A stretch of DNA of 64,000 bases from Hamadaea sp. Its GTDB lineage: Bacteria; Actinomycetota; Actinomycetes; Mycobacteriales; Micromonosporaceae. Shown one piece after another: positions 1 through 64,000 of the stretch. Below the pieces are notes generated by a model. It was given only the letters and a program-made list of their open reading frames with translations, ran no database searches and had not been told where the DNA came from. Positions within the stretch are counted from its first letter, which is position 1. Each line of letters starts with the position of its first letter. The position numbers and the translations under genes were made by a program. Location of the stretch: contig NZ_JABFVK010000013.1 of NCBI RefSeq assembly GCF_013362815.1, forward strand, positions 124,001 through 188,000, read 5' to 3'.

Positions 1-632
1 TCGATGGAGATGGTCCGGGCGAGCCGCGCGGTGCGATCCGCGTGCCGTCGGGAGGCCCGGACGTCGACCGTCACCAAGACGGCCAGTGCGGCGGCCGGAA
101 GAAGCACGCCCGCCACCGCCGCGACGGTTATCGGCAGGCTGCTCGCCACCGAGCCGTCCGCCACGGCGATCAGCCACGAACCGCTCAGCACGACGACGGT
201 GCTCAGTAGATTGACGCCGACGTCGCGAGCGAACTTGAACCAGATCAGCAGGGGGAGCGCCAAGATCAGCGCGGCCGCGATGACCATCTCCGGACCCGGC
301 CCGATTCGGCCGGTGACCAGCAGGAGCAGCCAGACCAAGGCGGCGGCGAACAGGTTCGCGACGACGTTGACGCCGAGGTCGCGCAGCTTGCCCAGCAGAG
401 GGTCGCTCTCCCACCAGGTGATGAGGACGGCCGCCCCGATGGCGCTGACGACGGCGACCGTCACTGCGATGGCGGCGATGCCGGTGGAACGGGGAAGGTG
501 TGCCAGTCCACGATCGGCGGCGATCAGCCAGCCGCCGACGAGCATGGCGAGGGTGCCCGACGCGTTGAGGACCACGTCGCGAGTCAGTGGTGCTCCGTCA
601 GCGCGGAGCCGTTGCAGTACGCCGGATGCCAC
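1..632 (-). CDS. Multi-pass membrane protein, C-terminus outside window
   Basis: I do not recognise a family. The reverse strand reads open from a GTG at 632 to the window edge, about 210 residues. The composition is hydrophobic, with roughly six likely membrane spans separated by short charged loops (for example a WWESDP loop after the second span) and Arg-rich ends, so it is probably a polytopic inner-membrane protein. A TAA lies directly before the GTG, and no clear ribosome-binding site precedes it. A downstream GTG following a GGAG could be the true start. GC-rich third positions on this strand, and arginine-rich nonsense in the opposite frame, support the minus-strand reading. The 3' end is missing, so length and function cannot be judged. 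Confidence 0.7.
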   Translation of the reverse strand, partial: MASGVLQRLRADGAPLTRDVVLNASGTLAMLVGGWLIAADRGLAHLPRSTGIAAIAVTVAVVSAIGAAVLITWWESDPLLGKLRDLGVNVVANLFAAALVWLLLLVTGRIGPGPEMVIAAALILALPLLIWFKFARDVGVNLLSTVVVLSGSWLIAVADGSVASSLPITVAAVAGVLLPAAALAVLVTVDVRASRRHADRTARLARTISI

Positions 633-639
633 GCGTTAA

Positions 640-2388
<1,749 letters not shown>

Positions 2389-2416
2389 TCCCGGGTATTG
2401 ACCACAAAGGACTGAC

Positions 2417-3868
2417 ATGACTTCGCTCAGACTCCCACATCGACTGATCATCGCCACCACGGCGGCCGTCACAGTGGCCGCGGCCGGAGTGGCCGTCGCG
2501 ACCTCCGCATCAGCGGCGGCCGGCTGCCAGGTCGCGTACGCGATCACCAACCAGTGGCCGAGCGGCTTCGGTGCGAACGTGACGATCACCAACCTCGGCG
2601 ACGCGGTGAACGGCTGGCGGCTCACCTGGTCGTTCACCGCCGGGCAGACGGTGACCCAGCTGTGGAGCGGCTCCTACACCCAGTCGGGTTCGCAGGTCAC
2701 CGTGACCAACGCCGACTGGAACGGCGGCATCCCCACCAACGGCACGGCGAGCTTCGGGTTCAACGGAAGCTGGAACAACTCCAGCAACCCGGTGCCGGCG
2801 TCGTTCGCGCTCAACGGCGTCACCTGCACCGGCGGCACGAACCCGTCGCCGACGGGGTCCGGTACGCCGACCTCCACCCCGACGTCGACGCCGAGCTCCA
2901 GCCCGAGTTCGAGCCCCAGCTCGAGTCCGAGTTCGACGCCGACGAGCACTCCACCGCCGACCTGCAGCCTGCCGTCGACCTACCGCTGGACCTCGACGGG
3001 TTCGCTCGCGAACCCGAAGTCGGGCTGGGTCTCGCTCAAGGACTTCACGACGGTGCCCTACAACGGCAAGCACCTGGTGTACGCGACTACGCATGACACC
3101 GGAAGCAGCTGGGGCTCGATGAACTTCAGCCTCGTCACCAACTGGTCGGACCTGGCTACGGCCAGCCAGAACGGGATGTCCTCGGGCACCGTCGCGCCGA
3201 CGCTGTTCTACTTCGCCCCCAAGAACATCTGGGTGCTCACCTACCAGTGGGGTGCGACGGCCTTCTCCTATCGGACGTCGAGCGATCCCACCAACGCCAA
3301 CGGCTGGTCAGCGGCGCAGCCGCTCTTCTCGGGAAGCATCACCGGATCGGGCACCGGGCCGATCGACCAGACGCTCATCGCCGACGACACCACGATGTAC
3401 CTGTTCTTCGCCGGCGACAACGGCAAGATCTACCGAGCCAGCATGCCGATCGGCAACTTCCCGGGCAGCTTCGGCAGCTCGTACACGACCATCATGAGCG
3501 ACACGACGGCCAACCTCTTCGAAGCGCCGCAGGTCTACAAGGTCAAGGGGCAGAACCAGTACCTCATGATCGTCGAGGCGATGGGGAACAACGGCCGGTA
3601 CTTCCGCTCGTTCACGGCTACCAGCCTGGGCGGATCGTGGACGCCGCAAGCGGCCACCGAGGCCAATCCCTTCGCGGGCAAGGCGAACAGCGGCGCGACC
3701 TGGACCAACGACATCAGCCACGGCGATCTGGTCCGCAGCACCGCCGATCAGACGATGACGATCGATCCCTGCAACCTTCAGCTGCTGTACCAGGGACGGT
3801 CGCCCAGTTCCGGCGGTGACTACGGGCTGCTCCCGTATCGGCCGGGCGTCCTGACCCTTCAGCGGTAG
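2417..3868 (+). CDS. Secreted CBM2-GH62 alpha-L-arabinofuranosidase
   Basis: This enzyme removes arabinofuranosyl side chains from arabinoxylan, exposing the backbone to the neighbouring xylanase (483 residues). A signal peptide (about residues 1-36) is followed by an N-terminal CBM2 starting [15 protein letters not shown], a Ser/Thr/Pro linker, and a GH62 five-bladed domain from about residue 190 to the end. GH62 signatures include [48 protein letters not shown] and FEAPQVYKV. The order is reversed relative to the xylanase, whose CBM2 is C-terminal. The ATG at 2417 follows AAAGGA with normal spacing. It lies 28 bp after the xylanase stop and ends just before a strong terminator. Confidence 0.95.
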
Positions 3869-3884
3869 GAGAGACCGCAATGGA

Positions 3885-3917
3885 ACGGGGCCGCACCCCC
3901 CGAGGGTGCGGCCCCGT
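3885..3917. terminator. Bidirectional stem-loop terminator
   Basis: The arms GGGGCCGCACCC (3887-3898) and GGGTGCGGCCCC (3904-3915) pair perfectly, extended by two further pairs, around a five-base loop. It lies between the convergent arabinofuranosidase and subtilase genes and can serve both. There is no T-run. Confidence 0.8.
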
Positions 3918-3927
3918 GACTACCGGA

Positions 3928-6900
3928 TCAGGACAGCTTGTACACCGCCATTCCGTGCGGCTCGTTGCCTGACAGGTAGAGTCCGCCGCCAGACATCTCG
4001 GTGACCGTGTCGAGTCCGATCATGTCCTGGTTCAGGCCGATCACCTCGTCCACGCCGTCACCGTCGAGGTCGATGATCACGGCCACGCCGGTGGTGTAGG
4101 TCGCGTCGCTGATCAGTGGGCTCGGGTAGCTCGCCGGGCCGGTCAGGATCGAGACGTCCCAGCCGGTCACGTCGGATTCGTTGCCGGATACCACCAAAGA
4201 CTGCCCGCCGACGCCGCGGGCGAAGCCGCCCGAGTACGGCATGGGCAGTTGGTTGCGGTGATACACCGTGCCGTCGGGCGCGACGAGGGTGAACGCCGCG
4301 TTGCGGAACTGCAGCAACCCGGCCGGGCCGGACGCCCACGCGTGATGGGTGAAGGTGCCACCGTCGGTGAACGTCTTCACCACGCCGCCGTTCCGGGCGT
4401 CCACCAGGTCGACCTGAGTCGGCCCGACGAGTGACCCAGGTGGCGCGGTCAGCCAGGTGAGCGCCACCGTACGCCCTTCGGCGAGGGTCAGCGTCGGCGC
4501 GGCGGCGACACCCTGCCAGAGCTGAGCGCCCTTGATCGTTCGGCCGTCCGCTCCGGACGGAGTGGTCGACCACCGGACGTCACCGGTGTCCGCCTTCACT
4601 GCAATCGCGCCGACCGCCGAGCTGGCGAGCTGAATGCTGTCGGCGGTGTTGTAGGTGGCGATCACCGCCCCGTCCGCGACGACCGCGTTCGAGAGGCGTA
4701 CGCCGTCAGCCGGACGCTGGGTCCACAGGCGGGTGCCGTCACCGGCGTACGCCCGCAGCGCGTCGGTCGGCACGACGAGTTCGGCACCGGCCTTGCCGTC
4801 GAGGTCGGCCGTGGTGACCGTCCAGACGTAGTCCCCGCCGATCGTCGTACGCACGCCGCCGGTGCGCGGATCGAGCACCTGAGCGGCGTCCGTCGCCGCA
4901 ACGACGACCTCCGGTACGCCGTCCCCGGTGACGTCGGCGAGCTGCAGCTGGTGCACCGCACCCGCAGTCACCTGCCGCCACAGCACCTTGGGGTTCTCCG
5001 CTGAAGCCGGAGAGGTGCCGAGCGAAGCGCCGTCGAGTGCGAAGACGCCCCGGGATTCGCCGCCGACGATGAGGTCGCTGACCCCGTCGCCGTTGACGTC
5101 GGTGGCCACCGCCGCCGACAGGTCACCCAGCAGCGGCGTGGTCTGCGCGACCTGACCGCCACCGGCGGCGTACCGGTAGAGCGTCTGGTTCTGCGCGATC
5201 CCCACGACCTGACCGTTTTGCGCGGTCAGCACGAGCGGCTGGCCGACGTCGCCGGTGGCGCTCCACCGCACGCCGCCGTTCGGGCCGTCCATCGCGATGA
5301 TCGAGGTGAACCGGTCACCGGTCCGGTTGCTCGCGGTGCCGAGCTTCTTCGGCTCCCACTGCCCGGCGATCACCGTACGCCCGGAGGTGGTCAGGCCCAG
5401 CGAGATCGGGCCGTCACCGGCCGACGCCGTCCGCTTGACCGTCCGCGCCCACAGCTGCGTGGAGCCGTCGTCGCCGTCCACCGCTCGCGTTTGAGTGGTA
5501 TTGGCGGCCATCGTTGTGTCGAAGAACGTCTCGTTGACGACGTACTCCGGTGCGGCCGATCCGGCGACGTCGGCGACCACGATGTTGGTCGGCAACGCGT
5601 TGACCCGGCTGCTGCGCAGGGTCCGAGCGCCGTTCGCCAGGTCGTAGGTGGCCAGGTCGTACTGGCCACTGACGGCGTACGCGTCTTGGGTGCCGACCAG
5701 CTGCTCTAGCGCCACCAGCCGATTGCGGCCGGCGTCCAGCCGCAGGAACCGGGCGAATGCCGGGTTGGCCACATCCCACCGGACCGCGCCGGTGGCGCTG
5801 TCGACCAGCACCGTGTGACTGACCACGGTGGCTCCGCGGTACGACTCGATCCACGCCGCCGCGACCTGACCCGGTCCGGCCGTCTCCAGCGTCGAGAAGA
5901 CCGCCGTCCGCGAGCCGGTCGAGACCGTCCACTCACGATCCACGGCCATTCCGGCGGTGAACCGCCAGCCGTGCAGTTCGGTCTTCTGCGCGGCCGGAGT
6001 CTGCGTGTTCGTCCCGGCGATCACCGTCGCGACGAGTGTGCCGTCGGAGATCGCCACCTGGTAGGCGTCCGGCAGCAGAGTCGACCAGGTGGTCGCCCCG
6101 GTCTGTCCGTTCAGGACGGTCAGGAAGGTGCCGGTGTTCAGGCTCGATCCGGGCACGGTGATCGGCCGATACGGCGTCACTCCGACCTGCGCGAGGAACG
6201 CCACCTCGGGGATTCCGTCGCCGGTCAGGTCGCCTACGGCGTACGACTTGGAATCGATCGTGGAGAGCGGACCGTAACCGAGGAAGATGCGCGAGACGTT
6301 GGGCGCGACCTGCCAGGGCCGGACCGGCTTGGCCTGCCAGTCGGCGTGCATGGACATGGTGCCGCGCCGCCAGACGGTCTCGCCGGCCGCGGTCATCCGC
6401 GCGACCGAGCCGCTGCTGTGCACGACGAGCAGGTCACCGCCGGGCAGCGCGCTGGTCACCGCGGTCCCGCGCACCGTCTCGACCAGTCCGGTTGCCTTCA
6501 TGCCGGTGGTCGTGGTCGCGGCCGTCGCCTCGGTCGCCGCAGAGGTCTCGGCGGTGGTCTCGGTCGCGTCCAGACGCCGGGCCGCCGCGGCCACCTCGGC
6601 CTCGCTCGGGCCGGTCGGGTCCGTCGCGTCCGTCACGGTGGTCGCGCCGAGCGGGGCGGTGAAGGTGATCGCCTGGTCGCCCTTCAGGACTACCTCGTTA
6701 TACGCGTAACGCAGCCCGTCGGTGCCCGCGACGTTCTCCAGACCGATCGTCGCCCCACCACCCCGGGCGGCGGCGGACCCGCCGACCTGGTGGTACTGCA
6801 GGGTGATGTCGCCGTTCTCGGCGAACACGACCTCGGCGCTGACCCGAGTACGCCCATCGGACGCGAGCAGCGCGTCGTCCCACTCGACGACGAACCGGCG

Positions 6901-9156
6901 ATCCCCGGTCCGCCCGAGCAGCGCGGTCTGCACCTTGGCCCGGTCGTCGATGATCAGGTCGTCCCAGAACGCCGCGATGACACCGTTCGGGTTGCCCAAG
7001 CCGGGCAGGATCGTGTTGTTGTAGTCGCCCAGCCGGGGCTCGGCGAAGTTGACGAGCCCGTTGGTCGTCACGTACGCCGTCTTCCGCTCGACGCCGTAGA
7101 AGGTCACCGGGAACGGCAGCGTGACGGCGGTGACGTCCTCGTCGCCCTTCAGCGGCAGCCGGTCGTGCGCGTCGATCCAGTCCACACGCGACGGTGTGCA
7201 GGTGTAGCCGTAGCGGTCGCTGCGGTTGGGCAGCGCGAAGTCGAGCGATGCGTCCGCGCCGACGGTCAGCGACCGCGACATGGGCGCGTTGCAGAGCACC
7301 GGCGCGGCCGGGCTCGCCACGACGTCGTACGCGCCCTCCGCCACGGCGGCGAAGGCGTACCGGCCGTCGGCGTCGGTGGTCGCCTCGTCGAGCGGGGTGT
7401 TCGCCACGCGTACGGCGGCTCCGGCGAGCGGACGGCCGAGGACGTCGTAGACCCGGCCCGACAGCGCGTGCGACGGCGCGGCGGCGAGGGCGAAGTCCCG
7501 GCGGGTCGCCGTGTTGGCGGTGATGGCGACTCCGGTGGCCTGGGCGTCCACCCGGCCGTAGAGGTGCGCCGAAACCGTGTACTCACCGGCGGGCAGGTAG
7601 ATGAGATAGGAACCGTCGGCCAGCGTACGCACCGAGCGCGTGGTCCCGTTGGACGTCGCGGTGACGGTGACACCCGTCAGCGGGCTGCCCGTGGCCGGGT
7701 CGGTGACGGTGCCCGTCGCGGTGCCGACCTCCCGGCGTGGCGCGGCGGTGACCGCGGCGTACACGTCGAGGCGGCCCTCGCCGAACACGTTGTTCTTCGC
7801 GGCGGTGCCGCCACAGGTGAGGTTGGCGGTGTCGATCGCCGTCGAGTCGAGCAGCTGTTGCGTCTGCGTGAGGTCACCGACCAGCGACGGCGCAGCCGAC
7901 CACAGCAACGCGATGGCGCCCGCCACATGCGGCGCGGCCATCGAGGTGCCGTTCATCGCGGTGTAGCCGTTGCCCGGGTACGCCGACCGGATGTTGGAGC
8001 CGGGGGCGGCGATGTTCGGCTTGGCCAGCCCGGCGACCGACGGGCCCCGGCTGGAGAAGCTGGAAATCGCGTTCGTCGAGGTGAACGAGCCGACGGCGTA
8101 CGCGTCCGCGTTGTCACCCGGCGAGTTCGCGGTGCCACAGGCCGGCCCGCTGTTGCCGGCGGAGAACACGGGGAAGATCCCGGCCGCCCGCCACGCGGCG
8201 ATCATGTCGGCGTACCAGAGGTCGTTCTGCCCGCCGCCCCACGAGTTGTTGACGATGTTCGGGGCGAGGTCGGGCCGGGGGTTGGCCCCGGTGCTGTCGG
8301 TCGGCGCGAGAATCCACTGGCCTGCGAGCAGCAGCGACGACTCCGAGCAGGAGTCGGTCTCGCAACCCTTGGCGGCGATCCACTTCGCGCCGGGTGCGAC
8401 GCCGATGCCGCCCGCTCCGACCATCGTGCCCATGGTGTGGGTGCCGTGACCGGCGTTGTCGCAGGGCGCGACGGTCGGGCAGATCCCGGCCGGGTCGTAC
8501 CAGTTGTAGTCGTGCGAGTAGCGGCCGCCGCCGAGCGTGCCACGGTACGCACCGGCGAGCGCCGGGTGGTCGAACTGCACGCCGGAGTCGATGCTCGCCA
8601 CGACGACGCCCTCACCGGTCGTGCCGTACTCGCTCCACACCTGCGGCGCCCGGATGCGGTCGATGCCCCACTCGACGGCGGTGGTGCTCGCGGTCGCGTC
8701 CACGGCGGCGGTGTCGGGCAGCTGGAAGACCTTCTCAGCGGTGATCGACTCGACGTCGGGCCGGGCCGCGATCGCCGCGAGGACGTCCGCGTCTCCGGTC
8801 ACGCGGACTTCGTCGGTGATCCAGAACGCCGTGTACTTGGCCTTCGCCTTGTCCAGCTGCTCCCGCAGTCCCTTCTGGCTGTTGTCGGCGTGCTCGGTCA
8901 GCGCCCGGTACGCCGCCTTCGCCTTGCCGGCGTGCGTACGCTCGGCCTGGGCGTCCGAGAGGTCGGCGGAACCCTTGAGGCGTACCAGGAACGTGGCCTG
9001 GCCGTCGGCGGCGAGGTCGGCCTGGACGGCCGGGTCGACGGTGGCGGTCGAGGCGGCGGCGGTCGCCGGTATGGACCCGGACGCGACCGCGCCGGCCGTC
9101 GTGAGCAGGGCTACGGCGACCGGCAACGCCCATCGCCGTAGGAGCTTTCGTGACAT
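3928..9156 (-). CDS. Large secreted subtilase (S8) with FG-GAP-like repeats
   Basis: This is an extracellular serine protease of 1742 residues. It has a signal peptide (about 1-35) and an inhibitor-I9-type propeptide (about 40-148). The S8 domain has Asp190 ([12 protein letters not shown]), His237 (AGHGTHTMG), oxyanion Asn335 (SAGNSG) and Ser405 ([12 protein letters not shown]), so the triad is complete. Two carboxypeptidase-regulatory-like beta domains follow (about 475-650), then a beta-rich domain. The C-terminal half has repeated DxDGDG-type motifs such as [22 protein letters not shown] and [11 protein letters not shown], which suggest a calcium-binding beta-propeller. The ATG at 9156 starts a clear signal peptide after GGGAAGGGA. 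The frame is open for 64 more codons upstream, but that stretch is unlike a leader. A TrmB/LuxR-like regulator lies just upstream, as at the second subtilase (58878-62537). Confidence 0.92.
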
Positions 9157-9292
9157 GAGGAGTGTCCCTTCCCGGCCGCTGGGGGGTTCGCGGCATGGTG
9201 GGACTATTCGCCCTCGGCGGGAAGATCCGCTAGGGGCTGGGATGGCCGATCCCCGCCAATGACCGGTGTCGGCCAGTTCCCTGATAGGACGG

Positions 9293-10264
9293 TCAGACCC
9301 AGCCCCGTCGACTGGCTTGAATGCCCGCCTGGAACCGGCTCGTCGCACTCAGCCGATCCAAGAGGCGGGTGATCCGCCGCCCGAGCGTACGCGCGCTGAC
9401 GCCGAGCTGCCGGGCCATCGCCTCGTCCTTGAGTCCCGAGCCGAGCAGCGTCAGCAGCGCCCGGTCGATGTCATCGAGGTCGTCGGGCAGCCCCGAGGCG
9501 TCCGTACGCAACGGCGCAGCCCGCTCCCACAACGACTCGAACAACGCCGCCAGCGCCGAGGCGAGCAACGACGGATGCACCACGATGACGCTGTGGATGC
9601 GGCCCTCCCGCACCGACAGCGGCAGCAGCGCCCGTTCGCCGTCGACGACGATCAGCTTCAACGGAACGTCCGCCACGGTCCGGGCCTGCTCACCCGAGCG
9701 GATCGCCGCCATGATCACGTCGTACCGGCCCGGCAATTCCAACGCGGCCGTCGCGTAGATGGCCCGGTTGCGGATGTTCCGCGCGAAGGCCGACTCCTCA
9801 GCCTTCGCCGACGCGTCGTGATCCACGTACGGCGGCGCGTCCAGCACCGCCACCTCCCGAGTCGCCGACCCGACCAACTCCATCATCATGTCGACGGCCG
9901 CCCGTTCGCCGTCGACGACTTCGGCCAACCGGCTCGGCTCGCCGCGGGCGATGCCTTCGGCGTACTCGGCGGCCAGCGCGGACGCCGTCTGCAGGGCGTG
10001 CTCCAACGCCTCCTGCCGACCCCGGACCAAGGCGGCGATCCCGACTTTGGGATCGCGAGCCCGATGACCACCGTCGCCGAGTTCCACCAACTCGGCATCG
10101 ATCAGCTCACCGACCAACTCGGCCAGCCGCGCTCCGGGTATCCCGACCTCCTCGGCCAACCCGCCGTCGACCGGACGACCCGGCGACCGCAGCATCGCGC
10201 GATAGACGCGTACGGCGGCCGCCGAGACACCGACCGCGTCCAGCGGCCCGTCAGAGGTGATCAT
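9293..10264 (-). CDS. TrmB/LuxR-like transcriptional regulator next to subtilase
   Basis: This is a cytoplasmic DNA-binding regulator of 323 residues. The N-terminal 70 residues look like a TrmB-type winged helix. A central effector-like region follows. The C-terminus (about 255-323) carries a LuxR-type helix-turn-helix, recognisable from [20 protein letters not shown] and [15 protein letters not shown]. It resembles the regulator at 57772-58752, which ends in the same way (RFQxGxxAxRRGW), so the two are paralogues. It lies upstream of, and in the same direction as, the large subtilase with 136 bp between them, so the protease gene is a likely target. The start looks leaderless: TAGCCT lies six bases before the ATG. 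The effector is unknown. Confidence 0.85.
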
Positions 10265-10580
10265 CGCGACAGGCTAGCCGCTGCCAGTGGCTCGGTGGGC
10301 CCCGCTCCACCGCACCACGACGGGCGAGAGCATCGCGATCGCGACATGGAAGGCGGGCATCCCACCTGGCTTGGTGGTGTCCAGCTCCTCGCAGAACGTG
10401 AGTCGCTACCGGGACAGTCGCCAGCGCGGCACGGGGGCCTTTCCCCGGGCCGGCCTCCGCCCGAACGACTTCGAACATCTCCGAACGCCGTCCTATGTCG
10501 ACACGCGGATACCCACGTGTTTCGATGCCTGAAGATCTAGGCCTGATCTCCTATGACCTCCCTCGACGTAAGGCGAAACC
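10265..10580. other. 316-bp gap without a supported gene
   Basis: The left edge holds the minus-strand TAGCCT box (10271-10276) of the regulator gene. The right edge holds the ribosome-binding site of the next gene. Short open frames on both strands have no family resemblance and poor codon bias. I see no strong hairpin or RNA gene. Confidence 0.5.
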
Positions 10581-11087
10581 GTGAACATGAAGCACGTCAC
10601 GTTCCTATCCGTGGTGAGCGCGATCCTCGCCGCCGGACTCGCGGCACCCGCAGTCGCCGCACCGGACAGTCACGGCATCGCTGCCGCCGGCACCCAGTGC
10701 TATCCGAACACGAAGACCTTCAAGCGGGGCACCACGCAGCGCACGGTAACGATCAACCTGTGCGTGCAACGGATCGGCTCGAGCACGTTGCGCGCCTATG
10801 CCGACATCTCCATGGGCAAGAAGTCAGGCACTCCGGACATCGTCTACGATGCCACGCTCAACGTCCGGCTCGAACACAACGACGATCCCATCGAAAGCAC
10901 CGCAGACAGCATGGGCTACGAGATCAATGACGAGTCCGCTTCAGCGTGGGGCTGGATCGTCTCCACCGACGAGTTCTCTTCCACGGTGGTGGGTGGATGG
11001 TCCGCCGACGGTGTCGTCTACTACGACCTCGTCGGCGACGGTCTCGGCACACAAGCCTGGGAGCTACACGGCTCACCCACGATCTAG
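10581..11087 (+). CDS. Small secreted protein of unknown function
   Basis: This is a 168-residue exported protein I do not recognise. The N-terminus is a typical Sec signal peptide ending near AAPAVAAPDS (about residue 30). The mature part is hydrophilic with two Cys (TQCYPN and NLCVQR) that could form a disulphide, and the rest looks beta-rich with many Asp, Ser and Thr. A GTG at 10581 follows TAAGG with seven-base spacing. The ATG two codons later is the alternative. It stands alone, transcribed away from the subtilase regulator and followed by a strong terminator. Confidence 0.8.
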   Translation: MNMKHVTFLSVVSAILAAGLAAPAVAAPDSHGIAAAGTQCYPNTKTFKRGTTQRTVTINLCVQRIGSSTLRAYADISMGKKSGTPDIVYDATLNVRLEHNDDPIESTADSMGYEINDESASAWGWIVSTDEFSSTVVGGWSADGVVYYDLVGDGLGTQAWELHGSPTI

Positions 11088-11109
11088 TAGCCAGATGACC
11101 TGGGATATC

Positions 11110-11143
11110 GGCGGTTGCTGCCCGATCACGGGCAGCAACCGCC
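11110..11143. terminator. Strong stem-loop terminator
   Basis: GGCGGTTGCTGCCC (11110-11123) pairs perfectly with 11130-11143 around GATCAC. It sits 22 bp after the small secreted protein gene and about 100 bp before the end of the convergent sigma gene. Confidence 0.8.
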
Positions 11144-11247
11144 CGGGTGGACTCCGTCGGCCGCGCGGGCCCGATGGACCGCGAGCCGGGAATCGGACAT
11201 TTTGGTACTGGCCGTCTGTGGCAACAGGCAACGTCGGCGGTGACTGA

Positions 11248-12105
11248 TCAGCCGCGCCTGTCGGTTGCTGGGGCGAGTCTGGCCAGCCTTTGCGGATCGG
11301 CCACTATGTCGATGTGCAAGATTCTTTCGTCGGCGGTGACGGTTAGGAGCAGGATCAATGCCAGTCGCCCGCCCGGGGCCACCTCGATTGCGGGTTCGCC
11401 GTCGATCAGCGCGATATGGGCGTAGGCGGCTTGGTGGGAGAATGCCAGCGCATGCCGTGCTACCGAGTCGGGACCGCGCACCGTTACGGGCACGTTGTTC
11501 GGTGCTGCTGTGGCGTCGGCGCGTGCGGTGACCTCCGGGTCGAGCAGGTCTAGTAGATCCTGGTAGTCGCCGTTGCGGGAGGCGGCAAGAAACGCCTCGA
11601 CGACCCTGACCCGCCCGGCCAGATCGGTGTCCGACGGCGCAGGGTGGCGCACGCGGTGGCGTGCCCGGCTGGCCAGCATCTTGGTGGCCGGTATCGAGCG
11701 GTCCAGAATCTGCGCGACCTCCGCGAACGGCACCACGAACAGGTCATGCAACACGAAGGCCAGCCGCTCGGCCGGGGACAGCTTGTTCAGGACGACCATG
11801 AGGGCCTCGCCAACGGTGTCGGCCAGCGTGACTTCCTGCTCCGGACCGGGCACGTCAGCCGGCATGGCCGCGTCGAGGGAGACCTCGGCATGGGTGGCGC
11901 GTGCTCGCAGCATGTCCAGGCAGATCCGCGCGACCACGGTGGTCAGCCAGGCACGGGCATTGCGCACGTCGCCGCCATCGGCCCGGGCAAGACGCAGCCA
12001 CGCCTCCTGGAGCGCGTCGTCGACGTCGCTGGCCGACCCCAATATCCGGTACGCCACCGCACGCAGATGTTCGCGGTGCGTGCTGAATTCCTCGGACAGA
12101 TCCAC
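11248..12105 (-). CDS. ECF41-type (SigJ-like) RNA polymerase sigma factor
   Basis: This is an alternative sigma factor of 285 residues with region 2 (about 10-75: YRILGSASDVDDALQEAWLR), region 4 (about 115-165: LSPAERLAFVLHDLFVVPF and KMLASRARHRV) and a C-terminal SnoaL-like extension of about 110 residues, the hallmark of ECF41. That extension regulates the sigma factor in place of a separate anti-sigma factor in the known family. The DGGGR motif usual after region 4 is not conserved here (VTARADATAA). It starts with GTG after GGAAGG, six bases away. It is divergent from an SRPBCC gene across 75 bp that hold two mirrored ECF41-like promoters, the same layout as at 43444-44304. Confidence 0.92.
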   Translation of the reverse strand: MDLSEEFSTHREHLRAVAYRILGSASDVDDALQEAWLRLARADGGDVRNARAWLTTVVARICLDMLRARATHAEVSLDAAMPADVPGPEQEVTLADTVGEALMVVLNKLSPAERLAFVLHDLFVVPFAEVAQILDRSIPATKMLASRARHRVRHPAPSDTDLAGRVRVVEAFLAASRNGDYQDLLDLLDPEVTARADATAAPNNVPVTVRGPDSVARHALAFSHQAAYAHIALIDGEPAIEVAPGGRLALILLLTVTADERILHIDIVADPQRLARLAPATDRRG

Positions 12106-12107
12106 GC

Positions 12108-12133
12108 GTTACCTTCCGTGCCCGGTGCCCGTC
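12108..12133 (+). promoter_or_regulatory. ECF41-like promoter, rightward (SRPBCC gene)
   Basis: GTTACC (12108-12113) and CGTC (12130-12133) are exactly 16 bp apart, close to the published ECF41 consensus TGTCACA-N16-CGTC. Start would fall near 12140. The -35 element overlaps the ribosome-binding site of the divergent sigma gene on the other strand. Confidence 0.65.
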
Positions 12134-12142
12134 TTCCATGGT

Positions 12143-12168
12143 GACGCCCGACGGCCCGTCAAGGTAAC
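12143..12168 (-). promoter_or_regulatory. ECF41-like promoter, leftward (sigma gene)
   Basis: On the minus strand GTTACC (12168-12163) and CGTC (12146-12143) are 16 bp apart, mirroring the rightward promoter. It would make the sigma gene autoregulated. The two -35 boxes span 61 bp, as at the second ECF41 locus. Confidence 0.65.
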
Positions 12169-12180
12169 AAGGAGGAACTG

Positions 12181-12606
12181 ATGTCTGCTCTCGTATCCAC
12201 GATCGAGATCGACTGCCCGCCGGACAAGGTCTTCGCCGTTGCCACCGACCCGCACCGGTATGCCGATTGGCAGCGTGACGTGGTCGGCGTACGCATGACC
12301 GGCGTGAGCACCTTCGTGACGACCCGGCGGTTCGCCGGCGCGAAGCGGGCCATGACGCAGGAGGTCACCCGCAACGAGCCGCCATGTAGCTTCGCTGTGC
12401 GGGGTGTGGACGGCCCGGTTCGGGCGCACGCTTCGATCGAAGTCGAACCGCTCGACGAGGGCACCCGATCGCGGGTGACGTTCACCCTCGATTTCGACGG
12501 TCACGGCGTCGGCACGGCGTTGATCCCTCTGGTGCGCCGGCAGGCCGCCAGGGGAGCCCCGGTCAGCTACGCCAACCTCAAGCGCCTTCTCGAACAGAGC
12601 CCATAG
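12181..12606 (+). CDS. SRPBCC-family (polyketide cyclase/START-like) protein
   Basis: This 141-residue cytoplasmic protein has the SRPBCC helix-grip pattern: an N-terminal strand STIEIDCPPDKVFAVATDP, then RYADWQRDV, alternating beta strands, and a long C-terminal helix (PLVRRQAARGAPVSYANLKR). Such proteins bind small hydrophobic ligands, and the substrate cannot be told. AAGGAGGA at 12169-12176 gives a clear start. It is the divergent partner of an ECF41 sigma gene and is probably its main target, in the position usually held by carboxymuconolactone-decarboxylase-like or oxidoreductase genes in ECF41 loci. Confidence 0.85.
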   Translation: MSALVSTIEIDCPPDKVFAVATDPHRYADWQRDVVGVRMTGVSTFVTTRRFAGAKRAMTQEVTRNEPPCSFAVRGVDGPVRAHASIEVEPLDEGTRSRVTFTLDFDGHGVGTALIPLVRRQAARGAPVSYANLKRLLEQSP

Positions 12607-12696
12607 CCGCCACCGTAGCCATTTATGGACGCAGACCGGCGCGGCGCAGGACACGGCGTATTCTGCTAGCGCCGCCGCATCGGCCGCCTGACACGA

Positions 12697-13305
12697 TCAT
12701 GCGTGCGGGGGCCAGACGGTCACTTCCATCTTCGTTCCGCTGACGAACTTGATGAACACGATCTTCCCTGGATCGGTACGCATACAGAACCGCGCGCCCT
12801 TGTAGTACGTGGGTGCCTTCCCGCCGGTGTCATGGCCCTCGCGATTGACCAAGCCGGCGCACTGTTCCTGGGTGGGATCGGCGGTCTCGGTCCAGTCGGC
12901 GATCCGGGAGGCGCTGCTGGTGGCGATCTTGCCGCCGGCGTCGTAGGCGTCGGAGCCGTCGTCGGGGTGCACGATCGGCTCCGGCTCATGGTCGAAGTCG
13001 ACGCCGTTGTTCGTGAACAACAAAGTGGTCTTCGACAGGTACGCGACTCCACCACCGGACGGCGCACTCGGACTCGGCGACGTGCCCGTGGACCCCTGCG
13101 ACTGGGTGACCTGGTTGGCCGAGGCGGAGTTCCCGGCGACGGCGGGGGAGTCGTCCTTGCCCGAGCCGGCGATCTGATAGATGAAGGTACCGACGCCGAC
13201 GAGGGCGGTCAGCAGGCCGGCGACGGCGGTGAGCAGACCGGGCAGCGACGTCCAGAAGGACGAGCCCTTGGCCTGCTCCGGCGGGGACGAGGGTTCTACG
13301 CTCAC
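12697..13305 (-). CDS. Single-span membrane protein with extracytoplasmic domain
   Basis: I do not recognise a family (202 residues). A short cytoplasmic N-terminus is followed by one hydrophobic span (about 20-45, LLTAVAGLLTALVGVGTFIY), a Ser/Gly/Gln-rich linker (about 55-90), and a folded-looking domain with two Cys (EQCAGL and RFCMRT) and a K(I/M)-rich beta C-terminus. Orientation by charge puts the C-terminal domain outside. It starts with GTG. GGGAG lies ten bases upstream, which is a long spacing. It is probably monocistronic. Confidence 0.7.
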   Translation of the reverse strand: MSVEPSSPPEQAKGSSFWTSLPGLLTAVAGLLTALVGVGTFIYQIAGSGKDDSPAVAGNSASANQVTQSQGSTGTSPSPSAPSGGGVAYLSKTTLLFTNNGVDFDHEPEPIVHPDDGSDAYDAGGKIATSSASRIADWTETADPTQEQCAGLVNREGHDTGGKAPTYYKGARFCMRTDPGKIVFIKFVSGTKMEVTVWPPHA

Positions 13306-13411
13306 GAGCTTCGGACTCCCAGGACACGGCGATGTGAAGGCTATACTGGTCTAGGCCGATACCGGCCCGGGCTGATTCTGCCATGCCGATCGATCGCCCC
13401 GCCGAGGGCCG

Positions 13412-13903
13412 TCAGTCCACCCACGTGACGATCGGCTCCCGAGCGGCCGCCGCGGCTTGGAAGAAAGTGACGAGCAGCCGGTAGTATTCCTCCAAGTAGG
13501 ACAGTGCCTCGGGCTGCCCCCAGATGTCGGGCGTCACCCCGGCAGCCGACATCTTCGCGGGCGAATAGCGCCGGGCGAGCACCTTGAACGGTGTCTTGGC
13601 CAGGAAACGGGCCGCCGTGGCCACATCGTCGACCGGGAACAGGTGCAGAAGTTCGTCCAACGGCTCGCCGCCACCGATCACGTCGACCGGCGGCCGCGTC
13701 TTGCGCAGGAGCCACCACAGGCCGTCCCACGCCTTGTCGAGGTCGATCCCGCGCGACGAGATCTCCTCGTCGAGGTCACCCAGCCGCAGGTCCGCGGCGT
13801 ACGCGTGGGCTGCGCGCGGCTGGGTAGCCAGCAGCCGCCGCAGTTCGGCAAGTTCCTGTGGCCGCAGCCGTGCGTACTCCAGAACCGTGCTCACGAACCT
13901 CAT
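13412..13903 (-). CDS. DUF1877 (YfbM-like) family protein
   Basis: This is a 163-residue cytoplasmic protein. The N-terminal pattern RFVSTVLEYARLRPQELAEL, the central DLDKAWDGLWWLL and the C-terminal ALSYLEEYYRLLVTFFQAAA match the DUF1877/YfbM family, whose function is unknown. The ATG at 13903 was chosen because family members begin at this point. The frame is open 49 codons further up, but that part has no family resemblance and overlaps a strong inverted repeat. No convincing ribosome-binding site is seen, so the start is less sure than the gene. Confidence 0.75.
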   Translation of the reverse strand: MRFVSTVLEYARLRPQELAELRRLLATQPRAAHAYAADLRLGDLDEEISSRGIDLDKAWDGLWWLLRKTRPPVDVIGGGEPLDELLHLFPVDDVATAARFLAKTPFKVLARRYSPAKMSAAGVTPDIWGQPEALSYLEEYYRLLVTFFQAAAAAREPIVTWVD

Positions 13904-13958
13904 CGTGCCGCAGAGCGGCATCCACCGCTCGCTTGTGGCACGAAGCTGATCCCGGTCA

Positions 13959-14010
13959 TGATCAGCGGAAGTTTCGCGGTGCCATAACCCCACGAAACCT
14001 CCGCTGATCA
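13959..14010. terminator. Long intergenic stem-loop after GH43 gene
   Basis: TGATCAGCGGAAGTTTCG (13959-13976) pairs with 13993-14010 with one mismatch over 18 bp and a 16-base loop. It lies 24 bp after the GH43 stop and is a probable terminator. It shares the TGATCA core with the palindromes near 44.9 and 45.6 kb. Confidence 0.7.
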
Positions 14011-14033
14011 AGGCGCTCCATACGGCCGCAGGG

Positions 14034-15542
14034 CTAGGAAGCAGGCTCACCCGACGGAGCGGTGAGCGTCACCCCGAGCCCGACCGGCGTGCCGAAGTTC
14101 GGCGTACCGTCGGCGTTCCAGGAGATCTTCTGCGCCCGGGTGGACCGGTTCATGTCGCAGCCACCGGAGACGGAGCTGTTGGCGTGGTAGACGACCCAGT
14201 CTTCGGTGCCGTCGGGAGACTTGAAGAATCCGTTGTGGCCGGGACCGAAGACGCCGGCGCCGTCGTTGCGGGTGAAGATCGGGTTCGGCGACTTGATCCA
14301 GGAGGACGAGTTCAGCGGGTCGCCGCCGTTCCAGGTCAGCAGGCCGAGCTTGTAGTCCGGGGTCGAGCAGTGGCTGGCGGAGAAGACGATGAAGGTCTTG
14401 CCGCCGTGCTGGAGGACTTCCGCGCCCTCGTTGACCGCGCCGCCGACCGTCTCCCAGCTGTAGGTGGGTGTGGACAGCAGATGCCGCGTGCCTGCGGCGG
14501 TCCACGGGTTGCTCAGCTGGCGGATGAAGTTCGGCTGGGATCCGTTGTAGTAGGTGCCCAGCAGGTAGAGGTTGCCGTTGAGCTGCAGGATGCTCGGGTC
14601 GAGTTCCCAGGTGTTGTCCGAGGTCGGGTCGAGCAGGTCGGCCTTGAAGGTGTAGGGGCCCATCGGGTCGAGACCCGAGCTCTCCAGGACGTGGATACGC
14701 TGGGTGCCGAGGTCGTAAGGCTCGCGCCCGGCGACGTAGTACAGGTACCAGCGTTGCCCGTTGGGACCGTTGAGCAGATGGAACTCGGGCGCCCACATGG
14801 TGCCGGCCCCGTTGGGGTTGGTCAGGTTGAAGATGACCTGGTCGGTGGCGCTGGCCAGGCCGCGCAGGGTCGTCGCCTTGCGCATGGTGATGGTGCGGTT
14901 CCACGTTGTCGTGGCCAGGTAGTAGTACCCGTTGTAGTACTGGAGCCAGGGGTCCGGGCCTTGCGCCTTCAGCGGGTTGGCGAAAGTCCCCGGGGTGGGC
15001 GTCGTGCCGCCATTGAATCCGGCGAGCCGCCAGACCCGGCTGGTGGCGGTGCTGCACGGCAGCTGGACGAGGCCCGTGTTGGCGGCGGACGAGCCGCCGC
15101 TCGGCACGATGCACTTGCCGGAGCTGACCGAGACCACGTTGTACGTCTTGTCGGTGCCGCTTACCGTCACGGCGGTCAAGCGCCATTGCTGGTTGGTGCC
15201 GCTGTGGCAGGTCCACTGGATGATGGTGGCATTGTCCGCAGTGGACGCGCCGTAGACGTCGACGCACTTGCCGGCGTTGAGGGTGTTGATGGTGTAGCGG
15301 TCCGTGGTTCCCGACACCGGGGTGAAGGTGAAGGTCTGATTGGTGCCGGAGTTGCAGCCGTACTGCAACAGCTGCACTCCATTCGTGGCGGAGCCGTTGG
15401 GCACGTCCATGCAGTTGCCGCCGTTCTGGTTCACGGCGGAGCTGCTGAACGTCACGATCGCCTGGGCGGGCGTCGGGAATCCCAGGCACGCCAGCACCAT
15501 CAACGGTACGGCGAGCAGGGACAAGCGGCGGGGACTTCGCAT
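14034..15542 (-). CDS. Secreted GH43 arabinosidase-type enzyme with ricin-B lectin domain
   Basis: This extracellular glycosidase has 502 residues. A signal peptide (1-28) is followed by a CBM13/ricin-type beta-trefoil (about 30-175) with QxW-like repeats (NQTFTF, NQQWRL, SRVWRL) and paired Cys. The GH43 five-bladed propeller (about 185-500) has the expected acidic residues: Asp197 in QGPDPWLQYY, Asp315 in TWELDPSILQ and Glu372 in VNEGAEVL. The pattern is closest to the arabinan/arabinoxylan side-chain exo-enzymes, but GH43 specificity cannot be set by eye. The ATG at 15542 follows GAAGGA. Upstream lie a structured leader (15561-15620) and a promoter overlapping an inverted repeat (15641-15669). 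It lies just after an ABC sugar importer operon on the same strand but has its own promoter. Confidence 0.93.
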   Translation of the reverse strand: MRSPRRLSLLAVPLMVLACLGFPTPAQAIVTFSSSAVNQNGGNCMDVPNGSATNGVQLLQYGCNSGTNQTFTFTPVSGTTDRYTINTLNAGKCVDVYGASTADNATIIQWTCHSGTNQQWRLTAVTVSGTDKTYNVVSVSSGKCIVPSGGSSAANTGLVQLPCSTATSRVWRLAGFNGGTTPTPGTFANPLKAQGPDPWLQYYNGYYYLATTTWNRTITMRKATTLRGLASATDQVIFNLTNPNGAGTMWAPEFHLLNGPNGQRWYLYYVAGREPYDLGTQRIHVLESSGLDPMGPYTFKADLLDPTSDNTWELDPSILQLNGNLYLLGTYYNGSQPNFIRQLSNPWTAAGTRHLLSTPTYSWETVGGAVNEGAEVLQHGGKTFIVFSASHCSTPDYKLGLLTWNGGDPLNSSSWIKSPNPIFTRNDGAGVFGPGHNGFFKSPDGTEDWVVYHANSSVSGGCDMNRSTRAQKISWNADGTPNFGTPVGLGVTLTAPSGEPAS

Positions 15543-15560
15543 CGGTCCACATCCTTCGGG

Positions 15561-15620
15561 CGGGTAGGCGGAAGCTGACAGCCTCGCGGTGAAAGGCTGC
15601 CGAAACCGGCCGCCTACCCG
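15561..15620 (-). promoter_or_regulatory. Structured 5' leader hairpin of GH43 gene
   Basis: The outer arms CGGGTAGGCGG (15561-15571) and CCGCCTACCCG (15610-15620) pair perfectly over 11 bp. An inner stem of about six pairs (CAGCCT with AGGCTG) is nested inside. The hairpin lies immediately upstream of the ribosome-binding site in the predicted leader. It may stabilise the message or control translation. It matches no riboswitch I know. Confidence 0.5.
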
Positions 15621-15640
15621 GACACCGCTGTGGTCGTCCC

Positions 15641-15669
15641 ACTATATCAGTGAATCAACTGATATCGAA
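15641..15669 (-). promoter_or_regulatory. GH43 promoter with overlapping inverted-repeat operator
   Basis: On the minus strand TTCGAT (15669-15664) and TATAGT (15646-15641) are 17 bp apart. The spacer is occupied by ATATCAGT-N6-ACTGATAT (15644-15665), a perfect inverted repeat suited to a dimeric repressor. The repeat differs from the LacI-type sites in this window, so another regulator is expected. Confidence 0.6.
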
Positions 15670-15787
15670 CTGATCTGTCGCGTTGACCATGAGGTTCGGG
15701 GCGTCGACACGCCGTCAGACGGGACCCTAGGTTCATGATCAACGGGGGGGCAACGCGGGTGGGGTCGACGCCCCGAGGGTCGGGGGA

Positions 15788-16774
15788 TCAACGGGGGCGG
15801 GGGGAGCGGGCGGCGATGAGCCGCTGCAACAGGATGAACACGAATAGCAGGATGCCGATGACCATCTTGGTCCACCACGAGGAGAGCGTCCCCTCGAAGG
15901 TGATGATGGTCTGGATCAGCCCCAGCGACAGCACGCCGAGCATGGTGCCCCAGACGTACCCGGTGCCGCCGGTGAGCAGCGTACCGCCGATGACGACGGC
16001 CGCGATCACGGTCAGCTCCATGCCGATGGCGTGCAGGCTGTTGCCGGACGGGAGGTAGAAGGTGAACAGGACCCCGCCCAGCGCCGAGCACAGCCCGCTG
16101 ATGGTGTAGACGGCGATCCGCGTACGCCCGACGGGCAGGCCCATGAGCAGCGCGGACTGCGGGTTCCCGCCGACGGCGTACGCGTCGCGCCCGAGCTTGG
16201 TGAACGCCAGCACGAGCGCGGCGATGATGACCACCGCGACCGAGATGAGCACGCTCCAGGTCACCTTCAGCGAGCCGAACTTCAGCGACGTCCCCATGTA
16301 CGTCCAGAAAGGATCGTTGATGGGGATGGACGATGTGCTGATGGCGTAGCAGATGCCCCGGGCGAGGAACATCCCGGCGAGGGTCACGATGAAGGGCTGG
16401 ATTTCGAAGAAGTGGATGATGCAGCCCATGCCGAAGCCGAGCGCCGCCCCGGCCAGCAGCCCGGTCAGGATCACCAGCGGCACCGGCCAGTGCGCCCGTT
16501 CGAGCAGCACCGCCGTCAGCATCGTGGTCAGGGCGACGACCGAGCCGACCGACAGGTCGATGCCGCCGGTCAGGATCACGAACGTCATCCCGACCGCGAC
16601 CACGAGGATGAACGCGTTGTCGATGAAGACGTTCAGGATGATCTGCGGGTCGTTGAAACCGATGTAGCGCAACGATCCCAGGCCGTACATCAGGGCCAGC
16701 AGGCCGAGCGTCGCGAGCACCGGGATGTGCCGTTCCTGCGGCCGCCAGCGAGATCGGACGGGCATCGTGGTCAT
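15788..16774 (-). CDS. Sugar ABC transporter permease (YjfF-like)
   Basis: This integral membrane permease has 328 residues and belongs to the BPD_transp_2/RbsC type. It has about nine to ten hydrophobic spans, and family signatures such as GGIDLSVGSVVALTTML and GLCSALGGVLFTFYLPSG. Its neighbours make it one of two different permeases of a furanose/pentose importer, as in the E. coli ytfQRT-yjfF system. The ATG at 16774 overlaps the stop of the upstream permease gene by four bases (ATGA), so the two are translationally coupled. It is the last gene of the operon. Confidence 0.92.
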   Translation of the reverse strand: MTTMPVRSRWRPQERHIPVLATLGLLALMYGLGSLRYIGFNDPQIILNVFIDNAFILVVAVGMTFVILTGGIDLSVGSVVALTTMLTAVLLERAHWPVPLVILTGLLAGAALGFGMGCIIHFFEIQPFIVTLAGMFLARGICYAISTSSIPINDPFWTYMGTSLKFGSLKVTWSVLISVAVVIIAALVLAFTKLGRDAYAVGGNPQSALLMGLPVGRTRIAVYTISGLCSALGGVLFTFYLPSGNSLHAIGMELTVIAAVVIGGTLLTGGTGYVWGTMLGVLSLGLIQTIITFEGTLSSWWTKMVIGILLFVFILLQRLIAARSPRPR

Positions 16775-17838
16775 GCGGGCACCTCGATCTTGGCCGGTTC
16801 GGCCGGGGTCGTCGGGGTCGGTCGCGGGCGTCTGCCGAAGACCTTCGCTCGGAACGCGGGGGACTGGATCAGGCAGACGACGGTCACGACGACCGCCTTG
16901 AACAGCATCGTCGTCTCCGGCGGGATGCCCACGGTGTAGACGGTGGTCGACAGCGCCTGGATGATCAGCGCGCCGAGCACGGTCCCGCCCAGCGAGAACC
17001 GGCCGCCGCCGAGCGACGTCCCGCCGATCACGACCGCGAGGATCGCGTCCAGCTCGTACCACAGGCCCGCGTTGTTGCCGTCCGCGCTGTGCACGTTCGA
17101 GCTGATCATCAGGCCCGCGATGCCTGCGCACAGACCGCAGAACAGATAGACCATGACCATGATGCCGCGGGCCCGGATGCCCGCGAGCCGGCTGGCCTCC
17201 GCGTTTCCTCCGGTCGCTTCGATGAGTACGCCTAAAGCAGTGCGCCGGGCCAGGAAAGCGGTGAGGGCGATCATGACGACGGCGACGAGCACCGAGAACG
17301 GGAAGGTGGCGAGGTAACCGCCGCCGATGAGCTCATAGGGATCGCTGTTGATCGTGATGATCTGCCCGTCGGTGATGAGCTGGGCGATGCCGCGTCCGCC
17401 GACCATGAGGATCAGCGTGGCGATGATGGGCTGGATGCCGATCCCGGCGACGAGGAAGCCGTTCCACAGGCCGAGCACCAGGGACAACGCCAGCGCCAGC
17501 CCGACGGCGACCAGTACGCCGCCGACCGAGTTCTGGTCGCCGGAGTCGCTGATCACGAGACAGGCCAGCGCGCCGCTGATGGCGATGGTCGAGCCGACCG
17601 ACAGGTCGATGCCCCGCGTGGCGATGACGACGGTCATCCCGAGCGAGACGACGACCAGGGGCGCGCCCAGCCGGAGGATGTCGATGAGGCTGCCGTAGAG
17701 GTGGCCGTTGCGTACCTCGATGTGCAGGAAGTTGGGCGTGAACGCCACATTGCCCAGCACGAGGACGGCGAGCACGGCGGCCGGCCAGAACAGGCGATGG
17801 GTCACGGCGGTCCGCGCCGCCGCGGTGAAGCGGGTCAT
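16771..17838 (-). CDS. Sugar ABC transporter permease (YtfT-like)
   Basis: This is a 355-residue RbsC-type membrane permease with about nine to ten spans and the motifs ATRGIDLSVGSTIAISGAL and GGTSLGGGRFSLGGTVLGAL. It pairs with the downstream permease to form the channel for a sugar bound by the lipoprotein encoded at 19435-20415. The start at 17838 overlaps the ATPase stop by four bases. The C-terminal tail is Pro/Arg-rich and cytoplasmic. Confidence 0.92.
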   Translation of the reverse strand: MTRFTAAARTAVTHRLFWPAAVLAVLVLGNVAFTPNFLHIEVRNGHLYGSLIDILRLGAPLVVVSLGMTVVIATRGIDLSVGSTIAISGALACLVISDSGDQNSVGGVLVAVGLALALSLVLGLWNGFLVAGIGIQPIIATLILMVGGRGIAQLITDGQIITINSDPYELIGGGYLATFPFSVLVAVVMIALTAFLARRTALGVLIEATGGNAEASRLAGIRARGIMVMVYLFCGLCAGIAGLMISSNVHSADGNNAGLWYELDAILAVVIGGTSLGGGRFSLGGTVLGALIIQALSTTVYTVGIPPETTMLFKAVVVTVVCLIQSPAFRAKVFGRRPRPTPTTPAEPAKIEVPA

Positions 17839-19382
17839 GATGCGGCTCCTGATGCTGCGTCTGATCCGTGTGCGATCGTCTGCAACACGCGATCGGCGTC
17901 GAGGTCGTCGGTGTTGGCCAGCTGGGCGACGAGCCGGCGGTCCCGCAGCACCCCGACCTTGTGGCTCAACCGCAGCACCTCCTCGAGTTCGGCCGAGATG
18001 AACAGCACCGCGAGCCCGTCGCGGGACAGCCCGGCGACGAGCTTCTGGATCTCGGCCTTCGCGCCGACGTCGATGCCGCGGGTCGGCTCGTCGAGGATCA
18101 GCAGCTTGGGTTCGGTGATGAGCCAGCGGGCCAGCAGGACCTTCTGCTGATTGCCGCCGGACAGGTTGCGCACCGGCAGATCGGGATCGGCCGGCCGGAT
18201 CTGCAACGCCGAGATGTACTTGGCGACCAGTTCGTCCTGTACGCGTCGCGGAATCGGGCGCGTCCATCCGCGTACCGCTTGAAGTGCAAGAACGATGTTC
18301 TCGCGGACCGTGAGCTCCTCCACGAGCCCTTCGGTGCGACGGTTCTCGGAGCAGTACGCGATCGCGTGCGCCATCGCCGCACGGGGAGTGCGCAGGGCGA
18401 CCGCCTCGCCGTCGAGCAGGACCCGGCCGTGATCGGCGCGGTCGGCGCCGAACAGCAGCCGCGCGACCTCGGTACGCCCGGAGCCGAGCAGACCGGCCAG
18501 GCCGACCACCTCGCCCGGGTGAATGGTGAGGTCGAACGGTGCGATGGAGCCCTTGCGGCCGAGCTCGACGGTCTCGACGAACGGGCTGCCGGACTCCAGG
18601 GCGGACAGCTCGGGGCGCTGCTCCTCCTCCAGCTGTTCGAGGGTGGACAGCTCCTTGCCGATCATCGCGGTGACGAGGTCCACATGGGACATCTCGGCCG
18701 TCGGATACTCGCCGACGAGGCGGCCGTTGCGCAGCACCGTGATCCGGTCGGCGATCTCGTAGACCTGATCCAGGAAGTGCGTGACGAACAGGATCGCGAC
18801 GCCCTCGTCCTTGAGCTCCCGCATGACGTCGAACAGCTGCTGCACCTCGGTCGCGTCGAGGCTGGAGGTGGGCTCGTCGAGGATGAGCACCTTGGCCTCG
18901 ATGTCGATCGCCCGGGCGATCGCGACCATCTGCTGCACCGCCAGCGAGTACGTGCCCAGCGCGGCGGTCACGTCGATGTCCAGCCGCAGCCGCCGGAGCA
19001 GGTCCCGCGAGCGCCGCCGGATGGCCGCCCAGTCGATCCGGCCGAACCGGCGCGGCTGGCGGCCGATGAAGATGTTCTCGGCGACGGACAGGTTGGCGCA
19101 GAGGTTGATCTCCTGGTAGACCGGGCTGACCCCGGCCTGCTGCGCCTGCAACGGGCTGCCGAAGCGCACCGGGTGCCCGGCGAGCGTGATGTCGCCGGAG
19201 TCGATGCTGTACGCGCCGGTCAGCACCTTGATCAAGGTGGACTTGCCGGCGCCGTTCTCCCCCATGAGGGCGTGCACTTCACCGGGGAACAGCCGGAAGT
19301 CGACTCCGTCGAGGGCGCGTACACCCGGGAACTGCTTGCCTATCCCGGTCATGGTGAGGACCGGTTCGCTCATGTCCGCCAT
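17835..19382 (-). CDS. Sugar ABC transporter ATPase with two nucleotide-binding domains
   Basis: This 515-residue cytoplasmic ATPase energises sugar import. The first domain (about 1-240) has an intact Walker A (MGENGAGKST), a diverged signature and Walker B ILDEPTSSLD. The second (about 260-500) has the degenerate Walker A typical of the RbsA/MglA/YtfR group (LLGSGRTEVAR), an intact signature LSGGNQQK and Walker B ILDEPTRGID. That asymmetry is normal for the family. The ATG at 19382 follows GGAGATTGGA. A second ATG lies three codons later. It is coupled to the permease genes by overlap and lies 52 bp after the binding-protein gene. Confidence 0.95.
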   Translation of the reverse strand: MADMSEPVLTMTGIGKQFPGVRALDGVDFRLFPGEVHALMGENGAGKSTLIKVLTGAYSIDSGDITLAGHPVRFGSPLQAQQAGVSPVYQEINLCANLSVAENIFIGRQPRRFGRIDWAAIRRRSRDLLRRLRLDIDVTAALGTYSLAVQQMVAIARAIDIEAKVLILDEPTSSLDATEVQQLFDVMRELKDEGVAILFVTHFLDQVYEIADRITVLRNGRLVGEYPTAEMSHVDLVTAMIGKELSTLEQLEEEQRPELSALESGSPFVETVELGRKGSIAPFDLTIHPGEVVGLAGLLGSGRTEVARLLFGADRADHGRVLLDGEAVALRTPRAAMAHAIAYCSENRRTEGLVEELTVRENIVLALQAVRGWTRPIPRRVQDELVAKYISALQIRPADPDLPVRNLSGGNQQKVLLARWLITEPKLLILDEPTRGIDVGAKAEIQKLVAGLSRDGLAVLFISAELEEVLRLSHKVGVLRDRRLVAQLANTDDLDADRVLQTIAHGSDAASGAAS

Positions 19383-19434
19383 TCCAATCTCCGGTACGCG
19401 GGCGGGGCGTCACCGCCCCACCCGCGTAGTCCGA

Positions 19435-20415
19435 TCAGTACTTGCGCTCCGGGAGCACGGCCTTGGCCTTGTCCTGGGTGAAGGTGGTCTCGTTGGTGAC
19501 GATGCGCTTCTCGACGCTCTCGCCGGCCTTGACCTTCTTGACGAGCTCCATCAGCTGCGGGCCGAGCAACGGGCTGCACTCCGCGATGAAGTTGATCTTC
19601 CCGTCGGCCAGGGCCTGCATGCCGTCGTGGACGGCGTCGATCGTGATGATCTTGATGTCGACGCCCGGCTTCTTGCCGGCCGCCTCGATCGCCTCGATCG
19701 CGCCGAGACCCATGTCGTCGTTGTGCGCGAAGAGCACGTCGATGTCCTGGTGGGCCTTGAGGAAGGCCTCCATGACCTCCTTGCCCTTGGCGCGGGTGAA
19801 GTCACCGGTCTGCGAGGCGATGATCTTGAACTTCGGGTCCTTCGAGATGACGTCGCCGAAGCCCTTCTTGCGGTCGTTGGCCGGAGCCGAACCGGTGGTG
19901 CCCTGCAACTCGACGATGTTCACCGGGTCGTTCTTGCCCTCGTACTGCTTGGCCAGCCACTCGCCGGCGAGGGTGCCTTCCTTGATGAAGTCGGAGCCCA
20001 GGAAGGTCTGGTAGAGCGAGGTGTCCGGGGAGTCGATCGCCCGGTCGGTGAGGATGACCGGGATCTTCGCCTCCTTCGCCTCGTTGAGTACCGCGTCCCA
20101 GCCGGACTCGACCACCGGCGAGAAGGCGATGACGTCGACCTTCTGCGCGATGAACGAGCGGATCGCCTGGATCTGGTTCTCCTGCTTCTGCTGGGCGTCG
20201 GAGAACTTCAGGTCGATCCCCGCGGCGGTCGCCGCCTCCTGGATCGACTTCGTGTTCGCCGTACGCCATCCGCTTTCGGCGCCCACCTGGGAGAAGCCGA
20301 GGGTGATCTTGCCGTCGTTCGCGGAGCCGCCGCCCGGTTCCTTCTTCGAGCAGCCGGCCAGCGCGCCGACCGCGATCACGGCGGCTAGCAGGACGGTTGT
20401 AGACTTCCTTAACAC
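19435..20415 (-). CDS. Sugar-binding lipoprotein of ABC importer (YtfQ-like)
   Basis: This 326-residue periplasmic-type binding protein is anchored by lipid (lipobox GALAGC, Cys at about 22). The mature part resembles the ribose/galactofuranose-binding group: ITLGFSQVGAESGWRTANT at the start, DVIAFSPVVESGWD, ILTDRAIDS, LFAHNDDMGLGAIEAI and ITIDAVHDGMQALADGKI. The AESGWRTANT segment is characteristic of YtfQ-like proteins, so galactofuranose or arabinofuranose is a plausible ligand, which fits arabinoxylan debranching (inference). The GTG start follows AAGGAGAG at normal spacing. It is the first gene of the importer operon, with a long leader and a LacI-type operator upstream. Confidence 0.93.
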   Translation of the reverse strand: MLRKSTTVLLAAVIAVGALAGCSKKEPGGGSANDGKITLGFSQVGAESGWRTANTKSIQEAATAAGIDLKFSDAQQKQENQIQAIRSFIAQKVDVIAFSPVVESGWDAVLNEAKEAKIPVILTDRAIDSPDTSLYQTFLGSDFIKEGTLAGEWLAKQYEGKNDPVNIVELQGTTGSAPANDRKKGFGDVISKDPKFKIIASQTGDFTRAKGKEVMEAFLKAHQDIDVLFAHNDDMGLGAIEAIEAAGKKPGVDIKIITIDAVHDGMQALADGKINFIAECSPLLGPQLMELVKKVKAGESVEKRIVTNETTFTQDKAKAVLPERKY

Positions 20416-20732
20416 TGTTCACTCTCCTTCAAGGCCGGACCCGGTCGGCAAACCGGGCCGCCGAAACAGGCTGACCTTTGTCCTTTGTGGAGCCGTGTCC
20501 GCTGGAGCGGTGTGCGGTGGTACGCGGCCGGCGGGTTCAGCGCCGGCCGCTCTTTCCTTGCTCGCCGCCTGTGCCAACTGCCGGTGGCGGCGCGTCTTCG
20601 GGTGGTGCGGGGCGAGCCGGTGGTCCGGGCCGCCGGAACGGTCAGGTGGGCGTCGACTCCCACACCGACCGCCGTCCCCTCCGGCGGCCCGGCCCACACG
20701 GCGGCTGAAGGCTGCCGGAACAGCGGTGCTCG
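20416..20732 (-). other. About 320-nt predicted leader of sugar importer operon
   Basis: No gene is supported here. If transcription starts at the operator near 20733, the operon has a long GC-rich leader. It holds a perfect 10-bp stem, GCGGCCGGCG (20524-20533) with 20541-20550, which could instead terminate the upstream LacI transcript. I recognise no riboswitch. Confidence 0.45.
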
Positions 20733-20748
20733 ATGTTAGCGCTCTCAT
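20733..20748. promoter_or_regulatory. LacI-type operator over importer promoter
   Basis: ATGTTAGCGCTCTCAT matches the operators at 21857-21872 and 773-788 (consensus RTGTTARCGYTCWCAT). On the minus strand its end provides TAACAT, a possible -10 element for the importer operon, so repressor binding would block initiation. It lies 41 bp past the LacI gene stop. Confidence 0.55.
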
Positions 20749-20788
20749 TCATCGGGACGAGTCTCCTGCGTCGCGCGGAACTGGGGAG

Positions 20789-21808
20789 TCAGCGCAGGTC
20801 GCGCGTACTGTCGCGGACCTGCAACGTGGGGGTGAGCAGGATCTGCCCATGCGGGCGATCGCCGGTGGCGAGTTCCACCAGCAGTTGCATGCTGCGCCGG
20901 CCGACCTCGCCGAAGTCCTGCTGGACGGTGGTCAGCGGCGGGATCATGAACGGCGCCTCGGGGATGTCGTCGAAGCCGACCACGCTGACCTCCTCAGGCA
21001 CCCGGCGCCCCGCCTCGTGCAACGCGCGCAGCAGACCGAGCGCCATATGGTCGTTGGCGCAGAACACCGCGGTCACCGACCGATCGGCGGCCAGCCGCCG
21101 GCCGGCTTCGTAGCCCGACCGGGAACTCCAGTCGCCGTCGAGCGCCTCGGGTTCGGGCGCACCGGCTTCGGCCAGCGCCTCCCGCCAGCCCGCCCGGCGC
21201 TCCCGGGCTTCCGGCCATCCGGCCGGTCCGGCGATGTGATGCACGGTGGTATGCCCCAGGGCGAGCAGATGGCGAGTCGCCGTCGCCGCCCCGGCGGTGT
21301 TGTCCACGCCGACCATCGGCACCCCGGAGGTGTGTCCGATGCCGACCCCGACCAGCGAGATGCCCGCCGGGACCGCGTCGAGCGCCTCCGCGGCCGAGTC
21401 CTTCGGCACGATCGCGACGATGCCCTCGACCGACTGCTCGCGCAGCCGGTTGATGGCGTCGAGGACCGTACGCCGGCCGAGCGCGTTGATGCTCGCGATG
21501 CTGACGAAGTAGCCCGCCGCCCGAGCGGCCTGCTCGATGCCGTAGACCATCGAGGCCGGGCCGAACAGCGTGCTGTCGAAGGTGACGATGCCCAACGTGT
21601 TGGAACGCTTGGTCACCAGGGTCCGGGCGGCCGAGTTGGGCTGATAGTCGAGCTGCCGCATCGCCTCGAGGACCCGCTCGCGGGTCTCGGGACGCACCTT
21701 GGTGTGATCGTTGAGCACCCGGGAGACGGTCTGATGGGAGACCCCGGCCAGCCGCGCGACATCCGTCATCACCGCGGAACGCGGCTGACTGGAACGGGCG
21801 CGGGCCAT
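20789..21808 (-). CDS. LacI-family transcriptional repressor of sugar importer
   Basis: This is a 339-residue regulator. The N-terminal helix-turn-helix and hinge helix are clear (MTDVARLAGVSHQTVSRVLN and YQPNSAARTLV). The C-terminal part is a periplasmic-binding-protein-like sugar sensor (about 70-335) with CANDHMALGLLRAL and VVGFDDIPEAPFMIPPLTTV. It binds a sugar or its phosphate and releases DNA, so the genes it represses are induced. GAGGGGAAA precedes the ATG. It lies directly upstream of the ABC importer on the same strand. Its own promoter and two other sites carry a shared operator, so self-control plus control of the importer and the distant xylanase operon is likely. Confidence 0.93.
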   Translation of the reverse strand: MARARSSQPRSAVMTDVARLAGVSHQTVSRVLNDHTKVRPETRERVLEAMRQLDYQPNSAARTLVTKRSNTLGIVTFDSTLFGPASMVYGIEQAARAAGYFVSIASINALGRRTVLDAINRLREQSVEGIVAIVPKDSAAEALDAVPAGISLVGVGIGHTSGVPMVGVDNTAGAATATRHLLALGHTTVHHIAGPAGWPEARERRAGWREALAEAGAPEPEALDGDWSSRSGYEAGRRLAADRSVTAVFCANDHMALGLLRALHEAGRRVPEEVSVVGFDDIPEAPFMIPPLTTVQQDFGEVGRRSMQLLVELATGDRPHGQILLTPTLQVRDSTRDLR

Positions 21809-21856
21809 GGCTTTCCCCTCGGGTGAACGACGTGTTGCGGGGGTGTTGCGCCCATA

Positions 21857-21885
21857 GTGTTAACGCTCACATCGGGTGTCGTCAA
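21857..21885 (-). promoter_or_regulatory. Promoter and operator of LacI gene
   Basis: On the minus strand TTGACG (21885-21880) and TAACAC (21862-21857) are 17 bp apart. The operator GTGTTAACGCTCACAT (21857-21872, plus strand) covers the -10 and most of the spacer, a clear autorepression layout. The expected leader is about 40 nt. Confidence 0.65.
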
Positions 21886-21992
21886 CCCAAGTGGATCTTC
21901 CGTTACCGTCCCGTTCCCGGACCCGTGAAGTTCGCCTGATCTTGGTGCGGACGTCAACCTCCGTTGCGACGGGCGGACGAGATTGCCGTGAC

Positions 21993-23705
21993 ATGGGACT
22001 TGGACATCACCATCACGATCACGCACACGGTCACTCGCACGACTTCGCGGTGACCGGATCGGACCTGCCGGCCGCGCTCGATCTGAGCGTTCCGGATTCG
22101 GAGCTGTCGCCGTCGGACACCTCTCGGCGTACGTTCCTGCGCGGGGCGGGCCTGCTCGGCGCGGGTGCGGCCGTGGGCGGCCTCGTCGGCGCGCCCGCCT
22201 TCGCCGAAGGCGGTGACCGCGTCGAGACGTCGGCAGCGGCGTACAACCAGCACGAAGGTGCGGCGGGCGATCTCGTCTGGCTCGCCGGCGACCACCACAT
22301 CCACACCCAGCACAGTTCGGACGCGCAGTACCGGGTTATCGACCACGTGAAGCACGCCCACGCGTACGGGCTCGGCTGGATGGTCATCACCGACCACGGC
22401 AGCGTCGCGCATGCGAAGATCGGCGTCGAGAAGGTCAACCCGGACATCCGCGCCGCCCGCGACCAGGTGGACGACATCCTCGTCTTCCAGGGGCTGGAGT
22501 GGAACATCCCGGCCGCCGAGCACGGCACGGTCTTCGTGCACCCCGGCCGGAACGAGGTAGCCGTCCTCAAGGAGTTCGAGAACGCCTTCGACGGCGTGGT
22601 CACCAACACCACCGGGTCGACCTCGGCCAACGAGGCGCTCGCCATTGCGGGCCTGAACTTCCTCAACGACGCGGTCACGAAGAAGCGCGTACAAGACGCG
22701 ATGTTCTTCGCCAACCACCCGGCCCGCAAGGGAATCGACTCGCCGCACGAGATCCGGGGCTGGCGGGACGCGGCTCCGCGCGTCGCGTTGGGCTTCGAGG
22801 GCGCGCCGGGCCACCAGGCCGCGGGCATCGCCGCACCGCTGGGACCGGGCTCCGGCCGGGGGTACTACGACAATTCGCCGTCGTCCGCGTCGTTCCCCGG
22901 CTACCCGTTGGAGAGCTACCGGACCTGGGGCGGCTTCGACTGGATGACCTCGACGGTCGGCGGCCTGTGGGACAGCCTGCTGGCCGAGGGCAAGCCGTGG
23001 TGGATCACCGCGAACTCCGACTCGCACTCGGTCTACGGCGACACCGTCGTCAACGGCGGCGGCGACTTCGCCGCCAACGGCCGCTACGACGACCCGGTCT
23101 ACAAAGGACCGGCGATCCTCACCAACGGCGACTTCTGGCCCGGTTACTACAGCCGTACGCACGTCGGCGCGACTCGCCCGTCGTACGCGGCGGTCATGGC
23201 CGGTCTGCGGGCGGGCCGGGTCTGGGTCGACCACGGCGGCCTGATCGACGGGATCGACGTACGCGTCGGCACCGCCACCCTCGGTGGCACGTACGCCGTG
23301 CGTACCGGGCACGACGTCCAGGTGAAGATCAAGATCAAGCTGGCGAGCGGTTCCAACTGGGCGCAGTTCGTCCCGAAGCTGGCCCGGGTCGACCTCATCG
23401 CCGGCGAGATCACCGGACCGGCCGCCGACAAGGATGTCTTCAGCACGCCGAAGACCAAGGTCGTCAAGTCCTTCGACGTCTCCTCGTCGACCGGCACGGT
23501 CACCCTGACGTACACCTTCCCCGACGTCGAGAAGCCGTTCTACCTGCGGCTCCGCGGCACCGACGGGAAGCGTACGGCGGTGGGTCTCAACGGGGCCACG
23601 GTGGACCCGGTCGGCCCCGCGATGGACGTCGTCGGCGCCGCCGACCCGTGGCAGGACCTGTGGTTCTACACGAACCCGATCTTCGTCCTCCCGCTGGGCC
23701 GATGA
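21993..23705 (+). CDS. Tat-exported PHP-domain metal-dependent hydrolase
   Basis: This 570-residue protein probably acts outside the cell. The N-terminus has a His-rich stretch (HHHHDHAHGHSHD, residues 5-17), then a twin-arginine signal SRRTFLRGAG (about 44-53) with a hydrophobic core. The PHP motifs are complete: HHIHTQHSSD, VITDHGS, GLEWNIPAAEHGTVF, FANHPAR and NSDSHSVYGD, so a two- or three-metal phosphoesterase centre is likely. The last 130 residues form a beta domain. Export by Tat fits folding with metal inside. The His-rich region before the Tat motif is unusual and may bind metal. ATG 21993 begins the conserved-looking reading, but the ribosome-binding site is weak. It overlaps the next gene by four bases. 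Confidence 0.88.
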   Translation: MGLGHHHHDHAHGHSHDFAVTGSDLPAALDLSVPDSELSPSDTSRRTFLRGAGLLGAGAAVGGLVGAPAFAEGGDRVETSAAAYNQHEGAAGDLVWLAGDHHIHTQHSSDAQYRVIDHVKHAHAYGLGWMVITDHGSVAHAKIGVEKVNPDIRAARDQVDDILVFQGLEWNIPAAEHGTVFVHPGRNEVAVLKEFENAFDGVVTNTTGSTSANEALAIAGLNFLNDAVTKKRVQDAMFFANHPARKGIDSPHEIRGWRDAAPRVALGFEGAPGHQAAGIAAPLGPGSGRGYYDNSPSSASFPGYPLESYRTWGGFDWMTSTVGGLWDSLLAEGKPWWITANSDSHSVYGDTVVNGGGDFAANGRYDDPVYKGPAILTNGDFWPGYYSRTHVGATRPSYAAVMAGLRAGRVWVDHGGLIDGIDVRVGTATLGGTYAVRTGHDVQVKIKIKLASGSNWAQFVPKLARVDLIAGEITGPAADKDVFSTPKTKVVKSFDVSSSTGTVTLTYTFPDVEKPFYLRLRGTDGKRTAVGLNGATVDPVGPAMDVVGAADPWQDLWFYTNPIFVLPLGR

Positions 23706-24196
23706 TCTCGGGCCTCGACCTGGGGCACGCGAGCGTCACGGAGGCCGAGCACTGGCTGCGGGAGACCGCGGCCGGGCTCGGCCTCGCCGACCTCGTCGCC
23801 TGCACCCACCTCGTCCATGGCGACCATCCCCGCGTCGCCGTCTCGCTGTCTGCCGCCGGTTCCTGGCCACTTCCCGTCGACGTGGAGGTCGCCGTGCAGG
23901 TGGCCGCGCTCCACGAGACCCGGCAAGGCGGCCGGGCGGTCCTCTATCCAGGGGTGGACGCGCTGGTCGGGACTCTTCCGGTCGCGGAGCTGCTCGCGGT
24001 CAGTGCGATTCAGGAGGTACGCGTACTGGGCGGGCCGGTTTCGCAGCCCGAGCCGCAGACCCTGGTCGACACCAGGGACTTCGTCCGCCCCCAGTACGCC
24101 GACGGCCGCCTGGTCCTGATGGCGATGCCGGCCCCGGACGGGCGGATTGCGCCTTTCGAAGTGCCCAACCCCACGCCGTGCTGCGCGTTCCACTGA
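23702..24196 (+). CDS. Unknown protein coupled to PHP-domain gene
   Basis: I do not recognise a family (164 residues). The ATG overlaps the stop of the PHP gene (ATGA), implying coupled translation and a shared role. The third codon positions are GC-rich, so the frame is real. The protein is soluble, without signal peptide or membrane span. It begins with an amphipathic helix (TEAEHWLRETAAGLGL) and alternates strands and helices, ending in PNPTPCCAFH with two adjacent Cys that could bind metal or lipid. It might assist maturation of the exported PHP protein (speculative). Confidence 0.7.
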   Translation: MISGLDLGHASVTEAEHWLRETAAGLGLADLVACTHLVHGDHPRVAVSLSAAGSWPLPVDVEVAVQVAALHETRQGGRAVLYPGVDALVGTLPVAELLAVSAIQEVRVLGGPVSQPEPQTLVDTRDFVRPQYADGRLVLMAMPAPDGRIAPFEVPNPTPCCAFH

Positions 24197-24234
24197 CGCG
24201 CCCTTCGACCGCCGGGCTCCGGCTCCGGTGGGAT

Positions 24235-24288
24235 CTTTCGCCCTGACGATGTCGTCAGCGGGCCCTGACGACATCAGGAGGGCGAAAG
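24235..24288. terminator. Bidirectional long stem-loop
   Basis: Arms of 24 bases (24235-24258 and 24265-24288) pair in two blocks, CTTTCGCCCT and GATGTCGTCAG with their complements. The blocks are separated by a three-base internal mismatch. It lies between convergent genes and reaches to the stop of the leftward gene. Confidence 0.8.
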
Positions 24289-25101
24289 TCAGAGACGCTC
24301 GTAGTCGGCTTCGGTCGCTTTGCGTACGCCGGTCGGCGGGGCCACCTCGACCTTGGTCCCGAAGTCCTTGAAGCGCATGCTCAGGTTCATCCGGCAGACG
24401 GCTTGGCCGCACATCAGGTACGCATCCGACAGCGTGAAGTCCAGGATGCGCTTCTCGTCGTCGACGTGGACGACGAAGGTCGCCGGGGAGGGTGAGGTCT
24501 TCATCCCCGTGATCGCGGCGTCGTAGAAGTCCGCCAGCCAGGGCGTCATCTGCACCATCTCCATGATGCGGCGGGCCTTCGCGAAGTCGATGGTGCCGCG
24601 GAACGTGCCCGGAATGGTCTGCTTCACGTCGGCCGCCCCGTCCAGCAGGCCGAGATTCACCGTCGGGTCGACCGCCAGGCGGAGCGGGCTGGCCACGAAG
24701 GCCAGCTGATCGAGGTCGATCTGGGCGTACTGCCGATCGGCTGGGGTCCACTTCACGTAGGGCTGGTTGTCGACGACCAGGATCTCCACGTCATCGGTCA
24801 CGCGCGTCTGCGACAACTGCAGCCGGGCGTTGTGCTTGCCGCCGTCCAGTACGCCGGTGACCTGCGTGTTGATCCAGAGGCGGCCGCCCGAAACGTTCTG
24901 CTGGATGTAGACGGACGACGATTGGTGTGACGACCAGGCCAGTGCCGCCACGAGTTGGAAGGAGTCGGAGGGTGGCGTGGCGGTCGGCTTCGCAGCGCTC
25001 CCCGTGGGTCCGCCGGAGCAGCCCGACAGCGCCAGCGTGGCCGCCGCCAGTAAAGCAGCAACCGTCCGCCGAGCGCGTCTCAATACCGATCGATCATCCA
25101 T
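24289..25101 (-). CDS. LppX/LprG-like lipoprotein
   Basis: This is a 270-residue membrane-anchored lipoprotein with lipobox LALSGC (Cys about 28). The mature domain runs from about residue 45 and has the look of the actinobacterial LppX/LprAFG fold: a strand/helix start (SFQLVAALAWSSHQ), RLWINTQVTGVLD, EILVVDNQPYVKW, and a C-terminal RILDFTLSDAYLMCGQAVCR strand pair with two Cys. Such proteins carry lipids or act at the envelope. The assignment is by pattern only. It lies downstream of a GT-C transferase gene on the same strand, 78 bp away, and may share its transcript. Confidence 0.75.
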   Translation of the reverse strand: MDDRSVLRRARRTVAALLAAATLALSGCSGGPTGSAAKPTATPPSDSFQLVAALAWSSHQSSSVYIQQNVSGGRLWINTQVTGVLDGGKHNARLQLSQTRVTDDVEILVVDNQPYVKWTPADRQYAQIDLDQLAFVASPLRLAVDPTVNLGLLDGAADVKQTIPGTFRGTIDFAKARRIMEMVQMTPWLADFYDAAITGMKTSPSPATFVVHVDDEKRILDFTLSDAYLMCGQAVCRMNLSMRFKDFGTKVEVAPPTGVRKATEADYERL

Positions 25102-25179
25102 CGCAACCCCCGTGAGCAGGCAAGCACCGGGCCCGACCCGGCTTGCGATGGATCATGAAACGCTATCGCCGGCCGCTCG

Positions 25180-26775
25180 TCAAGCCTGGGGGAGTGCGGC
25201 GTCCGGCACGTCGTTGCGCAGGCCGACCTGGCAAAGTGGTTCGCCCGCCAGCATCACCGTGTGAATTGTGCGATAGCCGTCCCGTGCATCCCGGCTGATC
25301 AGGAAGACCGGGTTGCCGTCGCCGACCGACTTGATCCCGGGCAGCTCGGACTCGATGAGCGAATTCCAGGCGACGATGTCCTGAAAGGACGGTTCGGCGA
25401 CCGCGTAATCGGTGTGGTGTTTACGGAGCCAGGTCGCCGCCTCGGAGGAGCACGATCCCCAGTACTCACCCTCGTAGGAGTGGTGCGCCTGCGCGTACCC
25501 GCCGACGACCGGGCTGAAATAGGCGTACTCGTAGGGATAGATCCGGAGACTGGACACCACGGCCTCGGCCTGCCCGAGGACGGCGAGCCCGACGAGCGCC
25601 GCCGCCAGGACCCGGCGCCCGGAGCCGGCCAGGGCCCGGACCGCCGCGAGCAGGACGCCCGTGGCGATCAGAATGATGCCGGGGACGATGTAGAGGAACT
25701 GGCGCAACGAGTTGTAGAGCGTGGGGCGGAGCACGATCAGCAACAGCAACGGAACCGCCACGTACGCGGCGAGCACGAGATAGCGCCCGTCGGATCGCTC
25801 GCGTCGCCACAGGACCGCCGCAGCCGACGCGATCACGAACAGGATCACCGGCAGCGGCGAGCCGATGATGAGCCACACCGGCGCGTAGTGCCACGGCAAG
25901 TCCGGCGCGAAAACCATCTCGCCGCGATAGAGGATCTCGTGGTTCCACTGGTACTTCGTCATCGAGGCGATCGAGTCCAACGCGCCGGAGATCGGCCGGA
26001 CGAGCAGGTAAGGCCAGGTCAGCGACATGACGAGATAGCAGGTGGAGCCGATGAGCAACAGCGAGCCCAGCTGCCGGGAGATTTCCGTCCGGATGGCCGC
26101 CGCACCCTCGGGCCGACGCCGCACCCAGTACGCGATGAGCAGCACGGCGATGATGGCGAACCAGGCGAGCGCGTTGATCCGGATCGCCGCCGCAAGGCCG
26201 ATCGCCGAGCCGAGCGCGGCATCCCAATAGAGGTCGAACCGGCGCTCGGTGTCGTTCCAGCGGCGTACCGTCCGCAGAACCAGCCACAGCACGACGATCA
26301 TCGCGACCGTGAACGGGATGTCCTTGGAGTTGTTGAAGATCGAGCCGGTGTACCGCGGGTAGAGGGCGAGCCCGGTGGCTGCGACGAACGCACCCCACGG
26401 TCCGGCGACCTCCCGGCCACACAGCGCCATCGCGAGAATGCCGATCACCCCGGTGATGCCGCCGACCACCGACCGCGTATGCCATTTCTCGCCGGTCAAC
26501 TTCTGAATCGCCGAGACGAGCAGCTCGTACGCCGAACCGTGCTGCGGCATGTACAGCTCGGGCTGCATCTCGAGGAACGACCGGTCCTGGCCGCCGCTCA
26601 GGTAGAAGGCCAGCACCCGCTGGCCGTAGTCGTCCTGCATCCATTCGTCGAAGGTCCGGCCGTGCACGGCATACTGCGTCGCGACGAACAACGTCAGCAG
26701 TGTGAACAGCAATGCCAGCAATAGGTACGGCAGGCGTGCGTACCGGCTGACAGCAATCCCCGTCGATGATGTCAC
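25180..26775 (-). CDS. GT-C type membrane glycosyltransferase (GT39/ArnT-like)
   Basis: This 531-residue polytopic protein has about eleven hydrophobic spans. The first external loop has the acidic pair typical of GT-C enzymes (FDEWMQDDYGQ, about residues 42-52), which use polyprenyl-phosphate sugars to glycosylate proteins or lipids outside the membrane. NNSKDIPF and the C-terminal soluble region with YEYAYFSPVVGGYAQAHHSY are further features. The acceptor cannot be predicted. The GTG start at 26775 has TAGACA six bases upstream, so it could be leaderless, but it may also be read from an operon beginning at 29019. A lipoprotein gene follows on the same strand. Confidence 0.82.
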   Translation of the reverse strand: MTSSTGIAVSRYARLPYLLLALLFTLLTLFVATQYAVHGRTFDEWMQDDYGQRVLAFYLSGGQDRSFLEMQPELYMPQHGSAYELLVSAIQKLTGEKWHTRSVVGGITGVIGILAMALCGREVAGPWGAFVAATGLALYPRYTGSIFNNSKDIPFTVAMIVVLWLVLRTVRRWNDTERRFDLYWDAALGSAIGLAAAIRINALAWFAIIAVLLIAYWVRRRPEGAAAIRTEISRQLGSLLLIGSTCYLVMSLTWPYLLVRPISGALDSIASMTKYQWNHEILYRGEMVFAPDLPWHYAPVWLIIGSPLPVILFVIASAAAVLWRRERSDGRYLVLAAYVAVPLLLLIVLRPTLYNSLRQFLYIVPGIILIATGVLLAAVRALAGSGRRVLAAALVGLAVLGQAEAVVSSLRIYPYEYAYFSPVVGGYAQAHHSYEGEYWGSCSSEAATWLRKHHTDYAVAEPSFQDIVAWNSLIESELPGIKSVGDGNPVFLISRDARDGYRTIHTVMLAGEPLCQVGLRNDVPDAALPQA

Positions 26776-26862
26776 CCGAACTGTCTACGGTAGTACCCGC
26801 CGGTCAGGAAGTTCCGTCCCACTTCGTAGACGATTCCGAGCAGACAGTGGGACGCGGAAGGG

Positions 26863-27147
26863 TCACGGATGCTCGCTGATCAGCCGGGTCAGCGAGAGCC
26901 GGAAATGGTGAGCGCTCGTCGCGCCTTCGACTCGTACGATCCAGCTGTCGACGCCGTGCTCGAAGATGCGCCGCCCCCGGTCCGACCACGGGTGCTTCGG
27001 CTGATAGGTCCGAGCGAGCTGAAGCGCGCCGGCGACCGCCTCGTCTCGATCCAGGCCGAGGTCGTACATGTTCGTCAGCTTCCAGTTGGCGTACTGACCG
27101 GTGCTGGTGGTCTCCTCGATCAGCCCGTACCACCGGCCGACCTCCAT
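26863..27147 (-). CDS. Small protein, tandem paralogue A
   Basis: This 94-residue soluble protein of unknown function is clearly related to its upstream neighbour (27147-27434). Both share WY(G/A)LIEE near the start, a (K/R)LT motif about 15 residues later, LxLAxxT-xPxHP in the middle, and HHFRxSxT/HFRVTVAV at the end. The pattern suggests a small alpha/beta domain. The start codon overlaps the stop of the upstream copy by one base (TGATG). No signal peptide is seen. Confidence 0.75.
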   Translation of the reverse strand: MEVGRWYGLIEETTSTGQYANWKLTNMYDLGLDRDEAVAGALQLARTYQPKHPWSDRGRRIFEHGVDSWIVRVEGATSAHHFRLSLTRLISEHP

Positions 27148-27434
27148 CAGGACACCGTCTCGAGGACGGCCACCGTGACCCGGAAGTGCCAGGTGCTCAT
27201 CGCGCCCTCGACCACCACGACCCAGGTGTCGTCGCCGATCCGGAAGACCTGGCGGCCCTTCTCCTGTGCGGGGTGCACCGGTCGATGGGTCGCCGCCGTC
27301 TCGGCCGCCAGCTCCAGCGCGCCGGCCCGCTCCGGGCCGAGCACTCGGGTCTTCGTCAGCCGCCATTTGGCGGAGTCGCCGCCACCGGAGTTCTCCTCGA
27401 TCAGTGCGTACCAGTTGCCCGGGGTCCCATGCAT
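27147..27434 (-). CDS. Small protein, tandem paralogue B
   Basis: This 95-residue paralogue of the downstream gene lies in the same presumed operon as an alpha/beta hydrolase remnant (27464) and a DUF817 gene. Shared features are NWYALIEENSG, KWRLTKTRVLG, HRPVHPAQEKG and TWHFRVTVAV. ATG 27434 is chosen on similarity to its neighbour. There is no strong ribosome-binding site in the 29-bp gap. Function unknown. Immediate duplication suggests a heteromer or divergence in binding partners. Confidence 0.75.
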   Translation of the reverse strand: MHGTPGNWYALIEENSGGGDSAKWRLTKTRVLGPERAGALELAAETAATHRPVHPAQEKGRQVFRIGDDTWVVVVEGAMSTWHFRVTVAVLETVS

Positions 27435-27463
27435 GCGACCGATGATCGCATCGTCTCGCAAAC

Positions 27464-28135
27464 TCAGTCGAGCAGTGCGGCGGCAACCGCGTGGGCGAAG
27501 CCGTCCACGTTGTCGATCATGATGTTGTGCCCGCAGTCGGGAATCGGCACGACCCGAACACCCGCCGCCGCAAGACGGTCGGCGTCCGATCGGAGCCCGT
27601 CGCTCGCCGGATACAACAGCGTACGCGGAATGCTCACCGATTCGAGGTGTTCCCGGGCGGTCGGATCGCCGCCGCTCAACGCGCTCATCGCGGTCCGGTA
27701 GAGCGCCCGCGGATCGCCTAAACGCATGGTGGCCGCCCAGTCCGGGCCGACGTGCGCCAAGGTCTCGGCCCAACCGTGGTCGAGGAACTCCGCCTCGGTC
27801 CGGTAGACCCCGATGCCCGAACTCCCCGGGCGCTTGACGGTCGGCAGCGGGTGCACCGGATCCAGCGCCGGATCGACCAGCACCAGTCGGCGTACCAGTT
27901 GGGGATGACGGCCCGCGAGCACACTCGCGACCGCGCCGCCCACGCTGTGCGCGACCACATCGGCCGGGCCGGTCACCGCTTGTTCCAGCACGCGGGCCAC
28001 CAGGTCCGCGTGCATTTCCAAGGTGTACGCCTGATCGGCGGGCCGGTCGCTGATGCCGAAGCCGAGGAGATCCAGCAGTAGGGAACGGTGACCGGCGAGC
28101 GCCCGGGAGACGCTGACCGAACTGGACCGGCTCAG
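27464..28135 (-). pseudogene. Alpha/beta hydrolase lacking its N-terminus
   Basis: About 223 residues of an alpha/beta hydrolase are recognisable: SLLLDLLGFGISDRP, nucleophile elbow AHSVGGAVAS, LVLVDPALDPVHP and catalytic His in PDCGHNIMIDN. The first strand and the HG oxyanion-hole motif (about 30-40 residues in relatives) are missing. The frame is open upstream, but there it only reads against the DUF817 gene. No ATG, GTG or TTG lies at a sensible place. The only in-frame near-start is CTG at 28135, overlapping the DUF817 stop. It is either an N-terminally deleted remnant or a gene with a non-standard start and altered fold. The start coordinate is uncertain. Confidence 0.6.
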
Positions 28136-29019
28136 CGCCCGGCTGTAGCGAAGTCGCGCTCTTCGGCGCGTGCCTCGACCTCCGGTGGCCGGGGCGGGTA
28201 CACCCACGCAACCATCACCACCGAGATGATCATCAACAGGAACCAGGAGCCGAGCTTGCTCGGTGACACGAGATGCCAGCCGGCCGTCTGACTCGGATAC
28301 GACCAGGCGTGCGACCACGTCGCGATGTTCTCGGCGAGCCAGATGAACACCGCCACCAGCCCGAATCCCACCAGCAACGGCATACGCAGCCGACGCCGGA
28401 AGATCCGGAAATGCATCACGCATCGGCCGAACACCAACGCCACCACGGCGGTGATCACCCACCGGAGGTCGGCGATGTAGTGGTGGCTGAAGAAGTTCAC
28501 GTAGATCGCGACGGCCACCCCGACCGTCACCCATTGCCGTGGATAACGGACGAATCGCAGGTCGAACAGGCGATATACGCGTACCAGATAGGAGCCGACC
28601 GCGGCGTACATGAAGCCGGAGAAGAGGGGGACGTGACCGAGCCGCAGCACGCCCGCCTCCTCGTACGCCCACGACCCGACCGCGGTCTTGAACAGCTCCA
28701 TGCCGGTGCCCACGACGTGGAAGAGGATGACGACGCGCAGCTCACGCAGTGTCTCCAGGCGAGCCGCGACCATCACGATCTGAATGACCACGGCGGCGAG
28801 GGTGAGCGCGTCGTTGCGGGCGAGCGGCGCCGACTCGGGCCACCAGAGCCGGGCGGCGAAGATCACCGCGAGCATGGCCGCGCCGAAGACGCAGGCCCAC
28901 GCCTGTTTGGCGGTGAACGCGACGAACTCGACCAGCCAGCTGTCTCGGGAGCGATCCAGCCAGCCGTGGGCTCGGCGATCGAGGGCGCTTTCGGCGCTGG
29001 TCAGCGGGGGTTCGAGCAC
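28132..29019 (-). CDS. DUF817 family membrane protein (YoaT-like)
   Basis: This 295-residue integral membrane protein has about eight spans. Motifs match DUF817: FTAKQAWACVFGA, ILFHVVGTGMELFKTAVGSW, GHVPLFSGFMYAAVGSY, FFSHHYIADLR and GSWFLLMIISVVMVAW. Several conserved His and acidic residues lie in or near the membrane, but the function of the family is not known. It starts with GTG at 29019. The last codons overlap the truncated hydrolase frame. It heads a run of same-strand genes reaching to 24289. Confidence 0.88.
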   Translation of the reverse strand: MLEPPLTSAESALDRRAHGWLDRSRDSWLVEFVAFTAKQAWACVFGAAMLAVIFAARLWWPESAPLARNDALTLAAVVIQIVMVAARLETLRELRVVILFHVVGTGMELFKTAVGSWAYEEAGVLRLGHVPLFSGFMYAAVGSYLVRVYRLFDLRFVRYPRQWVTVGVAVAIYVNFFSHHYIADLRWVITAVVALVFGRCVMHFRIFRRRLRMPLLVGFGLVAVFIWLAENIATWSHAWSYPSQTAGWHLVSPSKLGSWFLLMIISVVMVAWVYPPRPPEVEARAEERDFATAGR

Positions 29020-29047
29020 CCGACGGAGTCTAGCCGCCCTTTTTTGT

Positions 29048-29107
29048 GCTGGATCAGGGTTCTCGGTCGAATCTTGGCCGGAATACGACCCAAATCCCTG
29101 ATCCAGC
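29048..29107. repeat. 12-bp inverted repeat with 36-bp loop
   Basis: GCTGGATCAGGG (29048-29059) and CCCTGATCCAGC (29096-29107) are perfect complements. A run of six T lies at 29040-29045. It separates the small secreted protein gene from DUF817 and may terminate the former. The shared GATCA core links it loosely to other intergenic palindromes here. Confidence 0.6.
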
Positions 29108-29134
29108 GCGGGCGAGCGCCGTTATCGGACGCCG

Positions 29135-29383
29135 TTATTGGACCCAGAGGCGGTAGCTGCCCGGGTGGCCGAGCGCCATGTTCGCGGGAGTCACGGTCTC
29201 GCAGTACCACTGGGACCACTGGTGATTGGTGACGCCGGCCTGGCCGTAGTAGGAACACTGGTCGGGCCAGCCGTACAGGCCGGCCTGCGTCCAGGTCCCG
29301 GCGACGGCGGCGGTGGCGGCCGCGAAGATCATGGTGGCGGAGAGGGCCGCGACGGCGGCCACGCGGGCGAACGAAGTACGCAT
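29135..29383 (-). CDS. Small secreted protein, 82 residues
   Basis: This short exported protein has a signal peptide ending near AAVAGTW (about residue 29). The mature part of about 53 residues is rich in Trp and Tyr (GLYGWPDQCSYYGQAG, HQWSQWYCETV) with two Cys that may form one disulphide. I do not recognise the family. TAAGTT lies six bases before the ATG, suggesting a leaderless transcript. It is divergent from a SigE-type sigma gene, with an inverted repeat between them. Confidence 0.75.
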   Translation of the reverse strand: MRTSFARVAAVAALSATMIFAAATAAVAGTWTQAGLYGWPDQCSYYGQAGVTNHQWSQWYCETVTPANMALGHPGSYRLWVQ

Positions 29384-29407
29384 GGCAGGAACTTAGCCAT
29401 TTCAGTA

Positions 29408-29427
29408 AAGAAACAGATCAGTTTCTT
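29408..29427. promoter_or_regulatory. Inverted repeat between secreted protein and sigma genes
   Basis: AAGAAAC (29408-29414) and GTTTCTT (29421-29427) flank AGATCA. It lies about 25 bp upstream of the secreted protein start and 80 bp before the sigma gene, so it may be an operator for one or both. The region is AT-rich compared with its surroundings. Confidence 0.4.
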
Positions 29428-29508
29428 GGCTGTCGATGTAAGACCGGGTGGAGGATTCCGGGATAGGTCGGCGGTGGCCGGGCGTCTGAAAGGGTGGAAG
29501 GAGGTCGC

Positions 29509-30015
29509 ATGGATGAGCACGATCGGTTCGCCGAGTTCGCGCGGGTGCGTACGCCCGCGTTGATTCGGGCGGCGTACCTGCTCACCGGGGATCAGCATGC
29601 CGCCGAGGACCTGGTGCAGTCGGCACTGACCAAGACGTACGCGCGCTGGGGCCGGGTCCGCCACGAGGATCCCGAGGCCTATGTGCGTACGGCGATGTAT
29701 CGCGAACAGGTCAGCTGGTGGCGTCGCCGGTCGCGGCAGCGGCAGCTCGCGCCGACGTGGGCGACGCCGGAGCGGCAGGCCGATCCGGCCGATCACACCG
29801 GACTGCGGCTGGCGATGCAAGAGGCGTTGCTGCAACTGCCCCAGCCGCAACGAGCGGTGATCGTCCTGCGCTACTACGAGGACCTTTCGGAGACCCAGGT
29901 CGCCGAGATCCTGGGCTGCTCGGTCGGGACCGTCCGCAGCCGGGCCAACCGTGCCGTCCACCGACTGCGCGCGTCGCTGCCGGCGTTCGAACCGCTCCTG
30001 GAGGTGCGGGCATGA
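29509..30015 (+). CDS. SigE-family ECF RNA polymerase sigma factor
   Basis: This is a 168-residue group IV sigma factor. Region 2 (about 10-75) includes LIRAAYLLTGDQHAAEDLVQ and KTYARWGRV. Region 4 (about 110-160) includes LPQPQRAVIVLRYYEDLSET and GCSVGTVRSRANRAV. It belongs to the actinobacterial SigE-family (SACE_1670-type) sigma factors. The ATG at 29509 was preferred over an in-frame GTG five codons upstream because GGAGG lies six bases before it. The next gene overlaps its stop and encodes a membrane protein that may control it. Confidence 0.93.
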   Translation: MDEHDRFAEFARVRTPALIRAAYLLTGDQHAAEDLVQSALTKTYARWGRVRHEDPEAYVRTAMYREQVSWWRRRSRQRQLAPTWATPERQADPADHTGLRLAMQEALLQLPQPQRAVIVLRYYEDLSETQVAEILGCSVGTVRSRANRAVHRLRASLPAFEPLLEVRA

Positions 30016-30428
30016 ACCGTTTCGACGACTTCCTCCGGTCCACCCTGTCCGAGATCGCCGAGGAGGCAGTCCCAGTGAACCTCACCCAGCGGGCCGTAGG
30101 CGCGGCCCGGCGCAAGCGCGTCACGACTCTCACGGTCGCGGGAGTCGCGGTCGCCGCAATTCTCATTGGTACGCCGATAGCAGTGGCCGCCGCTGGTGGC
30201 GGGTCGACGCCCGGAACGCCGGCCCCGTCGCCTTCGCCTTCGGTTGCCGTGCCTTCCCCTTCTCCTTCGGTGAGTGCGCCGGTCCCTTCGCCCTCGCCGA
30301 CGAAGGGCGCCCCGACGCCTTCCCCGTCGCCGTCGAAGCCGAAGACGTCCGGACTGCCCGACAACCCGACGCCGACGCCGACCTCGGCGTACCCGTCGAA
30401 CTATCCGAGCCCGTCGCCGTCGCGCTGA
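30012..30428 (+). CDS. Membrane protein coupled to sigma factor, candidate anti-sigma
   Basis: This 138-residue protein overlaps the sigma gene by four bases (ATGA). The first 40 residues are charged and cytoplasmic (RFDDFLRSTLSEIAEEA), followed by one membrane span (about 40-62) and an external tail of about 75 residues made almost only of Pro, Ser and Thr. Position and topology fit a sigma-factor partner, but there is no zinc-binding HxxxCxxC motif, so this is not a ZAS-type anti-sigma factor. The short N-terminal helix could bind the sigma factor (inference). Confidence 0.75.
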   Translation: MNRFDDFLRSTLSEIAEEAVPVNLTQRAVGAARRKRVTTLTVAGVAVAAILIGTPIAVAAAGGGSTPGTPAPSPSPSVAVPSPSPSVSAPVPSPSPTKGAPTPSPSPSKPKTSGLPDNPTPTPTSAYPSNYPSPSPSR

Positions 30429-30434
30429 ACCGTC

Positions 30435-30483
30435 GGTGTGACGTTGCGCAGGTATCGCGCCCCGAGATACCTGCGCAACGTCA
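30435..30483. terminator. Perfect 20-bp stem-loop between convergent genes
   Basis: TGTGACGTTGCGCAGGTATC (30435-30454) pairs without mismatch with 30464-30483 around a nine-base loop. It begins six bases after the membrane-protein stop and ends seven bases before the end of the convergent gene, so it serves both. Confidence 0.85.
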
Positions 30484-30490
30484 CAGTCGA

Positions 30491-31051
30491 CTACAGGCCC
30501 ACCCGTCCGAGGTACGCGAGCAGTCGCCGGTGGGCCGGAGCCTTGTCGTCGGCCGGTTGTGCCGGACCGAAGGCGCCCATCCGCCGGAACGGTTCGATGT
30601 CCATGCCCTGCATCGTGGTCAGCAGCTGCTCGCACGCCTCGTCGTCGACGAGCTCCGTTCGGCTGCTCGCCACGGCGAGATCGGCTCCGTGCACGAGCAC
30701 CTCGGTCAGGTGGATCAACGCGGCGACCGGCCCGGGCGTCGGCCCAAAGGACAGCAGTACCGTCCGCTCCAACGCATCCGGCTGCCACCACGCGGCTCGG
30801 TCGAGTGCGGCAGCGGTGGCGTACGCGGTCAGGTGGTCGTCGCCGAGCCAGTCGTCGTGGTGATCACCGCCGGCCGGGGTTCCGGTGAGCTCGGCGGCGA
30901 AGATCCGCATACCGCCGACGAGGTGATTCAGTTCGTGGCGGAGGTCCCAACCGGCACACGGTGACGGACCGTCGAGCTGCGCAGCGGTTATTCCACGGAC
31001 GATGCCGCCGGCCATGCCGATGGCGGCGTCGATCCGGTCGATCACAGTCAT
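30491..31051 (-). CDS. DinB-like TIGR03086-family protein
   Basis: This 186-residue cytoplasmic four-helix protein has the metal-binding pattern of the mycothiol-dependent maleylpyruvate isomerase N-terminal/TIGR03086 group: PSPCAGWDLRHELNHLVGGM near the start, and HLTEVLVHGADLAVA about 90 residues later, giving three His ligands. Such proteins are thiol S-transferases or isomerases in actinobacteria. The substrate is unknown. GGAG lies six bases before the ATG. It is divergent from a TetR gene with a shared operator-like repeat, so it is a probable target of that regulator. Confidence 0.85.
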   Translation of the reverse strand: MTVIDRIDAAIGMAGGIVRGITAAQLDGPSPCAGWDLRHELNHLVGGMRIFAAELTGTPAGGDHHDDWLGDDHLTAYATAAALDRAAWWQPDALERTVLLSFGPTPGPVAALIHLTEVLVHGADLAVASSRTELVDDEACEQLLTTMQGMDIEPFRRMGAFGPAQPADDKAPAHRRLLAYLGRVGL

Positions 31052-31107
31052 GTGCCACTCCTAACGCAGCCGTTCACTGCTTTAGGACGTTAGGCGGGCC
31101 GGATTGC

Positions 31108-31134
31108 TAACGCAAGTGTGAGCTGCGTTAAGAT
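31108..31134 (+). promoter_or_regulatory. TetR-gene promoter with inverted-repeat operator
   Basis: TAACGCA (31108-31114) and TGCGTTA (31124-31130) form an inverted repeat with a nine-base spacer. It overlaps TAAGAT (31129-31134), a -10 box six bases before the ATG. An extra half-site TAACGCA lies at 31062-31068, near the divergent start. The layout fits autorepression and control of the DinB-like gene. Confidence 0.6.
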
Positions 31135-31140
31135 CGGACC

Positions 31141-31734
31141 ATGGCGGAGAAGGCGCGGCGACCCGGCGGCCGGAGCGCACGCGTACGCACAGCGGTGCAC
31201 CAGGCGGTGACCGAGCTGGCCGCCGAACGGGGCTATGGCGCATTCACCATCGGTGAGGTCGCCGCGCGGGCGCAGGTCGCCGACACCAGCATCTACCGGC
31301 GATGGGGCACCTTGGAGGCGCTCACCGCCGACGTCGCGCTCGACTGGCTCACCGCCTCGTCACCCATCCCGAACACGGGAAGCCTGCGCGACGATCTGCG
31401 GGCGTACGCGACGGGGGTGACCCGGGACGTCAGCGGTCCGGCCGGGCTGGCCGTGCTGCGCCTCGTCATCGCCTTGTCGTCCGCCGGTGATGCCGGAGTG
31501 GCCGCCCGCGACCGGTTCATCGCCGAACGGGGCGGCCAGCTGCAACAGATGCTGGATCGGGCAGTTTCCCGGGGCGAGGAGGTGCCGTCCACACTGGACA
31601 TAGTCGATCACGTCCTCGCGCCGCTGTATGTTCGCGTGCTGTTCGGGCTTGGCCCACTGACCCCGGCGTACGCCGAAAGCCTCGTGGACCGGCTACTCAA
31701 GGGCACAGGTCCAGGCCTAGAGTCCGGGTCATGA
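31141..31734 (+). CDS. TetR-family transcriptional regulator
   Basis: This is a 197-residue repressor. The N-terminal helix-turn-helix (about 15-60) reads AVTELAAERGYGAFTIGEVA and ADTSIYRRWGTLEALTADVA. The C-terminal ligand domain resembles TetR_C_11-type sequences (LAVLRLVIALSSAG). The start appears leaderless (TAAGAT six bases upstream). It is divergent from the DinB-like gene. Its last 38 bases overlap the end of the convergent lipoprotein gene, an unusual antisense overlap of coding ends. Confidence 0.92.
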   Translation: MAEKARRPGGRSARVRTAVHQAVTELAAERGYGAFTIGEVAARAQVADTSIYRRWGTLEALTADVALDWLTASSPIPNTGSLRDDLRAYATGVTRDVSGPAGLAVLRLVIALSSAGDAGVAARDRFIAERGGQLQQMLDRAVSRGEEVPSTLDIVDHVLAPLYVRVLFGLGPLTPAYAESLVDRLLKGTGPGLESGS

Positions 31735-32683
31735 CCCGATCCCGGATCGCCTTCGGATCCTGGGTCGCCAGTTCGAAGCTGAGGACCCGTCCGTCGACGG
31801 CGCTGTCGGTGATCTGGATGCCAGGCACTCCACCCATCGAGCTGAAGGTGTTCATCGCGGCCGACCGCCCGTCCCGGTTCGCCTTGGCGGTGTGCTCGTC
31901 CGTGAAGGCCAGGGCGTCGAATCCCGCCGTGCCGGTCGGCGTGGTCACCGCCGTGAGCTGCGCCTGAGGAGTGGTGAATGTGCCGGGGAACTTTGCGCGT
32001 ACCGCCTGGATCATTTCGGGAGTGGCTCGGCCCTTGCTGATCACGTCGGCAAGCTGCACGCAGGTCGCCGATCCGACGGTGATCGCGGCGGTGACCACGC
32101 GACGGGATTGGGCCGCGGCCAGCAGGGGAGTCAGAGCTTCCGCGCGGCTGAGCGGGTGCGGCGTGGCCGTGAGCATGGACCGGACGAGCTTTTCGTCGGT
32201 TCCCACAACGAGCCGGTGGCGGCCCGGGTCGGTCCCGATGAAGCGGGCACCGATCGTCCACAAGCGACTCTCATCGATCTTGCCGGTGTAGACGGAGCCG
32301 TCGGCGTGGTAGCCGAACCGGGCGAGTCTGCCGGGCAGACCGCTCAGATCGAGATCGGCGAACTGCAGCACGGCCGTCGAGGCCTTGCCGGGCTGCCACA
32401 CCTCCAGTTCCCATTCCGCGTCGGTGGGGTGGAATCCCAGGTCGCGCTGCACTTGGTCATCGATGTCGACAAGTTTGGCGGCGAACACATCGGAACGCTG
32501 ATGCCCGTACGCCGCCCAGTCGGTGAACATGACCGTGCCGTCAGCCAGCTCGGGAAGGCCGTCGAGTGCGGTGACCAGCGTCGAATCGGTGTCCACTCGC
32601 GACTTCGGCGCGGCGGTGGACGAGCAAGCGCTGATCGTCATAGCGAGCGCGCTCGCGAGCAGAAGCCGTCGAACGGAAGCCAT
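31697..32683 (-). CDS. Lipoprotein of unknown function
   Basis: This 328-residue exported lipoprotein has lipobox TISAC at about residue 20. The mature part has no family I know. It looks like an alpha/beta envelope protein, with VMFTDWAAYGHQRSD early, WELEVWQPGKAS, a glycine-rich SMGGVPGIQITDS and a C-terminal Cys. ATG 32683 is preceded by TAGGGT at seven bases, so the message is probably leaderless. The frame is open upstream, but that part lacks signal character. The 3' end overlaps the TetR gene by 38 bp on the opposite strand. Confidence 0.8.
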   Translation of the reverse strand: MASVRRLLLASALAMTISACSSTAAPKSRVDTDSTLVTALDGLPELADGTVMFTDWAAYGHQRSDVFAAKLVDIDDQVQRDLGFHPTDAEWELEVWQPGKASTAVLQFADLDLSGLPGRLARFGYHADGSVYTGKIDESRLWTIGARFIGTDPGRHRLVVGTDEKLVRSMLTATPHPLSRAEALTPLLAAAQSRRVVTAAITVGSATCVQLADVISKGRATPEMIQAVRAKFPGTFTTPQAQLTAVTTPTGTAGFDALAFTDEHTAKANRDGRSAAMNTFSSMGGVPGIQITDSAVDGRVLSFELATQDPKAIRDRVMTRTLGLDLCP

Positions 32684-32737
32684 CCCCAAGACCCTAAACG
32701 GTGTCGCTTCCGCGCGCCTGCCCGCCAGTCGATCTCG

Positions 32738-32794
32738 TGGGTGGAACGTTTCGGGGCCTGTGGAGATTCGCCCACCCCGCAAACGTTCCACCCA
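32738..32794. terminator. Long stem-loop after GH3 operon
   Basis: TGGGTGGAACGTTT (32738-32751) pairs with 32781-32794. The stem continues with CGGGG and CCCCG after a one-base bulge. It lies 18 bp past the GH3 stop and so probably ends the xylobiose-type operon. Confidence 0.75.
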
Positions 32795-32811
32795 CCAGGT
32801 TCAGCTCCGGG

Positions 32812-35094
32812 TCAGGCCGTGACCTCGGCTCGGGTCCAGCGCGGCGACTCCGGGCCGATCGGGTGGACCGGCCCGACGAGCTCCGTGCGTACCTGGACGT
32901 GCCGGTCGCTGCTGGTGCCGACCCACAGGTCGACCGCACCGGGTTCGACCACCCGCCGATAGCTGCGATCGGAGAACGCGAGCCGGGTGGTGGGCACCAT
33001 GAACCGTACGGTCGCCGACTCGCCGGCCGCCAGGCGTACGCGTTGATAGCCGAGCAGCTGCGCGACCGGGCGCGTCACCGAGCCGGTGAGATCGCGGGCG
33101 TACAACTGGACGACGTCGTTGCCCGCGATCGGTCCGGTGTTGGCCACCCGCACGACGACCGGCAGGTACCCGTCGGTGGGCACCTGTTCCGGTGCGGTCA
33201 GGTCGGCGTACGCGAAGGTCGTGTAGGACAGCCCGAAGCCGAACGGGGCGGCCGGCGTGGACGACAGGCTGGTGACCTCGTCGCCTTCGCCCAACGCGAC
33301 GTGCAGATACGAGTACGGCTGTGCGCCGGCCGAGCGAGGGACGCTGACCGGCAGCCGGCCGGACGGGTTGATCCGTCCCGACAGGACGCCCGCGACTGCT
33401 CCCGCGCCTTCCTCGCCGGGGAAGAACGCCTGCACGACTGCGGCGCACCGCTGCATCGCCCAGTCGACGGCGTACGGGCGGCCGGTGATCAGCACCAGCA
33501 CGGTCGGAGTGCCGGTGGCGAGAACCGCTTCGACGAGTTCCCGCTGAACGCCCGGCAACTCCAGGTCGTCGCGGTCGCAGCCTTCGCCGACCGTGCCCCG
33601 CCCGAACAGCCCCGCGTGGTCGCCCATGACGAGCACCGCGACGTCTGCCTCGGTCGCAGCTGCGACTGCGTCGGCGAATCCGGAGCGGTCGTCGTCGTCG
33701 ACCGCGCAGGCGGCGGCGTACGCGACGTCGCCGAACTCCTCTCGAAGCGCTTCGAGGACGGTCGGCGCGACGACCCCCGGATCGGTACCGGGATGTTGCG
33801 GCAGCACGTGATTGACGAACGAGTAGCAGCCGAACAGTGCACCCATGCGGTCGGCGTTCGGCCCCAGGACGGCGATCCGGCGCCCGGCCGGCAACGGCAG
33901 CGTGCCGTCGTTGTGCAGCAACACCACCGACTGCTCGGCGAGTTCCCGGGCCAGCGCCCGATGCCGGGGCGAGTCGAGGTCCACCCCGGTCGGCGGTTCG
34001 TCGGAGAACTTGGCGTCGAGCAGGCCCAACTCCAGCTTCTCGGCCAGCACGCGCAAGACCGCCCGGTCGACGTACGCCTCGTCCACCTTCCCGGAGCGGA
34101 CGGCTTCGGCGAGCGGGGCGGCGTACGCGTCGCCGGTGGGCAGCTCGACGTCGAGCCCTGCGGTCAACGCCTGAACCGCGGCGTCACCGAGGTCGCTTGC
34201 GATGTGGTGCAGCAGGTGCAGGAACGCGACGCCGTAGTAGTCGGCGACCACGGTGCCTTCGAAGCCCCACTGGTCGCGCAGCGTACCGGTGAGCAGCGTG
34301 GGGTCGGCGGCCACCGGGACGCCGTCGATTTCGGCGTACGAGTGCATGACCGAACGCGCGTTGCCGTCGAGGACGGCCATCTCGAACGGCGGCAGCAACA
34401 CGTCCGCGACTTCCCGCGGACCGGCGTGGACCGGGGCGAAGTTGCGCCCGGCGCGCGAGTTCGAGTAGCCGACGAAGTGCTTGAGCGTCGCGTGGACGCC
34501 CTGCGCCTGCAGGCCCTGAACGTAGGAGGTGCCGATGGTGCCGACGAGATAGGGGTCCTCGGCGATGCATTCGTCGACGCGTCCCCAGCGCGGATCGCGG
34601 ATCACGTCGAGCACCGGCGCGAGCCCCTGGTGTACGCCCAGCGCCCGCATGGATTCGCCGATCGACGCCGCCATCTCCTGGACGAGGCCGGGATTGAACG
34701 CCGCGCCCCAGGCGAGGGGAGTGGGGAAGGTCGCGGCCTTCCAGACGGACAGCCCGGTGAGGCACTCCTCGTGCACGATGGCGGGTATGCCGAGCCGGGT
34801 GTTGGCGACCAGGCCGCGCTGGAACTCCCACAGCCACCGAGCCCGTTCGTCGGCGTCGACCGGTTTGGTCCCGTACGCCCGCGTGAGGTGGCCGAGCCCG
34901 TGCCGGGCGAAGCTGTCCAAGGTGGGTGGTTCGCCGAAGTCGCCTTGCAGCGGGGCGACCGCGTCGCCGTCGTCCTTCTCCCAGAAGCCGACGATCTGGG
35001 CCAGCTTCTCCTCCAGGGTCATCTGGGCGAGGAGGGCGAGGAGGCGTTGCCGCGGTTGCGGGCCGACGTCGGCCAAGGCCGAGACCTCGGTCAT
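32812..35094 (-). CDS. GH3 beta-xylosidase/beta-glucosidase
   Basis: This 760-residue enzyme has no signal peptide, so it cleaves imported oligosaccharides in the cytoplasm. The GH3 N-terminal barrel (about 20-370) shows LAPVLDVIRDPRWGRVDECI, the KH motif at 205-206 (LKHFVGYS) and nucleophile Asp285 in VVADYYGV. The C-terminal GH3 domain (about 395-610) and an FnIII-like end (about 650-745) follow. The context of a xylobiose-type ABC importer operon with a LacI regulator matches the BxlEFGA arrangement of Streptomyces, so beta-xylosidase activity is favoured over glucosidase (inference). It is separated from the permease gene by 61 bp and followed by a terminator. Confidence 0.93.
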   Translation of the reverse strand: MTEVSALADVGPQPRQRLLALLAQMTLEEKLAQIVGFWEKDDGDAVAPLQGDFGEPPTLDSFARHGLGHLTRAYGTKPVDADERARWLWEFQRGLVANTRLGIPAIVHEECLTGLSVWKAATFPTPLAWGAAFNPGLVQEMAASIGESMRALGVHQGLAPVLDVIRDPRWGRVDECIAEDPYLVGTIGTSYVQGLQAQGVHATLKHFVGYSNSRAGRNFAPVHAGPREVADVLLPPFEMAVLDGNARSVMHSYAEIDGVPVAADPTLLTGTLRDQWGFEGTVVADYYGVAFLHLLHHIASDLGDAAVQALTAGLDVELPTGDAYAAPLAEAVRSGKVDEAYVDRAVLRVLAEKLELGLLDAKFSDEPPTGVDLDSPRHRALARELAEQSVVLLHNDGTLPLPAGRRIAVLGPNADRMGALFGCYSFVNHVLPQHPGTDPGVVAPTVLEALREEFGDVAYAAACAVDDDDRSGFADAVAAATEADVAVLVMGDHAGLFGRGTVGEGCDRDDLELPGVQRELVEAVLATGTPTVLVLITGRPYAVDWAMQRCAAVVQAFFPGEEGAGAVAGVLSGRINPSGRLPVSVPRSAGAQPYSYLHVALGEGDEVTSLSSTPAAPFGFGLSYTTFAYADLTAPEQVPTDGYLPVVVRVANTGPIAGNDVVQLYARDLTGSVTRPVAQLLGYQRVRLAAGESATVRFMVPTTRLAFSDRSYRRVVEPGAVDLWVGTSSDRHVQVRTELVGPVHPIGPESPRWTRAEVTA

Positions 35095-35155
35095 GTTGTG
35101 CTCCTTCGTACCTTGTGGCGCAAGAACTTTCGGGACACGGGAACGTTGCAGGGCA

Positions 35156-36025
35156 CTAGCCCTTCACCGCGCCCTGGAGCCCGCCGACGATCTGCCGTTC
35201 GGCGAGGCTGAAGAAGAGGAGCGCGGGCATCATCGCCAGCGAGGTGAACGCGAGGATTCCGGCGGTGTCCTGGCTGTGCTCGGCCGAGAAGTTCTGCACG
35301 CCCAGCGGAAGGGTGTGCATGCTCTCGTTCTGCAGCACGAGCAGCGGCAGCAGGAACGAGTTCCAGCTGGCCACGAAGGCGAGCACGGCGACGGTGACGA
35401 GCGCGGGCCTGGACAGCGGCAGCAGGATGCGCCAGAAGAAACCGAGCCGGTCCGCGCCGTCGATCGAGGCGGCGTCTTCGAGCTCGGCCGGGAAGGCGGC
35501 CAGGAACGGGCGCAGGATCACGATCGTGATCGGCAGCTGGAAGGCCACCTGCGGGATTATCACGCCGAGATACGAGTTGGCCAGATCGAGGTCGCGCAAC
35601 AGCAGGTAGAGGGGCAGAATCCCGGCCGCGGCCGGGAACAGCAGCCCGATCGTGAAGTACGTGTACAGGGCCTCGCGCCCGCGGAACTTGTACCGCGAGA
35701 GCACGAAGGCCGCGCACACCCCGAGGACCACTACGCCGAGCGTCGTGCCCACGGCGATGAGCGTGCTGTTCAGCACCTCGGCCCAGAACTTGGACTGGCG
35801 GATCACGTTGGCGTACGTGCTCCAGACCCAGGGATCGGGCAGGGCGGCGGGTTCGGCCGCGATCTGGCCGGTGGTGCGGAATCCGCCGAGGATCACGTAG
35901 ATGACCGGGGCGAAGGAGATCGCCGCGACGGCCAGCGCGAGCGCATAGGTGAGGGGATTGCCCCACGAGAACGGCCGCCGCTGGCTCGGTTGCGGCATCG
36001 TGGTGGTGACCATGGCCGATGTCAT
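35156..36025 (-). CDS. Carbohydrate ABC transporter permease (MalG-type)
   Basis: This 289-residue inner membrane permease of the CUT1 family has six spans and the EAA loop near the C-terminus (EDAASIDGADRLGFFWRILL). The N-terminus is cytoplasmic and the last residues (AERQIVGGLQGAVKG) are typical of MalG-like proteins. It pairs with the permease encoded just upstream, with a four-base overlap of start and stop. No ATPase gene is in the operon. CUT1 systems of actinobacteria commonly share the ATPase MsiK encoded elsewhere. Confidence 0.93.
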   Translation of the reverse strand: MTSAMVTTTMPQPSQRRPFSWGNPLTYALALAVAAISFAPVIYVILGGFRTTGQIAAEPAALPDPWVWSTYANVIRQSKFWAEVLNSTLIAVGTTLGVVVLGVCAAFVLSRYKFRGREALYTYFTIGLLFPAAAGILPLYLLLRDLDLANSYLGVIIPQVAFQLPITIVILRPFLAAFPAELEDAASIDGADRLGFFWRILLPLSRPALVTVAVLAFVASWNSFLLPLLVLQNESMHTLPLGVQNFSAEHSQDTAGILAFTSLAMMPALLFFSLAERQIVGGLQGAVKG

Positions 36026-37020
36026 CCCTTCCGGGTGGTCAGGGCGCCCTCGACGTCACGACGGAGCACGAATCGCTGGAACACCACGGCGGCGACGAAC
36101 GAGATGACGAACAGGATCACCGCGACGGCGTTGCCGTAGCCCCATTCGCGCGAGTTGAAGCCGTGGTCGACCATGTAGGTGGCCATCGTGTTGGAGGCGC
36201 CGAGCGAGCGGACGGCCGGCGACGACGCGACCCAGATGACGTCGAAGACCTGCAACGACCCGATCATCGACAGGAAGATCCAGATGCGGATCGTCGAGCC
36301 GAGCATCGGGAGGGTGACGTGCCGCTGGGTCTGCCACCAGCTCGCCCCGTCGATCGCCGCCGCCTCGGTGAGCTCCGGCGGGACGTTCGCCAGCCCGGCC
36401 AGGAACAAGATCAGGGCGAACCCGGTGTACTTCCAGGTCAGGATGAACAGCATCGTCCAGATGACCACGGACGGATCGGCCAGCCAGCCGGTGACCAGGT
36501 CGCCGAGGCCGAGACTCTGCAGAACCGAGTCGGCCGTGCCGTCCCGCAGCAGGATCAGCTGCCACATGATGCCGACGGTGACCTCGGACAGCACGTAGGG
36601 CACGAAGACGAGCAGCCGGAAGACGGATCGTCCCCGGAAGTTCCGGTTGAGCAGCAATGCGATGCCCAGCGCCAGCGGTCCCTGGATCACCAGCGACCCG
36701 ACCAGGATGATCGCGTTGTTGCGCAATGCGTCGAGGAAGATCGGATCCTTGAACGCGCCGTACTCGCCGAAGTAGTTGTCGAGTCCCTTGAACTCCGTCG
36801 GCCAGCCGTAACCGCTCCAGCGGTAGAGGCTGTAGTAGACGGCGAACGCCATCGGTGCCAGGACGAACACCGTGAAGACGATCACCGCCGGCCCGGTGAG
36901 ACCGATGATCTCGTACCACTTGCGGCGGGTCCGGGCGGCGCGGCTGGTCCCAGTGGGACGGGGCCTCGCCGGCCGCGCGTCAGCGCGACCGGCGAGAACC
37001 GTTGGTCCGGTGGTCGTCAC
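36022..37020 (-). CDS. Carbohydrate ABC transporter permease (MalF-type)
   Basis: This is a 332-residue CUT1 permease. A basic, Pro/Arg-rich cytoplasmic tail of about 30 residues precedes six spans. The EAA-type loop is TEAAAIDGASWWQTQRHVTLP (in part), and the protein ends in RRDVEGALTTRKG. The GTG at 37020 overlaps the stop of the binding-protein gene by four bases (GTGA), giving tight coupling. The frame stays open upstream, but only antisense-like nonsense is read there. It imports the sugar delivered by the lipoprotein encoded at 37017-38324. Confidence 0.92.
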   Translation of the reverse strand: MTTTGPTVLAGRADARPARPRPTGTSRAARTRRKWYEIIGLTGPAVIVFTVFVLAPMAFAVYYSLYRWSGYGWPTEFKGLDNYFGEYGAFKDPIFLDALRNNAIILVGSLVIQGPLALGIALLLNRNFRGRSVFRLLVFVPYVLSEVTVGIMWQLILLRDGTADSVLQSLGLGDLVTGWLADPSVVIWTMLFILTWKYTGFALILFLAGLANVPPELTEAAAIDGASWWQTQRHVTLPMLGSTIRIWIFLSMIGSLQVFDVIWVASSPAVRSLGASNTMATYMVDHGFNSREWGYGNAVAVILFVISFVAAVVFQRFVLRRDVEGALTTRKG

Positions 37021-38324
37021 CGGGCTGTGGCCTTCTTCAACGCGTCGACGACACCCTGCGGCGTGCCCTTGTCGGCGAAGATCGCGATGATCGCGTCGTT
37101 CATCGCGGTGCCCGCCTTCGCGCCGAACGCCGTGTCCAGCCAGAGCTGCGTTCCCTCGGCCGACTGCGTGGCCTGCGCGATGGTCTGCATCACCGGGTCG
37201 GCCAGGCCGCTCTCGGCGCCCTTGACGGTGGGGATGCCGGAGCCGGTGCCTGCGAAGCCCTTCTGCACATCCAGGCTCACGATGTACTTCAGGAACTCGA
37301 CGCACTCGGCCGGGGCCTTCTTGGTGCAGGCGAAGCCGTCACCGCCGCCCATCATGGTCTTCTGGCTGCCGCCCGCGCCGGGGACCGACGGGAACGGGAA
37401 CCAGCCGAGGAACTTCGGCTCCTTCTGGTCCGGGGTCAGCGTCTGCATGGTGCCGCCGTTCCAGTGGCCCATCAGCTCCATGCCCGCCTTGCCGTTGGCG
37501 AGCAGACCAGCCGAGCTGGTCGCGCCGACCTGGCCGGAGGTCGCCAGGAAGTCCTTCTGGAACGGGGACGTCGCCAGGAAGGTCTTCAGGTCCTCGCCGG
37601 CCTTGACGAAGCACGGGTCGTCGAACTTGGCGTCGCTGGACGCGGCCGCCAACGCGGTGGCGGGGCACTCGCGTACGGCGAAGTTGTACCACCAGTGCGC
37701 GGCCGGCCACTTGTCACCGGCGCCGACCGCGATCGGCGTGGCGTTGACCGCCTTGAGCTTGGTGACCGCCGCGTTCAGCTCGTCCAGGGTGGTGGGGGGA
37801 GCGGAGATGCCCGCCTTGGTGAAGAGGTCCTTGTTGTACCAGAAGCCCTCGATGCCGAACGAGAACGGCAGACCGTACTGCTTGCCATTCACCGACCAGA
37901 TCTTGGTCGCGGGGCCGATGCTGTCGACCTCGGCCTTGGTCTCGGCGGTGATGTCCTTCAGATAGTCGGACTTCACCTGCTCGACCATCTCGCCGCCGCC
38001 CCAGGCCTGCATGATCTCGGGCGGGCTGCTGCTCAGCAGCGCGGCCGGGATCCGGTTGCGCTGCAGTTCGTTGGTCTCGATCGCCGTGATCTTGATCGTC
38101 ACGGTCGGGTGGAGCTTGTGGAAGTCGTCGGCGACCTTCTGCCAGTACGTCTGGAGCGGACCGGCCTGGTTCGCGTTGTGCCACCAGTTCAGCGTGACGG
38201 GGTTCTTGTACAGCTCACCGCTACCGGACGAGCCGTCGTCGTCTGCGCTGGAACACCCGCTGGCAGCCAGGCCCACCGTCGCGACCAGCGCGAAGATGAC
38301 GCCTGTGCGGCGCTTGGTTCTCAT
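37017..38324 (-). CDS. Sugar-binding lipoprotein of xylobiose-type ABC importer
   Basis: This 435-residue CUT1 extracellular binding protein has lipobox LAASGC (Cys about 24). Features are VTLNWWHNANQAGPLQTYWQ at the mature start, RIPAALLSSSPPEIMQAWGGG, a YGLPFSFGIEGFWYN strand and MELMGHWNGG. The pattern is like BxlE/xylobiose or oligosaccharide-binding proteins of streptomycetes. The ligand is inferred from the GH3 gene in the same operon. It is the first gene of the operon, 123 bp from a divergent LacI gene. A good promoter (TTGACA-N16-TAAAAC) and two operator-like repeats lie between them. Confidence 0.93.
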   Translation of the reverse strand: MRTKRRTGVIFALVATVGLAASGCSSADDDGSSGSGELYKNPVTLNWWHNANQAGPLQTYWQKVADDFHKLHPTVTIKITAIETNELQRNRIPAALLSSSPPEIMQAWGGGEMVEQVKSDYLKDITAETKAEVDSIGPATKIWSVNGKQYGLPFSFGIEGFWYNKDLFTKAGISAPPTTLDELNAAVTKLKAVNATPIAVGAGDKWPAAHWWYNFAVRECPATALAAASSDAKFDDPCFVKAGEDLKTFLATSPFQKDFLATSGQVGATSSAGLLANGKAGMELMGHWNGGTMQTLTPDQKEPKFLGWFPFPSVPGAGGSQKTMMGGGDGFACTKKAPAECVEFLKYIVSLDVQKGFAGTGSGIPTVKGAESGLADPVMQTIAQATQSAEGTQLWLDTAFGAKAGTAMNDAIIAIFADKGTPQGVVDALKKATAR

Positions 38325-38368
38325 GGGATCTCCCTAAAGGTCGTCCTGAGGCGCTCATGTGGGCAAGA

Positions 38369-38396
38369 GTTTTACAGTCCCGAAACGGACTGTCAA
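38369..38396 (-). promoter_or_regulatory. Promoter of xylobiose-type operon with spacer repeat
   Basis: On the minus strand a perfect TTGACA (38396-38391) and TAAAAC (38374-38369) are 16 bp apart. The spacer holds ACAGTCC-N6-GGACTGT (38374-38393), a perfect inverted repeat that could be a second operator. The leader is about 40 nt. Confidence 0.65.
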
Positions 38397-38404
38397 TCGA
38401 TGTC

Positions 38405-38416
38405 GATAACGTTTTC
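38405..38416. promoter_or_regulatory. LacI-type operator in divergent region
   Basis: GATAACGTTTTC is a pseudo-palindrome around ACGT. It lies upstream of the -35 of the importer operon and about where the -35 of the LacI gene would fall, so one repressor could close both promoters. It differs from the RTGTTARCGYTCWCAT sites of the other LacI gene. Confidence 0.5.
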
Positions 38417-38447
38417 TCAACGGGCGCGAACATCTATGATCCCTTGC

Positions 38448-39449
38448 GTGGAGATCCGCCAGCGCGTGAAGATGTCGGACGTGGCCCGAACGGCCGGCGT
38501 CTCGGTAGCCACCGTGTCCAAGGTCGTGAACGGGCGCTGGGGCGTCTCGCAGTCGACCGTGGACCGGGTTCAGCAGGTCATCGAAAGCCTCGGCTACGAG
38601 GCCAGCCTCGGTGCGCAAAGCCTGCGCAGTCATCGGACGCACGTCCTCGGCATCCTCGTCGCCGAGTTCGAGCCGTTCTCCACCGAGCTGCTCAAGGGCG
38701 CTTCGGCGGCGGCCGAGCAGACCGACTACGAGCTGCTCGCGTACGCCGCGGGCACGCGCGGGTCGAAAGTCGGCTGGGAACGGCGATCGCTGGCCCGGTT
38801 GTCGGGCACCCTGATCGACGGCGCGATCCTCGTGACGCCGACGGTGCTCGAGGCGAAGCAAGGGGTCCACGTGGTCGCCATCGACCCGCACACCGGGCCG
38901 TCGGGCATGCCCACGATCGACTCCGACAACTTCGCCGGAGCCCAGCTCGCGACCAACCACCTGCTCGAACTCGGCCATCGGCGGATCGGGTTCATCGGCG
39001 GCCGGCCCGATCTCGAGTCCGCCCGGCTCCGCGAGGTCGGCTTCCGGCAGGCGATGGCCGCGGCCGGGATCACCGTGGACGAATCGCTCGTCCGCGTCGG
39101 CGGCTACCGCATCGAGACGGCGGAGGGCCCGGCCCGGGAGGTGCTCAGCCAGCCCAATCGGCCGACCGCGGTGTTCGCCGCGAACGACTTGTCCGCGATC
39201 GCGACCGTGCACGCGGCCAACAGCCTCGGCCTCAGCGTCCCCGGCGACCTGTCGGTGATCGGCTTCGACAACGTCCCCGAGTCCGCGATGGCCTCACCGC
39301 CGCTGACCACCATCAAGCAGCCGCTGCAACAGATGGGCGCGGAGGCGTTGAGCCTGCTGGTCGACCTCATCGCGGGCGTCGAGCGCGACATCCACGTGCG
39401 GCTGCCCACTGAACTCGTCGTCCGCGCGAGCTGCCGCCGGCTGGATTAG
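38448..39449 (+). CDS. LacI-family repressor of xylobiose-type operon
   Basis: This is a 333-residue regulator. The helix-turn-helix and hinge region (about 9-65) reads KMSDVARTAGVSVATVSKVV and YEASLGAQSLRS. The sensor domain contains LGILVAEFEPFSTELLKG, TIDSDNFAGAQLATNHLLEL and AANDLSAIATVHAANSLGL. The start was set at the GTG 38448 because TATGAT lies exactly seven bases upstream, as for leaderless actinobacterial messages. An ATG overlapping that box is less likely. It is divergent from the binding lipoprotein, two permeases and GH3 gene, and probably represses them until a xylo-oligosaccharide or xylose derivative binds. Confidence 0.9.
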   Translation: MEIRQRVKMSDVARTAGVSVATVSKVVNGRWGVSQSTVDRVQQVIESLGYEASLGAQSLRSHRTHVLGILVAEFEPFSTELLKGASAAAEQTDYELLAYAAGTRGSKVGWERRSLARLSGTLIDGAILVTPTVLEAKQGVHVVAIDPHTGPSGMPTIDSDNFAGAQLATNHLLELGHRRIGFIGGRPDLESARLREVGFRQAMAAAGITVDESLVRVGGYRIETAEGPAREVLSQPNRPTAVFAANDLSAIATVHAANSLGLSVPGDLSVIGFDNVPESAMASPPLTTIKQPLQQMGAEALSLLVDLIAGVERDIHVRLPTELVVRASCRRLD

Positions 39450-39507
39450 GCGTCAGGCCCCGCGCCCGGTGCTTCCGCAGGCGAGCGGATCATGGGACGC
39501 TCACGCC

Positions 39508-40404
39508 ATGAAGATCTTCGTCTCGCTGGACCTGGAGGGTGTCGCGGGCATCGTCGACTGGCAGCAGTGCGTCGCCGCCGGCGACGACTACGCGGTCGGC
39601 CGCGACCTTGCGCTCGGCGAAGTCAACGCGGCGATCGAGGGCATCATCGCGGCCGGGAAGATTTCGTCGGCCGGTGGGACTTCGCCGGCCGGTGGGCCTT
39701 CGTCGGTCGGTGGGACGTCGCCGGTCAGTGGGACCGAGATTCTGATCAACGACGCCCATTCGGTGATGCGCAACCTGCCGCCGTCGTTGCTGGCCGGTCG
39801 GGCGGCGTACCTGTCCGGGCGGTTCAAGCCGCTCTACATGATGCAGGGCCTCGACTCCTCGTTCGACGCGATCGTCTTCCTCGGCTATCACTCGGCCGCC
39901 GGAACGCCGGGGATCCTCTCGCACACCTACAACCCCAAGGCCATCGCCGACGTGCGTCTCGACGGCGTATCGACCGGCGAAGCGGGATTGAACGCGCTCG
40001 TCGCACAGCATTTCGGGGTTCCGGTCGCGGTAATCACCGGTGATCAGTACGTCGGCCCGGAAGCCGAGCCGTTCTGCCCCGGCGTGACCACCATCGTCGT
40101 CAAGGAGTCGATCAGCCGGTACGCCGCCGTCAGCGTCCACCCGGAGACGGCTCGTGAGTTGGTACGCGACGGCGTACGCGAGGCATTGGCTCAGCGAGGC
40201 GGATTGGTCGCGCCCCAGATCGCCATGCCCGCCACCCTCGAGGTGCGGTTCACCTCGCCGGACATGGCCGAGCAGGCGACCTGGATCCAAGGCGTCCGCC
40301 GCTTGGACCACGTCACGGTGGCGCTTACCGGCGACGAGCCGCTGGCCCTCTACCAGGCCTTCATCGCGCTTGTGTACCTCACCCGGTCCCTGGTCGAGAA
40401 CTGA
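39508..40404 (+). CDS. M55 D-aminopeptidase (DppA-like)
   Basis: This 298-residue zinc D-aminopeptidase acts on D-amino-acid peptides, as DppA of Bacillus does. Metal ligands are visible: Asp8 and Glu10 in SLDLEGVAGI, His in NDAHSVMRN, His in LGYHSAAGTPG and Glu in STGEAGLNALV. The core is normal, but a low-complexity insert of 24 residues (about 53-76) built from an 18-bp tandem repeat is placed between the first helix and the NDAH strand. Relatives have a short loop there. It has no signal peptide, so it is probably cytoplasmic and acts on imported wall peptides. ATG 39508 begins the conserved fold. Confidence 0.9.
   Translation: MKIFVSLDLEGVAGIVDWQQCVAAGDDYAVGRDLALGEVNAAIEGIIAAGKISSAGGTSPAGGPSSVGGTSPVSGTEILINDAHSVMRNLPPSLLAGRAAYLSGRFKPLYMMQGLDSSFDAIVFLGYHSAAGTPGILSHTYNPKAIADVRLDGVSTGEAGLNALVAQHFGVPVAVITGDQYVGPEAEPFCPGVTTIVVKESISRYAAVSVHPETARELVRDGVREALAQRGGLVAPQIAMPATLEVRFTSPDMAEQATWIQGVRRLDHVTVALTGDEPLALYQAFIALVYLTRSLVEN
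39664..39735 (+). repeat. Four tandem 18-bp repeats inside M55 gene
   Basis: Units at 39664, 39682, 39700 and 39718 follow the pattern TCGYCGGYCRGTGGGVCB and keep frame. They encode SSAGGT, SPAGGP, SSVGGT and SPVSGT. The copies differ at a few positions, so the array is not brand new. It may vary in number between strains. Confidence 0.85.
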
Positions 40405-40428
40405 CTTCGGCCCGCGTCCGTCCGGTGC

Positions 40429-41016
40429 CTACGGCCGAAGCGATTCCAGCCACGCGTGCAGGCGCGTGCCCTCGCGCGTCATCACCTCCGGCTCGCGCAA
40501 CGCGTTCGCCATCAAGCTCATGCCTTGGTACGCAGAGACCAGAGTGAGTGCGTGGCCGGCTGGATCGGGTACCTGAGCGGCAGTGAACTGCTTCTCACAC
40601 CAGTCCAGCAAAAGCCGCATGACGCGGCCGGCCTCGGCGTCGAGGTCTCCCTCGTCGCGCTTGTCGATCTCGGTGGCCAGCGAGCCGGTCGGGCACCCGT
40701 AGCGGGCGGCGATCTCGCGCTGACTGATCCAGGCGTCGATCAGCCCGTGCAACCGGTCGATCGGGTCCGCCGTCTCCTCCAACACCGCCGTCAGCTCGGC
40801 GAGCGTCTGCGCCTGCTCGGCGAGGGCGGCGTGGACCAGGTCGTCCTTGGTCTTGAAGTAGTAGTAGACGTTGCCGACCGGAACGTCGGCGGCGCGGGCG
40901 ATGTCGGCGATCGTCGTGCGTTCGACGCCGCGCTGGTGCAGCACCTGGGCGGCGGCCGCGGACAGCCGGCGGCGCTTAGCAGACGATCGCGCCTGGGGCA
41001 TTTCTGAGTTAGCCAT
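40429..41016 (-). CDS. TetR-family regulator (LmrA/YxaF-like)
   Basis: This is a 195-residue repressor. The helix-turn-helix reads AAAAQVLHQRGVERTTIADI and VGNVYYYFKTKDDLVHAAL (about 15-60). The C-terminal domain contains AARYGCPTGSLATEIDKRD, a pattern typical of the LmrA/YxaF group. The ATG at 41016 is preceded by TACGCT at seven bases, so it is probably leaderless. A further ATG is in frame 21 codons upstream but lies beyond this box. It is divergent from an NmrA-like gene, its likely target, with an operator-like repeat at 41065-41086. Confidence 0.9.
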   Translation of the reverse strand: MANSEMPQARSSAKRRRLSAAAAQVLHQRGVERTTIADIARAADVPVGNVYYYFKTKDDLVHAALAEQAQTLAELTAVLEETADPIDRLHGLIDAWISQREIAARYGCPTGSLATEIDKRDEGDLDAEAGRVMRLLLDWCEKQFTAAQVPDPAGHALTLVSAYQGMSLMANALREPEVMTREGTRLHAWLESLRP

Positions 41017-41064
41017 CTCACTTAGCGTATCGCGATCTTCGTGTGATTCGGTAGCGTCCTCCTC

Positions 41065-41086
41065 AAGTGAGTCAGCCAACTAACTT
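41065..41086. promoter_or_regulatory. Candidate TetR operator before NmrA-like gene
   Basis: AAGTGAGT (41065-41072) and ACTAACTT (41079-41086) form an inverted repeat with one mismatch and six-base spacer, directly before the ribosome-binding site of the rightward gene. A related CTCACTTAG lies at 41017-41025, next to the TetR start, so the regulator may also control itself. Confidence 0.5.
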
Positions 41087-41097
41087 AGGAGTACGAG

Positions 41098-41934
41098 ATG
41101 ATCGTCATCACCGGAGCCACCGGCAACGTCGGCCGCACCCTCGTCCGCCTGGTCGCCTCAAGCGGCCAAGCCGTCACCGCGGTGTCCCGGGGCATCCAGC
41201 CTGCCGACGTGCCGGCGGGCGTCCGAGCGGTCGCGGCCGATCTGGCCGACCCCGCGAGCCTGCGACCGGCACTCGACGGCGCGGACACCCTGTTCCTGCT
41301 GGTGGCAGGGGAGGACCCGGAGGGCATCGTCGCCGAGGCGAAGGCGGCGGGCGTACGGCGCATCGTGTTGCTGTCCTCGCAGGGCGCGGGCACCCGGCCG
41401 GGTGCGTACGCCCACGCGGTCGCCTTCGAGAACGCGGTCACCGGATCGGGCCTCGACTGGACTCTGCTGCGTTCGGGTGGGCTCGCCTCCAACGCGTACG
41501 CCTGGGTGCAGCCGATCAAGACCGCCCGGGTCGCCCCGGCCCCGTTCGGCGACGTCGGCCTGCCCTTCATCGACCCGGACGACGTCGCCGCCACCGCCGC
41601 AGCGGTGCTGATCTCGACCGGCCCGGCCGCTGATGTCCATAAGGGACAGACCTACGTCCTCACCGGACCGGCCATCACCACTCCGCGCCAGCGAGCCGAG
41701 GCCATCGCCGAGGCGCTCGGCGAACCCGTCGAGTTCGTCGAGCAGACCCGCGACGAGGCGTACGCCCAGATGACGCAGTTCATGCCGGCGCCGGTCGCCG
41801 AAGGGACGCTCGCCATCCTCGGTGCGCCGACCGAGGAGGAGCAGCAGATCAGCCCGGACGTCGAAAGCATCCTCGGTCGCCCCGGTACGCCGTTCGCCGA
41901 GTGGGCGCATCGCAACGCCCCTGCGTTCCGCTGA
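41098..41934 (+). CDS. NmrA-like NAD(P)-binding oxidoreductase
   Basis: This is a 278-residue cytoplasmic Rossmann protein. The N-terminal GATGNVGRTLV is the dinucleotide-binding loop. The pattern continues with VRAVAADLADPASL, LFLLVAGEDPEG, RIVLLSSQGAG and an EN-containing helix, but without the Tyr-x-x-x-Lys pair of classical SDRs. It belongs to the atypical NmrA/QOR2-type SDRs that sense or reduce with NAD(P)H. AGGAG precedes the ATG. The divergent TetR regulator and this gene form a common actinobacterial pair, probably responding to an electrophile or quinone (inference). Confidence 0.9.
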   Translation: MIVITGATGNVGRTLVRLVASSGQAVTAVSRGIQPADVPAGVRAVAADLADPASLRPALDGADTLFLLVAGEDPEGIVAEAKAAGVRRIVLLSSQGAGTRPGAYAHAVAFENAVTGSGLDWTLLRSGGLASNAYAWVQPIKTARVAPAPFGDVGLPFIDPDDVAATAAAVLISTGPAADVHKGQTYVLTGPAITTPRQRAEAIAEALGEPVEFVEQTRDEAYAQMTQFMPAPVAEGTLAILGAPTEEEQQISPDVESILGRPGTPFAEWAHRNAPAFR

Positions 41935-41951
41935 AATCGCTTGTCGGACCG

Positions 41952-41999
41952 TCTTCCGAAGGCCTACCTTCCGTACTCGTGGAGGAGGCCTTCGGAAGA
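41952..41999. repeat. 13-bp inverted repeat across exonuclease start
   Basis: TCTTCCGAAGGCC (41952-41964) and GGCCTTCGGAAGA (41987-41999) are perfect complements with a 22-base loop. The loop holds the TACCTT box and the GTG start of the exonuclease gene. The right arm is coding. It may be the terminator of the NmrA gene, an operator, or both. Confidence 0.65.
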
Positions 42000-42575
42000 T
42001 TCGTCAACGTCGTCGACGTCGAGGCGACGTGCTGGACCGGTCAGCCGCCGCCCGGCGAGACGAACGAGATCATCGAGATCGGCGTATGCGTCGTCGACAC
42101 CGCCGACTGGCGGCGTACCGAACGGCATCGCATCATCGTCCGGCCCCGCCGCTCGCGGGTGAGCCCATTCTGCACGGAACTGACCGGGCTGACCCAGGCC
42201 GAGGTCGACCGGGGAGTGGACTTCGCGACGGCGTGCGCGCAGCTCGACGGCGAGCTTCTCGGCCGCTTCCGCACCTGGGCCAGCTGGGGCGACTACGACC
42301 GCCACCAGTTCGAGCGCCAATGCGGTCCGGGTGGGGCCGCGTACCCGTTCGGCAGCCGCCACATCAACATCAAGCAGCATTTCGCCGACGCGTTCGGGCT
42401 GCGTCGCGGCATCGGCATGAGCCAGGCGCTCGACAAAGCGGGACTGCCGTTGGAAGGCCGTCATCATCGAGGCGACGACGACGCCTGGAACATCGGCGCG
42501 CTGGTGATCGAACTGGCCCGGCTCGGCCACCCGATCACCGCCGCGACGACGACGAAAGCGGACTTCACCTCTTGA
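41979..42575 (+). CDS. DEDDh 3'-5' exonuclease (ERI-1-like)
   Basis: This 198-residue nuclease has the four acidic residues in order: Asp and Glu in VVDVEATCW, Asp in ASWGDYDRHQF and Asp in GDDDAWNIGAL, with His in GRHHRGDDD. The NVVDVEATCW start and SWGDYDR pattern are typical of ERI-1/KapD-type exonucleases, which trim RNA or single-stranded DNA 3' ends. The GTG at 41979 was chosen because the conserved fold begins 10 residues later and TACCTT lies eight bases upstream, giving a leaderless message. A 13-bp inverted repeat spans this start. Target unknown. Confidence 0.88.
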   Translation: MEEAFGRFVNVVDVEATCWTGQPPPGETNEIIEIGVCVVDTADWRRTERHRIIVRPRRSRVSPFCTELTGLTQAEVDRGVDFATACAQLDGELLGRFRTWASWGDYDRHQFERQCGPGGAAYPFGSRHINIKQHFADAFGLRRGIGMSQALDKAGLPLEGRHHRGDDDAWNIGALVIELARLGHPITAATTTKADFTS

Positions 42576-42862
42576 CGTTCTTTCCACCCTGGCGGGCGGA
42601 AATCCCCTCCGCCCCGCGCAGTTTCGCGCGCAGGGCCCGGGCGGAAACCTGCTTCGCAGCGCGGTGCCGGTACGGGTACCGGTCTTACCTGCGCTCCACG
42701 GGCGTTTGACTTGTCCCAGCTTCCCTGGGCCAATACGTTCAATGCCGCGTTAAGGTCGCGGTCGTGGGTGACACCGCACAGGCAAGTCCACGTTCGGACG
42801 GAAAGCGGTTTGGGGCCATCGAGCCGACCACATGCCGAGCACCTCTGAGACGTAATGGCCTC
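42576..42862 (-). pseudogene. Remnant of TnpB (IS200/IS605-type) transposon nuclease
   Basis: Only the C-terminal zinc ribbon survives: SQRCSACGRLDGPKPLSVR followed by TWTCLCGVTHDRDLNAALNV, with CxxCG, CxCG and the HDRDLNAA catalytic/RuvC-end motif of TnpB. The tail after it (SWDKSNARG) is also typical of these elements. Upstream the frame loses resemblance at once, and there is no normal stop, so the gene is truncated at both ends. The GC-rich block at about 42590-42720 has palindromic pieces that may be what is left of the element's right end. The boundaries are approximate. Confidence 0.7.
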
Positions 42863-42944
42863 GACCTGGCCCGAATCGAAGGCCTGCGCCTCTAGCGCCG
42901 GGGCAACGCCTTGCTGGCGAAGCCCACATCGTAGGGTGAGCGCC

Positions 42945-43433
42945 GTGACGCAAGCCGAGCCCGCTGAATCCCCATGGACGCAGGTTGCACTGACTAGTCG
43001 CAGGTCGGCGGCGGTCGAGCGGCTCATGGCTGTCCTGATCGTCCTCACGGGAGTCGGGATCGCCGCCGGGTTCGGCGTCGCCCAGCGCGACCGGTGGTGG
43101 CTGGTCGCGCTCCTGGCCTTCGCTGCCGTTGTCTGCGTCGCCCTCGGCGTCGTCATCTGGCTGGGAGCCGGAGCGAACGCCGATGCGACGAAGCAGTTGC
43201 AGAGCACCGGGACGCGGATGTCCCTACCGGTGGTCGCGGGAACCGAGACCACCGAAGACTCGATCAGGTATCTGCTCGAGTTGCAGATCACGCCGCCCGG
43301 ACAGCAGACCGTACTGGTCGAGCATGCGTGTGGGCACGGCACCTGCGTCGCGGCCGCGCGGACCGCGCCGGACTCCCAGGTGCCGGCGATCGTCGACGTC
43401 CAGGGTCGGGCGTGGGGAGTCGTCCACGACTGA
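42945..43433 (+). CDS. Membrane protein with two spans, unknown function
   Basis: This 162-residue protein is of no family I know. A cytoplasmic N-terminus of about 25 residues precedes two closely spaced membrane helices (about 28-48 and 53-75), then a soluble C-terminal domain of about 85 residues with two Cys in EHACGHGTCVAAART. The region ends in IVDVQGRAWGVV. The GTG at 42945 lies seven bases after TAGGGT, a leaderless arrangement. The open frame extends upstream over the TnpB remnant, but that part is not membrane-protein-like. It ends 10 bp from the convergent sigma gene. Confidence 0.75.
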   Translation: MTQAEPAESPWTQVALTSRRSAAVERLMAVLIVLTGVGIAAGFGVAQRDRWWLVALLAFAAVVCVALGVVIWLGAGANADATKQLQSTGTRMSLPVVAGTETTEDSIRYLLELQITPPGQQTVLVEHACGHGTCVAAARTAPDSQVPAIVDVQGRAWGVVHD

Positions 43434-43443
43434 CCAGGCCCGC

Positions 43444-44304
43444 TCAGGCGATGCCGGGCAGGTCGAGAGTCGCCAGCCGGGCCGGATCGACGATGGCCGT
43501 GATGCCGGTGATCCGGCCGTCGGCGACGGTGAAGGACAGCAGTGACATCGGGCTGCCGTCCGCGCGCCAGGTGAGCATGCCGAGCAGTCCGTTGACGAAG
43601 ACCGCGCGGCCGGCCGCGGCGGATCCGCCGCCCCAGCGGGCCCCGGCGGCGACCTTGGTGGCGCCGAGGACGACGATCTCGCCGTCCGGGCCGTCGACGG
43701 TCAGCCGGACCTCGGGATCGAGTACGCGCAACAGCCCGTCGAAGTCGCCGTCCCGGGCCGCCGCCAGGAAGGCGTTGACCACCTCGCGCTGTTCGGGACC
43801 GGCCGCCGTGTCGCGGTCGTGCGAGCGCACCTTCCGGCGAGCCCGGCTGGCCAGCATCTTCGTCGCGTCGGCCGATTTGCCCAGAATGCGGGCGATCTCG
43901 TCGAACGGGACGGCGAACATGTCGTGCAGCACGAACGCCAGGCGCTCGTTCGGTCCGAGCGAGTCGAGGACGACCAGCAGTGCCAATCCGACCGAGTCGG
44001 CCAGTGCCACGTCATCCTCGACATCCTGACCGTCGTCGGGCACGACGATGAGGTCGTAGGAGGCCTCGGGATGAGCCCGGCGCGACCGCAGCAGGTCGAG
44101 GCTGATCCGGCCGACGACCGTGGTCAGCCAGGCCGCCAAGTTGTCGATCGTCGCCGGATCTTGGCGGGAGAGCCGAAGCCAGGCTTCCTGGACGACATCC
44201 TCGGCGTCGGCGCGCGACCCCAGCATGCGGTACGCCACCCCGCGCAGCCGCTCGCGTTCGGCCTCGAACGCCGCCGCCGTCGGATCCGGGCTCGTGTCGG
44301 ACAT
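43444..44304 (-). CDS. ECF41-type (SigJ-like) RNA polymerase sigma factor
   Basis: This is a 286-residue sigma factor related to the one at 11248-12105. Region 2 includes YRMLGSRADAEDVVQEAWLR and TVVGRISLDLLRSRR. Region 4 includes LGPNERLAFVLHDMFAVPFD and KMLASRARRKV. The SnoaL-like C-terminal domain runs from about residue 175 to the end. The usual DGGGR motif reads DGPDG here. AAAGG lies seven bases before the ATG. It is divergent from an AhpD/CMD-family gene, the classic ECF41 partner, and the intergenic region holds mirrored GTTACC-N16-CGTC promoters. Confidence 0.93.
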   Translation of the reverse strand: MSDTSPDPTAAAFEAERERLRGVAYRMLGSRADAEDVVQEAWLRLSRQDPATIDNLAAWLTTVVGRISLDLLRSRRAHPEASYDLIVVPDDGQDVEDDVALADSVGLALLVVLDSLGPNERLAFVLHDMFAVPFDEIARILGKSADATKMLASRARRKVRSHDRDTAAGPEQREVVNAFLAAARDGDFDGLLRVLDPEVRLTVDGPDGEIVVLGATKVAAGARWGGGSAAAGRAVFVNGLLGMLTWRADGSPMSLLSFTVADGRITGITAIVDPARLATLDLPGIA

Positions 44305-44307
44305 CTT

Positions 44308-44333
44308 GTTACCTTTCTCGGGACTGCTCCGTC
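44308..44333 (+). promoter_or_regulatory. ECF41-like promoter, rightward (AhpD-like gene)
   Basis: GTTACC (44308-44313) and CGTC (44330-44333) are 16 bp apart, as at 12108-12133. Position relative to the sigma start differs by a single base between the two loci. Confidence 0.68.
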
Positions 44334-44342
44334 ATGGGTGAC

Positions 44343-44368
44343 GACGAGCCCGACCGGGCGAAGGTAAC
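44343..44368 (-). promoter_or_regulatory. ECF41-like promoter, leftward (sigma gene)
   Basis: On the minus strand GTTACC (44368-44363) and CGTC (44346-44343) are 16 bp apart. With the rightward copy it makes a 61-bp mirrored pair identical in geometry to 12108-12168, implying autoregulation. Confidence 0.68.
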
Positions 44369-44388
44369 CGAAGAAGGAGCACAAACTG

Positions 44389-44838
44389 ATGGAAGCACGG
44401 CTGACCGGCGCGCCCAACGTCGATGTGATGACCGCCATCCAGCATCTCCACAAGGCGATCCAGGCCGGCGGGGTCGACCAGGGCGTACTCGAACTGGTTC
44501 ATCTGCGGGCCAGCCAGATCAACGGCTGCAGCGTATGCGTGTTCTCCGGGGTCGCCTCGGCGAAGAAGCACGGGGAGACCGACGACCGACTCCACGGAGT
44601 CGCCGCTTGGCGGGAGATGCCGTTCTTCACCGACGCGGAGCGCGCGGCACTGGCCTTGACCGAGGCGGCAACCCGGATCCAGGACGGTGAACCGGGCGTC
44701 AGCGACGAGATCTGGGCCGAGGCGGCTGCTCACTTCGAGGACCAGCAGTTGTCGGCGATCGTGTTGAACATCGCGCTGACGAACTTCTTCAACCGCATCA
44801 ACCGTACGGTGAAGGAACCCGCCGGCCGGACTTGGTGA
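44389..44838 (+). CDS. AhpD/carboxymuconolactone decarboxylase-family protein
   Basis: This is a 149-residue all-helical peroxidase-like protein. The AhpD core E-X11-C-X2-C is present (Glu35, Cys47, Cys50 in INGCSVCV), giving the redox-active pair. The His four residues after the second Cys in AhpD (proton relay) is Gly54 here, with the nearest His at 61. Downstream VAAWREMPFFTDAERAALAL and EAATRI are typical of the actinobacterial group. It probably reduces peroxides or acts as a thiol oxidoreductase. GAAGGAG lies nine bases before the ATG. As the divergent partner of an ECF41 sigma factor it is the expected target. Confidence 0.92.
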   Translation: MEARLTGAPNVDVMTAIQHLHKAIQAGGVDQGVLELVHLRASQINGCSVCVFSGVASAKKHGETDDRLHGVAAWREMPFFTDAERAALALTEAATRIQDGEPGVSDEIWAEAAAHFEDQQLSAIVLNIALTNFFNRINRTVKEPAGRTW

Positions 44839-44853
44839 GTCACGGTCTTGATC

Positions 44854-44895
44854 ATGGTCATTTCCGGGCTGTGATGGCGACCTGGAAATGACCAT
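44854..44895. repeat. Intergenic palindrome, copy 1
   Basis: ATGGTCATTTCC (44854-44865) and GGAAATGACCAT (44884-44895) pair perfectly with an 18-base loop. The left flank TTGATC matches copy 2 at 45555-45606. It follows the AhpD-like gene by 15 bp and may terminate it. Confidence 0.75.
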
Positions 44896-45007
44896 TCCGC
44901 GTTGCGGACCGCTACCTCGCGGAACGGTGGTCCGCGGTGGTCTCCTTGTGTTCGACAGCGATCGATCGAATCGTCGCGCGAAGCTACGCAAGTGGAAGGA
45001 GCCCGCC

Positions 45008-45535
45008 ATGTTCCGGGTGACCGCGGCTGTGGCCGCAATCGTGCTGGGAGTGGCCATGCTGGCACTACCCGGGCCCGCGTACGCACAGGACTTGATCGTC
45101 TGCAGCGGATCAGTGACCGTGCACTATGCTCCGCCGCTCGGTCCGCTGCCGCAGTCGACCACACAGGAAGTCACCGAGCGGCTGGGCGCGGACGATGACG
45201 GCAGCTGCACCGGGCCGTTCGCCGGAGGAATCGCCAGCACCGTGTTCGTCCAGCAAGTCAGCTGCCTGGCCCAGGGACTCGGCGACACGCTCGTGGCGAA
45301 CGTCGTCACCTACAACTGGCACAACGGGCAGTTCAGCACCATCACCTACACGGTGACGACCGTCGTCCACGCCGCCAACCAGCTGATCGTGACTTCTACG
45401 GGCACCGTGACCAGCGGATACGGTCAAGGGCGGCTGTCGGAGCGGATCGCGGTCTACCTCGACCTCGACGTGCTCAGCTGCCTCGCGTCGAGCGTCGACC
45501 AGCAGACTGGAACCCTGTCGGTGACCATCGCCTGA
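45008..45535 (+). CDS. Small secreted protein of unknown function
   Basis: This is a 175-residue exported protein. The signal peptide ends near PGPAYAQDL (about residue 26). The mature domain begins LIVCSGSVTVHYAPPLGPLP and is beta-rich with four Cys (VCSG, SCTG, SCLA, SCLA) likely to form two disulphides, and many Thr/Val strands (TITYTVTTVVHAANQLIVTS). No family is recognised. AAGGAG at 44996-45001 fixes the ATG. The gene is bracketed by two related palindromes (44854-44895 and 45555-45606). Confidence 0.8.
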   Translation: MFRVTAAVAAIVLGVAMLALPGPAYAQDLIVCSGSVTVHYAPPLGPLPQSTTQEVTERLGADDDGSCTGPFAGGIASTVFVQQVSCLAQGLGDTLVANVVTYNWHNGQFSTITYTVTTVVHAANQLIVTSTGTVTSGYGQGRLSERIAVYLDLDVLSCLASSVDQQTGTLSVTIA

Positions 45536-45554
45536 CCCGGTGAGCCACCGGCCT

Positions 45555-45606
45555 TGATCATGGTCATTTCCCCGTCGCTATCACGACCCGGAAATGACCA
45601 TGATCA
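45555..45606. repeat. Intergenic palindrome, copy 2
   Basis: TGATCATGGTCATTTCC (45555-45571) pairs perfectly over 17 bp with 45590-45606, with an 18-base loop. It shares the sequence from TTGATCATGG to ATTTCC with copy 1. It lies between convergent genes and probably terminates both. Confidence 0.8.
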
Positions 45607-45619
45607 TGCGAGCAAGGCG

Positions 45620-46054
45620 CTAGGAGTACACCGAAATCTCCGCCTGGTTCGCGCGCAACTGAACCTCCGTGACCGTCTGCCGCCAGTGTCCGACTTCAAT
45701 CACGTAGACGCCGCGCCCGCCGGGGATGCCGTCGATCGCATACGTCTGACGACAACCGGTGTCAGGAGGTCCCGGACTGGTCAGGATCTTGCCCGCCGCG
45801 AGCTCGGTGCCCTCGGTGGTCAGGATCTTGATGGGGTCGCCCACCGTGAACCACCCTCCGGCGGAACCGCTGCATTCGCCGCTGATGGTCCAGCCGCCGC
45901 CGGTGAACGTCGCGACCGGCGGGGGAGTGGGCTCACCGGGGCCGCGGGCGATCCAGCCGATCAGCCCGGCCACCGCCGCCACTGCGACGAATGCGCTCGT
46001 CAACGCGATGATCTTCCAGCGCCGGAGCTCGCCCGGCCCGTCCCCCGCTGTCAT
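45620..46054 (-). CDS. Single-span membrane protein with external Cys domain
   Basis: This 144-residue protein is of no known family. A short cytoplasmic start is followed by one span (about 18-38, IALTSAFVAVAAVAGLIGWI), a Pro-rich linker, and a beta domain with a Cys in ISGECSGSAGG and another in DTGCRQTYAI. It ends in a strand QLRANQAEISVYS. The ATG at 46054 is preferred over a GTG three codons upstream because TATCGT lies seven bases before it (leaderless). The domain outside may bind a ligand. Confidence 0.7.
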   Translation of the reverse strand: MTAGDGPGELRRWKIIALTSAFVAVAAVAGLIGWIARGPGEPTPPPVATFTGGGWTISGECSGSAGGWFTVGDPIKILTTEGTELAAGKILTSPGPPDTGCRQTYAIDGIPGGRGVYVIEVGHWRQTVTEVQLRANQAEISVYS

Positions 46055-46090
46055 GGGCGGCACGATAACGCATGCCGGCTAGCCTCGGTG

Positions 46091-46591
46091 CTAGCTGAGG
46101 GTGGGGGAAGGCGGGCTGGCCAAGGTGGCCCGCAGCTCGCTGTGACCGCCTTCGGAATCGAGTTTTCGCTCGGCGCGGGCGATGCGGGCATCGCTGGGAT
46201 AAACGGCCCCGAAGAACAAGATCACGCTGACGGCGCCGCAGATCAAGTACGGCACCATGCTTTCCTCGACGAAGCTGCCCGCTAGGGCGGCGAGAGCGGG
46301 TGCTTGGGCTCCGGCCATCTGCCGGAACATGGCGACGACAAAGGCGTTCCGGGCGTCATTGCGTGCCTTGGCGTCCGAGACTCCTATGGGCAGCGGCTTG
46401 AGGCGGCCGAGCAGCGGTACTGCGCCGATCGAGATCACCGACAACGCAAGCGGGAGGTACAAACCTGGCCCACCGGTCCAACGCAGGGGCAGTACAAGGG
46501 CGACTACGACCGCGAAAAGGACCAACGAGATGCCGACGTTACGCATCATGCGCCGTAACGACTGGAGCTGATCGGTACCGGTGACCGCCAT
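46091..46591 (-). CDS. Four-span membrane protein of unknown function
   Basis: This 166-residue protein has about four hydrophobic helices (first pair near 20-60, second pair near 90-140) and charged ends. No family is recognised. It begins with ATG at 46591, seven bases after TACCCT, so it is probably leaderless. A GTG 13 codons upstream is the alternative. It is divergent from an M15-type peptidase gene about 110 bp away. There is no sign of operon partners. Confidence 0.7.
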   Translation of the reverse strand: MAVTGTDQLQSLRRMMRNVGISLVLFAVVVALVLPLRWTGGPGLYLPLALSVISIGAVPLLGRLKPLPIGVSDAKARNDARNAFVVAMFRQMAGAQAPALAALAGSFVEESMVPYLICGAVSVILFFGAVYPSDARIARAERKLDSEGGHSELRATLASPPSPTLS

Positions 46592-46700
46592 AGGCGTCAG
46601 GGTATCTCTATGTGTCACGCTAATCTGCAACCGCGGCGACCGCCTGCGTCATAAGGCTGCTCAGCGCGCTCTCAGCTGGGCAAACGCTATCGTTGTCGAA

Positions 46701-47648
46701 ATGCGCGCCCCCGAAGTCGACTCGTCTAATCGTTCCCCGGCCCGTGCGGATGGCGGTCTTCGGCGGCGTGACGGTGGTCGGGCGGCGCGCCGCCTAGCCG
46801 TGGCGGCGGTCGTTGCGTACGTCTTGTCCGGCTGTTCGGGCGGCCCGGCCCGCCCGGAAGCAGGCAAGCCGACACAAATCCCTACTGCTTCGTCGACCGC
46901 GTCTGCCGAGTCTCGAAGCCCTGAGCCCAGCCGGATCGGCAATGCCACCGCCGCACCGTCCTGGCTGGGAACGCGAGTGCTCCCGGTAGGGCCGCAAGGG
47001 TTCGCCGCAGCCCGGCCGACGCCGTCCGAATTGCGTAATCGCTCGATCATCACCGTCGACGACCTGCCACCACCGGCGGACGGCCGGTTTCATGCAACCA
47101 TCCAGGCGGTGCCGGCCGGCGTACTCGCTCGATCGAGCTGGACCAAGGACTGCCCGGTCACTGCCGCAGACCTGCGCTATCTCACGGTCAGCTTCCGCGG
47201 CTTCGACGGCCACGCCCACACCGGTGAGTTGCTGGCCAACTCCCGGGTGGCAGACGACCTGGTCACCGTGTTCAAGCGACTGTTCGCCGCAGGCTTCCCG
47301 ATCGAGCGTATGCGGATCTCCAGCACCGAAGAACTGAACGCAGCGCCGACGGGCGACGGCAACACCACCGAGGCGTTCGCCTGCCGACCGGTACGCGGCC
47401 AAACGGGGTGGTCGCAACACGCGTACGGCCTCGCCGTGGATCTCGACCCGTTCCAGAACCCGTACCACAAGGGTGAGGTCGTCCTGCCGGAGCTCGCCAC
47501 CGCCTACCTCGACCGAGCCGACGCACGACCCGGAATGGTGCGACCCGCCGGGCCGGCTGTCCGGGCGTTCGCTGCCATCGGCTGGAAGTGGGGCGGCGAC
47601 TATCGATCGCTGAAGGACTACATGCATTTCTCCGCCACCGGCGGCTAG
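46701..47648 (+). CDS. M15-type peptidoglycan peptidase, lipoprotein
   Basis: This 315-residue zinc peptidase is anchored to the membrane by a lipobox (YVLSGC, Cys about 47) after an Arg-rich N-terminus. A Ser/Thr/Pro spacer leads to the M15_4 (VanY/M15C-like) domain at about 150-315. TGWSQHAYGLAVDLDP has the S-x-H-x(6)-D zinc motif, and the third ligand is in DYMHFSATGG at the very end. RISSTEELNAAP precedes them. It probably trims D-Ala or other bonds in wall peptides. ATG 46701 follows TATCGT by seven bases (leaderless). The GTG-rich region upstream is not signal-like. Confidence 0.87.
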   Translation: MRAPEVDSSNRSPARADGGLRRRDGGRAARRLAVAAVVAYVLSGCSGGPARPEAGKPTQIPTASSTASAESRSPEPSRIGNATAAPSWLGTRVLPVGPQGFAAARPTPSELRNRSIITVDDLPPPADGRFHATIQAVPAGVLARSSWTKDCPVTAADLRYLTVSFRGFDGHAHTGELLANSRVADDLVTVFKRLFAAGFPIERMRISSTEELNAAPTGDGNTTEAFACRPVRGQTGWSQHAYGLAVDLDPFQNPYHKGEVVLPELATAYLDRADARPGMVRPAGPAVRAFAAIGWKWGGDYRSLKDYMHFSATGG

Positions 47649-47741
47649 CCCGGTCCACGCCCGAGCCGTGGGAAGAAATCGACGCCGTGATGCCACTGTG
47701 GAATCATCGCCTTGGACAGGGCGCAGCGGGGGAGGCACGGT

Positions 47742-50018
47742 TTGCTCGGGAGGACGTTGCGCGAGCGGCGTGCACTGTCGGGTTTGTCCCAGGATGACCT
47801 GGCGCGGGCGGCCGGCATCGACGTCAAGACCATCCGCAACATCGAAGCCGGGCGGAACAAGCCTCGACCGTCGACCCTGCGCCTGCTCGCCGACGCGCTC
47901 GGCATCGAGGGCAAGGACCGGGACCGGTTGTTCGCCGCTGCGGCTCCGATCCGGTCGGCCGTCGCGCAGACGACAGTTCCGACGCCCGCGCAGCTGCCCG
48001 CTGACGTGCGATTCTTCGCTGGCCGCGACGCGCACTTGGCGACTATCCACGCAGCGCTGGACGTTGCGGCGACTGGCGGCAGCAGCACTGCTGCAGTCCC
48101 CATCGTCGCCATCTCGGGTAGCGCCGGCGTCGGCAAGACCGCACTCGCGGTGCATTGGGCCCACCGCGTCCGGGACAGGTTTCCCGGCGGCCAGCTCTAC
48201 GTCAACCTTCGCGGGTTCGGCCCGTTCGGCTCGGCCGTTCAGCCGGCTGAGGCGATCCGCGGCTTTCTCGACGCGCTCGGCGTGCCGCCGCAGCGGCTGC
48301 CGGTCGACCTCGACGCGCAGGCAGCGCTCTATCGCAGCGTGCTGGCCGGCAAGCGGATGCTGATCGTGCTGGACAACGCGAGGGATGCCGAGCAGATCCG
48401 CCCGTTGCTGCCGGGCGTGGCCGGCTGCGCGGTGGTCGTGACCAGCCGCCGGGCGCTGGTCGGGCTCGTCGCGGCCGACGGTGCACATCCGGTCGTGCTG
48501 GATCTGTTCACGCACGCGGAGGCGCGCGAACTGCTGACCGCTCGGCTCGGCGACCGCCGGATCTCGGCGGAACCCGCCAGCGTCGACGAGCTCATCGACC
48601 GGTGTGCCCGGCTGCCGTTGGCGCTCGTCGTCGCGGCCGCCCGGTTGGCCACTCGACCAGACCTGCCGCTCACCTCGCTCGTGGAGCACCTTCGGCAGGC
48701 CAAGGCGGGGCTGGACGCATGGGCCGCCGACGATGCGCCGACCGACGTCCGGACGGTGTTCTCCTGGTCTTACCGGCAGCTCAGCATGCCCGCGGCACGA
48801 CTGTTCCGGCTGTTGGGCCTGCATCCCGGGCCGAGCCTGTCCGCATCGGCTGCGGCCAGCCTCGCCGGAGTCGGGCTCGACGAAGTCCGGCGATCGCTGC
48901 GCGAGCTGACCGGCATGCATCTGCTCGCTGAATACACACCGGGCCGGTACGCGTTCCACGACTTGCTCCGTGCGTACGCGGCTGAACTGGTGAACGCCGA
49001 CGACGAGGACGGCGACCGGGATCCGGCAGTACGTCGCGTACTCGACCACTACGTGCACAACGCATTCGCTGCGGCTCGGCTGCTCAGCCCGCATCGTGAT
49101 CCGATCGGCGTACCGGGGTCGTCCGAGCACGTCCTCCTGGAAACGCTCGGCGATGGTCCGCAGGCGATGCGCTGGTTCGCCGCGGAGCACCAGGTACTCC
49201 TGAGCGCACTGGATCTCGCGATCCACCGTGGACTTGACGCGTACGCCGAACCCTTCGCCTGGTCGGTGACCGACTACCTGCAGCGCAAAGGACATTGGCA
49301 GGACCAGGCGGCGGTGCACATCACCGCTCTGGCCGCCACGCGGCGACTTGATGATCGCAGGGGGCAGGCGCGGGCGCACCGTCACCTGTCTCGCGCCTTC
49401 ATCTTGATGGGCCGGCTGGACGACGCGTACGCACACTGCCAGCAGGCGCTGGAGCTCGCCGAGCAGGTCGGTGACGTCCCCGGCCAGGCGCACATGCACC
49501 TCAACGCCGCCAACCTGCTTGAGCAGCGGGGGGACCTGCCGGAGGCGCTCGTCCACGCGCAACGAGGTCTCGAACTGTTCGCCACGGTCGAGAACAAGTC
49601 CGGCCAGGCGAGAGCCCGCAACATGGTCGGCTGGTTCCACGCCCGGCTCGGCCGTTACCGTGACGCGCTGACTCATTGCGAGCTCGCGTTGACCGAACTG
49701 CTGGACATCAACGACAAGCAGGGCCAGATCTTCACCTGGGACAGCATGGGCTACATCCACCATCATCTCGGCCGGCACGAGCAGGCCGTCCTCTGTTTCC
49801 AGCACGCCCTCGGTCTGGCTCAGCAGTCCGGCGACCAGCATTCGGCTGCGGTCGTCCTCAACCACCTCGGCGACAATCACGAGTCGGCGGGCGATCTCGT
49901 GTCGGCACGTGACGTCTGGCAAGAGGCCCTCGACATCTTCACCGAGTTGAGCCACGCGGACGCCGACGAGATGCGCGCCAAACTCGCACGCCTAGGCACA
50001 TCGAGCACTCCTCTCTGA
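47742..50018 (+). CDS. XRE-NB-ARC-TPR (STAND-class) regulator
   Basis: This is a 758-residue signal-transducing NTPase. An N-terminal XRE helix-turn-helix (about 1-65) shows GLSQDDLARAAGIDVKTIRN. The NB-ARC ATPase (about 85-390) has Walker A SGSAGVGKTA and Walker B MLIVLDNARDA. The arm/winged region includes RLFRLLGLHPGPSLSA. At least five TPR-like repeats fill the C-terminus (about 520-750). Such proteins oligomerise on a signal and control transcription. The start was set at TTG 47742, six bases after GGGGGAGG. An upstream TTG has no such site. It directly precedes the large wall-associated protein gene in the same direction, with a small stem-loop after its stop. Confidence 0.9.
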   Translation: MLGRTLRERRALSGLSQDDLARAAGIDVKTIRNIEAGRNKPRPSTLRLLADALGIEGKDRDRLFAAAAPIRSAVAQTTVPTPAQLPADVRFFAGRDAHLATIHAALDVAATGGSSTAAVPIVAISGSAGVGKTALAVHWAHRVRDRFPGGQLYVNLRGFGPFGSAVQPAEAIRGFLDALGVPPQRLPVDLDAQAALYRSVLAGKRMLIVLDNARDAEQIRPLLPGVAGCAVVVTSRRALVGLVAADGAHPVVLDLFTHAEARELLTARLGDRRISAEPASVDELIDRCARLPLALVVAAARLATRPDLPLTSLVEHLRQAKAGLDAWAADDAPTDVRTVFSWSYRQLSMPAARLFRLLGLHPGPSLSASAAASLAGVGLDEVRRSLRELTGMHLLAEYTPGRYAFHDLLRAYAAELVNADDEDGDRDPAVRRVLDHYVHNAFAAARLLSPHRDPIGVPGSSEHVLLETLGDGPQAMRWFAAEHQVLLSALDLAIHRGLDAYAEPFAWSVTDYLQRKGHWQDQAAVHITALAATRRLDDRRGQARAHRHLSRAFILMGRLDDAYAHCQQALELAEQVGDVPGQAHMHLNAANLLEQRGDLPEALVHAQRGLELFATVENKSGQARARNMVGWFHARLGRYRDALTHCELALTELLDINDKQGQIFTWDSMGYIHHHLGRHEQAVLCFQHALGLAQQSGDQHSAAVVLNHLGDNHESAGDLVSARDVWQEALDIFTELSHADADEMRAKLARLGTSSTPL

Positions 50019-50044
50019 CCGGGTCGGGTCACGGATCGACCCGG
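50019..50044 (+). terminator. Stem-loop right after STAND regulator stop
   Basis: CCGGGTCG (50019-50026) pairs with CGACCCGG (50037-50044) over 8 bp with a ten-base loop, beginning at the base after the stop. There is no T-run, so termination may be partial. Confidence 0.5.
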
Positions 50045-50269
50045 CAGCTCCCCGGGCGGAAGCCGCCCAAGTGGACCCTGCCGACGACGGCTTCGCCGTG
50101 CGCTCGATGCTACGGGCCGCCAAGCGCCAGGCGGCCGACTACTCGCGTAGTTCCCGGCTAATTGCCGGTCAGTGCCCTCGTCCCGGCCGCCGCGGCAGTG
50201 GATCCTCACAAATCAGCGATTGGAAATGGATCCGCTCGATCTCAACTCCGCCATGGGATTGGAGACCTC

Positions 50270-53200
50270 GTGTCGCACGGCGATGAACGATGTGTGGTGC
50301 CCCTGATCAGGCCGCCGGGCAGGCGACAACCCTCGCGGTTGGCAGCAGTCCTGAGCCTGGTGACGTTCCTGCTGCTCGGGTTCGCCATGTCCGCACAAGC
50401 CAAGCCGCCTACCACCGAGCCACCGGCCGGCACATCGACGACCGTGAACCAGCCCGGTGGCGTGGACCGGTCAACCGTCGCGCCGGCCGACCGCGACCGG
50501 ATCTTGCCGCCTCGTTGGCGCAGCTCGAAAGACCTCGCCTGGACCACATCCGGCGATGCGACCGGCTTTCATCTGCTGGTCGCCGAGGCGAGCACCGGCT
50601 ACACCTGGCGGACCGTGGCGAGCCTGGCCGAACCGGGATTCGAGACCGACCGCTGGATCGGCAACGTCTGCTTCACGGGTTCGGGCAATCGGGCCATCGT
50701 GGTCTACGCGCCACGGCAGTTCACCAACCGAGACGACTTGTTCACGCGCGGCGGTTTCGCCGCCATCGTCGACGTCCGAACAGGCAAGGTCACCAAGCTC
50801 GCCATCACCGCGAGTCTGGCCTATTACAACCCTGGATGCGGCACGGCGGAGACCGGCGTACTAACGCAATCCGGCTATGCGCAGTTCGGCAAGACGCGCC
50901 TCTACGTCGCCGACGCAGCGACCGGCGCAATCGTCCGCAGCCACGAACTGCCCGGCCAGATCACGTCGGCCGTGCCGACCGGAGACGGCATAGTCGCAGC
51001 CGGCGGCCACGGCCTTATCGAGATCTCCCCGACCGGACGGCAGCGTACCGTCGCCACGACCGCAGGCGCCCCGTTCGCGTTGCACTCGGGCAGCAACGGC
51101 GTCACCTTCCTGGAGGCGCGCGGCGACACCGACGCCGTCGTGTCCACCATGGAGGGCGGCCGGGTGAAGGAGCTCGCCACCGGCCGCCTGACGGGCATCG
51201 GTCTCGCGTCGGGAACCGAAGGACGGGTGTTCATCACCGGGACGGCAACGGCGACGTCCGCGCTTCCGTCCGGAGTGCGGCTGCTCCCCGTACCGGCCAA
51301 TGCCGAGATCTCCACCCACGGAGACGTCTCACTGACCCATGTCGCCGTCACCGGTGCGCAGGGCCAGGCGATCACCGCGCTCACGCCCGTCGCGCCGGAC
51401 GCGGCCCAGCCGGTCGGGCTCCGCATGAGCGTGGACCGTACAAAGGCCACCGTCGATTTCCGAGTCGTACCTGGACAGCGAGCCCCGGCCACCATCGCTC
51501 AAGGGGGCGTCGAGGGACCCGCGATCAAGCCCGCGCAGCCCACGGCATACGGGGTCACCGCGGACTACAGCGGTACCACCACCGACCCGGACCGCACGTG
51601 CGCTGTGGCGCGCAACGACGTCGCAAGCCAGGTGTACCAACCGTCCTGGACCCAGGTCGAGTGGGCGGCCGACCTGGCGGTGCAAGGGGCGTTGACCGTC
51701 CAGCGTCCAGGCAACTGGCGCTACTCGCAGCTCGCGGCATGGTCGCCGCAGGCGATGTTCCCCCGCCGTGGACTCGTCAGCGGGTCTCAAGACCGGGTTC
51801 CGGCTCCGATCCTGCTCGGTGTGCTGGCCCAGGAGTCCAACCTGTGGCAGGCCTCCAACCACATTCTCGAAGGTGACGCCGGCAATCCGCTCGTCGGCAA
51901 CTTCTACGGCCGGGCGCGCTCGTCCGACGGCGGCGCCGACACCTGGGCGATCCACTGGGCGGACGCCGATTGCGGATACGGCGTCGCACAGGTGACCGAC
52001 GGCATGCGCCAATCCGACACGTCGCGAACCACCGCGCAGAAGCGTGCCATCGCGCTCGACTACGCCAGCAACATCGCCGCCGGACTGCAGATCCTGGAGG
52101 AGAAGTTCAACCAGACCTGGTCGTACAACATCAAGGTCAACAGCGGTAATCCGAAGTGGATTGAGAGCTGGTTCGCCGCGCTCTGGGCGTACAACACCGG
52201 GCTGCAACCACGCGATGCGGCCTCCGGCAACCCCGGTTGCCCGCCCGGGCCGACGTGCACCGACCCGGACGGCAATTGGGGCCTCGGCTGGGCCAACAAC
52301 CCCATCAACCCGGACTACCCGGCCAACCGGCCGGCCTTCCTCGACGGCAACCAGTACGACCAAGCTCGCTACCCGCAGCAATGGCCGTATCCGGAGAAGG
52401 TGATGGGCTGGGCCGCGTACCCGATCGTCAAGAGCGACCCGTGGACCGGCGCGAACTATGCCGGGTACAAGCAGGCATGGTGGACCGACGCCTACTTCCG
52501 TACGCAGGTCAAGCCGCCGCGCAGCTTGTTCTGCAACATCGGTGCCAACCACTGCGATCCCAGCAGCGCCAACCCGTGCCAGCTCGCCAACTTCCACTGC
52601 TGGTGGCACGAGACCGCGATCTACAAGCCGTCCTGCCTGGGCCAGCTACCCGGCAGCACCACCACGCAGGTGTCCTGCGGGCAGGAGAGCATCACGTTCA
52701 AGCCGGGCGACCCGGAGCCTGCCGAAAAGCGGGACTGGTACCGGCCGGACTGCTCGCTCTCCGGCGTCCCGAGCGGCGCGTACATCATCGACGACGTCCC
52801 CGACTACGTCCCGGCGATCCACGACACGACCTGCTCGCCCAAGCCGTATACCAGCAGCGGCAGTATTCAGTTCAATTTCCAGTCGGACAACGCCGGCCTT
52901 TACCGATCCAAGGTCGACTTCCATCAGGTGGGCGGCGGCTTCGGCGGTCATTTCTGGTTCGCCTCCTCGCAGGTGCTCCTCGGCAGCGAGGAGTTCCGGG
53001 TGACCGGCACGTGGACGCTGAACCGGCAGCTGCTCGACACCTGGGCCCGGGTCCTGGTCTACATCCCGGACCACGGCTCCCGGACCCAACAGGCCCAGTA
53101 TTACGTCAATCTCGGCGACGGCAGCGCCCCGAGACTGCGAGTGGTCAACGCCAAGAACTATTGGCAGACCAAGAAGGGACGATGGGTCCCGCTGGGTGCG

Positions 53201-54346
53201 TTCCACTTCAACGGAACCCCCTCGGTCAGCCTGAGCAACGGCATCAAGGACGAAAGCGGAAGCAAGAAGATCGCCTGGGACGCGATCGCGATCCAGCCGC
53301 TGCCGTCCAAACCGAAGAACTTCGTCGTGTCGATGGGGGACTCGTACTCCTCTGGCGAGGGGGCGACCAACGACCTCGTCACCGGGGCGGACTACTTCCG
53401 CGAAACCGATGCCGACGGCGACAGCGTGCTGGAGCAGAACGCCTGCCATCGCTCCAAGCTGTCGTGGACCCGCAAGGCGACCCTCAAGGACATGCCGGAG
53501 ATCCCGATCGGATCCCGGGCCGACACACTGGACGCCGACCTGGACTTCCATGAGGTCGCCTGCTCAGGCGCGCTCAGCCACAATCTGCTTCCCTACGGCG
53601 AGACCAACGCCTTCGGGCGTACCTCGACGGGCCAATACAGCGAGGTCCCTCAGATGTCGGCGGGATATCTCGACGAGAACACCACCCTGGTCACGTTCTC
53701 CATCGGAGGCAACGACGTCCGCTTCTCCGACGTGCTCCAGCAATGCATCACCAGCATCACCGACTGCCAATACACCACCCTGTCCGGGGACACGGAACCC
53801 TTGGCGCAGGCGGAGAACCGGCTGATCTACGACCGGTACATGCCGAGCCTGCAGAAGGTGATCCAGCGGGTCCACGACCTCGCCCCCAACGCCAAGATCA
53901 TGGTGATGGGCTACCCGGAACTCATCTCCAACGGTGGCACCTGTCTCAGCCCTCTCACGGTCCACGACCCCGATACGGGACTTCCGATAGGCACCGCCGG
54001 CATCAGCCCGACCGAGACCCAGTGGATCAGCAGCATGGCGGGCACCCTCGCCGAGGCCGAGCGTTCGGTGGCGGTCACCGAGTGGAACCTGCGCTACATC
54101 CCCGTCAAATACATCGATCCCCGGCAGTACTTCGCCGGTGAAGGCGTCTGCGGCGATCCCCACGAGTCGATCCACGGCCTGGTCTTCAGTTACACCCCCG
54201 GGGAGAGTCCACAGGTCCACCTGCCCGAGAACCCATGGTGGCGCATCGGCATATCCCAACAGTCCTTCCACCCGAATCCCGACGGCACCACCGACTACGC
54301 GAACGCGCTGATCACCACGCTGCGCCTTCCCGAGGTCGACCAATAA
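50270..54346 (+). CDS. Giant secreted protein: propeller-like, lysozyme-like, golvesin-like and SGNH modules
   Basis: This is a 1358-residue exported protein. The signal peptide ends near SAQAKPP (about residue 45). Residues about 75-450 look like a beta-propeller. Residues about 490-645 resemble a lysozyme/SLT fold (VLAQESNLWQAS with a candidate catalytic Glu, then YGVAQVTDGMRQSD and FAALWAYNTGLQP). Residues about 860-1015 match golvesin-type domains (FHQVGGGFGGHFWFA, RVLVYIPDHGS). Residues about 1017-1357 are an SGNH hydrolase with GDSYSSGEG, ACSGA, SIGGND and SFHPNPDG. Together they suggest remodelling or deacylation of wall polymers. The GTG at 50270 follows GGAG by five bases. A small secreted protein gene follows 26 bp downstream. 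Substrates are unknown. Confidence 0.88.
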   Translation: MSHGDERCVVPLIRPPGRRQPSRLAAVLSLVTFLLLGFAMSAQAKPPTTEPPAGTSTTVNQPGGVDRSTVAPADRDRILPPRWRSSKDLAWTTSGDATGFHLLVAEASTGYTWRTVASLAEPGFETDRWIGNVCFTGSGNRAIVVYAPRQFTNRDDLFTRGGFAAIVDVRTGKVTKLAITASLAYYNPGCGTAETGVLTQSGYAQFGKTRLYVADAATGAIVRSHELPGQITSAVPTGDGIVAAGGHGLIEISPTGRQRTVATTAGAPFALHSGSNGVTFLEARGDTDAVVSTMEGGRVKELATGRLTGIGLASGTEGRVFITGTATATSALPSGVRLLPVPANAEISTHGDVSLTHVAVTGAQGQAITALTPVAPDAAQPVGLRMSVDRTKATVDFRVVPGQRAPATIAQGGVEGPAIKPAQPTAYGVTADYSGTTTDPDRTCAVARNDVASQVYQPSWTQVEWAADLAVQGALTVQRPGNWRYSQLAAWSPQAMFPRRGLVSGSQDRVPAPILLGVLAQESNLWQASNHILEGDAGNPLVGNFYGRARSSDGGADTWAIHWADADCGYGVAQVTDGMRQSDTSRTTAQKRAIALDYASNIAAGLQILEEKFNQTWSYNIKVNSGNPKWIESWFAALWAYNTGLQPRDAASGNPGCPPGPTCTDPDGNWGLGWANNPINPDYPANRPAFLDGNQYDQARYPQQWPYPEKVMGWAAYPIVKSDPWTGANYAGYKQAWWTDAYFRTQVKPPRSLFCNIGANHCDPSSANPCQLANFHCWWHETAIYKPSCLGQLPGSTTTQVSCGQESITFKPGDPEPAEKRDWYRPDCSLSGVPSGAYIIDDVPDYVPAIHDTTCSPKPYTSSGSIQFNFQSDNAGLYRSKVDFHQVGGGFGGHFWFASSQVLLGSEEFRVTGTWTLNRQLLDTWARVLVYIPDHGSRTQQAQYYVNLGDGSAPRLRVVNAKNYWQTKKGRWVPLGAFHFNGTPSVSLSNGIKDESGSKKIAWDAIAIQPLPSKPKNFVVSMGDSYSSGEGATNDLVTGADYFRETDADGDSVLEQNACHRSKLSWTRKATLKDMPEIPIGSRADTLDADLDFHEVACSGALSHNLLPYGETNAFGRTSTGQYSEVPQMSAGYLDENTTLVTFSIGGNDVRFSDVLQQCITSITDCQYTTLSGDTEPLAQAENRLIYDRYMPSLQKVIQRVHDLAPNAKIMVMGYPELISNGGTCLSPLTVHDPDTGLPIGTAGISPTETQWISSMAGTLAEAERSVAVTEWNLRYIPVKYIDPRQYFAGEGVCGDPHESIHGLVFSYTPGESPQVHLPENPWWRIGISQQSFHPNPDGTTDYANALITTLRLPEVDQ

Positions 54347-54372
54347 TCCCGCCCAACTGTTCAGGAGGAACA

Positions 54373-54792
54373 ATGCGCAAACTCGCCGCACGCACACTAG
54401 TCAGCGCGCTCATAGTGGCACTGATGGCAACTCTCGGAGTGACGGTCACCGCCGCCCCGGCGTCCGCGTCCACCAGCATCTCCTTCCAGAATCCGGGAGG
54501 CGACGTCTGGGGCACCGTGACGTTCTACAACGGACACAGCGTCAGCATCAGCGGCCACGTCTACGGCTGGAGCGCCGGTCCCGGCTACGAGACCCAGGGC
54601 ATCTACTGGGTGGGAAACGGCCGGTACGGCTGCACGTCGACCCCGCTGCACCGCAACTACTCCGACGGCATCACCCGCTCTTACTCGGAGAGCATGAACT
54701 GTAGTTACGCCAACATCCAGGCCGTCTTCATCATGTATTACCTGTACAGCGGAGTCTTCACCACGCAGTACATCTACAACCCCTACGCATAA
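54373..54792 (+). CDS. Small secreted protein in operon with giant SGNH protein
   Basis: This is a 139-residue exported protein with signal peptide to about residue 33 (APASASTS). The mature part is rich in Tyr, Gly, Ser and Thr (GTVTFYNGHSVSISGHVYGW) and contains two Cys (YGCTS and MNCSY), resembling small beta-sandwich proteins but matching no family I know. AGGAGG before the ATG is strong. Only 26 bp separate it from the preceding gene, so the two are probably co-transcribed and act together at the surface. A strong terminator follows. Confidence 0.82.
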   Translation: MRKLAARTLVSALIVALMATLGVTVTAAPASASTSISFQNPGGDVWGTVTFYNGHSVSISGHVYGWSAGPGYETQGIYWVGNGRYGCTSTPLHRNYSDGITRSYSESMNCSYANIQAVFIMYYLYSGVFTTQYIYNPYA

Positions 54793-54804
54793 CGCATCCC
54801 GGCT

Positions 54805-54838
54805 GCTGTGGATGGTGCGATGCGGCACCATCCACAGC
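54805..54838. terminator. 14-bp stem-loop between convergent genes
   Basis: GCTGTGGATGGTGC (54805-54818) and GCACCATCCACAGC (54825-54838) pair perfectly around a six-base loop, 12 bp after the small secreted protein stop. Confidence 0.82.
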
Positions 54839-54889
54839 GCCTTGCGTGGCAGTCGTCAGAGCCGCGACGGCTTCCGATCGTCCGGCGCC

Positions 54890-55600
54890 TCATCCCTCCG
54901 CTCGGCGTCGGTGCCAGTCCTCGGCCGCCGCGAGCATCGTCGTGCCCAGATAATCGAGGAGATCGCTGGTGTCGCTCAGGCGCGCTCCGGCCGGGGTCTC
55001 CGGGCCTAGGACGGCCGCACCCTGAGCGGCGAATCGGGCCAGCGCGATGTTCTGCTGTGCGCTGGCGATCCACGACTTGTGCCAGACATCGCCGTTGACG
55101 TGATACCGATCGTGCCGGGCACCGGGTTCGCGTTCACGCCGAGTGAGTTGCGCCTGCTCCAGATCGCCGATCGCCTTGGAGATCGTGGCTGGGCTGACAC
55201 TGAGCTGGGCGACGAGCTCGGCGGCAGTGAGACTGCCGCTGTCGGTCGTGTACAGACAGGCCAGGATTCCGGCAGCCACGCGGCTCAACCCGGTTTGCAT
55301 GCTCACCTCGGTGAGTTGTTGGCGGAAGGCACGGACCGCCTCGGGGTCGCGCCCGAACGACGTCGCATCCGCGTTCGGCGCCTGTGGCGTACTTGCGGAT
55401 CGCCGTTTGGCGCGAGTGCCGGCCGTGCGGTGCGCCTGATCGGCTCGGTACGCGCGAGCGCCACCGTTGCGTTGCACTTCTCGCGTGACCGTCGAAGTCG
55501 GACGATGCAGCTCGCGGGCGATTTCTGCGAATCCCTGGCGGCTGGCGAGGCCGGCTGCGATCCGGCGCCGATCCTGCAGAGTGAGCCGTTCTCCGGGCAT
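54890..55600 (-). CDS. Regulator with IS30-type HTH and MarR/GbsR-like winged helix
   Basis: This is a 236-residue DNA-binding protein. The N-terminal part (about 1-60) is the HTH_38 domain known from IS30 transposases (ERLTLQDRRRIAAGLASRQG, RPTSTVTREVQRNG, YRADQAHRTA), but no DDE catalytic domain follows. The C-terminal part (about 100-175) is a winged helix (SRVAAGILACLYTTDSGSLT, SVSPATISKAIGDLEQAQL) with a helical tail. It therefore acts as a regulator, not a transposase. CATACT lies seven bases before ATG 55600, suggesting a leaderless start. It is divergent from a polytopic membrane protein gene, its likely target. GTTGCA half-sites lie between them. Confidence 0.85.
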   Translation of the reverse strand: MPGERLTLQDRRRIAAGLASRQGFAEIARELHRPTSTVTREVQRNGGARAYRADQAHRTAGTRAKRRSASTPQAPNADATSFGRDPEAVRAFRQQLTEVSMQTGLSRVAAGILACLYTTDSGSLTAAELVAQLSVSPATISKAIGDLEQAQLTRREREPGARHDRYHVNGDVWHKSWIASAQQNIALARFAAQGAAVLGPETPAGARLSDTSDLLDYLGTTMLAAAEDWHRRRAEG

Positions 55601-55662
55601 GCGGAAAAGTATGCCCTCGCAGTCGAGTGATAGCAACGCCGTCGATGCATTAGGCGGCATGT

Positions 55663-55672
55663 CGTTGCAACG
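55663..55672. promoter_or_regulatory. Candidate operator with GTTGCA half-sites
   Basis: CGTTGCAACG is a perfect palindrome in the divergent region. Related half-sites are AGCAACGC near 55632 and TGTTGCAC at 55698-55705. They may bind the neighbouring IS30-HTH regulator. Confidence 0.4.
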
Positions 55673-55757
55673 ATTAAACATAGGCACGCTGCTGATATGT
55701 TGCACAGTGGACGATTCAGCATTGCCTGAAGGCTGAACGCAACCTACCTTGTGAGAC

Positions 55758-56735
55758 ATGAACGCATCGACACCCTTCCGCACCTGGCACCGTCCACTGA
55801 TGATCAACGTGACCCTCATGCTCGGGCTTGTCGCCGTTTCCGTCGCCGGTCTGGTCATCGATGACCGGGTGCTGCTGGGCGAGTCGGTCTGGGTGAAGCC
55901 GCTGAAGTTCGGGCTGGCGTTCACCCTGTACTCCGGCGTGCTGGCCTGGCTGCTGACCAAGCTGCACAAGGCCCGTCGGCTCGGCTGGTGGACCGGGACC
56001 GTCTTCGCGATCGCTGCGACACTGGAGGTCGCGGGCATCACGGTGCAAGCCGCGCGGGGAACCTTCAGCCATTTCAACGCCAACTTCGCCGACTCCGTGA
56101 CCGTGGCGATGACTCAGCTGTTCACCTACGGTGTCGCGGCGATCCTCATCGCCCAGCTGGTCATCGCCGGGGTAGTGCTGGCGCAGCGTTCCCTCAGCAA
56201 GCCGCTCACCCGAGCAGTCCGGTACGGAATCGGCCTCGCCACGGTCGGCATGCTCGTCCCGGTCTGGTGGATGATCACCAACGTGCGCCAGCGCATCGTC
56301 GTCGACGCCAACGGCGACGAAATCACCATGTATCAAGGACACGGGATCGGCGATCTCGACGGCCACGGGATGTTCCTGACCAACTGGAGCGTCACCGGCG
56401 GCGACTTCCGCGTACCGCATTTCGTCGGCCTCCACGGAATCCACGTCCTGCTGCTGACCGCCTTCCTCGTCGGCCGGCTCGCCCGCAAGGTTCCCGCCTT
56501 GCGAGACGAGCTCGTGCAGGGGCGGCTGCTGACCGTCGCCGGGCTGGCGTACGCCGGACTGCTCGCGGTCCTGATCTGGCAGGCCGGGCGGGGACAGTCG
56601 CTGATCCATCCGGACGCCGCGACACTGCTGGGCTTCGGAACGGTCGCCGTCATCGCAATCGTCGGCGCCGCAACGGTATTGGCCGTCGCGCGCCATCGGC
56701 AGCTGGTCCTCCTACCGCCTACCGCCCGCGGGTGA
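55758..56735 (+). CDS. Polytopic membrane protein of unknown function
   Basis: This 325-residue protein has about eight hydrophobic helices. Conserved-looking features are WVKPLKFGLAFTLYSGVLAW near the second span, ITVQAARGTFSHFNANFADS, and DGHGMFLTNWSVTGGDFRVP with HFVGLHGIHVLLL in a His-rich loop. Similar proteins occur in streptomycetes as hypothetical membrane proteins, and the role is not known. The start is leaderless: TACCTT lies seven bases before the ATG. It is divergent from the IS30-HTH regulator, which probably controls it. A perfect stem-loop follows its stop. Confidence 0.82.
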   Translation: MNASTPFRTWHRPLMINVTLMLGLVAVSVAGLVIDDRVLLGESVWVKPLKFGLAFTLYSGVLAWLLTKLHKARRLGWWTGTVFAIAATLEVAGITVQAARGTFSHFNANFADSVTVAMTQLFTYGVAAILIAQLVIAGVVLAQRSLSKPLTRAVRYGIGLATVGMLVPVWWMITNVRQRIVVDANGDEITMYQGHGIGDLDGHGMFLTNWSVTGGDFRVPHFVGLHGIHVLLLTAFLVGRLARKVPALRDELVQGRLLTVAGLAYAGLLAVLIWQAGRGQSLIHPDAATLLGFGTVAVIAIVGAATVLAVARHRQLVLLPPTARG

Positions 56736-56747
56736 TCCCTCGTACTC

Positions 56748-56779
56748 GAGCGCGGACGTCGACTGCGACGTCCGCGCTC
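56748..56779. terminator. 14-bp stem-loop between convergent genes
   Basis: GAGCGCGGACGTCG (56748-56761) and its complement (56766-56779) pair perfectly around ACTG. It sits between the membrane protein and ADP-ribosylglycohydrolase genes. Confidence 0.82.
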
Positions 56780-56806
56780 CCGTCCGCTTCACAGCTGCGA
56801 AGGGTG

Positions 56807-57724
56807 TCAAACCGCTTCGTTGAGCCAGGTCGGCAGCGGTTCCCGCGCCGACAGCCAGTCGGCCGGAATACCGTCGACTCCCGTGTAGGACGCGACGACG
56901 CCACCCGCGATCGCGGCGGTCGTGTCGATGTCGCCGCCGACGCGTACGCAGGTGCGGATCGTCTCGGCGTAATCGTCGAGGTGCTTCGCCGCCGCCCACA
57001 ACGTGAAAGGCACGGTGTCCTGCGCGGTCACCAAATTGCCGTTGCCGAGCTCGTAAGCGACCTCGTCCGGCGACAGGTGCAGCATGCGCCTCGCTCGCGC
57101 GATGCCTTTGCGTACCGTGCTTTCCGGGGTCAGCGCCAGCACCGCGTCCAGGAACGGGCCCGGCTTCGTGCGTACCCCTGAAACTCGACCGGAGGCCGCG
57201 ACACTCGCGGCCACCGCGACCGCGACGGCCCCAGCCACCCCCTCGGCGTGCGCGTGGGTGACTTCCGCGGACAGCGCGGCCTGCGCGGCGGCTCGCTCCG
57301 GTTCACCCACGTGGTACGCACCCAGCGGCGCGACCCGCATCGCTGCGCCGTTGCCGCACGAACCTTGACCGTCGAAGGCCGCCGCCGCGGCATCTCGCCA
57401 CGGCACCCCCTTGCGAATGCTGTGCAGGATGACGAACGCGCCGACGCCGTAGCCGCGATTGGGTTCGCAGCGTTCGGCGAAGACCTCGGCGAGCAGATCC
57501 TGATCGATCTGCTGCTTCTCCTGCAGCAGCCAGAAGACGGAGCACGCCATCTCGGTGTCGTCGGTCCATTCCCAGACCGGAGGCGGCGTGATGCCGTTCA
57601 GCAGATCGTCGACCCGGCGGCCGACCATGAAAAACTGGGCTCCAAGCGCATCGCCGACCGAAAGGCCGGCCAAACTGTCTGCGGCGTAATTGAGCCGCGT
57701 CCCCTCGTGTAGAACAACTCTCAT
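56807..57724 (-). CDS. ADP-ribosylglycohydrolase family protein
   Basis: This is a 305-residue cytoplasmic enzyme of the DraG/ARH group, which removes ADP-ribose from proteins or hydrolyses related bonds. Metal-binding motifs are present: SLAGLSVGDALGAQF at the start, WTDDTEMACSVFWLL, GSCGNGAAMRVAPLGAY and the C-terminal GGDIDTTAAIAGGVVASYTG, which supplies the second set of Asp residues for the Mg pair. The length is normal. ATG 57724 is used. An ATG four codons upstream is equally possible. No ADP-ribosyltransferase gene is seen nearby. It lies just downstream of a subtilase regulator gene on the same strand, 47 bp away. Confidence 0.92.
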   Translation of the reverse strand: MRVVLHEGTRLNYAADSLAGLSVGDALGAQFFMVGRRVDDLLNGITPPPVWEWTDDTEMACSVFWLLQEKQQIDQDLLAEVFAERCEPNRGYGVGAFVILHSIRKGVPWRDAAAAAFDGQGSCGNGAAMRVAPLGAYHVGEPERAAAQAALSAEVTHAHAEGVAGAVAVAVAASVAASGRVSGVRTKPGPFLDAVLALTPESTVRKGIARARRMLHLSPDEVAYELGNGNLVTAQDTVPFTLWAAAKHLDDYAETIRTCVRVGGDIDTTAAIAGGVVASYTGVDGIPADWLSAREPLPTWLNEAV

Positions 57725-57771
57725 CGTGCCGACCATCCTGGCCGGAAACGTCGGCCGGGGCAACCGAACTA

Positions 57772-58752
57772 TCAGCCGATCCAGCCCCGGCGCGCGGCTT
57801 CGTGACCTAGCTGGAAGCGAGTCACCGCGCCGGTCCGCTCCATGAGGCTGCCGATGCGGCGTTGCACGGTACGCAGAGACTTGCCGAGCTGGCTGCCGAT
57901 GGCCTGGTCGGTGATCCCGGCGAGGAGCAGCCCGAGGATGCGGGCGTCGGTTTCGTCGATGTCCTGGGCGGCGAGTTCGGTGATGCCGGTGGGGCTGGGC
58001 AGGATCTCGTTCGCCTGGGCCCAGACCAGCTCGAACAAGGTGATCAGGGCATCCAGAAGCCCGCTCGGATGGATCAGCAACGCCCCCGATTCGCGCTGCC
58101 CGGCTCCGGTGAGCAGCGGCAGCAACGCCAACGAGTGGTCGGCGATCACCATGCGTAGCGGGACTTCGCCGGTGACGCGGATCGTTTCGCCGAGGCGGAG
58201 GGAGTCGGCGGCGCGCTCGACGAACCGGGGGTCGGCGAAGGCGGCCCGGTCGACGACGACGCGGTAGCGTACGCCGCGTTCGAGGGCGATGTCCTCGTCG
58301 GTGTTCTCCTCGGCGGAGACGACCGCTTCGGCCGGTTTGAGCAGTGCGCGTACCTCGGTCTTGGCCGAGCGCTGGAGCTGGGCGAAGCGCTGGGCGATGG
58401 CCTGCCGTCCGCGTACGACGTCCACCACGTCGACGTCCGAGCGGGCGGCTGCCTCGGTCCGGTACTGCTCGGCCAGGCGCATGATCTCCAGCTGGGCGCG
58501 CCCGATGTCGTCCTGCCGCTGGACGATGAGCGAACCGAGGGCGACGTCGGGTGGTGCGGCGACATAGTGGCTGGGCGTCGCGGTGGACCGGGCGACCAGC
58601 CCCTTTTCTTCCAGCAGGGTGAGTGCCTCGCCGACGGCGGCCGGGTCCGCCTGAATCGCTGTGGCCAGGTGGTCCGATGCCGCCGAGGCCAGTGCGAGCA
58701 GGCGGCGGTACGCACGCTCCTCGAGCGACGACAGGCCCAGGACATCGAACAT
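57772..58752 (-). CDS. TrmB/LuxR-like regulator divergent from subtilase
   Basis: This 326-residue DNA-binding regulator is paralogous to that at 9293-10264. The N-terminal winged helix (about 1-65: LSSLEERAYRRLLALAS) leads to a sensor-like middle and a C-terminal LuxR-type helix-turn-helix (about 258-326: DIDETDARILGLLLAGITDQ, SLRTVQRRIGSLMERTG). The ATG at 58752 was preferred over a GTG two codons upstream because GGGAAGG lies five bases before it. It is divergent from a large subtilase gene. An inverted repeat (58777-58812) between the two is a likely binding site. Confidence 0.87.
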   Translation of the reverse strand: MFDVLGLSSLEERAYRRLLALASAASDHLATAIQADPAAVGEALTLLEEKGLVARSTATPSHYVAAPPDVALGSLIVQRQDDIGRAQLEIMRLAEQYRTEAAARSDVDVVDVVRGRQAIAQRFAQLQRSAKTEVRALLKPAEAVVSAEENTDEDIALERGVRYRVVVDRAAFADPRFVERAADSLRLGETIRVTGEVPLRMVIADHSLALLPLLTGAGQRESGALLIHPSGLLDALITLFELVWAQANEILPSPTGITELAAQDIDETDARILGLLLAGITDQAIGSQLGKSLRTVQRRIGSLMERTGAVTRFQLGHEAARRGWIG

Positions 58753-58776
58753 CGGCACCTTCCCGGTGATCAGGAA

Positions 58777-58812
58777 AATGGCGGAGATGTGTCATGGCAC
58801 GTATCCGCCATT
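58777..58812. promoter_or_regulatory. Inverted repeat between regulator and subtilase
   Basis: AATGGCGGA (58777-58785) and TCCGCCATT (58804-58812) are perfect complements 18 bp apart, on one face of the helix about two turns apart. A weaker TGGC-N8-GCCA lies upstream of the first subtilase. It is a candidate operator for the TrmB/LuxR-like regulator. Confidence 0.5.
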
Positions 58813-58877
58813 GAGCAGCGTACGCCGGACGTGAAAGCGTCTTGCCGACCCGGTGGTTCCCCTCGAAAGGCAAGGGC

Positions 58878-61800
58878 ATGTCCAGATTCCCGCGAGCGTG
58901 GTCGTTCGGCTTCGCCGCGCTCATGGCCGCCGCGGCCCTCGCCGCCCCGGGTACGCCCGCAGCCGGCGACCCGGAAACGCCCGCGCTCGCGACAACGGAG
59001 GCGAGCACGGTGACCCTGGTGACCGGTGACGTCGTGAGGGTGACGACGCTGGCCGGTGGCGCGCAGACGGCGGAGATCACCCGGCCGGACGGGGCGACCG
59101 GCGGCGTACGCCTCCAGCAGCTCGACGACGACCTCTACGTGCTCCCCGACGAGGCGGTGCCCCTGATCGACGCGGGCCGGCTCGACCGGCGGCTGTTCGA
59201 CGTCAGCGACCTGATCGAGATGGGCTACGACGACGCGCACACGGTCGAAGTTCCGCTGATCGCGGCGTACGCGCCGACGCCAGCGGCTCTAACCGCCGGC
59301 AAAGCGAGCACCGACACGAGCCGGGGAGCGCCGAAGGGCAGCCGCCTCGTCCGCCAGCTGCCCAGCGTCAGCGGTGCTGCGTTGGCCGCCCCGAAGTCGC
59401 AGACGCGCGCGTTCTGGACGGCGATCGCCGGTGACGGTGTGCTGAAGGGCGGGCTGGCCAAGGTCTGGCTGGACGGCCGCGTACAAGCGGATCTGAAGGA
59501 GAGCGTGCCGCAGATCGGCGCGCCGACCGCGTGGGCCGCCGGGTACGACGGCAAGGGCGTCAAGGTCGCCGTGCTCGATACCGGTGTCGACGTGACCCAC
59601 CCGGACCTCGCCGGTCAGATCGACGAGAAGGTCAGCTTCGTGCCGGGCGAGGACACCTCGGACGTCAACGGCCACGGCACGCACGTCGTGTCGACCATCG
59701 TCGGCACCGGAGCCGCCTCGGGCGGTGTCTACAAGGGAGTCGCGCCGGGCGCAGACCTGATCTTCGGCAAGGTTCTCGGCGGGGCCGAAGGCTTCGGGCA
59801 GGACTCCTGGGTCATCGCGGGTATGCAGTGGGCCGCCGAGTCGGGCGCGGACGTCGTCAGCATGAGCCTGGGCGACTCGCTGCCCTCGGACGGTTCCGAT
59901 CCGATGTCCATGGCGGTGAACACGCTGACCGAGCAGTACGGCAGCCTGTTCGTCATCGCGTCGGGCAACGCCGGGCCCGAGACCATCGCCGCCCCGGGCG
60001 CGGCCGCCGCCGCGCTCACCGTCGGCGCGGTCGACAAGAAGGACCGCCTCGCGAGCTTCTCCAGCACTGGTCCGCTCACGATCACGGGAGCCATCAAGCC
60101 GGATATTTCCGCGCCCGGCGTCGACATCACCGCTGCCCGTTCGCAGCAGATGACCTCCGGCAGCGGCTGGTACCGCACGATCAGCGGCACGTCGATGGCC
60201 ACTCCGCACGTCGCCGGGGCGGCCGCGATCCTGGCCCAGCGTCATCCGGACTGGTCGGCCGCCCGGCTCAAGGACGCGCTGATGAGCAGCAGCAAGGGGC
60301 TGGCGTACTCGCCGTATCAGGTGGGGACCGGCCGGGTCGACGTCGCCGCCGCGATCACGCGTACGGTCCAGGCCACCGGATCGGTGTTCCTCGACAACTT
60401 CACCTGGCCTCACGAAAGCTCCGACGCGCCGGTGGGCAAACCGGTCACCTTCACCAACTCCGGCGACACCGATGTCACTCTCACGCTAGCCATCGCCGGG
60501 ACCACGCCCTACTCGATCAGCAGCCCGTCCGTGACCGTCCCCGCCGGGGGCTCGGCGTCCGTCACCGTCACCGGCGACCCACAGGCGGCAGGGGTCGGCA
60601 CGACCAACGGCGCTTACCTCGTCGGCACCGATGCGTCGACCGGGATCGCCGTCACGCGTACCAGTCTGGCCTTGCTCAAAGAGGCTGAGCGATATGACCT
60701 GAAGCTGAAGGTCATCGGCCGGGACGGACGGCCGGTCTCTTCCTACGTGGTCCTCAACAAGGCCGGCGGGACATCGCCGGGCAGCTATCTGGTCGACGGT
60801 GAGCGGACCTTGCGCCTCGCGCCGGGCACCTACACCGCGGAGACGTATCTCGATGTTCCAGGTGAGGCGCCGGACCGGCTCGGCAAGGTCTTGATGGTCG
60901 CGCCGGAGGTCTCGCTGACCGCGTCGGCCGAGGTGGTGCTGGACGCGCGGACCGCGCGGCTGGTCGACGCGCACGCGCCGCAGCAGACCGCGAACCGTCA
61001 GCGCCGCCTCGACTACCAGGTGCGTTACGGCGAGGGCGGCCAGTTCCGCGAGTCGTTCCTCACCGCCGCCACGGTCGACGACCTCTACCTGACGCCCACG
61101 CCCGCGACCAGCAGGGCCGCGTTCACCCTCGCCACCCGCTGGCGGCAGGGCGAACCGCAGGTCACGCTCGCGGCCTCGGGCGTGCCGGGCATCGAGGCCA
61201 CGATCCAGTCGGGCAGCACGCTCTCCGCGAGTCAGGCAAATCTTCCCATCTTGTACGCACACCGCGGCGCGTCCGCCGACTACGCCGGCCTCGACGTCAC
61301 CGGCAAGGCGGCGATTGTCGACCGCACCGACGCGGTCACGCCGGCTGCTCGCGTCGCAGCGGCCGCAGCCGCCGGAGCGAAGCTGCTCGTGGTCGTCAAC
61401 GACGGGGTCGGAAACCTGAATGAGAGCGTCGGCGCGTCACCGATCCCGGTCGTCGTGGTGCATCGCGACACCGGCGCGGCGCTGATTCGTCTCGCGGAGG
61501 CGGGAACGCTGCGGCTGAACGTCAAGCTGACGCCGTACGCGAGTTACGTCTACGACCTGCTGCGCACGTACGCCGGGCAGGTGCCGGACCGGGATCTCAC
61601 GTACGCGCCGACGCAGGACGAGCTGGCCCGCATCGACGCCCGCTACCACGCCGTGGCGGACGTGCTCGGCCAGGGATTCCGGTACGACATGACGTTCACG
61701 CCGTCGGCCGGACTCGAGGAGCGCGAGTACTACCCGGGCACCCGCACCGAATGGGTGACACCCGCCGTGACCTGGCACGAGGGGCACACCCAGGCGGGAG

Positions 61801-62537
61801 TCTGGGAAGACCGCGCCAACCTCAACGCGTACGCCCAGGGGACGCGGACGGTGCTCGACTGGTTCAAACCGGCTGTGCACCCGTCGTTCGGGCAGGGCTT
61901 CTCGGTCCGCAACGCCCGGACCGTGGACCGCATGACCTTCAACGTCCAAGCTTGGACGGCATCGGGGGAGGTCATCGACCACGGCGGCACCCTGGGCGGG
62001 ACGGTTCCGGAGAGCCTGAAGCTCTATCAGGGCGACACCCTGATCCGGCAGTCCTCGTCGAGCGCGCTGCAGAACGTCACCGTTCCGTCCGGCGTACGCG
62101 CCTTCCGGCTGGTGCACGACGCGTCCCGCCCGGCCGACATCTGGCGGCTGTCGACGCGTACGCACACCGAGTGGTCCTTCACCTCCGGCACGACGACCGC
62201 CAATACGCCGTTGGCGCTGCCGGAGCTCGATTACGACCTGCCTGCCGACCTGCACGGCGACGTCAACGCGGGCAGTACGCAGCACATCCGGCTGGAAGCA
62301 GGTCCGCAGCTCGGCGGGGGAGTCGACGGTGGCCCCGTGACGACGGTGACGCTTCAGGTGTCCTACGACGACGGTGCCACCTGGACACCGGTCACGTTGA
62401 CCCAGCGGTCCGGCGGTTGGGAGGGCGACCTCAAACTGCCGAAGCAGGCGGGATTCGTCTCGCTGCGGACGGCGGCGACTACTGCGGACGGCTGGACCGT
62501 CGCGCAGGACGTCATCCGCGCGTACGGGGTTCGGTAG
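58878..62537 (+). CDS. Large secreted subtilase (S8) with PA domain
   Basis: This is a 1219-residue extracellular serine protease. A signal peptide (1-29) and a propeptide region (to about 200) precede the S8 domain with Asp234 ([13 protein letters not shown]), His266 (NGHGTHV), oxyanion Asn364 (ASGNAGP) and Ser439 ([12 protein letters not shown]), so the triad is intact. The region after it (about 500-700) is beta-rich. A PA-like insert with [11 protein letters not shown] lies near 800-860, followed by a long beta C-terminal half (about 900-1219). It lacks the FG-GAP-like repeats of the first subtilase, so the two differ in accessory domains. ATG 58878 follows AAAGG. It is divergent from its paralogous TrmB/LuxR-like regulator. 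Confidence 0.94.
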
Positions 62538-62548
62538 GGGCCGTTCTC

Positions 62549-62582
62549 GCCGGGGCCGGTTGCCCCCTCAACCGGCCCCGGC
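62549..62582. terminator. 14-bp stem-loop after subtilase gene
   Basis: GCCGGGGCCGGTTG (62549-62562) pairs perfectly with 62569-62582 around CCCCCT. It lies between convergent genes, 11 bp past the subtilase stop. Confidence 0.85.
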
Positions 62583-62596
62583 TCACGGACGCGCAC

Positions 62597-62920
62597 CTAC
62601 GTCTGCCGCTCCAGGCAGGTGACCGAGACGGGAGTCAGCGCGATGCCGGAGAGCAGGCTCTCCGGCGTCCCGCAGAAGAACTTCTCGGTGTCGCGCCCGT
62701 GAACGGTGAACTCGCCGGCGACTGTGCCTACCGCCGGAGCTCCGTTCAGCGGTACGCAGTTCCCGGCTCCGGTGCCCGTCGATCCGAGGACCGTCACGGT
62801 GTCGCAGAGATAGTCGCGCAGGGCCGCATGGGCCGGTGCCGCGATGAAGACGGCGCTTGCGGCCGTGGCCAGCGCCGCCGCGAGCGTGAGGCGTACTGTG
62901 CGCTGTCTGGTGGATCCCAT
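62597..62920 (-). CDS. Small secreted Cys-containing protein
   Basis: This is a 107-residue exported protein with a signal peptide ending near APAHAALRD (about residue 32). The mature 75 residues contain four Cys (YLCDT, GNCVP, FFCGT, VTCLE) likely to make two disulphides, and many Gly/Thr, as in small actinobacterial secreted proteins of unknown role. GAAGGAG lies seven bases before the ATG. It is convergent with the subtilase gene, with a terminator between them. Confidence 0.8.
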   Translation of the reverse strand: MGSTRQRTVRLTLAAALATAASAVFIAAPAHAALRDYLCDTVTVLGSTGTGAGNCVPLNGAPAVGTVAGEFTVHGRDTEKFFCGTPESLLSGIALTPVSVTCLERQT

Positions 62921-63103
62921 GGGCTACTCCTTCAGGTTGCTCGAAACATCGACGTAAACACCCGGCTCAATGTGCGGCAAGACGTCGTTCCGGGTCACGG
63001 AACGGCGTCTTAAGGAACTCTCAGTAGTTGGCCGATTACGAATTGTAGTTTCGCCAGCGTGTTATGCCCGGGATGCCGGGCCGGGGTCTGGTAGATCATC
63101 TAC

Positions 63104-64000
63104 GTGTCCTTGCGTTTCCTACGTCCGGCCGTCCGGGCTGCTCTTGCTTTCGGCCTGCTGCTCTCCGTCATTCCGATGGTTCCGGCGTCGGCGGCCTCGT
63201 CCCGCCACGGGCGGGTCGCCCGCGCGGCCGGTACGCCCGGCGTACCGCAGGACCCGATCGTCATGTACGCCGAGGACTTCGAGCACGATCCGGCCGACAC
63301 CCCGATCCGGCTCACCGCGTACACCGGAGCCGCGCCGCTGAGCCAGACCTACACGGCGGACGCCGGCTGGCTCAAGGGGTGCAACGGCTGGGTGCTGGAC
63401 GACAGCTCGACTTCGGACGCGTACAAGCCGGGCATCGCCGACTGCGGCAACAGCACGAAGTTCTGGAACCAGATTCGCGATTTGGCGGACGTGCTGGGCG
63501 AGTTCAACGGTTCGGCCGACTCGAACGCCAATCACGCGGTTGCCGCGTTCACCTGGACCGCGCCCGCGGCCGGCAGCGTGGAGTTCGAGACCGACAAGCC
63601 CATCCCGCTCACTGCGTCGAACCGGTTCCTGACGTTCTCGGTCAATTCCGTCGCGGTCAACTGCTCGGTGTCTGCGCCGAAGTTGAGCTTCTCGTTGCTG
63701 AACGGCTCCGCCGCGACGTCGGTGACCGCCAAGCCGGTGAACCCGTGCACCGACCCTGATGCCAAGAGCTACACCTCCGACGTCGCCGGGACGGCGAAGG
63801 CCGTGCGCGGGTACGCCGACAAGCCACTATTGTTCACCGGGAACGAAGTCGGCATCCGGATGACGAACGGCAACGGCAGCGGCACCGGCAACGACGCGGC
63901 GTTCGACGACATCGAGCTGGTGGACGTCACGCCGCAGATCGACAAGGCGTTCAGCCCGGCGGCGGTCGCCTCCGGCGGGACCACCACGCTGACCTTCACG
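63104..64000 (+). CDS. Large surface protein, C-terminus outside window
   Basis: The frame starting with GTG at 63104 is open to the window edge (299 residues). A signal peptide (about 1-31, ending VPASAAS) is followed by an Ala/Arg-rich short linker and a beta-rich domain with four Cys (GCNGW, DCGNS, NCSVS, PCTDP). The last visible part, TPQIDKAFSPAAVASGGTTT, is the typical entry to DUF11-like beta repeats of adhesin-type proteins. A cell-surface protein with many repeats beyond the window is expected. GTAGAT lies seven bases before the GTG, consistent with a leaderless start. The 3' end is cut off. Confidence 0.82.
   Translation, partial: MSLRFLRPAVRAALAFGLLLSVIPMVPASAASSRHGRVARAAGTPGVPQDPIVMYAEDFEHDPADTPIRLTAYTGAAPLSQTYTADAGWLKGCNGWVLDDSSTSDAYKPGIADCGNSTKFWNQIRDLADVLGEFNGSADSNANHAVAAFTWTAPAAGSVEFETDKPIPLTASNRFLTFSVNSVAVNCSVSAPKLSFSLLNGSAATSVTAKPVNPCTDPDAKSYTSDVAGTAKAVRGYADKPLLFTGNEVGIRMTNGNGSGTGNDAAFDDIELVDVTPQIDKAFSPAAVASGGTTTLTFT

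Follow-up and report, generated by a model that had tools for sequence, protein, structure and literature searches.

Mirrored promoter pairs at a near-constant gap beside ECF41-like sigma factor genes, read as candidate bidirectional promoters

Two genes for ECF41-like sigma factors in the window (the whole stretch of Hamadaea DNA that was analysed, 64,000 nucleotides long) are each separated by a short gap from a divergent partner gene, and both gaps carry the motif GTTACC-N16-CGTC in both directions. The question raised by these loci is whether such a site consists of two promoters that happen to be neighbors or of one element that can be used in two orientations. The starting point was a sequence-only reading of the window, which placed the sigma genes and their partners on either side of the gaps, in agreement with the boundaries of the open reading frames, and which correctly quoted the published bipartite ECF41 motif as TGTCACA-N16-CGTC, as reported by Wecke et al. 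in 2012 (PMC3426412). A table in the same paper places this motif at 36 sigma genes and 41 partner genes of 55 divergent loci (PMC3426412).

The window contains exactly four GTTACC-N16-CGTC matches, which form one inverted pair in each of the two sigma/partner gaps: 12108-12133 (+) with 12143-12168 (-), and 44308-44333 (+) with 44343-44368 (-). Shuffled versions of the window contain 0.10 matches on average and none of 100 reaches four, so that the count given in the sequence-only reading holds, as does its measurement of 61 bp between the outer -35 ends at both loci; the inner gap is 9 in each case. Over the whole 7.45 Mb genome, the motif occurs 17 times as a single match, and only the four window copies are arranged as inverted pairs (inner gap 0-30); these four are also the only ones that continue as GTTACCTT. 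The positions of the individual elements are collected in Table 1. A different inverted repeat, ATGGTCATTTCC ... GGAAATGACCAT, is present in two copies (window 44854-44895 and 45560-45601) that flank a small gene downstream of locus 2; its four exact arms compare with a shuffle mean of 0.00, and it is possibly a terminator-like or mobile intergenic repeat.

Table 1. Positions in the window of the two mirrored sites, their promoter elements and the adjoining genes.
Feature	Position	Strand	Basis
ECF41/SigJ-like sigma gene, locus 1 (285 aa, GTG start)	11248..12105	-	Pfam Sigma70_r2 and r4_2 above cutoff
Partner-directed -35 GTTACC, locus 1	12108..12113	+	sequence
Likely Shine-Dalgarno GGAAGG of the locus 1 sigma gene; the partner -35, antisense, runs into it	12117-12112	-	
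Partner-directed -10 CGTC, locus 1; predicted start region of the sigma-directed promoter on the opposite strand	12130..12133	+	start inferred
9-bp inner gap, locus 1; common to both predicted melted regions	12134..12142	.	
Sigma-directed -10 CGTC, locus 1; predicted start region of the partner-directed promoter	12143..12146	-	start inferred
Sigma-directed -35 GTTACC, locus 1	12163..12168	-	
Likely Shine-Dalgarno AAGGAGG of the locus 1 partner	12169-12175	+	
Partner gene, locus 1: SRPBCC / Polyketide_cyc2 protein, 141 aa	12181..12606	+	
ECF41/SigJ-like sigma gene, locus 2 (286 aa, ATG start)	43444..44304	-	Pfam Sigma70_r2 and r4_2
Partner-directed -35 GTTACC, locus 2; antisense, it runs into the likely Shine-Dalgarno of the sigma gene	44308..44313	+	
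Partner-directed -10 CGTC, locus 2	44330..44333	+	
9-bp inner gap, locus 2; common to both predicted melted regions	44334..44342	.	
Sigma-directed -10 CGTC, locus 2	44343..44346	-	
Sigma-directed -35 GTTACC, locus 2	44363..44368	-	
Partner gene, locus 2: carboxymuconolactone decarboxylase / AhpD-like protein with a CxxC motif (CSVC), 149 aa	44389..44838	+	

Both genes had been called ECF41 sigma genes, a label that proved right in a looser form. The best NCBIfam match of the locus 1 sigma factor is SigJ (PRK09636) with 215.5 bits, and the locus 2 sigma factor matches SigJ with 231.2 bits, both below the cutoff of 271. Residues 11-277 of the latter also match Mycobacterium tuberculosis SigJ (PDB 5xe7) by sequence (E 1.2e-42), and 5xe7 is the top fold match of its structural model (E 3.6e-16, TM-score 0.46). 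This model, with a pTM of only 0.53, contains an alpha+beta C-terminal domain and has NTF2-like proteins among its fold matches. The ECF41 layout of regions 2 and 4 followed by a SnoaL/NTF2-like C-terminal extension of some 100 aa was thus found by Pfam and in the locus 2 model, and Pfam itself reports no SnoaL domain in either window sigma factor. As for the gene neighbor typical of ECF41 (carboxymuconolactone decarboxylase, CMD, oxidoreductase or epimerase), CMD is present at locus 2 and SRPBCC instead at locus 1; the window promoters keep the N16 spacer and CGTC, with GTTACC rather than TGTCACA as the -35. Within the C-terminal extension, ECF41 factors have motifs named DGGGR/K and NPDKL. 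DGGGK and NPDKL, together with WLPEP or WLPDP, are carried by the sigma factors of three plasmid loci (L183, L184, L186); DGGG is absent from the window sigma factors, near whose ends DPARL and DPQRL can be read in the sequence. The extension is described as having three conserved motifs, and WLPEP, in the linker between regions 2 and 4, is called characteristic of ECF41 by Wecke et al. (PMC3426412). This linker motif is absent from both window sigma factors, whereas M. tuberculosis SigJ carries it and also has RQ where the locus 2 sigma factor has KM. Because the window proteins are SigJ-like over most of their length but lack WLPEP, they are called ECF41-like here. Seven other sigma genes of the genome, including that of locus 1, match the locus 2 protein at E ≤ 3.3e-30. 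Outside the window, the nearest of these is L002 (56% identical), with a single strict GTCACA-N16-CGTC of the published type and possibly a degenerate opposing copy.

Whether the arrangement extends beyond these two loci was addressed with a DNA-only search for the inverted pair in the window, its family and species genomes, in which the inner gap was left free from 0 to 30. Among 200 genomes of the window's family, 15 have an inverted pair, always at gap 8 or 9, and a reversed control pattern has no match in the same 200 genomes. Among about 85,000 species genomes, the same search gave a sample of at least 118 loci. When the family, window and species matches listed are pooled (at least 135 rows), the gap is 8 in 67, 9 in 67 and 10 in one. 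Window locus 1 recurs in this set as L038 and four other sites were entered twice, which leaves at least 130 distinct site sequences among the matches listed, with gap 8 in 65, 9 in 64 and 10 in one. Of these 130 sites (among the matches listed), 126 have an ECF41-like sigma gene no more than 1 kb away; the four with no sigma gene in that distance are L142, L151 and L153, which are at locus ends, and L136.

A looser pattern, GTYACM, was then applied to 396 genomes of the phylum, giving 16 sites in 14 genomes, GTCACA and GTCACC pairs among them. The gap is 8 or 9 in ten of the sites, 11 in four from one family, 4 once and 30 once. The site with gap 4 (L169) adjoins an ECF41-like sigma gene and was kept as an exception to the gap rule; that with gap 30 (L174) was taken as a chance match. 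The pairs at gap 11 (L170-L173) are GTCACA pairs from four genomes of the one family. Mirrored pairs at gap 8 were also found at four of ten plasmid loci, with GTCACA in three from Rhizobium (L177, L180, L181) and GTTACC in one from Streptomyces (L178); a divergent CMD gene is annotated in two of the three Rhizobium loci, the third being a record without annotation. The mirrored geometry also occurs with the published GTCACA -35, including these three Rhizobium plasmid loci. No pair was found at L183, L184 and L186, the plasmid loci whose sigma factors have the published ECF41 signatures.

A search that starts from the motif can return only loci that have it, and a sigma-first survey was made as well, in which the DNA upstream of 97 sigma genes (E ≤ 1e-50) was read. 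These genes come from 49 of 148 genomes of the class, and both window loci are among them. With strict motifs, 22 of the 97 loci are paired, at gap 8 in 14, at gap 9 in six, and once each at gaps 5 and 18. A relaxed motif (GTYAC-N18-GTC on both strands) raised the pairs at gap 8 or 9 to 26 (17 and nine, respectively), again with both window loci included, and gave four further single pairs at gaps 5, 18, 26 and 44. Of the 34 loci that have both promoters, 26 are mirrored; 28 of the 97 have neither promoter, and some have one intact promoter only. No pairs occur in a control window inside the sigma gene at any of the 97 loci, and dinucleotide shuffles yield 0.000 pairs per 97 loci. Conservation of the paired motifs in related loci, which the sequence-only reading had suggested checking, was thus found. 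At the same time, 71 of the 97 loci have no pair at gap 8 or 9, which counts against the explanation favored below, as do the 28 loci with neither promoter, the pairs at other gaps, the unpaired plasmid loci with ECF41 signatures, and sites that lack an evident divergent gene.

Further information came from the -35 elements. In the strict sigma-first pairs with N16 spacers (20 in all, 19 at gap 8 or 9 and one at gap 5), the third position of the two -35 hexamers agrees in 19 (T/T in 11, C/C in eight), and one is mixed. This base goes together with the sigma factor residues that correspond to K149-M150 in the locus 2 protein, a position in the second helix of the region 4 helix-turn-helix (helix 145-166 in the model). 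Among 146 unique mirrored loci (gaps 8, 9 and 11 accepted, identical first 120 aa counted once, 11 mirrored loci left out whose fragment lacks region 4), the position reads KM in all 122 T/T loci and RQ, RK or KK in all 23 C/C loci; the single mixed T/C locus has KM. The covariance of sigma region and -35 proposed as a check in the sequence-only reading is therefore seen for region 4, and the match suggests that one sigma factor would read both promoters. Exceptions to the rule are three unpaired promoters, of which two have GTTACC with KQ and one has GTTACG with RQ, and only three independent contrasts on the tree bear on the link; they all agree, with p 0.25.

This tree contains 142 of 145 sigma factors, proteins shorter than 200 aa having been left out; L168 had yielded no sigma. 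On it, the third -35 position changed between T and C at least five times, the gap switched between 8 and 9 at least nine times, and at least 14 changes took place between the mirrored and the unpaired state. The window loci belong to two separate GTTACC clades, so that GTTACC, which had been taken for a variant of one lineage, is a -35 variant that evolved repeatedly. Shared descent is nevertheless part of the explanation of the constant gap.

The divergent partners include proteins of nine Pfam families (CMD, SRPBCC (Polyketide_cyc2), DoxX_2, NAD_binding_10, FAD_binding_4, MFS_1, MMPL, Glyoxalase and Flavodoxin_2), to which a weak DUF1059 match can be added, and the partner at L225 has no Pfam match among the proteins scanned; the geometry therefore goes with the sigma gene. 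The starts of open reading frames were placed mechanically, from length and from GC by codon position. In the motif-first set, 114 of the 135 rows yielded a partner frame, and among the matches listed these comprise 76 CMD, 23 DoxX-like, six SRPBCC (with window locus 1 counted twice) and nine singletons, some of them doubtful. By a reading of such calls, 22 of the 26 mirrored sigma-first loci have a divergent frame no more than about 100 nt away from the start of the sigma gene, and two more have one within about 210 nt; the remaining two, L249 and L260, have none. At L178, CMD and DoxX genes lie downstream of the sigma gene instead of divergent from it, so that the pair is kept without an adjacent divergent gene at L178, L249 and L260. 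At L091, L124 and L139, the outward promoter is followed by a short stretch that resembles the start of a CMD gene (ATGGAAGCAC...). A complete gene was not called there, and it looks as though the mirrored promoter had outlasted a decayed partner. The SRPBCC partner of locus 1 (12181-12606) also has a sub-threshold NCBIfam match (40.6 bits, cutoff 100) to the 'type II toxin-antitoxin system Rv0910 family toxin'.

The fine anatomy of the sites is asymmetric. On the sigma side, ATG or GTG follows GGTAAC by 1-5 nt in 125 of 126 distinct sites among the matches listed, 92 of them at 3 nt, and a purine-rich, Shine-Dalgarno-like stretch is present in all 131 rows examined, by a loose test. The -35 of the partner therefore lies within the translation start region of the sigma gene. 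This position accounts for the extra 'TT' that the sequence-only reading had assigned to both outer arms: TT follows GTTACC on the partner-directed side in 100 of 126 sites and on the sigma-directed side in 22 of 126 (among the matches listed), and the partner-directed TT is the antisense of the Shine-Dalgarno region of the sigma gene, not part of a general symmetric arm. Compared with mononucleotide shuffles, the partner leaders have folding energies that are lower by 1.8 kcal/mol on average; the difference amounts to 2 kcal/mol or more in 64 of 126, against three of 126 sigma leaders. The possible hairpin at the 5' end of the partner transcript lies in the spacer of the sigma-directed promoter (e.g., window 44343-44368); it is not put forward as functional because its base-pair covariation is weak and depends on the register.

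The paired motifs, the fixed gap, the agreement of the -35 elements, the link to region 4 and the variety of partners were all computed from the sequences, and together they make it probable that each site serves the adjoining ECF41-like sigma factor as a single bidirectional promoter with dyad symmetry, fired one way at a time. A holoenzyme containing this factor would bind the element in either of two mirror orientations, one of which would lead to the sigma gene, as positive autoregulation, and the other to the partner gene. The putative -10 elements point towards each other across 8 or 9 bp. For the ECF41 motif of Sinorhizobium meliloti, the mapped start is 9 nt past CGTC (PMC3616915), and the promoter sequence in PMC6180224 agrees with this distance if its last base is the start. 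At about this distance, the -10 of each promoter would overlap the start of the other, both promoters would melt nearly the same base pairs, and the divergent transcripts would be predicted, from the S. meliloti distance, to start about 8-10 bp apart. Owing to this overlap and to the common melted stretch, the two orientations would exclude each other, as two holoenzymes could not both be open at one element, and the sharing of bases between the promoters may be the reason for the fixed gap of 8 or 9. The sequence-only reading had proposed simultaneous autoregulation and target activation, with two holoenzymes face to face. Inverted promoters for one sigma factor remain from this proposal, and simultaneity probably does not: since the two regions predicted to melt are almost the same, the orientations more likely alternate than cooperate, and two holoenzymes engaged at once are probably impossible.

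One different explanation is that a compact intergenic region simply contains two sigma-dependent divergent promoters of the ordinary kind, whose spacing was inherited from one ancestor and is functionally meaningless. Such an origin would suit sites that nearly all adjoin one sigma family with many close relatives, and Wecke et al. often found the motif on both divergent genes (PMC3426412). It is nonetheless unlikely, given that spacers and partners turned over while the gap, switching at least nine times, stayed mostly at 8 or 9, and that three loci (L178, L249, L260) keep the pair with no divergent gene next to it. A little less credit is given to the possibility that one direction only is active, the other being a weak or relic promoter kept for the start region of the first or for the translation start of the sigma gene. 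The partner-side -35 does adjoin the sigma start codon in 125 of 126 sites, and single intact promoters exist at some loci; however, neither a Shine-Dalgarno nor a start-site role needs the -35 elements to match at position 3, as they do in 19 of 20 pairs, and 22 of 26 mirrored sigma-first loci have a divergent frame about 100 nt or less from the sigma start, which also speaks against this possibility.

The site could also be an operator, in which a repressor or activator binding the GTTACC/GGTAAC arms or the CGTCAT...ATGACG core controls both genes. The core is indeed palindromic, ATCACCCAT being the inner sequence in 32 of the 126 distinct sites with a sigma gene (among the matches listed). 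This alternative, which had been raised in its repressor form, fits poorly and was set aside because the arms track the region 4 residues of the sigma factor. In addition, the arms keep the N16 distance to a -10 element that is known from published ECF41 promoters, a gap that can be either 8 or 9 should be too variable for a rigid dimer, and an unsystematic look at the loci read noticed no regulator gene beside sigma and partner; an operator is thus highly improbable.

For the mirrored bidirectional promoter, a more far-reaching form can be put forward, with about an even chance of being right: the -10 of each promoter would be the start of the other, one melted stretch would serve both directions, the arrangement would be widespread among ECF41-like sigma genes, a reversible choice of orientation would hard-wire the output ratio of sigma factor to target, and the element would stay with the sigma gene while partners are swapped. 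A bolder variant is that the fused NTF2-like domains may allow joint contact of two sigma subunits with the symmetric element. If both directions fire, a single 61-bp element would couple the self-activation of a regulator to its target in a simple way, and the spacing rule of the gap would suffice to identify regulators of this kind by their DNA alone. A constant element beside varied partners offers a way to predict the targets of these sigma factors, and the KM/RQ position of region 4 set against T or C in the -35 gives a recognition rule that can be tested.

How does this arrangement compare with known systems? The ECF41 target promoters of Wecke et al. have the N16 spacer and the CGTC -10 in common with the window sites, and both divergent genes often carry the motif there, whereas the -35 is TGTCACA in place of GTTACC (PMC3426412). 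The passages of that paper covered here give no geometry between the two promoters, and words beginning with 'palindrom', 'inverted' or 'bidirectional' do not occur in its text. Within the open-access literature, judged mostly from listings, no paper was recognised as describing the geometry of a mirrored ECF41 pair. Another related system is the sigma-70 bidirectional promoter, which the polymerase binds either way and whose divergent starts are by definition 7-25 bp apart; its -10 elements coincide and its starts are usually separated by 18 bp (PMC10268837). Divergent starts from one symmetric element, predicted in our case, are likewise a feature of that type, but its coinciding -10 elements are not found here, where they are 8 or 9 bp apart. 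The mirrored ECF41-like element further differs in having two -35 elements and an ECF sigma factor, with each -10 predicted to lie over the start of the other promoter and the starts about 8-10 bp apart. If both directions fire, bidirectional promoters would be extended from sigma-70 to ECF sigma factors, and the mirrored element is then a variant of the bidirectional promoter, with a different overlap and an ECF sigma factor.
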